From an uncultured Planctomycetota bacterium (GTDB taxonomy: Bacteria > Planctomycetota > Phycisphaerae > UBA1845 > UTPLA1): a stretch of 38,777 nt of DNA. Made by a program: the position numbers and the translations under genes. Shown one piece after another: positions 1 to 38,777 of this stretch (positions within the stretch are counted from its first letter, which is position 1; every line of letters starts with the position of its first letter). The stretch is taken from contig CAADGE010000014.1 of assembly GCA_900696465.1 (NCBI GenBank), positions 1 to 38,777 on the forward strand, written 5' to 3'. The notes below the pieces were generated by a model. That model did not search any database. It was not told the origin of the DNA and was given only the letters and a program-made list of their open reading frames with translations.

Positions 1-32
1 CCGCACTTTTTTCTCGGTCCTTCCGACGATGA

Positions 33-200
33 TGGCCCGGGTTGGCCTGCCGGCTCGACGCGACGATACCCATGACGGACGCCGGCGCTGTCTGCTTTGC
101 CATCACCCCCGTCCCCGAACCGGCCACAGCCGCCCTCTGCGCACTACCCATCCTCCTCATCCGCCGTCGCACGCGCAGCGTACCACTCCGCCCTTTGTAA
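33..200 (+). CDS. C-terminal remnant of a PEP-CTERM-type secreted protein (5' part outside window or frame-broken)
   Basis: The last 40 codons before the TAA at 198-200 encode a layout typical of PEP-CTERM sorting signals: a VPEP motif (codons at 111-122), a hydrophobic stretch (ATAALCALPILLI), then the basic cluster RRRTR. Such tails are removed by exosortase-type enzymes on export. The frame has a TGA at 30-32, so only about 55 codons are open. A different frame (starting at position 1) reads into the window and ends at the TGA at 73-75. Either a frameshift separates the tail from the body of the gene, or the resemblance is chance. No start codon or ribosome site was identified. The call rests on the tail pattern alone. 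Confidence 0.42.
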   Translation, partial: WPGLACRLDATIPMTDAGAVCFAITPVPEPATAALCALPILLIRRRTRSVPLRPL

Positions 201-284
201 TTCGCTATGGGTTGTCGGCACAATACCGGTGCGACATGTCATGGGCAGGATGCAGGCGCCACCCCGATCCGTCAGTGGGACACG

Positions 285-923
285 TCACATCACTTGCAGA
301 TGCCAGAGGAGCTCACGGTTGCCCGCGTGACCGCGGAGGGGGCTTTCGGTTTCGGCGAGGAGCTTGAGGCCCAGCGAAGTGAGCGATTCGCGAAGCGGCG
401 CGACGACGTGCTCCGTCAATTCATCGGGGAGTACGCCGCCGGTAAGCTCGTCGGGCGACGCCTCGTAGTGCGGCTTGATAAGACTGATGACATGGCAGAC
501 CGGCGCGATAAGTGTGCGTTGTGGCTCCCCCGGTTCATCGGCTGGTTGCACGGCGCCCCCGGGGGCTTCAGGTCGCAATGTAAGCCGTCGGGCGACCGGG
601 AGGATCAGCGATTGCCGCGTCCAGCCGACGTCGATGGTGACGAGGCGCACCGGCTCGGGCAGCGAGACGTGCAGGGCGTCGGTGCGCTCCATGACCACGA
701 CGCGAGCGTCTTTTCGCAGGCGGTAATCAAGCACGCCGTACCCGCGTTCGACCGCGTAGACTTTTGCCGCTCCGGCCTGCACGAGGCAATCCGTAAATCC
801 GCCGGCGTTCGCGCCGAGATCGGCGCAGATCCATCCGACCGGGGAAATATGAAAAGCATTCAGCGCGTGAGCAAGCTTTTCCCCGGCCCGGGAGACGAAT
901 CGGTCGTTGCGCGGTTTGGGCAT
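285..923 (-). CDS. TlyA/FtsJ-like rRNA methyltransferase lacking the S4 domain
   Basis: A 212-residue Rossmann-fold methyltransferase resembling the catalytic part of TlyA (ribosomal 2'-O-methyltransferase) and FtsJ/RrmJ. It opens with SRAGEKL (residues 11-17), followed by the SAM-binding motif DLGANAGGFTD (35-45). The family's K-D-K-E catalytic tetrad can be placed at K16, D98 (TIDVGW), K150 (LIKPHYE) and E204 (GNREL). Ordinary TlyA is about 270 residues with an N-terminal S4 RNA-binding domain of roughly 60 residues. Here the protein begins right at the methyltransferase core, so that domain is absent. The ATG at 923 lies 26 bases after the rpsT stop and no clear Shine-Dalgarno precedes it, so co-transcription with rpsT is likely. 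The substrate (16S or 23S rRNA, or another RNA) cannot be told from sequence. Confidence 0.8.
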   Translation of the reverse strand: MPKPRNDRFVSRAGEKLAHALNAFHISPVGWICADLGANAGGFTDCLVQAGAAKVYAVERGYGVLDYRLRKDARVVVMERTDALHVSLPEPVRLVTIDVGWTRQSLILPVARRLTLRPEAPGGAVQPADEPGEPQRTLIAPVCHVISLIKPHYEASPDELTGGVLPDELTEHVVAPLRESLTSLGLKLLAETESPLRGHAGNRELLWHLQVM

Positions 924-949
924 GGTTCGCGCGGCGGCAGCGCGGCAGA

Positions 950-1228
950 TCAGCTCTTGGCGCCGGCCTTCAAGGCATTGAGCCGCCTGGCCAGTCGGCT
1001 TTTACGGCGAGCAGCCGTGTTCGGGTGGACGGCGTGGCGGCAGGCGAAGCGGTCCAAGACCTTGGCCGCCTTGCGATAGGCCGTCTCCGCGGATGCGGCG
1101 TCCTTGCTGCTGACGGCGTCCGTAAACTCACGGATGCTGGTCTTGATGATGGTCTTGCGCACCTTGTTGCGCATGGCGCGCTTGGTGTTCTGCCGCATTC
1201 GCTTCTGTGAGGAAAGTGATCTGGCCAA
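950..1228 (-). CDS. rpsT: 30S ribosomal protein bS20
   Basis: A 92-residue, strongly basic protein whose beginning (ARSLSSQKRMRQNTKRAMRNK) and spacing of Lys/Arg-rich helices match bS20, which binds 16S rRNA early in small-subunit assembly. The pattern KAAKVLDRFACRHAVHPNTA near residues 54-73 matches the conserved KGVIHKNTAARKKSRL-type end of the family, and the length is usual (85-95 residues). The start is a TTG at 1228, chosen because it gives the canonical family N-terminus and has AGGAG six bases upstream. bS20 genes in other bacteria often have non-ATG starts, linked to autogenous control. A good promoter lies about 60 bases upstream. The TlyA-like gene follows and is probably in the same transcript. 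Confidence 0.95.
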   Translation of the reverse strand: MARSLSSQKRMRQNTKRAMRNKVRKTIIKTSIREFTDAVSSKDAASAETAYRKAAKVLDRFACRHAVHPNTAARRKSRLARRLNALKAGAKS

Positions 1229-1288
1229 AGTCTGCTCCTGTGCTCAGCGTCGATGCAATCTCGCGGTTACTTTATCCGTAGTCCGACA

Positions 1289-1316
1289 ATTATAACGCCG
1301 GATGACATCATTTAAA
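1289..1316 (-). promoter_or_regulatory. Putative sigma-70 promoter of rpsT
   Basis: On the minus strand a perfect -10 hexamer TATAAT (1294 to 1289) is preceded, after 16 bases, by TTTAAA (1316 to 1311), a 4/6 match to the -35 consensus. The start point would fall near 1282, giving a leader of about 54 bases before the rpsT TTG at 1228. AT-rich bases around it stand out in this GC-rich DNA. Confidence 0.62.
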
Positions 1317-1365
1317 CTATCCCGCATGCGGGTAAATGCCAGCAGGCATTTCAGGCCGGTCGTGG

Positions 1366-2856
1366 CTAATCCAGTTCGCCGGCGACGATTCGCTCCAGCC
1401 GCTGGCGGGCATCGCGGTAATTGTAATCGATCTGAATCAGTTCGCCATAGACCGCCCGGGCTTCGTCCTTCTTCCCGAGCTTCTCTAAGGTCCTGCCAAG
1501 CCAGTAATTAAGCTCAAGCGGCAGCTTCCCGGCGGTCGTCTCAAGGTCGCGGACGGCGGCCCGAAGGGTGCCGGCGGCCTGATCGTGGAAGTTCTTCTCG
1601 AAGAAGCACCGGCCGAGATAAAGCCGGCTCTCGAGCCGCAGCCGACCGTCGCCCTGCGACCGTTGAAACAGGGGGATGGCCTCGTCGAAGCGTCCTGCCT
1701 TGAAGAGCCGGACCCCGTGGTGAAAGTGGAGTTTCAGGTCGGTCGGGTACTTCTCGCGTCGCTCGGCGAAGATCTTTAATTCGGCTTCATTGATTCGCGC
1801 GGCCAATTCCTGCACCGCCTGTTGTGCGGTGGCGTCGCCGGCGCTGCGCTCGGCTTTTTCGACGGCCTGCCGCAACTGCCGCTGGAAATGGCGCATGCGG
1901 ACGTCGTCGGCTTTCATCTTGAAAGCGTAATTGTTCGTCGCCTTGTACTCGGCCTCCAGCAAAGCGATCGCTTCGCTGTCCGCCTTGGGATCGTCGGCCC
2001 GCAGCATCAGGTTGACGAGGTTGATGAGTTTGCCCGGCACGTCCCGCTGCGCGAGCCACTCCTCCCGCGCCTTGGCGATGAGCGACGCGAGTCGATCCTC
2101 GGACTGTATCGCTTTGTCGCGATCTCGCAGGTCGGCCTGGCGCTCGGCGTCGAGCATGGATTCGGTAATGTCGCCGTCGCGGCTGAACTTGCCCCTGGTG
2201 ATCGTCAGTTTTCCGGTGGCGTCACTGCGGGCGCGCTGCGCATCGAGCGACGTGGGATAGTGCTGCGCCCAGATCTGCGCCGTGGCGATGCATGCCTGCA
2301 GAATCTCCATCTGGATTCGATCGTCGCCGGCCTGAAGGGCGAACTCAGCAGCGTGATCCATCGCCGCGCAGGCGGCGGCATAGTGGGACATGGCCAGCTT
2401 CTTGCCAGACGTGTCGTAGGCCTCTACGAGCACCGGAGCGATCCACCAGACGACGCGATAGAGCATGCCCCGCGACGCCAGTTCCAGAATCTGCTCCATG
2501 TGGGGGATCGAGCCGGGGTCCAGTCCGTAAAGATGCAGGGCGTTGTTGAGATTCTTGAGCGAGTCCTTGCCGGACAGAGACAGCTTGCGCGAGGCCAGGA
2601 AGCCCGCCGGCTTGCCGCCTTCGAGCTTCCGCATCGTGGCGACGACTCGCAGGGGTTTTAGACCCTCTTCGACGGCATCAGGCCAGAGCGCCAGTCCGTC
2701 TGTGTAGAGCTTGATGGCGTAGTCGTAGTTTCGCTGTTCGGCGGCTTTCTTCGCGTGTTCGAAGAACTTTCGCGCCTTGCCGCGGCGTTCGTCATCCGCA
2801 CCGACGGCCGGTTGCGCTGAGGGAGGTGGAAGTTTGTCGCCCGATTCGCTGTGCAT
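1366..2856 (-). CDS. TPR-repeat protein of unknown function
   Basis: A 496-residue protein with no signal peptide and no membrane segment, so probably cytoplasmic. TPR-like helix pairs are visible at both ends: residues about 25-60 (KARKFFEHAKKAAEQRNYDY followed by AIKLYTDGLALWP) and about 370-490, with typical lines such as HHGVRLFKAGRFDEAIPLFQ and YWLGRTLEKLGKKDEARAVY. The middle (about 200-360) is a highly charged helical region rich in Arg, Lys, Asp and Glu, possibly coiled coil. TPR arrays mediate protein-protein contacts; no catalytic motif is visible and no partner can be named. The gene is divergent from def, and the intergenic 2857-3051 must hold both promoters. I do not recognise the family beyond the TPRs. 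Confidence 0.8.
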   Translation of the reverse strand: MHSESGDKLPPPSAQPAVGADDERRGKARKFFEHAKKAAEQRNYDYAIKLYTDGLALWPDAVEEGLKPLRVVATMRKLEGGKPAGFLASRKLSLSGKDSLKNLNNALHLYGLDPGSIPHMEQILELASRGMLYRVVWWIAPVLVEAYDTSGKKLAMSHYAAACAAMDHAAEFALQAGDDRIQMEILQACIATAQIWAQHYPTSLDAQRARSDATGKLTITRGKFSRDGDITESMLDAERQADLRDRDKAIQSEDRLASLIAKAREEWLAQRDVPGKLINLVNLMLRADDPKADSEAIALLEAEYKATNNYAFKMKADDVRMRHFQRQLRQAVEKAERSAGDATAQQAVQELAARINEAELKIFAERREKYPTDLKLHFHHGVRLFKAGRFDEAIPLFQRSQGDGRLRLESRLYLGRCFFEKNFHDQAAGTLRAAVRDLETTAGKLPLELNYWLGRTLEKLGKKDEARAVYGELIQIDYNYRDARQRLERIVAGELD

Positions 2857-3051
2857 GGATCACGAGGTGCAGGTTGGCCGGTCGTGACAAAGCTCATGAC
2901 GATCGCTTGCACGACAGCGACCGCGCTTTGAACGCATCGGCGACCGACCGGCTGATGCCGTGCGCTGCTGGTGGCGTTTTCAGTTTCGCGCCGCGCCGCT
3001 ACACTACAATGGATTATACCGCGAATAAGGTCTTGCGGGAGAGGCGCTTGC

Positions 3052-3591
3052 ATGTCGAGGGACTGGTCGAAGCTTCAGATCGTTTGCTATCCGGACCCTG
3101 TCCTGAGGAAGGTCTGCCGGCCGGTCGAGGCGTTCGATGCCGACCTCGCGGCCCTGGCCGAGCGGATGCTCGAACTCATGCGGGCAGAACAGGGCGTCGG
3201 ACTGGCCGCGCCGCAGGTTGGTCTGCCATTGCGGCTTTTTGTCTGCAACGTTACCGGCGATCTGAAGGATGACATGATTCTCGTCAACCCCGAAATCCGC
3301 GAGACTTTCGGAGATGCGGAATCGCAGGAGGGGTGCCTGTCGATACCGGACGTAACGGTGACCGTCCGCCGGGCTCAGCGCTGCCGTATCGTGGCGAGCG
3401 ATCTGACGGGGCGACCGATCGAAGCCGACGGAGCTGACCTGTTGGCGCGGTGCTGGCAGCACGAGCTGGATCATCTGAACGGGCGGCTGATCATCGACGC
3501 CATGTCGGAGACCGATCGCATCGCCAATCGAAAGACGCTCCGGGAACTCGAGCGCAAGCACAAGTCCTCCCGCGGTGTCGTGGCCCTTTGA
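3052..3591 (+). CDS. def: Peptide deformylase
   Basis: A 179-residue metalloenzyme that removes the formyl group from the N-terminal Met of new proteins. All three family motifs are present: GVGLAAPQVG (48-57), EGCLS with the metal ligand C95, and HELDH (137-141) with metal ligands H137 and H141 and catalytic E138. The ATG at 3052 was chosen over the in-frame upstream ATG at 2971 because it yields the normal family length and has a GGGAGAGG ribosome site 8-15 bases upstream. A possible -10 (TACAAT, 3005-3010) lies upstream, but no good -35 was found. It is followed 41 bases later by fmt, the enzyme that adds the formyl group, and then by rsmB. This def-fmt-rsmB order is common in bacteria and suggests one operon. 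Confidence 0.96.
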   Translation: MSRDWSKLQIVCYPDPVLRKVCRPVEAFDADLAALAERMLELMRAEQGVGLAAPQVGLPLRLFVCNVTGDLKDDMILVNPEIRETFGDAESQEGCLSIPDVTVTVRRAQRCRIVASDLTGRPIEADGADLLARCWQHELDHLNGRLIIDAMSETDRIANRKTLRELERKHKSSRGVVAL

Positions 3592-3632
3592 CCGGCGGAT
3601 GCGGCGCGGCGCGCTCCGGCAGGAAGTTCCTG

Positions 3633-4619
3633 ATGCGTGTGCTTTTTTTTGGTTCCGGCGAGTTCGCCATTCCCACGCTGCGATCGATCGCGCATGACGG
3701 CCACGAAATCGTCATGGTCGTCAGTCAGCCGGACAAGCCGCGCGGCCGCGGCAAAGACGTGACACCGACGCCCCTGAAGCGTGAAGCGCTCGAACTGGGC
3801 CTGCCGGTTGTCACACCATCGGACGTGAACGCGGCGGACGAGGTGGCGCATCTGCTCTCCCTGAAGGCGGACCTCGCATATGTCGCGGCCTTCGGGCAGA
3901 AGATCGGCCCGGCACTGCTTTCGGGATTCCCGGCGGGCATCATCAATCTGCACGCTTCACTTTTGCCGGCACTGCGCGGTGCGGCGCCGATTCAGTGGGC
4001 GGTTATCCGCGGATTGATGGAGACCGGCGTCACGATTTTCCGGCTGGTCGAAAAGATGGACGCCGGGCCGATCCTCGTGCAGCGGCGGACGCGCATCGCT
4101 CCGGAAGAAACGGCCGATGAGCTTCACGACCGGCTGTCGCGGATCGGATGTGATGCCGTTCGCGCGACACTGGAATTGCTGTCAGGCGAACCGACCGCGC
4201 CGGGCACACCGCAGGATGCATCGCTCGTGACCTATGCACCGAAACTGACCAAGGCGGACGGGCACATCCGGTTTGACATGCCGGCCCATGAGCTGGCCTG
4301 CCGTATCTGCGGCCTGTGGTCGTGGCCGGGGGCGGTATGTCGATTTGTATCATCCGACGGAAAGCGTGACGAGCAGGTGACACTGGCACGGGCACGCGCC
4401 TACGACCTGCGCACGCGCGCGGCGGCGACGCCCGATGAGGCCGGCCGCATCAACGACATGATGCGCGTTCAGACGGCGGATGCGGAGCTGGAGGTGCTGG
4501 AGATCAAGCCGTCCGGCGGGCGATGCATGAGCTGGCAGGACTACGTCAATGGCCGGCACGTGCGCGAGGGCGATCGCTTCGTACCGATCGCGCCGGATGT
4601 TGCAGAGAGGATGAGATGA
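3633..4619 (+). CDS. fmt: Methionyl-tRNA formyltransferase
   Basis: A 328-residue enzyme that formylates initiator Met-tRNA using 10-formyl-tetrahydrofolate. The N-terminal Rossmann domain starts MRVLFFGSGEFAIP. The catalytic signature is seen as NLHASLLPALRGAAPI (N105, H107, with the SLLP folate-binding motif) and D143 in KMDAGPI. The C-terminal OB-fold domain (about 210-315) that binds tRNA is complete. The ATG at 3633 is supported by the family N-terminus and by AGGAAG at 3621-3626; an open frame extends further upstream but runs across the end of def. The stop overlaps the rsmB start as ATGA (4616-4619), so translation of the two is probably coupled. Confidence 0.96.
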   Translation: MRVLFFGSGEFAIPTLRSIAHDGHEIVMVVSQPDKPRGRGKDVTPTPLKREALELGLPVVTPSDVNAADEVAHLLSLKADLAYVAAFGQKIGPALLSGFPAGIINLHASLLPALRGAAPIQWAVIRGLMETGVTIFRLVEKMDAGPILVQRRTRIAPEETADELHDRLSRIGCDAVRATLELLSGEPTAPGTPQDASLVTYAPKLTKADGHIRFDMPAHELACRICGLWSWPGAVCRFVSSDGKRDEQVTLARARAYDLRTRAAATPDEAGRINDMMRVQTADAELEVLEIKPSGGRCMSWQDYVNGRHVREGDRFVPIAPDVAERMR

Positions 4620-6007
4620 CAGCGACCACTTCGAGTCATCGCAGTGCGCGCGAGCGCGCCGTCAAGGCGCTGGTGCAGTCTTACGACGGGCTGATCCGCG
4701 GGCGCGACGTGCTTGATCGCATGCAGGCGGAGGGCCCACTGTCCGTGGTGGATGCGGCTCTGGCATCGGAGCTGGTCTCGGGCGTGCTTCGGCACCGGAT
4801 TACTCTCGAACACATCTGCGCTCGGTTTTATCGCGGTCGCTGGGAGGGGCTGCGGCCGGCCGTGCGGATGATCCTCGCGGTGGCGGCTTATCAACTGTGC
4901 TGGCTGGACCGGATTCCGTCGCACGCCGCGGTGAACGAGGCCGTCAAGCATGCCCGGCGACATGGCAAGGGGGCGGCCGGGGTGGTGAACGCCGTACTGC
5001 GACAGATAACGGAGTGCCGAGGCGATGTCAGTGCGTATTCCACCGATGTCGATCCGCGTCGCTGGCTGCCGCTCGACGCTGAGCGCGGCCGGCGATTCGA
5101 ACAGGACCTGTTTCCCGACCCTGCCCGTCGCCCGCTGGATTATCTGGTGACCGCAACATCGCACTCCATGTATCTCGTGGAGCGCTGGCACCGGCGGTTC
5201 AAGCCGGCGGGCTGTCGGCAGATCTGTGAGGCGGGGCGATCGCGTCCGCCGCTTGTGCTGCGCGTCAATACCATGCGGACAAGTGCCGAGGCGCTGACCG
5301 CGCGGCTGGAAGCGGCGGGACATCGTTGCGTGCGCGTGAGCGATCCCGACGCTGTCGTCCTGCCGGACCACCCGTCGATTGTTGATACGCCGGAGTTCGC
5401 CGAGGGCCTCTGCCAGCCGCAGGACCTGACTTCGCAGCGTGCCCTGCTGCTCGCGCCGCCGGCATCGGGCGAATTCGTGCTCGATTTTTGCGCCGGCGTC
5501 GGCACGAAATCCACGCAGGCAGCGGAGCGGATGGGCAATTGCGGCCTGGTCGTAGCTACTGATGTCGATGCATCGCGTCTGGAGCGCATCCCTGAGAACG
5601 CCGCCCGGTTGGGTATTTCGATCGTGCAGACGTGCCCTTCGCAGGAATTGCCGGCCACGCTGGCGCGGATTGGCCGCAAGCCGGACCTGATCGTGGTGGA
5701 CGCACCCTGCACGAATACGGGTGTGCTCTCGCGGCGGCTCGAGGCGCGGTATCGCGCGAGTCATCGGCATCTGCAGGAGATGGCTGCGTTGCAGAAGGAG
5801 CTGCTCGGGCAGGCGGCGGAGATCGCGGGCCCACGGACGCGGATCATCTACGCGACCTGTTCGATCGAACGAGAGGAAAACGAGGAAGTGATTGCCGAGT
5901 TCGCCGGCCGGCACGACGGCTGGCAGGTTGTGAAGCAGGAGTTCGTGCTGCCGGATGTCGCGCGCGGCGGCGGCTTCGCGGCGCTGCTGATGCGTGATTC
6001 AGTATGA
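4616..6007 (+). CDS. rsmB: 16S rRNA (cytosine-C5)-methyltransferase RsmB
   Basis: A 463-residue RsmB/Sun family enzyme that makes m5C967 (E. coli numbering) in 16S rRNA. Residues about 8-140 form the NusB-like RNA-binding domain, with conserved lines such as AVKALVQSY and PSHAAVNEAVKHARR. The catalytic domain has SAM motif I at 288-299 (VLDFCAGVGTKS; the usual form is LCAAPGGKT, so slightly diverged), the Pro-Cys motif IV DAPCTNTGVLSR (C365) and the Thr-Cys motif VI ATCSIEREENE (C415). Both cysteines needed by m5C RNA methyltransferases are present. The start ATG overlaps the fmt stop (ATGA). The NusB-like domain separates it from RsmF or other NOL1/NOP2 relatives. Confidence 0.93.
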   Translation: MTATTSSHRSARERAVKALVQSYDGLIRGRDVLDRMQAEGPLSVVDAALASELVSGVLRHRITLEHICARFYRGRWEGLRPAVRMILAVAAYQLCWLDRIPSHAAVNEAVKHARRHGKGAAGVVNAVLRQITECRGDVSAYSTDVDPRRWLPLDAERGRRFEQDLFPDPARRPLDYLVTATSHSMYLVERWHRRFKPAGCRQICEAGRSRPPLVLRVNTMRTSAEALTARLEAAGHRCVRVSDPDAVVLPDHPSIVDTPEFAEGLCQPQDLTSQRALLLAPPASGEFVLDFCAGVGTKSTQAAERMGNCGLVVATDVDASRLERIPENAARLGISIVQTCPSQELPATLARIGRKPDLIVVDAPCTNTGVLSRRLEARYRASHRHLQEMAALQKELLGQAAEIAGPRTRIIYATCSIEREENEEVIAEFAGRHDGWQVVKQEFVLPDVARGGGFAALLMRDSV

Positions 6008-6061
6008 GGATCGGTAACCGCTGGGCGAGCAATGATCGCGAACAAGCACCGCGCCGGCGGC

Positions 6062-6814
6062 TTACGATCCCTGCAACTGGGCCATGATCTCGTCGGGCAT
6101 CTCGAAATTGGTGTAGACGTTCTGAACGTCGTCGTGATCTTCAAAGGCCTCGATGAGCTTGAGGACTTTGGTACCCGTTTCGGCGTCGACGATAACTGTC
6201 GACTGCGGCCGCATGGTGAGTTCGGCGCGCTCGGTGGCGATCTTGCGCGCTTCAAGCGCTTTGCGCACGGCCTCGTATGCCTGTACCTCGCAGGTGACTT
6301 CAAAACCGTCGTCGTCGCGGGCGACGTCGTCGGCGCCGGCTTCGAGAGCGACTTCCATGAGCGTATCTTCATCTACGACATCGGACTTGATGCGAAACGT
6401 GCCGAGGGCCTTGAAGTTCCAACTGACGCAATTTGCCGTGCCCATGTTGCCGCCGCCGCGCTCGAAGAGTTTTTTGATCTCCGGCGCGGTGCGATGGGGG
6501 TTGTCGGTCAGGGCGTCGACGATGAAGGCGACACCGCCGGGGCCGTAGCCCTCGTACTGTACGGGAGCGTAGGCCTCACCACCCAGTTCGCCGGTGCCTT
6601 TCTTGATGGCCTTGTCGATCGTGTCGGACGGCATGTTGGCCGCCTTGGCCTTGTCGATCGCGTATCGCAGCGAAAGATTCATCGACGGATCACCTCCGCC
6701 GGTCCGCGCGGCGACGATCAGGTTTCTCGCCAGTTTGCTCCAGAGCTTTCCGCGGCGCGCATCGGTGATCGCCTTCTTGTGCTTGATGTTTGCCCACTTA
6801 CTGTGACCAGCCAT
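6062..6814 (-). CDS. yebC: YebC/TACO1-family protein
   Basis: A 250-residue protein with the family's invariant beginning MAGHSKWANIKHKK and the inner lines LRYAIDKAKAANMPSDTIDKAIKKG and YEGYGPGG. The length is normal (240-250 residues) and all three domains seem intact. YebC proteins were long annotated as transcriptional regulators; work on bacterial and mitochondrial members also links them to translation, especially at proline stretches. The ATG at 6814 is fixed by the conserved N-terminus. A TATAAT lies 55 bases upstream at 6874-6869. The gene is convergent with rsmB; no clear terminator was found in the 54 bases between them. Confidence 0.95.
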   Translation of the reverse strand: MAGHSKWANIKHKKAITDARRGKLWSKLARNLIVAARTGGGDPSMNLSLRYAIDKAKAANMPSDTIDKAIKKGTGELGGEAYAPVQYEGYGPGGVAFIVDALTDNPHRTAPEIKKLFERGGGNMGTANCVSWNFKALGTFRIKSDVVDEDTLMEVALEAGADDVARDDDGFEVTCEVQAYEAVRKALEARKIATERAELTMRPQSTVIVDAETGTKVLKLIEAFEDHDDVQNVYTNFEMPDEIMAQLQGS

Positions 6815-6868
6815 GACGACACCCGGAGAAACGATCGACGTTCAATCACTCACTCTGTCCACGGGAGA

Positions 6869-6874
6869 ATTATA
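6869..6874 (-). promoter_or_regulatory. Putative -10 element of the yebC promoter
   Basis: A perfect TATAAT on the minus strand sits in the 87-base gap between the large TPR lipoprotein gene and yebC, about 55 bases before the yebC ATG. Its surroundings (CGTTATAATT) are the same as at the rpsT promoter. No matching -35 is visible at 16-18 bases, so the call rests on the -10 and its place. Confidence 0.5.
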
Positions 6875-6901
6875 ACGTGGAGAGGCGATCGCGGTACCCG
6901 G

Positions 6902-9900
6902 TTACGGTGCATCGCCGCCCGGGGGTTTCGTGGATGCCTGCCGCGCGGCGCTGCCGTCTCGCTCCGGCTGTTCGGTTTGCGCCAGCGGCGCTGTTTCAAC
7001 CGTTTCTCCGCGATCGAGCTGGGCGAGCTTGGCGCGGACGGCATCGTGAAGCCGCAGGTCTTCGAGAATGGGGGGCGGGTAGCGGTCGCGATCGCTCAGG
7101 CGAAGGGCCTCTTCCCAGTTCTTTCGGGCCTCGTCGACGCGACCGGCGCGATACAGTGCATCGGCCAGGTGGTCGTACATCACGGCATCATCCCGCGCGG
7201 TCAGGAGAATGGCGCGTTCGAGCAGCTCGATGGCTGCTTCGAATCGGCCCTGCTTGTAAAAGACCCAGCCGAGACTGTCGAGGTAGGCCGAGTTCAGCGG
7301 CTCTTCGCTCAGGGCATGGCGAATCATCCGCTCGGCTTCATCGAGGCGGATACCTTCGTCGGCGAGCGTGTAGCCCAGGTCGTTGTGGATGCCGACGAGT
7401 TCCTGCTTGAGCGCGCCGGAGTGCGGATTGGCCTCGGACAGACCCTTCGTCAGTTCGAAGACTTCCTCCAACTGCTGGATGGCCTGCATATTTCGGTCGG
7501 TGAGCTGGAAGATTCTCGCCATCTGCCTTCGCAGGGCGACGAGCGTCGCATAATCAAACCGTTCGGCGCCATCCTGCGCAGACGTCTTCTGGCTGAGTAG
7601 TCCGCTGACTTCCTTTTCGACTTCGTCGAACCGCTGGGCTTCGATGAGTGTGTTGAAGAGCTGCTGATCGGTGCCTTCGCTTCGCAGACGGCCGCCGATC
7701 CGGCGATAGACTTCGACGGCGTCATCCCAACGCTGCAGCAGGCGATAAGAGGTCGCCAGCATGCGCTCATACTCCCGGCGGAATCGCGGGTCCTCCATGC
7801 CGGTCTGCACGGTCTCGACGGCGCTCTCGGCATCGCGTGCTTCCCAGAAGACGCCCACCAGCAGGGCGGTCATTTCGTAATCGTCGGCGTCTTCCTCCAG
7901 CCATTCGAGCACGCGCTGCTGGGCCTCCGCAAATCGTTTCGCAGCGACCAACTGGCCGATGTATCGCTGTCGCCATGCGGTGTCCGTCGGCTCCTCATCG
8001 AGCCATCGCCGCGCGGCTGAAACGGCTTCGTCCATCCGGCCCGCGTCGCGCAGCGCCGACAGGTACAACTCTCGGAGAATCTGATCGTCGGGCTGTTCGT
8101 CCAGCCAATGTCGTGCGAGCTCGATGCGCTCCTCGTGACGCTTTGCGTAGCCAAGCACGGCGGCGAGCTGATTTCGATAGAGCGGGACGAATTCTGAGTC
8201 CGCTTCACGGTCCAGGAGATTCCGCAACTCCGCAGCCGCGGTGTCGAGATCGCCGAGAGCCAGTGAGAAGCGAACCAGGCGGTGCCGCGCGTCCAGATCG
8301 TTCGGGCGAATTTCCAGCAGGCGGCGGGTTGTTTCGACGGCGAGACGGAAATCGAGCAGGCGCGAGAGGTACTCAGCGCGGCGCTTCAGCGCGTCCACGT
8401 CGGCCGCATCGATTGCCAGGGCCGCATCCACCTCTCGAAGTGCATCTTTGTACTCACCCACGGCTTCGTGGCTCATCGCCAGTGCCATGTGGGTGGCAGC
8501 TTCACCGGGGTGCTTTTCCAGGATGCGGCGGAGATCGGAGCGGTACTCGTCCAGCCGTTCCTGGCCGCGGACGGCCCGGCTGGTGGCCAGCTTGAGCAGG
8601 GCGCGGCATCGTTCGACGGCGCCGCCGGACTGACCCAGCCGCTCGAAATCCGCGAAGTACTCCTTGGCTCGATCCGTCTTCTGGGTGTTGAGCAACAGTC
8701 GCACGAGACGCTCGCGGGCCGGGATGCAGCGCGGGTCCACGTCGTCGAGGATGCGACGGTAGAGTTGTTCACTTCGGACCAGGTCGCCGCGGCGCTCGAT
8801 CGATTCGGCCAGGCGCAGCAGCGGCTCCGGTCTGCTGCGGTCCAGTCGAAAGGCATCGAGGAAGGCGGCTTCCGCCCGAGTGTCTTCGCCCAGCGCGTCA
8901 CAGGCCAGTGCGCAGATCATGTGCAATTCCGGAAGCTCCGCGCCGTCCTTAATGGCTGCGTCGGCCGAGGCCAGGGCTGCGGCGTAATCGTGCTGCTGAA
9001 GTGCGATGCGCGCCAGCAGGACCGTTGCCGTCGTGTATTCAGGATCCAGCCGAAGCGCTTCGCGGCACTGGACGGCAGCTTCCTGCGAACGGCCTGCTGC
9101 CAGTTCGCAGAGCGCCAGCAACAGGCAGCCGGTCGCGTTGTTCCAGTCGCGCGCCTGTCTCGCGCGGACGACCTCGGTCAATGCACCGATGACGCCGGTT
9201 GACGCACTGTTGCCGATCAGGCGCTCGACGACGTCGTACGCTTCGGGCGACGCGCTCAGCAGTCGGTGGAGCATTACCGCGGCATCGGTCGCCTCGCCCA
9301 GTTCCAGACGCAGACGGGCGAGCAGCTGCAAGGCGTCGGTGTTCTGCGGATCGGCCTCACAGACACCTGTAAGCACCTGCGCCGCCGGTTGACGCTTGCC
9401 GCGATCGAGCAGGATTTCCGAAATGCGAATCCGCACGCCGGGGCGATCGCTCTGTTCGGCGATGCGAACGAGCTGTTCGTCGTAGAGCTGCGGTCGGTCC
9501 GCCTGTCTGCAGACGGTTTCGAGCAGCGCGAGGTTGTTCTCCGTGAAATCGTCCGCCTCGGTCAGATTGCGCGCGGCCCGGTCGATGGCTTCGTCGTGCC
9601 GGCCGGCCTTCGCGAGCGCGCTGACATACTGTGCCGCGAGGGCCGCATCTTCCGGGCTTTGCTCGACTGCGATCCGGTACGCCTCCACGGCACGCTCGGG
9701 CTGTCGCAGTTCGAGGAGGATTTCGCCGAGCAGCGCAGGAGCGCGACCACGATAGAGGATGCGCATCTCGCGTAACTCGCGATAGCTCTCCATCTCACTT
9801 GTCGGCTCGCGCACGGCGCTCAGGTAGGCCTCCAACTGCTCGGCTGCGGCGGTCAGATACCCTTCTTCCTTCAGTGCGAGCGCCAGAGAGAGGTGAGCCA

Positions 9901-10444
9901 GGACGCGCTCGGGTCGGCGCGGCGTATCTTCACTGGCAAGCAGCGCCAGGCGGAATGAAGCAATGGCCTGCTTGCGCTTGCGATGGGAGAGCGCCAGCTC
10001 CCCCTGTAACTGATGAACAGCGGGGTTGCGTGGCGCCAGTCGCGCGGCCTCTTCCAGATGGCTCGTGGCCAGGGGCAGATTACCGTGTTGCATGGCAGCG
10101 CGAGCCAGCAGGATGCGGGCTTCGATCAGGTCCGGATCGACCTGCAGCGCCTTCTCCAGCGCGGAGGTGGCGTCCGCCCAGAGGCCCTCGTTGAACCGCT
10201 CCTGGCCGGTGCGCAGGTGGCGCATCGCCTGCGGGGCCGGCTCATGTTCGACGGTCGCGGGACCGATCGGCAACACGGGCACGGGCTGGATCTCGCTCGT
10301 GGTCAGCATCGCTTTGGCGGGAAGTTCGGGACGGGCTTCGACGGAGGGAGATTGCTCCTGCGGCATGGCACAGCCCGAGATGCCAAAGAGCGAGAGAGCA
10401 AGGGCGGCGTGGAGCGGTCGGAAACATCGCCGTAGGGGGTTCAT
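6902..10444 (-). CDS. Very large TPR-repeat lipoprotein
   Basis: An 1180-residue protein with a lipoprotein signal: basic start, hydrophobic stretch LHAALALSLFGIS and lipobox ISGC (C25), so it is likely lipid-anchored on the outside of the inner membrane or at the outer membrane. The rest is an almost unbroken run of TPR units from about residue 70 to 1145, easily seen in lines such as ARILLARAAMQHGNLPLATS and SLGWVFYKQGRFEAAIELLE. A low-complexity tail follows. No enzyme motif is present. Large TPR lipoproteins of this kind act as scaffolds in envelope biogenesis. One related idea is the PrsT-like TPR lipoproteins that accompany PEP-CTERM/exosortase systems, but I cannot confirm that here. 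The ATG at 10444 is fixed by the signal peptide. yebC lies 87 bases downstream with its own -10. Confidence 0.85.
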   Translation of the reverse strand: MNPLRRCFRPLHAALALSLFGISGCAMPQEQSPSVEARPELPAKAMLTTSEIQPVPVLPIGPATVEHEPAPQAMRHLRTGQERFNEGLWADATSALEKALQVDPDLIEARILLARAAMQHGNLPLATSHLEEAARLAPRNPAVHQLQGELALSHRKRKQAIASFRLALLASEDTPRRPERVLAHLSLALALKEEGYLTAAAEQLEAYLSAVREPTSEMESYRELREMRILYRGRAPALLGEILLELRQPERAVEAYRIAVEQSPEDAALAAQYVSALAKAGRHDEAIDRAARNLTEADDFTENNLALLETVCRQADRPQLYDEQLVRIAEQSDRPGVRIRISEILLDRGKRQPAAQVLTGVCEADPQNTDALQLLARLRLELGEATDAAVMLHRLLSASPEAYDVVERLIGNSASTGVIGALTEVVRARQARDWNNATGCLLLALCELAAGRSQEAAVQCREALRLDPEYTTATVLLARIALQQHDYAAALASADAAIKDGAELPELHMICALACDALGEDTRAEAAFLDAFRLDRSRPEPLLRLAESIERRGDLVRSEQLYRRILDDVDPRCIPARERLVRLLLNTQKTDRAKEYFADFERLGQSGGAVERCRALLKLATSRAVRGQERLDEYRSDLRRILEKHPGEAATHMALAMSHEAVGEYKDALREVDAALAIDAADVDALKRRAEYLSRLLDFRLAVETTRRLLEIRPNDLDARHRLVRFSLALGDLDTAAAELRNLLDREADSEFVPLYRNQLAAVLGYAKRHEERIELARHWLDEQPDDQILRELYLSALRDAGRMDEAVSAARRWLDEEPTDTAWRQRYIGQLVAAKRFAEAQQRVLEWLEEDADDYEMTALLVGVFWEARDAESAVETVQTGMEDPRFRREYERMLATSYRLLQRWDDAVEVYRRIGGRLRSEGTDQQLFNTLIEAQRFDEVEKEVSGLLSQKTSAQDGAERFDYATLVALRRQMARIFQLTDRNMQAIQQLEEVFELTKGLSEANPHSGALKQELVGIHNDLGYTLADEGIRLDEAERMIRHALSEEPLNSAYLDSLGWVFYKQGRFEAAIELLERAILLTARDDAVMYDHLADALYRAGRVDEARKNWEEALRLSDRDRYPPPILEDLRLHDAVRAKLAQLDRGETVETAPLAQTEQPERDGSAARQASTKPPGGDAP

Positions 10445-10653
10445 GCGTTCTTATCGTCTCCGCGGTGCGTATGCTGGTAACCGCTTCATCCTAGGTAGAC
10501 TCTGGCAGGATGGAAAGAGGGAGTGCGAAGCGGGCAATGGTCAATTTGCGTGAAGCGGCCGACGGAATCGGTCGGTTGGACATCTTCGTTTTCAGTATTG
10601 GGAAGGGGGTCAACGCATCCGTCGACGACCTACATCCGCGGTCGTGCGGCTGG

Positions 10654-11532
10654 TCAGCGGTGTCTTCGCAGGGATCGCGAGGGACGTTTTACGGATTTCC
10701 TTGATGTCGCTGCGGCTTTGGCCGGGCGGCTGGAACGTTTCCGGTTGGGTGAGCCCTTGGCACGGGAGGCGGCACTGGACCGGTTGCCTTTCTTCGGCCG
10801 CGCCTTGGGTGCCGGCTTACCTGGAGTCGCGGTGGATTTCTTCTTCGGCTCCGAGTTTGCGGCGGCGGGTTTGGCCGGCGGCGTTGCGAGTGCCGCTGGC
10901 GGGGTCGGCGGCGGTGGAAGCTTGCGCGGCACGTGTGTCGCAGCGTAGCGTTTGAACTGGGCGTAGAACGATGCGGCCTGTGACTCGCGGATCTGGCTGG
11001 CGAGGAATTTCTGGATCTGTTCCGTGGTGGCGTCCGGCTCCACGCAGCCCTCGCGGCGCATGATCTCGCACATCGTCGCGTCCGCAGGGACGGCGTGCCC
11101 CCTCAGGCAACGAAGCATGACCGTCGCCCGGGCATGCGGGTTGACGCCGTCGAGACTGTTGAGGAAGGATTCGGCGGTTCGCCGGCCTGCCTTCTTCAGG
11201 AAGCTCAGGTCGAGGTGGTGCAGCTTGTTGAAGATGACGATGAGCGCTTTGACGATGTCTTCAGCGGCCTTACGGCACATGGGGAAGTCGGCGCCGATGG
11301 CCTCGACGATCTCCGCGACCGGCGTGACGCGAAGGTCGTTGATATCGACGACGGTTTCCCAGAGTCGGGCGAGACCGGCGTTGGCCCGGGTTTCGGAAGC
11401 GTGGTCCGTGAGGATGCCGCGAAGCATCTGTTCCATGGGGTCGTCGACCTGCGGGAAGGGCGTGGCGTTTTCCTTCCGTATTTTCTTGAGCAGCTTCCTG
11501 AATTCACGAATGTGCTGCGCCGCGTTTTTCAT
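10654..11532 (-). CDS. HhH-GPD (endonuclease III-fold) protein with basic Lys/Pro/Ala tail
   Basis: A 292-residue protein. Residues about 1-200 look like the endonuclease III/HhH-GPD base-excision fold: LRGILTDHASETRA resembles the family's ILS.Q..D, and residues 127-160 match the helix-hairpin-helix plus catalytic region (LDGVNPHARATVML, then VPADATM). The essential Asp of the family fits D151. The position of the catalytic Lys of bifunctional endonuclease III (K120 in E. coli) is H133. The C-terminal four-cysteine Fe-S motif is missing. Residues about 203-292 are a tail of Lys, Arg, Pro, Ala and Ser resembling histone H1-like bacterial tails. It may be a monofunctional glycosylase, or a DNA-binding protein without catalysis. 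The start overlaps the rbfA stop as ATGA, so the two are probably co-translated. Confidence 0.72.
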   Translation of the reverse strand: MKNAAQHIREFRKLLKKIRKENATPFPQVDDPMEQMLRGILTDHASETRANAGLARLWETVVDINDLRVTPVAEIVEAIGADFPMCRKAAEDIVKALIVIFNKLHHLDLSFLKKAGRRTAESFLNSLDGVNPHARATVMLRCLRGHAVPADATMCEIMRREGCVEPDATTEQIQKFLASQIRESQAASFYAQFKRYAATHVPRKLPPPPTPPAALATPPAKPAAANSEPKKKSTATPGKPAPKARPKKGNRSSAASRAKGSPNRKRSSRPAKAAATSRKSVKRPSRSLRRHR

Positions 11533-11957
11533 GCATCAGCTCCGTGGGCCGGGTCCTGACCGGCGTCGGGTTGGGTCGAAGCGCCGGGGTCGCGCGACCG
11601 ATCGGCCGGCGTTTCCTGGTGCATGACCTCGTCGATTTTTCGGATGGTTTCGATGGCGATCTTGATGCCGAGATCGAGATGGAAGCGCACGGACGGGCAC
11701 TGCCGCATGTCGAGTCGCTTGGCCAGCATTCCCTGGATGATGCCGCGGGCGCTTTCCAGCCCTTTCATCGTCGTGCGGCCTTCGGTTTCCGTGCCCATCA
11801 CGCTCACGTACACGTCGGCCTGGCGCAGGTCGCCGCTCATCTCGACGCGTGTAATGCTGGTAAAGCGGTGGATCCGCGGGTCGGACAGGCGCAGGGAAAT
11901 CGCCTCGCTCACGACGTCGCGCACCGCGTGGGCCACCCGTTCGGGGCGATAGGACAT
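11529..11957 (-). CDS. rbfA: Ribosome-binding factor A
   Basis: A 142-residue protein that acts late in 30S maturation on the 16S rRNA 5' helix. It shows the type II KH-like RbfA domain: RPERVAHAVRDVVSEAI near the start, LSDPRIHRFTSITRVEMSGDLRQADVYVSV in the middle, and RQCPSVRFHLDLGI at about 98-111. The ATG at 11957 is preferred over an open extension upstream because it gives the family N-terminus and has an AGGGGGAAAG ribosome site 5-14 bases upstream. The last 25 or so residues are a disordered Asp/Pro/Ala-rich tail. It is followed by the HhH-GPD-like gene through an ATGA overlap. truB, the gene often found here, is absent. Confidence 0.92.
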   Translation of the reverse strand: MSYRPERVAHAVRDVVSEAISLRLSDPRIHRFTSITRVEMSGDLRQADVYVSVMGTETEGRTTMKGLESARGIIQGMLAKRLDMRQCPSVRFHLDLGIKIAIETIRKIDEVMHQETPADRSRDPGASTQPDAGQDPAHGADA

Positions 11958-12053
11958 CAGCTTTCCCCCTGTCGGCGCCGTGTGCCGTCGGCGGTCGATC
12001 TCCGCCGGGCCGGTTCTCGGCCGCTCGTCGCGCTGGTGTGCCACCGGATCGGC

Positions 12054-12335
12054 TCAGAACAGTTCAATCCCATAGTCGACCAGACAGATCGATCGCACGA
12101 CGCGGACTTCATCGACGATCTTCGAGAGACACGAATCGGTGAATCGACGGTCGTTGGACACCATGGCCACCGCGAGGACGCTGGTCCGATGCTCGTCCAG
12201 GTCGTCTACTTCCGCGACGGAGACGTTGTGCCGGCCGGCCAATCGATCCTTGAGCCCTTTTATCACGCGCCGCTTGTCCTTCAGCGACATCGCACCAGGT
12301 ATGGTCAGCTCCATCCGTAACACACCAATGACCAT
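12054..12335 (-). CDS. ylxP: YlxP/DUF503 family protein
   Basis: A 93-residue protein of the DUF503 (YlxP) family, recognised by MSLKDKRRVIKGLKDRL and VAEVDDLDEHRTSVLAVA, and by its place between infB and rbfA, where this family usually sits. Its role is not well defined; the conserved position implies a link to ribosome assembly or translation. It begins 39 bases after the infB stop and ends 96 bases before rbfA. No strong Shine-Dalgarno is visible before the ATG at 12335. Confidence 0.88.
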   Translation of the reverse strand: MVIGVLRMELTIPGAMSLKDKRRVIKGLKDRLAGRHNVSVAEVDDLDEHRTSVLAVAMVSNDRRFTDSCLSKIVDEVRVVRSICLVDYGIELF

Positions 12336-12374
12336 TGAGGGTTTCGCCCTGCGGCCGCCTGCATGCGAAGCGAC

Positions 12375-15146
12375 TTATCGCACGCCGGCCGTCTCCAGCT
12401 TTCGGGCGACCTTGACGACTTCGAAGGCCTCGATCACGTCGCCCGGCTTGAGGTCGTCGAACGACTCGATTCGGATGCCGCACTCGAAACCGCTCTTAAC
12501 TTCGCGTACGTCGTCCTTGAAGCGTCGGAGCGATTCGATCTGTGCCGCATCCTTGACCACCACGCCGTCGCGTACCACACGAACGCGGTTCGATCGCTGG
12601 ATGACGCCGTCGCGAACGAAACAACCGGCGATGCGGCCGACCTTCGAGATGCTGAAGACTTCTCGCACCTCAGCGCGGCCGCGGGATTCGATCTTCTCGT
12701 CCGGCTCCAGCAGGCCCTCAAGCGCCTTGCGGATGTCATCCAGCACTTCATAGATGACGCGATAGGTGCGGATGTCCACGCCCAGGCCGTCGGCCATCTT
12801 CTGTATCGTCGGGTCGGGCACCACGTAGAACGCAATGATGATCGCCTGGCTGGCCTGTGCCAGGACCAGGTCGGACTCCGTCACCGCGCCGACGCCGGAG
12901 TGCAGCACCACCAGCCGCACCTGGTCCACCGGGAACTCGGCGAGGGCCTTCTTGAGGACGTCGACCGAGCCCTGCACGTCGGCTTTGAGGATGACCGGCA
13001 GCGTGGGCACTTCGCCCTCGGCGGCACCGGCCAGCAGCGATTCGAGGTTCGTCGGCTTGGAGACGCGGATGAGCTGTTCCTGGCGGCGGCGCTCGGCCTC
13101 GTCCTGTGCGATTTCCTTGGCGCGCTGCAAACTGTCGACCACGAAAAAGCGATCGCCGGCCATCGGCACATCGGACAGACCGGTGACCTCAACAGGCGTC
13201 GACGGGCCGGCCTCCTTGACGGTTTTGCCGTGATCGTCGCGCAGACTTCGGACGCGGCCGAAGGCCGGACCGCAGACCAGAAAATCACCGGCCCTGAGCG
13301 TGCCTTCCTGCACAAGCAGGTGGGCCACGTTGCCCTGGCCTTCGGTGCGCTCGGCTTCGATGACCGTACCGGTCGCGGGAATCGTCGGGTCGGCCTTCAG
13401 ATCGAGCACTTCGCTGAGGGTCGCCAGGTGAGCGAGGAGGTCGTCAATACCCTGGCCGGTCGTTGCTGATGTCTTGATGACGTCGGTATCGCCGCCCCAG
13501 TCGCCGCTGGGAGTGAGGCCGTGTTCCGTGAGCTGGCCATAGATCTTGTTGATGTCGTGCGGCAGATCAATCTTGTTGAGCGCGACGACGATCGTCGTAT
13601 TGGCCGCCTTGGCGTGGTTGATCGCTTCGATGGTCGTTGGCATGACGCCGTCGTCCGCCGCCACGACCAGCACGACCACGTCGGTCATGTTCGCGCCGCG
13701 GGCACGCATGGCCGTGAAGGCGGCGTGGCCCGGCGTATCCAGAAAGGCGACCCAGCGATCACCGACGCGGGCCCGATAGGCGCCGATGTGCTGAGTGATG
13801 CCGCCTGCCTCACCGGCGGCGACATTGGCATTGCGAATGCGATCGAGCAGACTCGTTTTTCCGTGGTCGACATGGCCCAGCACGGTGACGACCGGCGGCC
13901 TCGGCTTGAGTTTCTTGCGGGGGATGGCGTCGAATTCGTCCTTGAGTTTTTCGAGGGCGGATTTGGCCTTGATGACCGTCAGCTCGACCCCGTACTCCAG
14001 CGCGATGATCTGAGCGGTTTCGGTGGGGATGGCCGTGTTGATCATCGCCAACTGGCCATGATCCTGCATGAGCTTCTTGACGATGTCGGCGACGGGGACA
14101 CCGATCTCGCGCGAGAAATCCTTCACGATGATCGGCTCGACGAGTTCGACCTTGTCCTTGCGGACGTGGGATGGCGCGGCGCGCGGGCCGGTGGATCGCC
14201 GCGAGGGTTGTTTCCCCTCGATCGCCCGAAGGCCGCCGATACCTCTGCCGGAGGCGTGCGCCAGCCGGTCCTTTCGTTCGATTAAATCACGGTCGCGCCA
14301 TTCGCGCAGTTTTTCGTTGACTTCCTCGCGGTGATCGCGAATGCCGCGACGCGGATGGACCCGGCCCTCGGCCGTGGCCTCGCCGGCGCGAACTTCCTTG
14401 CCCTTGCCATGTCGCGGTTTGTCACGACGATCGTCTTCGTCCTCGACGACCGCCCCACGGCCGGGCAGCGGACCGACCGAAGGTCGCGGCGGCGGCCGTA
14501 CGCTGGGCCGCGGGCGCTCGATCGGCTCCGGTTTGTCCATGCGAATGACTTTGGGGCCGGTGAGTTTCGCCGGCTGGGGGACGTTCTGCGGGCCGACGGG
14601 CGGCGGTGGAGCTGCTTTTTCGCGTGTCCCCGGTGTGCGTGCCGCCGGAGCCGCGGGCGTGTCTACGACCGGCGGAGTTTCAATGACGGTCGGGACTTCA
14701 GCAACCGGTGACTCCGTGGGCACCTCGGCCGCGAGATTGACGTCTTCTGCAGGGGCTTCAGCGGCGAGTTCCAGTGACGGTGCCTCTGTTCTCTCGGGGG
14801 CGGTCGGCGGAGTGGTAACGACGGCTTCTCGCGCTTCGGCGGAGGGGGCCGGTGCTTCGAGAACAGCCACACCGCCGGCAGCTTCTTCGCCGGGCTTGGC
14901 TGCTTTCTTCACGGACTTGCGCTTGATCTTGACCTTCTCGATTTCGACGGGCTTGGCTTCTTCAACCGCGCTGGAGTGCAGACCGGGGGTGAACCACTCG
15001 CGAATGGTGGCTTCGAGGCCGGCCGAGACGACGTGCATGTGGTTCTTCACGTCGATGCCTTCGGCGCGGCACTTGTCGATGATCGCCTGGCTCTTGACGT
15101 CCAGTTCTTTCGCCAGGTTGTGCACTCGCACTTTCTTGTCAGCCAA
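12375..15146 (-). CDS. infB: Translation initiation factor IF-2
   Basis: The GTPase that places initiator tRNA in the ribosomal P site. From the TTG at 15146 the protein is 923 residues. It has an N-terminal IF2_N domain ([17 protein letters not shown]), a long Pro/Ala/Glu/Arg-rich linker (about 60-290), a second IF2_N-like segment ([16 protein letters not shown]), and the G domain with G1 GHVDHGKTS (about 424-432), G3 DTPGH and G4 NKID, followed by domains II-IV. I chose TTG at 15146 rather than the ATG at 15179 because a GGAG (15157-15154) sits 7 bases before the TTG and the product then starts [15 protein letters not shown], as relatives do. The upstream ATG has no Shine-Dalgarno. The gene lies between nusA and ylxP in the usual order. 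Confidence 0.95.
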
Positions 15147-15276
15147 AACGCGTCTCCAGTCTGTTTCGCCCCGTGTCATCCGGGTCGCCGTCGGACGACC
15201 TTACTAACGACCAGGTTTTTCAAACTCCCTGTTCGCCGACTCGCCTCACCAAGCCGCTGCCGAACAAGACAACTGA

Positions 15277-16632
15277 TCATCCGGCAGCCGGCGCGCCCTG
15301 ATCCGCTGCTGCCGGCTCCGTCTCTGCCTCCGTGGTTGATTCATCGATGCCTGCTTCGGCTGACGGGCTGGCGTCACCATCCAGCGTCGCGCCCTCGGAA
15401 TGACCGCCCTCAGCGGCCATCGACGATGCCAGCGCGGCGGCCGCGGCCTTCTCCTGTGCGAGACGGGCTTTTTCCTCGGCCAGCTCGACCTGCACGATCT
15501 TGGCTTCCTCGGCACAGCGGGCAACGACCTTTTCGGCGAGTTCCGGTTCGAGTTTGAGCTCTTCGACGAGCGGCCCTGTGCCGACCTCTTCGACATCCAT
15601 CACGCTGATGAGGCCCATCAGAACGACGCGCTCGACGATCATCTCGTCCACACCTTCGACCTGGCGAATGGTCGCCGCGAGGCGATCCAAACCGCGGTTG
15701 TATTCCTTCGGCGTGAGGATATCGATGTCCCAGCCGGTCAACCGGGCGGCAAGTCGCACGTTCTGTCCGCGCTTGCCGATTGCCAGCGAGAGCTGCTCTT
15801 CCGGCACGACGACCGTGGCGCGATCCAGTTCGAAGCACAGGGCGATGTCCTGAATCTCGGCCGGCTTGAGGGCGTTGGAAATCAGAATCTGCGATGACTC
15901 GTTCCAGCGGACGATGTCGATCTTCTCGCCGCCGAGTTCCTCGACGATGTTCTTAATCCGGCTGCCGCGGACGCCGACGCAGGCGCCGACCGCGTCCACT
16001 TTGGTGTCGATCGACGAGACAGCGACCTTGGTGCGGTAGCCGGCTTCACGGGCGAGGGCCTTGATCTCGATGATTCGCTCGGCGACTTCGGGCACTTCCA
16101 CCTCGAAAAGCCGGCGGATGAAGTCGGGATGGCTTCGAGAGAGGATGATCTTCACCTGGTGCGGGGCCTCGCGGACGTCGAGGATGAGCGTGCGGATGCG
16201 TTCGCCGGGCTGGTGTGTTTCGCCGGGGATCTGCTCGCTGCGCGGCAGGAAACCCTCGGTGCGGCCGATGTTGACCACCAGGGCACCGCCTTCGAAGCGC
16301 GAGACCGTTCCGGTCACGATGGTGCCTTTGCGCTCGAGGAATTCTTCGTAGATGCTGCCGCGTTCGGCCTCGCGGATTTTCTGGATCATGACCTGCTTGG
16401 CGGTCTGTGCGGCGATCCGCCCGAGGTCGTTCATGGAGATCGCTTCGCCGTTCAGCGAAGCGCTGATGTCTCCCGAGAGCCGGTCGATGGAGACGACGAC
16501 TTCTTCTTCGGGGCCGTATTTCTTGCGGATCGCCGATTCCATGGCCAGCTCGAGGTCTTCGAGGACCGTGTCCTTGTCGATGTTCTTGTCGCGGGCCAGG
16601 CCGTCGACGATGCGGATGAGTTCTGCGTTCAC
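15277..16632 (-). CDS. nusA: Transcription termination/antitermination factor NusA
   Basis: A 451-residue RNA polymerase-binding factor. It has the N-terminal polymerase-binding domain (1-125), an S1 domain (about 130-200, starting GTIVTGTVSRFEGGALVVNI) and two KH domains. KH1 holds the family hallmark VDAVGACVGVRGSRIKNIV and KH2 holds IGKRGQNVRLAARLTGWDI. After about residue 345 comes a short helical region and an acidic Ala/Glu-rich tail; the second acidic-repeat domain of E. coli NusA is missing. The start is GTG at 16632 with AGGAAAG upstream. rimP, which usually precedes nusA, is absent. A strong hairpin with a T-run lies about 100 bases upstream on the same strand. Confidence 0.95.
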   Translation of the reverse strand: MNAELIRIVDGLARDKNIDKDTVLEDLELAMESAIRKKYGPEEEVVVSIDRLSGDISASLNGEAISMNDLGRIAAQTAKQVMIQKIREAERGSIYEEFLERKGTIVTGTVSRFEGGALVVNIGRTEGFLPRSEQIPGETHQPGERIRTLILDVREAPHQVKIILSRSHPDFIRRLFEVEVPEVAERIIEIKALAREAGYRTKVAVSSIDTKVDAVGACVGVRGSRIKNIVEELGGEKIDIVRWNESSQILISNALKPAEIQDIALCFELDRATVVVPEEQLSLAIGKRGQNVRLAARLTGWDIDILTPKEYNRGLDRLAATIRQVEGVDEMIVERVVLMGLISVMDVEEVGTGPLVEELKLEPELAEKVVARCAEEAKIVQVELAEEKARLAQEKAAAAALASSMAAEGGHSEGATLDGDASPSAEAGIDESTTEAETEPAAADQGAPAAG

Positions 16633-16730
16633 GATGTCTTTCCTGATTCAGTTGTCGCGTGGTTTGCCGGCGTCCACGCACGCCTTGGATGATTCCATGT
16701 CGACAGCGACGTCATCGCCGCTGCCCATCA

Positions 16731-16766
16731 ACAAAAAAGTGGGCGACGCTTCCGAGCCCACTTTGT
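16731..16766 (-). terminator. Intrinsic terminator or attenuator hairpin ahead of nusA
   Basis: On the minus strand, arms AAAGTGGGC (16764 to 16756) and GCCCACTTT (16744 to 16736) pair perfectly over nine bases around an 11-base loop, and are followed at once by a run of T (CTTTTTTGT). The outer bases ACA/TGT can extend the stem with a small bulge. It lies 139 bases after the ABC ATPase stop and about 104 bases before the nusA start. It could end the ABC transcript, or it could attenuate transcription into the nusA operon. I recall similar GTGGGC/GCCCAC hairpins before rimP-nusA operons in other bacteria; this is memory, not a search. Confidence 0.78.
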
Positions 16767-16902
16767 ACCTTCCCGCCGCAGCGGCCGCTCGGGCCGTCGC
16801 GTGCGCCGTCGTGTCTCAGGAGGCGCTTATCGCATAGATCGTCTCCCGTACGCGACCGGGGTCGTCGTCTCGGCGCTGGGCCGTGGACCACGATCGACCG
16901 GT

Positions 16903-18054
16903 TCAGCAGACACCGGCCGGCGCTTCCTGCGGCTTTGCCGCGAGATTGCAACCCGCATCGCCCGGCTCGAACAGGTGGGCTCGACTCATGTCGATGAACA
17001 TGTCGAGCTCCTGACCTTCCGCCACGCCGGAACGCAAGTCCACGCGACCTACCAGCTTCGTTCCCGTCGCCGTGGTCATGTGGACATCCTTTCGATCACC
17101 CAGCGGCTCGACCAGCAGGACCCGCACACGGAGGCGGGCACGCGAGCCGTTTGCCGCGTTCGCATCGGTCGCGAAGGCGTCAGGTCGAATGCCCAGCAGC
17201 AGCGGGCGATCGATCGCGCCGGCCGCTACCTTCGCGAGTTCGTCCGGAAGCGCAAGCCGCTGTGTGCCATGCACGAAGGCCAGCGGTCTGTCGCTGCCGC
17301 CCACGCGGCCTTCGAGGAAGCACATCGGCGGCGTGCCGACGAAAGAGGCCACGAAGCGATTCACCGGTTTTTCGTACACCTCCAGTGGCGAGGCCGACTG
17401 GTGGATGATTCCGTCCTTCATGACGACGACCCGGTCACCTAATGTCATCGCCTCTTCCTGATCGTGCGTGACATAGACCGTCGTCGTCGCCAGACGACGT
17501 TGAAGTCGCTTGATTTCCGATCGCATCTCGACCCGCAGTTTGGCATCGAGATTCGAAAGCGGCTCATCGAACAGAAACACCTTGGGGTTCCTGACGATGG
17601 CTCGTCCGACCGCCACACGCTGTCGCTGACCGCCGGACAGGGCCCCGGGCTTTCGCTCCAGCAGGTCCTCGATGCCCAGCAGTGCTGCCGCCTCCCGGAC
17701 CTTTCGGTCGATCTCCGAGGCGGAAAGGCCCAGCTCACGCCGACGAAGCTTGAGACTGAAGGCCATGTTCTTGTACACCGACATGTGCGGGTACAAGGCG
17801 TAGTTCTGAAAGACCATCGCAATATCGCGGTCTTTCGGGGGTGTCTCGTTCACCACGCGGCCGTCGATCTCGATGGTGCCGCCGCTGATTTCCTCCAGCC
17901 CGGCGACCATTCTCAGGGTCGTGCTTTTGCCACAGCCCGATGGACCGACGAGGACAACAAACTCCCTGTCGACGATGGACAGGTTGATCCGATCCACCGC
18001 CTTGACGCCGCCCGGGTAAACCTTGGTGACATCCGTTAAAGTCACACGAGCCAT
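16903..18054 (-). CDS. ABC transporter ATP-binding protein, MalK/UgpC/MsmX type
   Basis: A 383-residue ATPase of carbohydrate-type ABC importers. The nucleotide-binding domain shows Walker A GPSGCGKST (37-45), the Q-loop Q83, the signature LSGGQRQR (139-146), Walker B VFLFDEP (159-165), D-loop SNLD and H-loop H197. After about residue 235 come the TOBE/OB-like regulatory domains seen in MalK and UgpC, with lines such as VASFVGTPPMCFLEG and LLGIRPDAF. The length is normal. No permease or binding protein lies nearby, so it is an orphan that may serve several sugar importers, as MsmX does. The ATG at 18054 follows a near-consensus promoter about 43 bases upstream; no Shine-Dalgarno is visible. 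Confidence 0.9.
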   Translation of the reverse strand: MARVTLTDVTKVYPGGVKAVDRINLSIVDREFVVLVGPSGCGKSTTLRMVAGLEEISGGTIEIDGRVVNETPPKDRDIAMVFQNYALYPHMSVYKNMAFSLKLRRRELGLSASEIDRKVREAAALLGIEDLLERKPGALSGGQRQRVAVGRAIVRNPKVFLFDEPLSNLDAKLRVEMRSEIKRLQRRLATTTVYVTHDQEEAMTLGDRVVVMKDGIIHQSASPLEVYEKPVNRFVASFVGTPPMCFLEGRVGGSDRPLAFVHGTQRLALPDELAKVAAGAIDRPLLLGIRPDAFATDANAANGSRARLRVRVLLVEPLGDRKDVHMTTATGTKLVGRVDLRSGVAEGQELDMFIDMSRAHLFEPGDAGCNLAAKPQEAPAGVC

Positions 18055-18096
18055 AGGGTTAGACCGCGAGCCGCGCGGAACGTTCTAAAGGTAGGG

Positions 18097-18124
18097 ATTA
18101 TAAGTCTCTTATGCACCCGGTCAA
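18097..18124 (-). promoter_or_regulatory. Near-consensus sigma-70 promoter of the ABC ATPase gene
   Basis: On the minus strand, TTGACC (18124 to 18119, 5/6 match) is followed after 16 bases by TATAAT (18102 to 18097, 6/6). The start point would be near 18090, leaving a leader of about 35 bases before the ATG at 18054. It is the best promoter seen in the window. Confidence 0.75.
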
Positions 18125-18757
18125 TCGACAATCCGACCTAGGAAACCGCGGATTCTGGCGTGGATTTGTCGCAGAAACGCTCTGGTCAGCGAGACATTCT
18201 GCACAATGTGTGTCATAAATATAGTAGTAACAATATGTTATGAAAATAGATGGAGTGACTGGCAACGCATGCTCTTACCGAGTTGAGTTGCACGGCCATC
18301 TCAGCGGACGATCAATGGATTTGCGACAACGAATTCGTGTCGTTGCAGGGTGCAACGCTTGCGATCAAACAGAATTTACGAGCGCTTCGGCTGCGTTGAA
18401 GACGGACGGTCGAACTTTTGAGCGAGTCAATCCGCTTCGATGGCAGCAAGTGCCGCAAGCTCGTTCTGGTTCTCGGAGGCGAACGTTCATTCAATCGCAG
18501 CGTCGTTCCCGGGTTCATCTTCGATGTCGTATGTATCCATGAGGCGTTCAGACCGTGGAAACGGTGAGCATGTATGCATGAAATTCACACCCAGGGTTAA
18601 CACAAGTACCGGGCCTGAGCGCGTGCTGACTCACCGCGATGCATCTCCGGTCGGTTCGCGCGATACACATAAATTATTCTGCGCGGTACATTGACGGATC
18701 GAAAGCGGAATGGACTTCTCCTCGAGAGTCGGCCCCGCGCGTGCAGGGAAGCGCCTC
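18125..18757 (+). other. Gene-free region with small inverted repeats upstream of dnaE
   Basis: About 630 bases between divergent genes, lower in GC and without a convincing gene; open frames at 18240-18542 (+) and 18312-18518 (-) have no ribosome site or recognisable product. Visible structure: TAACA-ATA-TGTTA (18228-18240), an imperfect palindrome centred on ACGAATTCGT (18324-18342), and directly after it the perfect hairpin CGTTGCA-GGG-TGCAACG (18341-18357). The dnaE promoter should be here. TAAATT (18670-18675) could be its -10, but no -35 was found. Confidence 0.5.
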
Positions 18758-21700
18758 ATGACCAAGCCAGCTTCGATCCCCTTTGTTCATCTGCACGTTC
18801 ATACTCATTACAGTCTGCTCGACGGGGCCAATCGCATCGACGAACTCGTGAAGACCGCGAAGCATCTGGGCATGCCGGCCGTGGCCATCACGGACCATGG
18901 CAACATGTTCGGGGTCATCGAGTTTTACCGGCAGGCCCTTTCCGCCGGCATCAAACCGATCATTGGAATGGAGGCGTACATTGCCCCGGGCGATCGTCGC
19001 AGCCGGGAGAAGGACGCCCGCGGCGAATCGAATTATCACCTGCTGCTGCTGGCGATGAACAACGTCGGCTACCGGAACCTGCTCAAGCTTTCTTCGATCG
19101 GCTATCGCGAAGGTTTTTACTCCAAGCCGCGCATCGACCGTGAAGTGCTCGAAGCGCATCACGAGGGGCTGATCTGCACGAGCACCTGCCTCGGCGCGGA
19201 GATTCCGCAGGCCCTGATTCATCGCGATCGCGCCGCGGCGGAGACCATCGCTGACTGGTACCTGTCGCTTTTCGGCCCTGAGCGATTTTACATCGAGCTT
19301 CAGGACCACGGCATCGAGGAGCAGCGGGCGATCAATCCCGAACTGGTGGAGATCGCGCGGCGCAAGAGTGTCGGGCTCATCGTCACCAATGACGTGCATT
19401 ACCTTCGGCATGAGGACGCCGAGGCGCACGATGTGCTCTGCTGCATCCAGACCAAGGCGACCCAGGACGAGACGGACCGGTTCAAGTTTCCGACGGATCA
19501 GTTCTATCTCAAGACGCCAGAGGAAATGGCGGCCCTGTTTCCGCAATATGCTGAGGCGGTCGACAACACGGTTCGAATCGCTGATCAGTGCAACGTCGAC
19601 CTGGATTTCAAGAAGCGGCACACGCCGGTCTACCACCCGCCGGAGCGACAAACTCCGGAGGAATACCTTCGCAAGCTCGTCTATCAGGGCGCGGCGGAGC
19701 GTTACGGCGAGATCACCGCAGAACTTCGCGAGCGGATTGATTACGAACTTGACGTCATCCAGAGCAAGGGCTTTTCCAGCTATTTTCTCATCTGCTGGGA
19801 CTTCGTTCACTACGCACGAGACAACGGCATACCCTGCGGGGCGCGCGGCAGCGGCTGCTCGTCCGTCGTGGCGTACTGTCTGTATCTCTCCCAGCCGGAC
19901 CCGCTTCGCTACGGGCTCTATTTCGAGCGGTTCATGGATCCGGACCGCGACGAGATGCCCGACATCGACATCGACATCTGCCAGGACGGGCGGGAGCGCG
20001 TGCTTCAATATGTTCGCGAGAAGTACGGCCACGTCGCCCAGATCATCACCTTCGGCACGCTCAAGGCCCGGGCGGTCATCCGCGACGTCTGCCGTGTCAC
20101 CGGTGTGTCACTGGCGGAAGCGGACCGGATCGCCAAGCTGGTGCCTGAAGAGCTGAAGATGACGCTCGACAAGGCACTGTCCCGCGAACCGGAACTGAAG
20201 CGGCTGTACGACGAGGATGCGCGGGTGCGCCGCGTGCTTGATATCGGGCGGCGCATCGAGGGATTGGCCCGTCATGCCGGTGTGCACGCAGCGGGCGTGG
20301 TTATCGCCGATGTGCCGCTGGATACGCTGCTGCCCCTCTACAAGGCGACCGGCTCGGATGCGATCATCACGCAGTTTGAAGGGCCCACGGTAGAACTGGT
20401 CGGTCTGCTCAAGATGGACTTCCTCGGCCTGCGCACGCTCAGCACACTCACGCTGGCCTGCAAGCTGGTCGAGCAGAATCATGGTGTCCGCATCGACGTG
20501 GAGCATCTCGACCTGACGGATCAGAGGGTTTACGAGATTTTCGCGCAGGGGCAGACCAAGGGTGTTTTTCAGTTTGAGTCCGGCGGAATGCGCGACGTGC
20601 TCATGAAGATGCGACCGAATCGCATCGAGGACCTGATCGCCGCGAACGCCCTGTATCGGCCGGGGCCGATGGTCAACATCGACGCCTATGTCTCCCGCAA
20701 GCACGGCGAAAAATGGTCAACGCCGCACAAGATCATGAGCGAGGTGCTGGCCGAGACCTACGGCATCATCGTCTACCAGGAGCAGGTCGCGCGGCTGGTC
20801 AATCAGCTCGGCGGGATCGAGCGGAAGCGGGCCTTCCGGCTGGCCAAGGCGATCAGCAAGAAGAAGACGCAGATGATCGAGCAGGAGCGCGAGCCGTTCG
20901 TCGAGGGCTGCGTCAGGAAGGGGCTGAAGCGCGAGACGGCCGACAGCATCTTCAACCAGATCCTACCGTTCGGCGAATACGCGTTCAACAAGGCGCACTC
21001 CACGGGCTACGCCCTCGTCGCCTTTCAGACGGCCTACATCAAGACGTATTACCCGGTCGAGTTCATGGCCGCTCTGCTGACGTACGAAATGGGCGACACC
21101 GATAAGGTGGTGGAGTATATCGAAGAGTGCCGCCGCCTTGACATCGACGTTCGCCCGCCGGACATCAACAGCAGCCGAGCGGATTTCACGGTCGTACACC
21201 CCGCCGGCGGGTCCGGCAGATCCTTCATTCGCTTCGGGCTGGCGGCCATCAAGGGGGTGGGAGAGAAAGCGGTGCAGTCGATCATTGCCGCCCGGGAGGC
21301 CGGCGGTCGCTTCCGCGATCTGTTCGACTTCTGCGAGCGCATTGATACGCAGGTGGTCAACCGCGGGGTCATCGAGGCGCTGATCAAGGCGGGGGCCTTC
21401 GATACGACCGGCGCGATGCGAAAGGCGCTCGTCCTGGCGCTGGATCGCGCACTGCAGATGGGCATCGCCTCGCAGCGCGACAAGGCCAGCGGGCAGCTCA
21501 GCATGTTCGGAGGCGGTGCGGAGAGCACGCCGGCGCCGGTGCTATCCGCCGAGGAATGGACCGAGGCGGAGATGCTCGCGCAGGAAAAATCCGTGCTGGG
21601 TTTTTATGTGACCAGCCACCCGCTCTCGAACCATGCCGAACTGCTGCGGCGCTTCGCGACGATCGACTGCGGCGATCTGGGTCGGCTGCGCGAGGGCGAG

Positions 21701-22294
21701 GAGGTCATCGTCGGCGGCATGATCAGCCGGATTCGCATGGTGACGACAAAGAACGGTCGCAATGCCGGGTCGAAACTGGCCGTCCTGATGTTTGAGGATC
21801 TGACCGGGTCTATCGAGGCGGTCGTCTTCAGCGAAGAGCTGGAGAAATACCGCGACATTGTCGGGCCGGATCGGCTGGTCTTCCTCCGCGGCAAGGTGGA
21901 TCGCCGGCGGGAGGATCCCTCGCTGCGGGTGACGGAGGTGCTGACCATCGAAGAAGGTCCGGCGCGGCTGGCGACGGCTGCGATCCTGAATCTTCGCGGC
22001 GCGGGGATGGATGCCGCGCTGCTGGCGAAGGTGCGCGAGGTGTGCGCCGCCCATCGCGGCGGAACGAATCTGTTCGTCCGGGTGTATACGCCGGGCCAAA
22101 TGGTGACAGTCGTACGTTGCGGGGCCGATTTGTGCGTGCGGCCGGGCGAGGTGTTCATCCAGGCGATTGAGGAAGTGCTGGGACCGAATTCCGTGGACGT
22201 CGTCGGCCAGCGCCGGACGACGCCGGTACCCGCCGCGACAATGCAGGATACGCTCGAAGCTCCAGACGAAGAACTCGCGGAAATGCTCGCGTAG
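18758..22294 (+). CDS. dnaE: DNA polymerase III alpha subunit
   Basis: The replicative polymerase catalytic subunit, 1178 residues from the ATG at 18758. The N-terminal PHP domain starts HLHVHTHYSLLDG with its His cluster (H11, H13, H15) intact. The three catalytic aspartates fit D402 and D404 (PDIDIDI) and D554 (KMDFLGLRTLS), at almost the same positions as in E. coli. Further on are LYRPGPM, the helix-hairpin-helix AAIKGVGEKAVQSI (about 828-841) and the OB domain (about 980-1060). The start at 18758 is preferred over the ATG at 18710 because AGGGAA sits 7 bases before it and the N-terminus matches relatives. It is a DnaE1-type enzyme with no proofreading exonuclease insert. It converges with the next gene, with no evident terminator. 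Confidence 0.95.
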   Translation: MTKPASIPFVHLHVHTHYSLLDGANRIDELVKTAKHLGMPAVAITDHGNMFGVIEFYRQALSAGIKPIIGMEAYIAPGDRRSREKDARGESNYHLLLLAMNNVGYRNLLKLSSIGYREGFYSKPRIDREVLEAHHEGLICTSTCLGAEIPQALIHRDRAAAETIADWYLSLFGPERFYIELQDHGIEEQRAINPELVEIARRKSVGLIVTNDVHYLRHEDAEAHDVLCCIQTKATQDETDRFKFPTDQFYLKTPEEMAALFPQYAEAVDNTVRIADQCNVDLDFKKRHTPVYHPPERQTPEEYLRKLVYQGAAERYGEITAELRERIDYELDVIQSKGFSSYFLICWDFVHYARDNGIPCGARGSGCSSVVAYCLYLSQPDPLRYGLYFERFMDPDRDEMPDIDIDICQDGRERVLQYVREKYGHVAQIITFGTLKARAVIRDVCRVTGVSLAEADRIAKLVPEELKMTLDKALSREPELKRLYDEDARVRRVLDIGRRIEGLARHAGVHAAGVVIADVPLDTLLPLYKATGSDAIITQFEGPTVELVGLLKMDFLGLRTLSTLTLACKLVEQNHGVRIDVEHLDLTDQRVYEIFAQGQTKGVFQFESGGMRDVLMKMRPNRIEDLIAANALYRPGPMVNIDAYVSRKHGEKWSTPHKIMSEVLAETYGIIVYQEQVARLVNQLGGIERKRAFRLAKAISKKKTQMIEQEREPFVEGCVRKGLKRETADSIFNQILPFGEYAFNKAHSTGYALVAFQTAYIKTYYPVEFMAALLTYEMGDTDKVVEYIEECRRLDIDVRPPDINSSRADFTVVHPAGGSGRSFIRFGLAAIKGVGEKAVQSIIAAREAGGRFRDLFDFCERIDTQVVNRGVIEALIKAGAFDTTGAMRKALVLALDRALQMGIASQRDKASGQLSMFGGGAESTPAPVLSAEEWTEAEMLAQEKSVLGFYVTSHPLSNHAELLRRFATIDCGDLGRLREGEEVIVGGMISRIRMVTTKNGRNAGSKLAVLMFEDLTGSIEAVVFSEELEKYRDIVGPDRLVFLRGKVDRRREDPSLRVTEVLTIEEGPARLATAAILNLRGAGMDAALLAKVREVCAAHRGGTNLFVRVYTPGQMVTVVRCGADLCVRPGEVFIQAIEEVLGPNSVDVVGQRRTTPVPAATMQDTLEAPDEELAEMLA

Positions 22295-22345
22295 CAGAGT
22301 TTACACCATCGCGCGTTGATCCCTGACCGCAGAATGAATGCCCGG

Positions 22346-24064
22346 TTACTCCCGCATTGATACGCGGGCCTGCTCGATCCCGGCTCTCGCGCGTGCGTCT
22401 GCCGGGCGACGTTCGAGAATGCGCTCCCACATGCGGATGGCTTCGTCCAGCCGGCCGAGTTCGACCAGCGCCGTCGCCAGATTGTGCCGGGCTTCGATGT
22501 AATCGGGATTGATCTCCAGGGCCTGCTCCCAGAATCCGACGGCCTCGCGGATGCGCCCGGTTTCCGCGAGCAGCGCCCCGAGATTGTTGCACGCCTCCGC
22601 GTTTCGCGGGTTGATCAATAATGATGTACGTGTCAGTTCGATGGCTTCGGCGGTATGACCCAACTGGTACTGCACGAGGCCTGCATTGGCATTGGCCACG
22701 GCGCTGTCTGGATCAATCCGCAGCGCATGTTGCCAGAGCGTCTCAGAGTTCTTCCAGACGCCGCACTGTTGCCGCGTGGCGCGGCCCAGCGGATACAGCA
22801 GCACGACACTGAGGATGATTACGAGGAGATACGGCGCGGTCTTCGATTGCGACGCCGCTATTGCGAGCACCCGTCGGCAGGCCGCGGCTGCGAGGGCGCA
22901 GAGACCGATCATCGGCAGATAAGTGTAGCGATCCGCGGCGAACTGCCTGCCGGTCTGAAAGAGCCCCAGCACCGGCAGCAGGATGACGACGAGGCAGACC
23001 CAGACCGCCAGCAGTGCCGGCCCTTGGCGGCGCAGGACCACCAGCAGAATCGTGCCCGCGATAACCCCGGCGACGCAGAGTAGTTGGCGCGATGCTGTCG
23101 GATCAAACGGCAGGCGCAGTTCGTAGATCGGCGAGAGATCGACCGGCCAGACGATTTTCTGGAGCGTGTAGACGAGGTTGCAGAAGACGAGGACGATCCG
23201 GCTTGCGATTCCGAGCGATTCGAGCGGCACGGTGACGTTGGACTGTCGCGAGCTGGCCATGGCGATCAGCGACCAGACCGCCGCCAACAGGATGAAGGGC
23301 AGCTTCTCAAGCAACAGGCGACGCAGACGCGGCAGCATTCTGCCGGCGCGGGCATGCAACCGTCGCAGCGGGTAGGCGTCCAGCACGAGTAGCACGATCG
23401 GCAGAGAGACGCCGAACTCCTTGGACAGCAAAGACCCGAGAAAACAGAGCACCGCCGACCAATAGGCATTGCGTGCGGCAGAAGCGCTGCCGGCAGGCAG
23501 TCGCAGGGCGCCGTGCTTGTCATGGGCCTGTCGACGTGCATCGACGTAGCGCAGATAGAACCAGACGGCGAGGACGTAGAGCAGGCCGGAGAGCGGTCCG
23601 CGGCGCTCGGTCGCCCAGGCGACACTCTCCACGCGCAGTGGGTGCAGTGCGAAGAGCAGCGCGCCGAAGAGCGCGGAGAGATTCACCGCCGGTGAGTTTG
23701 CGTTTGCAGTCGTGCCTCCCGGCTGAAGCAAACGGCGAATCAGAACGAAGACGGCGACGGCGCAGGCGGCATGCAGCAGCAGACTGGTCAGGTGATAACC
23801 CCGGGGGTTGAGTCCCCAGAGCTTGTAGTCGATGGCGAAGGTGATCCAACTGAGCGGCTGGTAGTGGCCCATGTGGATGGTGGTGAACATCCACGCGAGC
23901 CGACCGATCGAGAGCCCGCGGTAGTGCGGATTGCCGGTGAGTTCGGCCTGGTCTCCCCAGTTGACGAAGTCGTTGTCGAGGATCGGGAGGAAGACAATCA
24001 GCACGGCGGCGAGGATGACCAGCGCCCACGGCAGAGTCGATGGCGATCGAGTGGTGTCGTGCAT
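22346..24064 (-). CDS. Polytopic membrane protein with C-terminal TPRs (GT-C/TMTC-like)
   Basis: A 572-residue integral membrane protein with about ten hydrophobic segments (first at 12-29) up to about residue 430, then three or four TPR units (about 440-565; for example NAEACNNLGALLAETGRIREAVGFWEQ). The first outer loop has the acidic stretch LDNDFVNWGDQ (D30, D32, D38), and LFALHPLRVESVAWATERRG follows near 138-157. This layout matches TMTC-type and other GT-C fold glycosyltransferases that use lipid-linked sugars, with TPRs for substrate contact. The sugar and acceptor are unknown. A paralogue of the same design lies at 35814-37622. The gene is divergent from uvrA, which starts 113 bases away. 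Confidence 0.78.
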   Translation of the reverse strand: MHDTTRSPSTLPWALVILAAVLIVFLPILDNDFVNWGDQAELTGNPHYRGLSIGRLAWMFTTIHMGHYQPLSWITFAIDYKLWGLNPRGYHLTSLLLHAACAVAVFVLIRRLLQPGGTTANANSPAVNLSALFGALLFALHPLRVESVAWATERRGPLSGLLYVLAVWFYLRYVDARRQAHDKHGALRLPAGSASAARNAYWSAVLCFLGSLLSKEFGVSLPIVLLVLDAYPLRRLHARAGRMLPRLRRLLLEKLPFILLAAVWSLIAMASSRQSNVTVPLESLGIASRIVLVFCNLVYTLQKIVWPVDLSPIYELRLPFDPTASRQLLCVAGVIAGTILLVVLRRQGPALLAVWVCLVVILLPVLGLFQTGRQFAADRYTYLPMIGLCALAAAACRRVLAIAASQSKTAPYLLVIILSVVLLYPLGRATRQQCGVWKNSETLWQHALRIDPDSAVANANAGLVQYQLGHTAEAIELTRTSLLINPRNAEACNNLGALLAETGRIREAVGFWEQALEINPDYIEARHNLATALVELGRLDEAIRMWERILERRPADARARAGIEQARVSMRE

Positions 24065-24177
24065 GTCAGCGTGGATTATGGCGGGAGACGGCTGCGGGGC
24101 AATCGCATGCAGGTTGTGCGTTGGCCGGAGTGACGATCCTTCAATAGAATCTCACCATTCGAGGGGAACAGGTCGCC

Positions 24178-26205
24178 ATGGAACCCACGACGATCGAGAT
24201 CAGGAACGCACGGGAGCACAACCTGCGGTCGGTGTCGCTGACGCTGCCGCGAGGGAAGCTGATTGTTTTTACCGGCGTGTCGGGCAGCGGGAAGAGTTCG
24301 CTGGCGTTTGACACGCTCTACGCCGAGGGGCAGCGGCGATACATCGAGTCGCTCTCGTCGTATGCCCGGCAGTTCATGGGGCAGATGCAGAAACCCGATT
24401 GCGATCAGATCACCGGTCTCTCGCCGTCGATCGCCATCCAGCAGAAGACGACGGGGTGGAACCCGCGGTCGACGGTGGGGACCATCACGGCGATTTACGA
24501 TTTTCTGCGCGTGCTATTTGCCCGGATCGGCACGCAGCATTGCACCGAGTGCGGCCGGGCGATTACGGCGCAGTCGCGCGAGCAGATCGCGGCGGGGGTC
24601 ATGAGTGCGTTCGGCGGGGAATCTGAAATCTCAGATTTGAAATCTCAGACGGCCGGTGTTCCACGTTCGATAGAATCCCAAATCCAGCCCTTCACCGCAC
24701 TTCGCTCCGTCGAGGGCAAGAATCCAAAATCCAAGATCGCCCGCGTGCTGGTGCTTGCGCCGGTTGCACGGGGGCAGAAGGGGGAGTTTCGCGATCTGTT
24801 CGATGATCTTCTGCGCGCGGGTTACGTGCGGGCGCGGGTGGATGGCGAGATCGTTGCGCTGCGCGAAGACCTTGCGCTGCAGAAGAACCGTCGGCACGAC
24901 ATCGAGGTGGTGATCGACCGGCTCACGCTGGATGAGAATGTTCGCACGCGGCTGGCCGAGGCGGTGGAGAGTGCGCTTCGCGTCGGCGGCGGGACGCTGA
25001 TCGTGGCACGAGATGCGGCCGGGGAGGGCGCGGGCAAGCAGCGCGCCGGCAGCGATGAGAAAGTATTCTCCTCGAAGTATGCCTGTACGCATTGCAATCT
25101 TTCCTTCGAACCACCGACGCCGCAGCTTTTTTCCTTTAACTCGCCGACGGGGATGTGCCTGCGCTGCGACGGGCTGGGCGAGCTGCTCGATTTCGATCCC
25201 GATTTGCTGGTGCCCGATCCGTCGCTGAACTTCTACGCACCGTGCATCGCACCGATGCGGGTGAAAGTCGGCAAGTGGCGGCGGCACATCTACGAAGGCG
25301 TGGCCAAGGCAGTGGGGTTTGATATTCGCAAGCCGTGGAAGAACCTTCCGGCCAAAGCGAGAGAGGCGCTGCTCTACGGTACCGGCGATCGGCATATTAC
25401 CTATGAATGGCGATGGTCTGGCGGACTGTGGAAGCACGGCGGCACGTTCGAGGGCGTCATTGCCGAATTGCGCGACAAGCATCGCAAGGCGAAAGCGGCG
25501 TTCGTGCGCGAGTATTATGAGAAGTTCATGCGCCGCGGTCCGTGCCCGGAGTGTCGCGGGGCGAGGTTAAACAAACAGTCGCTGGGTGTGCGGCTTCCCA
25601 TGAAGGGTCACGGGAAGTTCGGGCCGAACATTCAGGAGTTGTGTGCGATGTCGGTGGCGGCTGTGTCCGAGGCGCTTTCGCGCCTGACGCTTTCGCCTGT
25701 TCAGCGGATCGTCGCTGAAGAGGTGCTCAAGGAGCTGCGGACACGGCTGGAGTTTCTCATGCGCGTCGGGCTGCACTATCTCACGCTCGATCGCACGGCG
25801 CCGACGCTCTCGGGCGGCGAACTGCAGCGCATCCGGCTGGCCGGGCAGATCGGCGCGGGGCTGGTTGGCGTGCTGTACGTGCTCGATGAACCGTCGATCG
25901 GGCTGCACCATCGCGACAACGAAATGCTGCTCGACAGTTTGCTCGCGCTGCGCGACATGGGAAACACGGTGATCGTCGTGGAGCATGACGAGGCGACGAT
26001 GCGGGCGGCGGATCACATCGTGGATTTCGGCCCAGGTCCGGGCGTGCGCGGTGGGGAGGTCGTGGCGGAAGGGAAGATGGATGAGATTGTTCGCGCCGAA
26101 CGATCGCTGACCGGGCAGTACCTCAGCGGGAAGCGCGAGATTGAGATACCGAGTCAACGACGCCCCGTCGAATTGACGGGCACGCGCCGCAGGAAGAGGC
26201 GATAA
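24178..26205 (+). CDS. uvrA: UvrA excinuclease subunit, N-terminal half (split gene)
   Basis: A 675-residue protein equal to the first ATPase half of UvrA, the damage-recognition subunit of nucleotide excision repair. It shows Walker A GVSGSGKSS (33-41), the usual UvrB-binding region (VLVLAPVARGQKGEF, then VRARVDGEIVAL), zinc pairs C303/C306 and C327/C330, a further C456/C459 pair, the signature LSGGELQRIRLAGQIG (about 544-559) and Walker B VLYVLDEPSIGLH. It stops right where a normal UvrA (about 950 residues) would pass into its second ATPase half, which starts in another frame five bases later. Residues about 148-187 are an insertion made from short AT-rich repeats. The ATG is preceded by GAGGGG. 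A weak promoter (TTGGCC, 18 bases, TAGAAT at 24145-24150) may lie upstream. Confidence 0.9.
   Translation: MEPTTIEIRNAREHNLRSVSLTLPRGKLIVFTGVSGSGKSSLAFDTLYAEGQRRYIESLSSYARQFMGQMQKPDCDQITGLSPSIAIQQKTTGWNPRSTVGTITAIYDFLRVLFARIGTQHCTECGRAITAQSREQIAAGVMSAFGGESEISDLKSQTAGVPRSIESQIQPFTALRSVEGKNPKSKIARVLVLAPVARGQKGEFRDLFDDLLRAGYVRARVDGEIVALREDLALQKNRRHDIEVVIDRLTLDENVRTRLAEAVESALRVGGGTLIVARDAAGEGAGKQRAGSDEKVFSSKYACTHCNLSFEPPTPQLFSFNSPTGMCLRCDGLGELLDFDPDLLVPDPSLNFYAPCIAPMRVKVGKWRRHIYEGVAKAVGFDIRKPWKNLPAKAREALLYGTGDRHITYEWRWSGGLWKHGGTFEGVIAELRDKHRKAKAAFVREYYEKFMRRGPCPECRGARLNKQSLGVRLPMKGHGKFGPNIQELCAMSVAAVSEALSRLTLSPVQRIVAEEVLKELRTRLEFLMRVGLHYLTLDRTAPTLSGGELQRIRLAGQIGAGLVGVLYVLDEPSIGLHHRDNEMLLDSLLALRDMGNTVIVVEHDEATMRAADHIVDFGPGPGVRGGEVVAEGKMDEIVRAERSLTGQYLSGKREIEIPSQRRPVELTGTRRRKRR
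24622..24735 (+). repeat. In-frame AT-rich repeat insertion in the first uvrA ORF
   Basis: Within the coding frame lie two direct copies of GAAATCTCAGA (24625-24635 and 24639-24649), then AATCCCAAATCCAG (near 24673-24686), then AATCCAAAATCCAAG (24721-24735). The last two are built on the 7-base unit AATCCAA. Together they encode an extra segment of about 40 residues just before the conserved VLVLAP strand, where ordinary UvrA has only a short loop. Confidence 0.75.
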
Positions 26206-26209
26206 CGAG

Positions 26210-29200
26210 ATGCGGCGCGGACGCGGCGAGGGAAAGAAGTGTGTCAGCGATGCGGTGACTGAAGCTGCGCGTACGGACTCACTCGTCGTCCGCGGTGCGC
26301 AACACAACAATCTCAAGACCATCACCGTGGAGATACCGCTGGGGCGGTTTGTGTGTGTTACCGGCGTCTCGGGCAGTGGGAAGAGTTCGCTGGTCAACGA
26401 CATCATCCGCGAGCGCCTGGCGCGCGATCTGAACGGCGCGGCGAACGCGAACCCTGGAGTGCATGATGATCTTGAAATTGTTTCAGGCACGATGAAGCGA
26501 ACGGTATCGAGCGCGTACACGCTGAAATCGCGGCGATCCGCAATCCGGAATCCAACATCTAATATCCAAAATCTTCGGACGTATCTGGACAAACTCATCG
26601 ACATCGACCAGTCGCCGATCGGACGAACGCCGCGGAGCAATCCGGCGACGTATATCAAACTCTTCGACGAAATCCGTGATCTGTACGCCAGGTTGCAGGA
26701 CAGCAAGGTGCGCGGCTACGCGCCGGGACGATTTTCGTTCAACGTTGCTACCGGCGGCTCAGGCGGCGGGCGGTGCGAGGCCTGCGAGGGCAACGGCTCC
26801 AACCGTGTGGAGATGGATTTTCTCGCGGACGTGTGGGTGACGTGCCCGGTGTGCCAGGGGCGGCGCTTCAGCCGCGAGACGTTGCAGATCACTTACAAAG
26901 GGAAATGCATCGCCGACGTGCTGGAGATGGACGTGCAGGAGGCGATGGCCCACTTTGACGCCATCCCGAAGATTCGTGCCATGCTGGCGACACTGCACGA
27001 TGTCGGGCTGGATTATCTCAAGCTGGGCCAGTCCAGTACGACGCTGTCCGGCGGCGAAGCCCAGCGCATCAAGCTGGCCCGCGAATTGGTCCGCCGCTCC
27101 ACCGGTCGCACGCTCTACATCCTCGACGAACCAACGACGGGGCTGCACTTTGAGGATATCCGCCGGCTGTTGACCGTGCTGCATGGATTCGTCGATGCCG
27201 GCAACACCGTGCTGGTCGTCGAACACAATCTCGACGTGATCAAGACGGCCGACTGGGTGATTGATCTTGGCCCCGAAGGCGGCGACGCGGGCGGGTACGT
27301 GGTCGTCGCGGGAACACCGGAGCAGGTGGCGGCGTGCGAGCGGTCGTACACGGGACAGGCGTTGTGCGAAGTGCTGCCTCAGAGCCCTAAGAGGGGTCTC
27401 GGGGCCGAGGGGCCAAGAGGCCGAGGGGAAGAAACGTCGAAACGTCGAACAGTCGAAAAGTCGAAACCATCCAAAATCCAAAATCCCAAATCCAAGATTG
27501 CCGCCGACTTTATCACGGTCGTCGGGGCGCGGGAGCACAATCTCAAGGACGTTACCGTGCAGGTGCCGCGCGGGGCGATGACGGTTTGCAGCGGCGTTTC
27601 CGGCAGCGGCAAATCGAGCTTCGCCATCGACACCGTCTATACCGAGGGTCAGCGGCGATACGTCGAATCGCTCTCGGCATATGCGCGACAGTTCCTCGGG
27701 CAGTTGCAGAAGCCGAAGGTCGATCATGTGTATGGCCTGCAGCCGGCGATCGCCATCGAGCAGCAGGCGGCGACGAAGAGTCCGCGATCGACCGTGGGGA
27801 CAGTGACGGAAATCTATGATTACATGCGCGTGCTGTGGGCGCGGGTGGGGCGGCCGCACTGCCCGAAGTGCGAACGGCCGATCGGCACGCAGACGAGCGA
27901 CGAAATCGTTGACAAGCTGATGGCCCTGCCGAACGGGACGCGGCTGCTGCTCTGTGCGCCGATTGAGCTGTCGCCTGGCGAGACGTGGCAGCAGGTACTG
28001 GAACGCGGCAAGTCGCAAGGTTATGTCCGCGCGCGGATCGACGGCGAGATTGTCGAGCTGAGTGATACCCCAAGAATAGACGCAAGACGCCGACATGAGG
28101 TGCAGTGGGTGGTCGATCGTATTTCGATCGCAGCGGCCAGTCGCAGCCGCATTGCCGATTCCGTGGAACATTGCCTGGCGCTGGGCAATGGCGTCATGCT
28201 GGCAGTAGCGGCAGATACAGAACAATCCAAAATCCAAAATCCAAAATCCAGAAGTGACTTGGCCGTAGACGTAATGCGCTTCTCCCAGCACCTCTCCTGT
28301 GAACGGTGCGGCACAAGCTATGAGCCGCTCACGCCGCATCATTTCAGCTTCAACTCGCGGCTGGGGTGGTGCGCACGATGCGAAGGTCTGGGAATTCAGC
28401 GCGGCACGAGTGCAGAGAGCATCCTCATCAGGCCGACCGCGTCGATCCTCGATGGCGCAGTGCGAGGATGGGAAGATGCGCGGGATCGGCCGATTCTGGA
28501 GGCCATGCTGGTGGCACTGGCGGGCGCGATCGGATTTGACCCGCAGACGCCGGTCGCGGAGCTTACAGCGGAACAGAAGCACGCGCTGCTGTGGGGATTG
28601 GGGGAGCGATGGATTGCTGTTGATCCGTCAGGCAATGCGGAGCGCAAAGGAGGCGCTTCGCAGTACCTGCCGCTGCGATTTCAGTGGCGCGGGTTTTATC
28701 CTGCGATCGACGATGCCACGCGGGTGTCGTGGCAGTATCGCATGGCCATGCAGGAGATGGTAACGGATGTGCCATGTCAGGCGTGCGCCGGCGGACGAAT
28801 CCGGCCGGAGCCGGCGGCGGCCAAGGTCGGCGGCAGGACGATCACGCAAATCTGCAACCTGTCGCTGGCGGACGCGGCGGAGTTCTTTGATGGACTCAAG
28901 CTCGATCGCCGAGAACAGAAAATCGCCGGCGAGCTCCTGCACGAAATCCGCTCACGCTTGCGGTTTCTCCTCGATGTCGGCCTGCATTACCTCTCCCTCG
29001 GCCGCGCCGCGCCAACGCTTTCGGGCGGTGAATCGCAGCGGATTCGTCTTGCCTCGCAGATCGGCAGCGGGCTGACCGGCGTGCTGTACGTGCTCGACGA
29101 ACCGACCATCGGCCTGCACCCTCGGGACAATGCCCGGCTGATCGCCGCGCTGCACAAGCTTCGCAACCTCGGCAATACGCTGCTGATGGTTGAACACGAT

Positions 29201-31438
29201 CGCGAGGTCATCGAGGCGGCCGATCACCTGATCGACTTCGGTCCCGGGGCGGGGGCGTACGGTGGACACGTCGTTGCCGCAGGTACACCGAGACAAGTTC
29301 GCACTCTGCGTGACTCGCTCACCGGGCAATATCTTTCCGGAGGCACAGCGATTGCCGTTCCGACGAATCGTCGTGGTGTCGATGCCGACGGCGGGCAGCA
29401 GCTCGTCGTGGCTGGGGCGCGGCACCACAATCTCCGGTCGATCGACGCGGCCTTTCCATTGGGCAGGTTGATCTGCGTCACCGGCGTGTCCGGCAGCGGC
29501 AAGTCGTCGCTCATCACGGAGATTCTCTATCCCGCGCTGGCCAACCGCATCCATCGCGCGCGGCTGACACCCGGGGCGCACGATGAAATCCGCGGGATCG
29601 AGCACGTCGACAAGGTCATCAACGTCGATCAGCAGCCGATTGGCTATTCGCCGTTGTCCAGCCCGGCGACTTACTGCGGGGTGTTCGACCTTATCCGCGA
29701 GGTCTTCGCGCGACTGCCCGACAGTCGCATTCGCGGCTACACGGCGAACCGGTTTTCATTCAACCGCTCTGGCGGGCGATGTGACGATTGCGAAGGGCTG
29801 GGGCAGGTATGTCACGAGATGCACTTTTTGCCCGATGTCTGGGTGCCGTGCGAGACCTGCGGCGGGACGCGCTACCAGCGCGAGACGTTGGACGTGCGCT
29901 ACAAGGGGGAAAACATCGCCGACGTGCTGGCGATGAGCGTCAGCGAGGCGAGGGCTTTGTTTAGCAACGTGCCGAAGATACGGCGGGTTCTTCAGACGCT
30001 TGAAGACGTGGGGCTCGGCTATCTGCCGCTCGGGCAGTCGGCGCCCACACTCTCCGGCGGTGAGGCGCAGCGGCTCAAGCTCGGCGCGGAGCTGGCCCGG
30101 CCGTCCACCGGCAAGACGGTCTACATACTCGATGAACCGACGACCGGCCTGCATTTCGACGATCTTCGCAAGCTGCTCAATGTGTTGCACCGCTTCGTTG
30201 ACATGGGCAATACGGTCATCTGCGTCGAGCACAATCTGGATGTCATCAAGACCGCCGACTGGTTGATTGATCTCGGTCCCGAGGCGGGCGACGAAGGCGG
30301 GCGGATCGTCGCCGAGGGTACGCCGGAGGAGGTGGCGCGGGCCGCGGGGTCGCACACCGGGCGCTTGCTCGGAAAGGTAATTGCTGCCGGTCCGCATGCG
30401 GCGCGCGAAGTCTTCGATCCGAAGATGGCAGCCGCGGCAGCGATGGCCGTGGAAAAGCTCGAAGTGCCGGAAGCGATCGGCCCTGCGAAGATGCCCTGGC
30501 AGCGCGACGGCGAGAAGTGGCACACGCAGGAGCGCCTGAGTCGTGATGGCAAGCCGGTGGAGTGGGAGGGTCGCGCGCTCAGTTACGTGATCCAACAAAT
30601 CGAAAAGCTCGGCAAGGGTAAGCTGCAACCGACGAACTGGAATGATCGGGCCCGCGTGGAGGTGACGGCCGATGCACCGGATGGTCTTGCACAGTCGTCG
30701 GTGCCGTGGTTTCTGCACGCCCTGACCGGAGGGCGCTGGCTGCTCGATCTGCTGTTTCGCGTGCCGGATGGGACGTTCAGCGCGCGGACGCTGAACGCGA
30801 AACTGGCGCTCAAGACGCTCGATGATCGTGAGGATATCAAGGCCTACGGCAGCACAGCACGGGTACAGATACGACCGGCCGGCGCGGGGATGGATCAGGT
30901 CCGCGTATTGGTGCATGATCGAAGGGAGATCGACACGCCTGCGTTTCGCGAGTTTCTCAAGGGGGCGCTCGCGGCGTATCTCAAGCATGTTGCAAGCATG
31001 GCGAAGGATGAATCAAAGGCCGCGCCGTGGAAGGTGGACGGCAAGGCGTGGCATCTCTCACAGAAGTCGATCCCGCTTTCGCAGGACAAGAAATGGAAGC
31101 CGATGGAGCTGTTGGCGTTCATCGGGCGGGCGTCGAAAGCGGTGCCGCAACTTAAGGTCGACTGGAGCGGCAAGGTTTTCGTGGAGCTGCAAACCACTGG
31201 CGGCCGGCGGATCGGGAAGATCGTCACCGATCAGGGCGGGGCGATCCGCGTGGATGTGAGTGTGCCGCGCGGTCGATTCACGCCGACGCAGGTCGAGCAC
31301 CTCGGTATCCAGCAGCAGTTCGCCCGACCGGGTTCGAGCGGCACAGAACTGTCGTTCTGGTTTCAATCGAACGACCAGGTCCACGGTGAGCAACTCGCGG
31401 CCGTGTTGAAGGCCGCAGCGGACTCGACCTCCCCCTGA
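26210..31438 (+). CDS. Fused UvrA: C-half of first UvrA + complete second UvrA + duplicated C-terminal domain
   Basis: A 1742-residue protein. Residues about 20-387 are the second half of the preceding UvrA (Walker A 52-60, zinc CEAC/CPVC at 189-215, signature TLSGGEAQR, Walker B ILDEPTTGLH). Residues about 388-431 are a linker made of short repeats. Residues about 433-1395 are a second full UvrA: Walker A motifs at about 462 and 1092, zinc pairs CERC, CARC, CQAC, CDDC and CETC, and two signature motifs. Its UvrB-binding stretch is altered, with SPGETW where RGxKGE is usual. From about residue 1429 come two copies of an unrecognised domain beginning PWxxDGxxWH (1429 and 1606). The ATG has a possible GAAGAGG ribosome site 10 bases upstream. 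A frameshift joining it to the previous ORF is possible within 26177-26205. Confidence 0.88.
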   Translation: MRRGRGEGKKCVSDAVTEAARTDSLVVRGAQHNNLKTITVEIPLGRFVCVTGVSGSGKSSLVNDIIRERLARDLNGAANANPGVHDDLEIVSGTMKRTVSSAYTLKSRRSAIRNPTSNIQNLRTYLDKLIDIDQSPIGRTPRSNPATYIKLFDEIRDLYARLQDSKVRGYAPGRFSFNVATGGSGGGRCEACEGNGSNRVEMDFLADVWVTCPVCQGRRFSRETLQITYKGKCIADVLEMDVQEAMAHFDAIPKIRAMLATLHDVGLDYLKLGQSSTTLSGGEAQRIKLARELVRRSTGRTLYILDEPTTGLHFEDIRRLLTVLHGFVDAGNTVLVVEHNLDVIKTADWVIDLGPEGGDAGGYVVVAGTPEQVAACERSYTGQALCEVLPQSPKRGLGAEGPRGRGEETSKRRTVEKSKPSKIQNPKSKIAADFITVVGAREHNLKDVTVQVPRGAMTVCSGVSGSGKSSFAIDTVYTEGQRRYVESLSAYARQFLGQLQKPKVDHVYGLQPAIAIEQQAATKSPRSTVGTVTEIYDYMRVLWARVGRPHCPKCERPIGTQTSDEIVDKLMALPNGTRLLLCAPIELSPGETWQQVLERGKSQGYVRARIDGEIVELSDTPRIDARRRHEVQWVVDRISIAAASRSRIADSVEHCLALGNGVMLAVAADTEQSKIQNPKSRSDLAVDVMRFSQHLSCERCGTSYEPLTPHHFSFNSRLGWCARCEGLGIQRGTSAESILIRPTASILDGAVRGWEDARDRPILEAMLVALAGAIGFDPQTPVAELTAEQKHALLWGLGERWIAVDPSGNAERKGGASQYLPLRFQWRGFYPAIDDATRVSWQYRMAMQEMVTDVPCQACAGGRIRPEPAAAKVGGRTITQICNLSLADAAEFFDGLKLDRREQKIAGELLHEIRSRLRFLLDVGLHYLSLGRAAPTLSGGESQRIRLASQIGSGLTGVLYVLDEPTIGLHPRDNARLIAALHKLRNLGNTLLMVEHDREVIEAADHLIDFGPGAGAYGGHVVAAGTPRQVRTLRDSLTGQYLSGGTAIAVPTNRRGVDADGGQQLVVAGARHHNLRSIDAAFPLGRLICVTGVSGSGKSSLITEILYPALANRIHRARLTPGAHDEIRGIEHVDKVINVDQQPIGYSPLSSPATYCGVFDLIREVFARLPDSRIRGYTANRFSFNRSGGRCDDCEGLGQVCHEMHFLPDVWVPCETCGGTRYQRETLDVRYKGENIADVLAMSVSEARALFSNVPKIRRVLQTLEDVGLGYLPLGQSAPTLSGGEAQRLKLGAELARPSTGKTVYILDEPTTGLHFDDLRKLLNVLHRFVDMGNTVICVEHNLDVIKTADWLIDLGPEAGDEGGRIVAEGTPEEVARAAGSHTGRLLGKVIAAGPHAAREVFDPKMAAAAAMAVEKLEVPEAIGPAKMPWQRDGEKWHTQERLSRDGKPVEWEGRALSYVIQQIEKLGKGKLQPTNWNDRARVEVTADAPDGLAQSSVPWFLHALTGGRWLLDLLFRVPDGTFSARTLNAKLALKTLDDREDIKAYGSTARVQIRPAGAGMDQVRVLVHDRREIDTPAFREFLKGALAAYLKHVASMAKDESKAAPWKVDGKAWHLSQKSIPLSQDKKWKPMELLAFIGRASKAVPQLKVDWSGKVFVELQTTGGRRIGKIVTDQGGAIRVDVSVPRGRFTPTQVEHLGIQQQFARPGSSGTELSFWFQSNDQVHGEQLAAVLKAAADSTSP
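26542..26573 (+). repeat. Degenerate AATCCAA repeat insertion in the fused uvrA ORF
   Basis: Imperfect copies of the AATCCAA unit (AATCCGG, AATCCAA, ATATCCAA, AATC) encode part of an insertion of about 30 residues (RNPTSNIQN at 113-121) between the HDDLEI and DIDQSPIGRTPRSNP stretches, which are nearly adjacent in ordinary UvrA proteins. Confidence 0.65.
27401..27496 (+). repeat. Composite short-repeat block forming the linker between two UvrA units
   Basis: Three repeat types follow one another: the 9-mer GCCGAGGGG twice (27404-27412, 27420-27428); an 8-base period GTCGAAAC-like unit four times (27436, 27444, 27452, 27460); and almost four copies of the 7-base AATCCAA unit (27469-27495). 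The block is read through in frame as a Lys/Arg/Ser/Pro-rich linker (about residues 398-430) that joins the end of one UvrA to the start of the next. Confidence 0.82.
28224..28251 (+). repeat. Four tandem AATCCAA heptamers inside the second UvrA
   Basis: Four consecutive heptamers (AATCCAA three times, then AATCCAG) read as QSKIQNPKSR between the strand GNGVMLAVAADTE and the zinc motif SCERC. Because three heptamers equal seven codons, the repeat keeps the frame every 21 bases. Confidence 0.85.
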
Positions 31439-31511
31439 GAGAATTGCGTTATCATGGATCTCTCGGCGACACGCAGGTCTCATCAGACGGTGTCGTGCTC
31501 TCGGGTGTCGG

Positions 31512-32588
31512 ATGCTCATCGAGTTTCATTGCACATGCGGACATCGGCGGCCGCTGGAGCCGGCCAAGCTCAAGCGATCGCTGCGATGTGATGCCTGCAA
31601 GGCGACCCTGAGTTTCCTCGCAAAGGGCAGGAAGATCGACGACACCGTCTGGCTGACCCTCGGCGGACAGACCGGCGGCCCGCGGCTTGCCGTGCCGGTA
31701 CCGATCGGCGAGGCCCTGCGCATCGGACGGTCAGTATCCGGCTTTCTCGCGCTGCCGGGTGAGGAGATCGAAGAAGCGCAGACCGAACTGCGCCTGGAAG
31801 AGGATGGGCGGCTTCTCGTCAAACATCTCTCCGGCGACAGCGGCACCTGGATCAACCGAGCGCGGATCATTACCGGCGTGCTGGGACCATCGGACAAACT
31901 CCGCGTCGGTCCGTACATCCTGCGGCGGCTGAGTCAGGCCGAGGTGCAGGATGCGGCCTCGGCCGGGCTTGAGCCGGAGATCATCGTCGAGGTCGATGCA
32001 CGCGACGACGAAGCTGAGCCCTCGGATTCCGCGCGGGGCCGATGGCGCGGTAAGAAGATCGGGCCGGAGGTCATCGTCGAAGAAGAGACAGAGGACGAGA
32101 TTGCCCTGTCGGACGAACCGGACGCAGACGGCCGATGGACAAAAGGCCAACGTATTCGCGTGGCATTGTGCGTCGTGCTGATCCTTGCGGCGGGCCTGTT
32201 CCTGGCGAGGAATTTCCTCTGGCCGGCGTTGTCGGAGGAGATGCCGCGCGAGACGGATTTTTATTGTCCCGTGGACGGCAACGTGGTTCGCGGCACCTGG
32301 ACGGTTGCGCATGGCGCGCCGATCTGCCCGCAGTGCGGCCAGCGATGCGTGGGCGAATTGAAGTACAAGGAAGAGCCGCTGCACCCGCCGCTGCCCGAGG
32401 AAGCATCGGAAGTCGGGCGCGACAGCGCAACCGAAGCGACCGCAGCAGAGGATGCCACGAGCGCGCCGCAGTCGCCGTCGGCAGCGGAGTCGTCCGTCGC
32501 GCCGGCTGATTCGGCGAAGTCTCAGGACGGCAAGCAGCGCCCGCGTTCGAAGCGGGCATCGCGCAAGGACTCAGGAGGCCGCTCATGA
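31512..32588 (+). CDS. Membrane protein with two zinc-ribbon motifs and a degenerate FHA-like domain
   Basis: A 358-residue protein. The N-terminus has a zinc-finger-like set C7, C9, C26, C29. Residues about 60-140 look like a forkhead-associated domain (LRIGRS, then [19 protein letters not shown] and [11 protein letters not shown]), with the family's late Asn at N115. The Ser-x-x-His that reads phosphothreonine is not seen (EAQTEL lies there), so phosphopeptide binding is doubtful. An acidic linker leads to one membrane helix (about 216-237), followed by a second zinc-ribbon set (C252, C272, C275, C279) and a disordered Ala/Ser/Glu-rich end. The stop overlaps the next start as ATGA, so it is probably co-translated with the pseudopilin. 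Its function is not known to me. Confidence 0.7.
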
Positions 32589-33385
32589 GACGTCCGACGC
32601 GAAGCAACGGGCTGCGGGGTTTCACGCTCATCGAGCTGCTGACCGTCATGGCGATCATCTCGATCCTGATCGCCATTCTGCTGCCTTCGCTGTCCGGCGC
32701 GCGGAATCGCGGACGCATCACCAAATGCCAGGCCAACCTGCGCGAGTTGGGTAGCGCGGCGCTGCGTTACGTCAGCCAGAACGAAGACCGGTTTCCGCTC
32801 AGCGGCGATTGTAGCAGCGGAAGCTGCGTCTATTGGAACGGGCATCAGTACTTCGGCTGGAACGGTCGCCTGTTGAATCCGCGCGGCAATGTCTGGGTGC
32901 GCCTGCTCAATCGCGAGTTGGGGTTGGAATCCGTCGTGCCCAATGCGGACGATGCCCGGATCGCCGAGTGTCCCGGCGACGCCGGTGCTCCGGGGCAGAC
33001 CGGTGTAAGCGATCGTCTTTATGATGCGCTGGGAACGAGCTATCCGCTGAATCCCATTTTGTGCCAGGGTCGCGTCTCCGACTGGAAGTATCGCAACCGC
33101 GACATCGGCACGAGTCAGATCATCCAGCCGTCAATGAAAGTGCTGGTCGCGGATCACGTCGCCTTTGGTCTGACCTACGACGGCTACTGGACCGCCATCC
33201 GCCCCGGCTGGCACGACACCTTCCGGCCGGCGGGGGTCGTGGCCTTCGCCGACGGCCATGCCGATTATGTCGTCGGTCGCGGCGGCATTCGTGAGTGGCA
33301 ATGGTACGGTGAAGCGAGCGGCGCGCAGTATGTTCGCGATCTGCAGCAGAAGGTCAACTGGACCGTCCTGCCCGGTGCGAACTGA
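32585..33385 (+). CDS. Type II secretion-like pseudopilin (H-X-DG type)
   Basis: A 266-residue protein with a type III (prepilin) signal: short basic leader ending RG, cut before [22 protein letters not shown], with the conserved Glu at +5 (E17). The long N-terminal helix is followed by a globular domain. The end carries [19 protein letters not shown], like the H...DG motif of the very numerous planctomycete pseudopilin-like proteins (the DUF1559 type is a near relative). It would be processed by a prepilin peptidase and assembled in or near a secretion pseudopilus; its exact role is unknown. The ATG overlaps the upstream stop (ATGA). It converges with glmS, and the 82-base gap has only a weak hairpin (GAGGC/GCCTC). 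Confidence 0.85.
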
Positions 33386-33467
33386 GAGGCGGCCGACTGC
33401 CTCGGTTGATTCGATATATCAATGGAATCCTGCGCTCGGGTGCCTGGTTGTGCCGGCCCGTTGCGGC

Positions 33468-35294
33468 TTACTCCACGGTCACGCTCTTGGCGAGATTTCG
33501 CGGCTTGTCGACATCGCAGCCGCGCAGAACGGCCGCGTGATACGCGAGGAGCTGCAGCGGGACGACGGTCACCATCGGCTGCAGCGCCTCCGGCACGTCG
33601 GGCACGTAGAAAACGTGTTCTGCCAGCCGAGTGATTTCCGTATCGCCTTCGGTGGCCACGGCGATGACTCGGCCCTTGCGGGCACGCACTTCTTCGATGT
33701 TGCTGATGATCTTGTCGTACTGACTGTTCTTCGTGGCGATGAAGACCACGGGCATGTCCTTGGTGATCAGGGCGATCGGGCCGTGCTTCATCTCCGCGGC
33801 GGGCATCCCCTCGGCGTGGATGTAGGAAATTTCCTTCAGCTTGAGGGCACCTTCGAGCGCCGTCGGGTAGTTGTAGCCGCGGCCAAGGTACAGCCAGTTT
33901 TCCGCATCCTTGAAGCGATCCGCGACGACGCGAATCTCCTGGCTCTGTGCCGTGATCTGGCGGATCTTCTCGGGAAGCGAATCGAGCGCTTCAAGATAGT
34001 GCTGAAGTGCCGGCTGCGAGAGGTCTTTTCGACGCCCGAGGAACAGCGCGATCATCGCCAGTACGAGCACCTGGCCGAGGTATGCCTTCGTGCTGGCCAC
34101 GCCGATCTCCGGTCCGACGTGCAGATAGACGCCGGAGTCGGTCTCGCGGGCGATAGTCGAGCCGACCACGTTCACAATGCCCAACGCGATCGCTCCCTTA
34201 TCCCGCGCTTCGCGCAGGGCGGCCAGCGTGTCGGCCGTCTCGCCGGATTGGCTGATGGCAATGACCACGGTGCCGGGGTTGAGCACCGGGTTGCGATAGC
34301 GGAATTCGGAGGCGTACTCGACCTCCGTAGGAATGCGGGCAATGTCTTCGAACAGGTATTCGCCGACAAGGCCCGCATGCCAGGCCGTGCCGCAGCCGGT
34401 GAGAATCAGCCGCTTGGTCTGCGCCAGCTCGCGAGCCATGGCGGCCAGCCCGCCGAGGTGGATGCGGCCGTCCTGCACATTCACGCGACCGCGCATGCAG
34501 TCTTCGAGTGCGACGGGCTGCTCCATGATTTCCTTGAGCATGAAGTGTTCGTGCTGGCCCAGCTCGATGTCTTCGAGCGTCATCTCCAGCTCGGTCACTT
34601 CCTTGGTCACGGGGACAGCATCCAGCGTCGTCGTGCGAAAGCCGTCGTCCCAGAGCGTAGCCATTTCCCCGTCGGAGAGATAAATCACCTGGGTCATGTG
34701 CTGGATGATCGCGGCTGCGTCTGACGCCACGACGAATTCACCGTCGCCGATGCCCAGGATCAGCGGGCTGCCCTTGCGGGCGGCGACGATCTTGCCCGGC
34801 TCGTCGCTGCAGATCACGGCGACGCCGTAGGTGCCGCGCACGTCGCGCAGGGCGGCGCGCATCGCGGTTTCAAGATCATCACTGTAAAAGTGCCCGATCA
34901 GCTGAACGAGCACCTCGGTGTCGGTTTCACTCTTGAATTCCACGCCGCGGTGTTCGAGGTAGGTTCGCAGCGACTGGTAGTTCTCGATGATTCCGTTGTG
35001 CACCAGGGCGATTCGGCCGGAGGCGTCAAGATGCGGATGGGCATTGACATCTGTCGGATCGCCGTGCGTGGCCCAACGCGTATGGGAGATGCCGCAGGTG
35101 CCGTTCAGCGTGTCCGGGCGGATGTTGCTTTCCAGATTGGCGATCCGGCCCGCCTTCTTCTTGACCTCCACTCCACCGTTGCACTGGATTGCGATTCCAG
35201 CGGAATCGTACCCGCGGTACTCCAGCCGCTTGAGGCCTTCAAGAAGGATCGGTCGTGCCTGTCGAAAGCCGGTGTATCCCACGATTCCGCACAT
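33468..35294 (-). CDS. glmS: Glutamine-fructose-6-phosphate aminotransferase (isomerizing)
   Basis: A 608-residue enzyme that makes glucosamine-6-phosphate from fructose-6-phosphate and glutamine, the first step to UDP-GlcNAc for cell wall and other glycans. The start MCGIVGYTG provides the N-terminal nucleophile Cys2 of the class II amidotransferase domain (about 1-220). Two SIS sugar-binding domains follow (for example LTGCGTAWHAG and GRGYNYPTALEGALKLKEISYIHAEG). The end NLAKSVTVE carries the catalytic Lys (K603), as in E. coli. The ATG at 35294 is required by Cys2 and has GGGAG 6 bases upstream; the open frame upstream is not coding. No glmS ribozyme is seen in the leader. Confidence 0.97.
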   Translation of the reverse strand: MCGIVGYTGFRQARPILLEGLKRLEYRGYDSAGIAIQCNGGVEVKKKAGRIANLESNIRPDTLNGTCGISHTRWATHGDPTDVNAHPHLDASGRIALVHNGIIENYQSLRTYLEHRGVEFKSETDTEVLVQLIGHFYSDDLETAMRAALRDVRGTYGVAVICSDEPGKIVAARKGSPLILGIGDGEFVVASDAAAIIQHMTQVIYLSDGEMATLWDDGFRTTTLDAVPVTKEVTELEMTLEDIELGQHEHFMLKEIMEQPVALEDCMRGRVNVQDGRIHLGGLAAMARELAQTKRLILTGCGTAWHAGLVGEYLFEDIARIPTEVEYASEFRYRNPVLNPGTVVIAISQSGETADTLAALREARDKGAIALGIVNVVGSTIARETDSGVYLHVGPEIGVASTKAYLGQVLVLAMIALFLGRRKDLSQPALQHYLEALDSLPEKIRQITAQSQEIRVVADRFKDAENWLYLGRGYNYPTALEGALKLKEISYIHAEGMPAAEMKHGPIALITKDMPVVFIATKNSQYDKIISNIEEVRARKGRVIAVATEGDTEITRLAEHVFYVPDVPEALQPMVTVVPLQLLAYHAAVLRGCDVDKPRNLAKSVTVE

Positions 35295-35673
35295 GTGTAT
35301 CTCCCGAGCCCGGATGGATCCGCTCACGTGATCCTTGCTACCATCACCGGGCCGCTTGCAGTTCCACGGTAGTTTATCGGTTCGACGCCGCGGGGGGCAA
35401 AGCGCAATCATTCGCGCCGCGGACGGGGAAACCGGGCGAAAAAAACACCCTCCGCCTGATGTGCAGATACGGCCGCTCCGGTCGGGGGGTTCAGATCATC
35501 CGCCCAACCACACCAGATCGGCGACCTGAACACGAACGGACTAAGATCGCAGACCCGAACGCCGGTCGTATCGGACCGCCGGCTGGTCCGTCGATGCGTG
35601 TCGCACGCCTGTGTCGGAGCGGCATACTTGAGGGGACCGGCTGAATCGTGTAACGTCCGCCCATCGACTGCGA
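35295..35673 (+). other. Intergenic region between glmS and tRNA-Arg
   Basis: About 380 bases with no supported gene. It must contain the glmS promoter (minus strand; a weak TTGCCC with TAAACT after 18 bases lies near 35400-35371). On the plus strand, TTGAGG (35628-35633) followed after 17 bases by TAACGT (35651-35656) is a weak candidate for the tRNA promoter. Neither is convincing. Confidence 0.4.
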
Positions 35674-35747
35674 GCGCCTGTAGCTCAATTGGATAGAGCA
35701 TCTGACTTCGGATCAGAAGGTTGGGGGTTCGAGTCCCTCCGGGCGCG
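35674..35747 (+). tRNA. tRNA-Arg, anticodon UCG
   Basis: A complete 74-base cloverleaf. The acceptor stem GCGCCTG pairs with CGGGCGC, the D arm is GCTC/GAGC, the anticodon stem is TCTGA/TCAGA with loop CTTCGGA and anticodon TCG at 35708-35710, and the T arm is GGGGG-TTCGAGT-CCCTC. The discriminator base is G. The 3' CCA is not encoded. It should read CGA and probably other CGN Arg codons. Confidence 0.96.
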
Positions 35748-35813
35748 GTACTTTGCTTGCACTGAAGAATCGTCTCAAACGCCCTGCATTCAACGGCCGC
35801 ATCGGTCCGCACC

Positions 35814-37622
35814 GTGAAACGCAAGACCAGCCGACCCAGCACGAGCCGCGTACCAGCCGCCGCGGTTGCATCGCCCTTTCGCACCGGTGGTTCCGATCGC
35901 ACGTTAACCATCGTCCTCGGAATTGCAGGCATCCTCTTGGCGGCCGCTGCATTCCATCGCATCTCCGGATTCTCCTTTCTCGCGTGGGACGATCACTTTC
36001 ATGTCGTTGAGAATCCGGCGGTTCACCCGCCCACCTGGTCCGGCGTCGCCCGCGCATGGACCCGGCAGATCGGCAATCTCTACATCCCCGTCAGCTACAC
36101 GTTCTTTGCTGCCGAGGCCTGGATTGCACGGTGGTCGAGTCCCGACGGCCCGCTCCGTTCGACGCCCTTTCGGGCAGGCAGTCTGCTCCTGCATGGTTGC
36201 ACGGTCGTCCTCGTATTCATCATTCTCCATCAAATTATTCCGGGTCGTCCCGCGGTTTGCCTCGGTTGCGCCGTCTTCGCCCTCCATCCGATTCAGGTCG
36301 AGGCCGTCGCGTGGATTTCAGAAACCCGCGGCCTTCTCAGTACGCTCTTCGCATTCATCACGCTTGCCATCTGGCTGATTCGTCTTCGTCCCACATCCGG
36401 CGATGCAACCTCAGTTAACAACACACCGCTGACCTCGTCGCGGTTCTGGTGGGGTTACGCGGCTGCCACGATGGCCTTTCTGCTTGCGATCCTGGCCAAG
36501 CCGTCTGCGGCGGCACTTCCGCTGGTCGTCCTGATAATCGATCGGGTGATTCTCAATCGGCCGCTGCGGCAGTCGATTGCACTCGTCGCCCCCTGGATGA
36601 TCGTTATCATCGCGTTGCTGGCATTCACCCGTGCCCTGCAACCGCTGCGCGATCCTTCGCTGGCCGTGCCGATCTGGTCGCGACCGCTAATCGCCGGCGA
36701 TGCGATTTCGTTCTATCTCCGCAAACTCTTCTGGCCCGCACTGCTCGGCCCTGATTACGGTCGCACGCCGGACGTAGTCCTCAACAGCCACACGATCTGG
36801 CTGACCGGTACAGTCCCGTGGCTGATCCTGCTTGCGGGCTGCATCCGCCGCGTGCCGCGCGCGATTCGATGCGGCGTCTGGCTGTTTCCGGCGTTTCTGC
36901 TTCCTGTTCTCGGATTTATCCCTTTTGACCACCAGTCAATCTCCACCACGGCGGATCGTTACGTCTATCCGGCCATGCTGGGTGTGGCACTGGTCGTCAG
37001 CGCACTGACGCTGCGCTGGTCGCTTCGCGCCGTGCTGGTGCTGCTCTTTCCGCTGGCGATCGGCATGGCGATTGTCAGTGGTCGGCAACTTGCCCACTGG
37101 GAGAATGACGAAACTCTCTTCCGGCACGCGCTTCGTGTGTATCCGCAGAGCAGTCTGGCGCATAACAATCTCGGCTTCTGGCTTGTCGAGCGCGGTCTTG
37201 TGGATGAGGGCGTGGCGCACTACAAGCGGGCCCTTGAGCTCCGACCTGATTTTCACGTGGCCTGGGTCAACCTCGGCGTGCGCCGCGAGCTGTCCGGTCG
37301 CCTCGACGAGGCCGAGCGAATGTATCGCGCCGCACTTGATGCGAAGCCCGATTACGCGACGGCCCACGCAAATCTGGCGAACCTGCTCAGTCATCAAGGT
37401 CGCTACGACGAAGCCGTCGGGTTTGCGGCGCGCTCCGTGGAGCTTTCGCCGGATGCGGCCGAGTGGCAATACAACTACGGCGTGATCCTCACGCATCTCG
37501 GGCGACTGTCCGAGGCCATCGATCGCTACGAATTCGCGCTCGCGCTCAAACCGGATCACGCCGCCGCCGCGAAGAATCTGCAAATCGTTCGGGCCGTCAT
37601 CGCGTCCGGCGAGTCGAAGTGA
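35814..37622 (+). CDS. Polytopic membrane protein with C-terminal TPRs (GT-C/TMTC-like), second copy
   Basis: A 602-residue membrane protein of the same design as the one at 22346-24064. It has about ten hydrophobic segments (first at about 31-48), an acidic first loop FLAWDDHFHVVENPAVHPPTW (with W58, D59, D60) and the line FALHPIQVEAVAWISETRGLLSTLFA, parallel to FALHPLRVESVAWATERRG in the other protein. Three to four TPR units follow at about 440-590. A GT-C-type glycosyltransferase role is inferred from layout only. The start is a GTG at 35814 without a clear Shine-Dalgarno, so the true start is uncertain. It lies 66 bases after tRNA-Arg and might be transcribed with it. Confidence 0.75.
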   Translation: MKRKTSRPSTSRVPAAAVASPFRTGGSDRTLTIVLGIAGILLAAAAFHRISGFSFLAWDDHFHVVENPAVHPPTWSGVARAWTRQIGNLYIPVSYTFFAAEAWIARWSSPDGPLRSTPFRAGSLLLHGCTVVLVFIILHQIIPGRPAVCLGCAVFALHPIQVEAVAWISETRGLLSTLFAFITLAIWLIRLRPTSGDATSVNNTPLTSSRFWWGYAAATMAFLLAILAKPSAAALPLVVLIIDRVILNRPLRQSIALVAPWMIVIIALLAFTRALQPLRDPSLAVPIWSRPLIAGDAISFYLRKLFWPALLGPDYGRTPDVVLNSHTIWLTGTVPWLILLAGCIRRVPRAIRCGVWLFPAFLLPVLGFIPFDHQSISTTADRYVYPAMLGVALVVSALTLRWSLRAVLVLLFPLAIGMAIVSGRQLAHWENDETLFRHALRVYPQSSLAHNNLGFWLVERGLVDEGVAHYKRALELRPDFHVAWVNLGVRRELSGRLDEAERMYRAALDAKPDYATAHANLANLLSHQGRYDEAVGFAARSVELSPDAAEWQYNYGVILTHLGRLSEAIDRYEFALALKPDHAAAAKNLQIVRAVIASGESK

Positions 37623-37725
37623 TCCGCACCGTTTATCCGACGCTGATACAAGGACCGGAAACGTTCAAGGGGTTTATTTGCGCATTCTTTTTTGCTACGA
37701 TGTCGATGTGTTCGGAGGCATTCCC

Positions 37726-38777
37726 ATGAAGCGATTCACGCAGGCGGTCCTGGCGAGTTTGTTGCTCTTTCTTCATGCTGGTCTTGCGTCGGCGACCCCG
37801 CCGAACATCATTGACGTCTTTCCGACTTCAGGGCCGACATCGGGCGGCACCGTCCTGACCATCAACGGTCAGAACTTCGGCATCGCGCCGGGCGTTGCGA
37901 CCCTCAATAGTTTGTCCATGTCGATCTTGTTATGGTCCGACACGCGCATCCTGGCCACCACGCCGACAGGCGTCGGACTGAATCTGCCGGTACAAGTCAG
38001 CGTCGGCGGTCTATCGAGCAACATCGTTTTTTTCAGCTATGATGCGCCTTCCATTTTGAGTATCGATCCGACTTCGGGCCCGACTGCCGGCGGCACACTC
38101 CTGACGATTCACGGTCTCAGCTTTGGTCCGTCTCCCGGCGTCGCACGGCTCGGCGAGACCAATATGACGATTACCTCGTGGTCACACACGATGGTCGTCG
38201 CCACGACGCCGGCTGGTGTCGGGCTGGATCGACCCGTCCAGGTCCTAACCGCCAGCGGCACGAGCAACTCGGCGTTCTTTAATTACGATGCGCCCGCGAT
38301 CTCCGGCATCAACCCAACGTCCGGACCGACTTCCGGAGGTACGACGCTCACGATCATCGGTCAGAATTATGGTGAGAGTCCGGGCCTAGCCACTCTCGAC
38401 GGCGTTTCCATGACCATCACGAGTTGGTCGCACACGACCGTGCGGGCAGTCACGCCACCGGGAGTGGGGCTCGACAAACCTGTACGGATCGTGACCACAA
38501 GCGGCACGAGCAACAGCGCGGCATTCAGTTACAGTGCGCCGCAGATTCTCTCCATCAATCCGACGTCCGGCCCGACGGCCGGCGGCATCCCGCTGACCAT
38601 CAACGGTCAGAACTTCGGCCCCGCGCCGGGCAGCGCCTCACTCGGTGGTGCGTCGATGGAAATCCTCGATTGGTCACACACGCAGATCGTGGCCGAGACG
38701 CCCGAAGGCGTCGGCCTGAATCAGTCGGTACAGGTGACCACGGCGAGCGGCACAAGCAGCGTCTCCGGCTTCAATTA
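37726..38777 (+). CDS. Secreted IPT/TIG-repeat protein (3' end outside window)
   Basis: An open frame of 350 codons running off the window. The ATG at 37726 has GGAGG seven bases upstream. A signal peptide is clear: MKRFTQAVLASLLLFLHAGLASA, with cleavage likely after the last Ala. Four IPT/TIG (immunoglobulin-like, plexin/transcription-factor type) domains follow, each starting with PxIxxIxPTSGPTxGGTxLTI and containing GQNFG, ITSWSHT and TTPxGVGL. Such domains in bacterial secreted proteins serve as spacers or in adhesion to surfaces or polysaccharides. Any catalytic or anchoring part would lie beyond the window. The repeats are very alike in DNA as well as protein. Confidence 0.9.
   Translation, partial: MKRFTQAVLASLLLFLHAGLASATPPNIIDVFPTSGPTSGGTVLTINGQNFGIAPGVATLNSLSMSILLWSDTRILATTPTGVGLNLPVQVSVGGLSSNIVFFSYDAPSILSIDPTSGPTAGGTLLTIHGLSFGPSPGVARLGETNMTITSWSHTMVVATTPAGVGLDRPVQVLTASGTSNSAFFNYDAPAISGINPTSGPTSGGTTLTIIGQNYGESPGLATLDGVSMTITSWSHTTVRAVTPPGVGLDKPVRIVTTSGTSNSAAFSYSAPQILSINPTSGPTAGGIPLTINGQNFGPAPGSASLGGASMEILDWSHTQIVAETPEGVGLNQSVQVTTASGTSSVSGFN
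37795..38777 (+). repeat. Four tandem 246-base repeats coding IPT/TIG domains
   Basis: Repeat units start at 37795, 38041, 38287 and 38533, each exactly 246 bases (82 codons); the fourth is cut one base short by the window end. Units share long identical stretches; for example, 27 bases around the NGQNFG codons are the same in units 1 and 4 (from 37855), which points to recent duplication or gene conversion. Confidence 0.9.

Follow-up and report, generated by a model that had tools for sequence, protein, structure and literature searches.

A predicted endonuclease III-fold protein with degraded catalytic residues and a basic tail encoded next to rbfA in Planctomycetota

What could a relative of endonuclease III (EndoIII) be doing in a cluster of translation genes once its catalytic and iron-sulphur residues are largely gone? 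This question is raised by a gene located at 10654..11532 (minus strand) of the window, i.e., the whole 38,777-nucleotide stretch of planctomycete DNA analysed here. It is an ORF with an ATG start, backed by orthologues and by the predicted fold of its product, a protein of 292 residues with a pI of 10.7. Since the core has a dN of 0.17 against a dS of 1.09 in comparison with the nearest relative, and orthologues are present in 58 out of 61 genomes, it is a genuine gene rather than a chance ORF.

The locus and its conservation

The gene is located immediately downstream of rbfA (11529..11957, minus strand; NCBIfam rbfA 6.8e-22, Pfam RBFA 1.3e-26), coding for a 30S assembly factor. The ATGA overlap pointed out in the initial annotation is present at 11529..11532 (minus strand), with the TGA stop codon of rbfA lying inside it, and 38 of the 57 order-level loci have a 4-base overlap; translation of the gene may be coupled to that of rbfA. 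Further upstream on the same strand are a small ORF (12054..12335, by ORF reading), which we take to be DUF503-like, infB coding for IF2 (12375..15179, recognised by its GTPase sequence) and nusA (15277..16632; Pfam NusA_N and KH_5). Downstream, also on the minus strand, are the genes for a TPR protein of 1180 residues (6902..10444; Pfam TPR) and for a YebC/TACO1 family protein (6062..6814; Pfam TACO1/YebC). In many order-level loci the cluster continues with the TPR gene, which separates the gene from yebC. YebC is reported to be a translation factor that contacts rRNA (PMC12234827).

Of 61 genomes searched (including the one containing the window), 59 gave a match and 58 had an orthologue. 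The sole match in G060 is an EndoIII paralogue (L104) with the Lys and the four Cys, and in G057 and G060, which have no orthologue, rbfA was not found either. rbfA is located directly upstream, on the same strand, in all 57 order-level loci besides the window. A scan of genome contigs, with patterns tuned to close relatives, gave 33 named loci, all of them from Planctomycetota and partly from the same genomes; rbfA is upstream in 32 of these, and the 33rd begins at a contig edge. The linkage to ribosome assembly and translation genes is conserved, the pairing with rbfA being stronger than initially claimed and yebC appearing as the second frequent neighbour.

On the phylum scale, the window core alone as a query has found matches in 79 of 149 Planctomycetota genomes, and a profile query in 141 of 149 at E 1e-5, some of the best matches being ordinary EndoIII. 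Among the best matches listed, 27/126 are within 5 kb of rbfA, 48/124 within 5 kb of yebC and 58/132 within 5 kb of either, the best match listed lying within 5 kb of neither gene in 74 of 132 genomes; these counts include many fragmented assemblies and some EndoIII-type best matches. The true nth gene, taken as a control in the same genomes, is never found within 5 kb of rbfA (0/108) or yebC (0/103), and rbfA and yebC are themselves at most 5 kb apart in 22 of 130 phylum genomes. In several distant families (L190-L196) about 2-4 kb of other sequence lies between rbfA and the relative, which adjoins yebC.

In G013, a genome of the same family with 99% completeness, infB, the small ORF, rbfA, the TPR gene and yebC follow one another in this order (L261, G013:C22:84500-92500, 3-7955), and the gene is missing between rbfA and the TPR gene of this otherwise intact cluster. 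The only profile match in G013 is located elsewhere on the same contig. Judging by the gene order, the gap is probably a natural deletion, and since the cluster is intact without it, the gene appears to be dispensable in G013.

No match to the window core was found in plasmids by tblastn, and the viral contigs searched contained no relative. A distant family member used as a tblastn query matched seven plasmid records from Haloarcula, Halobaculum, Azospirillum and Methylobacterium; one carries no annotation and the others are labelled DNA lyase, endonuclease III or HesB. Literature on Planctomycetes together with endonuclease III/rbfA, HhH-GPD or H1-like proteins, judged by title and the beginning of the abstract and mostly from outside subscription journals, included nothing on this family.

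Catalytic residues, fold and evolution

Positions of the catalytic Lys and Asp were established by alignment with Nth of the same genome (GVARKTA) and with EndoIII-1-like paralogues of related genomes. The initial annotation described a His in place of the Schiff-base Lys, a retained Asp and the lack of the four Cys, and the alignment agrees in all three respects. His133 is found at the Lys site, within the segment LDGVNPHARA (11125..11154, minus strand; aligned with Nth and MutY of the same genome and EndoIII paralogues), Asp151 (codon 11080..11082, minus strand) aligns with the catalytic Asp of Nth, and the Fe-S motif C-x6-C-x2-C-x5-C is missing. The hairpin of the helix-hairpin-helix, of which the initial annotation named the LDGV segment, is degraded too: its GxG became GVN, with Asn131 replacing the second Gly.

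In the 58 order-level sequences the Lys column contains Tyr (27), His (12), Phe (6) and other residues (13), but never Lys, while the Asp column contains Asp (44), Asn (6), Thr (4), Ser (3) and Gly (1). Of these sequences, 7 retain the second Gly of the hairpin and none retains the Fe-S motif. A broader set of 147 family rows (58 order-level and 89 others, coming from only a part of the matching phylum genomes) was counted after setting aside 12 EndoIII/MutY-type rows: Nth, MutY and C21 of the same genome, L099-L105, L119 and L218. In this set, whose most distant members align with some uncertainty at residues 133 and 151, Lys is found once (L213, a doubtful alignment), Asp in 81 rows, a non-Asp residue at the Asp column in 66, and both catalytic residues are missing in 65; the four-Cys motif is present in 37. 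L218, the best phylum match in its genome, has the Lys and no Asn65, and keeping it would change the counts to 2 Lys and 147 Asn65 out of 148. The initial interpretation, which a Lys aligned with the active site would have contradicted, withstands these figures (0/58 and 1/147). Losing only the Lys would suit a monofunctional glycosylase; the argument against catalysis comes from the Asp, which is absent repeatedly.

AlphaFold2 modelling based on the 31-sequence profile alignment A5 produced a confident EndoIII fold (mean pLDDT 93.7, pTM 0.88), the folded core covering residues 1-203 (10924..11532, minus strand) with pLDDT mostly at or above 90. The top structural match is EndoIII-3 of D. radiodurans, both in Foldseek (5.9e-8) and in VIA (4uob, Z 18.3, rmsd 3.7-3.8, 204 residues aligned), followed by EndoIII-1, ROS1, bacterial EndoIII and MagIII in an order that differs slightly between the two programs; VIA comparison with EndoIII 1orp gave Z 15.8. 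The A5 profile compared with PDB sequences also matched EndoIII-1 (2e-15), EndoIII-3 (2.8e-09), ROS1 (1.5e-07) and bacterial EndoIII 1orn (2.9e-05). The two-domain helical fold of EndoIII, predicted by AlphaFold2 and recognised by Foldseek and VIA, is supported by the sequence match and the predicted structure together.

Curated family models see this relationship only at a distance, the window protein being below both the Pfam and the NCBIfam cut-offs. In Pfam, PF00730 (HhH-GPD) gave no match to it up to E 10; out of 31 family members this model finds 3 with E up to 1 (best 0.0031). TIGR01083 is absent from the NCBIfam matches of the window protein and picks up 8 of 31 members with E up to 1 (best 0.00027). 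In NCBIfam the protein comes closest to NF053634 (monofunctional DNA glycosylase, DR2438), with 8.3e-06 and 25.5 bits against a cut-off of 400 bits; the same model matches 27 of 31 diverse members at E up to 1, at best with 4.1e-15. A match to a known monofunctional glycosylase family would have contradicted the initial interpretation, and the score of the window protein is far below that level. In six members that are long or distant, a search for fusion domains found no Pfam match above its cut-off and one, to DUF4487, below it.

EndoIII-1 (DR2438) and EndoIII-3 of D. radiodurans, the best PDB profile matches, share the fold over about 200 residues. EndoIII-1 keeps both the catalytic Lys and the Asp (GVGVKTA...PVDTHV), and PMC9268735 reports the same two residues for EndoIII-3 and a [4Fe-4S] cluster for both proteins, whereas the window protein lacks the Lys and the four Cys. 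According to the same source, EndoIII-3 itself had no detectable activity on common EndoIII substrates (PMC9268735). The core of the Arabidopsis 5-methylcytosine glycosylase ROS1 is the best single-sequence PDB match (0.038; VIA Z 15.9). ROS1 is a large active enzyme.

A FastTree phylogeny of 119 rows, with long branches, has split 11 EndoIII-type references (including MutY of the same genome) from 108 family rows with a support of 98. The Fe-S trait changes 10 times on this tree, at least three of the changes being forced by well-supported branches, and the motif is kept in four (L112, L121, L182, L184) of the 19 rbfA-adjacent members outside the order. In the simplest reading, for a method that treats gains and losses alike, the Lys was lost first and only once while the Fe-S motif was lost later and several times. 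Overall, the suggestion that this is a glycosylase relative with lost catalytic residues is backed by the predicted fold, the remote sequence match and the pattern of residue loss; as for the activity itself, we infer that it was lost as well.

The conserved motif and the basic tail

The most conserved polar residues of the family are located at or within a short helix (residues 64-69, DSSP on the model) and form a motif D63-x-N65-[ED]66-x-R68-V69 (11326..11346, minus strand). N65 and R68 are found in 147 out of 147 family rows, as is Glu or Asp at position 66, and D63 in 141; the invariance of N65 and R68 is selection-biased, as the search profiles include the motif and the 12 EndoIII/MutY-type rows were removed before the count. 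In these 12 references the same columns contain no Asn65 and four Arg68 (C21 and MutY of the same genome, L103, L218). EndoIII-1 does not have the motif, reading DWDAIT at that place, and ROS1 shares the VDW...R segment without the Asn (VDWKAIR). L218, with its Lys, Asp and four Cys, reads ADWDAVRKA, which suggests that the motif was derived from an older DW...R segment. D63, N65, E66 and R68 may constitute a new functional surface.

The tail of about 90 residues rich in Lys, Pro, Ala and Arg, described initially, corresponds to residues 204-292 (10657..10923, minus strand). It contains 26 K/R and a single D/E, has no secondary structure in the model (block means of pLDDT 51-76) and is predicted to be disordered, as expected for an H1-like Lys/Ala/Pro-rich region. 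Compared with the nearest relative, the tail has a dN of 0.72 and a dS of 1.95; in this comparison it changes faster than the core yet holds its composition. Tails of at least 20 residues are present in 55 of 58 order-level sequences, in 49 of them with at least 20% K+R. Family-wide, 91 of 147 rows have a tail that reaches 20 residues and a K+R share of 25% or more (70 of 110 without the Fe-S motif and 21 of 37 with it).

L064, L071 and L089 have about 15 residues past the core, in L064 without any K/R, and the sequences of L076 and L098 reach contig ends. Outside the order, L124 and L125 are tail-less, ending two residues past the core. At the other extreme, AKKKA-like repeat tails of up to about 200 residues are found in other planctomycete families (L190, L203, L221, L222, L224, L238, L243), and long AKKKA-type tails also occur on members with the Fe-S motif (L208, L238).

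Possible function and alternatives

We tentatively favour, at somewhat less than even confidence, the explanation that a catalytically dead EndoIII-type descendant was reused as a basic nucleic-acid binder, most likely on rRNA or ribosomal particles. An EndoIII-type DNA glycosylase ancestor would have given rise to a catalytically dead descendant which kept the folded core as a binding module, while the polycationic tail would grip nucleic acid. Nucleic-acid binding is plausible from the tail and the modelled fold. The protein could then be an auxiliary factor of small-subunit maturation or translation that acts on rRNA or ribosomal particles and that at least one relative manages without. Action on the ribosome or rRNA is considered most likely because the gene overlaps rbfA and, in its own order, clusters with infB, rbfA and often yebC. 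RNA or the ribosome would accordingly be the target, although the gene order from which we lean to this side rather than to the nucleoid may stem from an old housekeeping cluster and not from a common function.

The fold belongs to a DNA-binding family and H1-like tails are typical of DNA-compacting proteins, so a nucleoid protein has to be considered, in which the dead core would recognise duplex or bent DNA, the tail would compact it and the position next to rbfA would only provide high expression. In other planctomycete families the AKKKA repeats are very long, which is in line with this, as are the condensed nucleoids described for PVC bacteria (PMC3177640). We nevertheless regard it as rather unlikely: the neighbours are translation genes, the net charge of the core is small (order median +2) and the Fe-S motif is missing in all 58 order-level sequences. 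Just 7 of them keep the second Gly of the hairpin, a residue in contact with DNA in EndoIII.

An enzyme that is still active is less probable again. MutY and AlkA work without the Schiff-base Lys, and a monofunctional DNA glycosylase could similarly use Asp151 alone; some room for such activity is left because this protein and 44 of 58 close relatives keep Asp151. In 27 of 58 sequences the Lys site is occupied by Tyr, as in MutY of the same genome, and the distant NF053634 match, with the E-values given above for the window protein and the best member, points in the same direction. We consider this improbable all the same, as the Asp column is non-Asp in 14 of 58 close relatives and in 66 of 147 rows while N65 and R68 stay constant, the hairpin Gly is lost, and the genome encodes Nth, MutY and one more HhH-GPD protein anyway. 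A slightly better, but still small, chance is given to a protein-protein adaptor, in which the tail would be no more than generic glue and the motif would dock a partner, for instance RbfA, IF2 or YebC. The tight gene coupling would suit it, and so would the fact that the polar residues conserved best lie in a short helix which, judging by helix order and by EndoIII structures, is outside the known DNA-contact loops.

Returning to the RNA-binding explanation, its broadest form describes a so far undescribed ribosome-associated factor of the whole phylum, a base-excision-repair glycosylase turned into a non-catalytic RNA binder, its D-x-N-[ED]-x-R site being new and invariant and its H1-like tail having been lengthened repeatedly; relatives that retain the Fe-S motif would be surviving intermediates of this conversion. 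We find this form possible but doubtful. If right, a DNA-repair fold was shifted to RNA or ribosome work phylum-wide, with intermediates still having the Fe-S ligands, and planctomycetes gain an additional candidate factor, placed between RbfA and YebC. On a plain reading, too, this is a widespread planctomycete family which the Pfam and NCBIfam versions used leave unresolved, and the sharp motif makes its function accessible via two point mutants.

A precedent for a repair-fold protein retained for binding is Mag2 of S. pombe, an AlkA-like eukaryotic glycosylase homolog which has lost glycosylase activity; to our knowledge, it has neither a basic tail nor a link to ribosome genes. It is reported to bind DNA at abasic sites, and its structure (4b23) was matched by Foldseek at 7.2e-04. 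Lys/Ala/Pro-rich disordered tails are shared with the H1-like bacterial proteins AlgP, Hc1 and HupB, none of which, as far as we know, is fused to an EndoIII fold. The title of PMC9239181 describes AlgP as H1-like.

The third HhH-GPD protein of the same genome (L003, G000:C21:449-883) has Glu at the Lys site (GIGRETADSILLY) and retains the Asp; presumably, it is MagIII-like.
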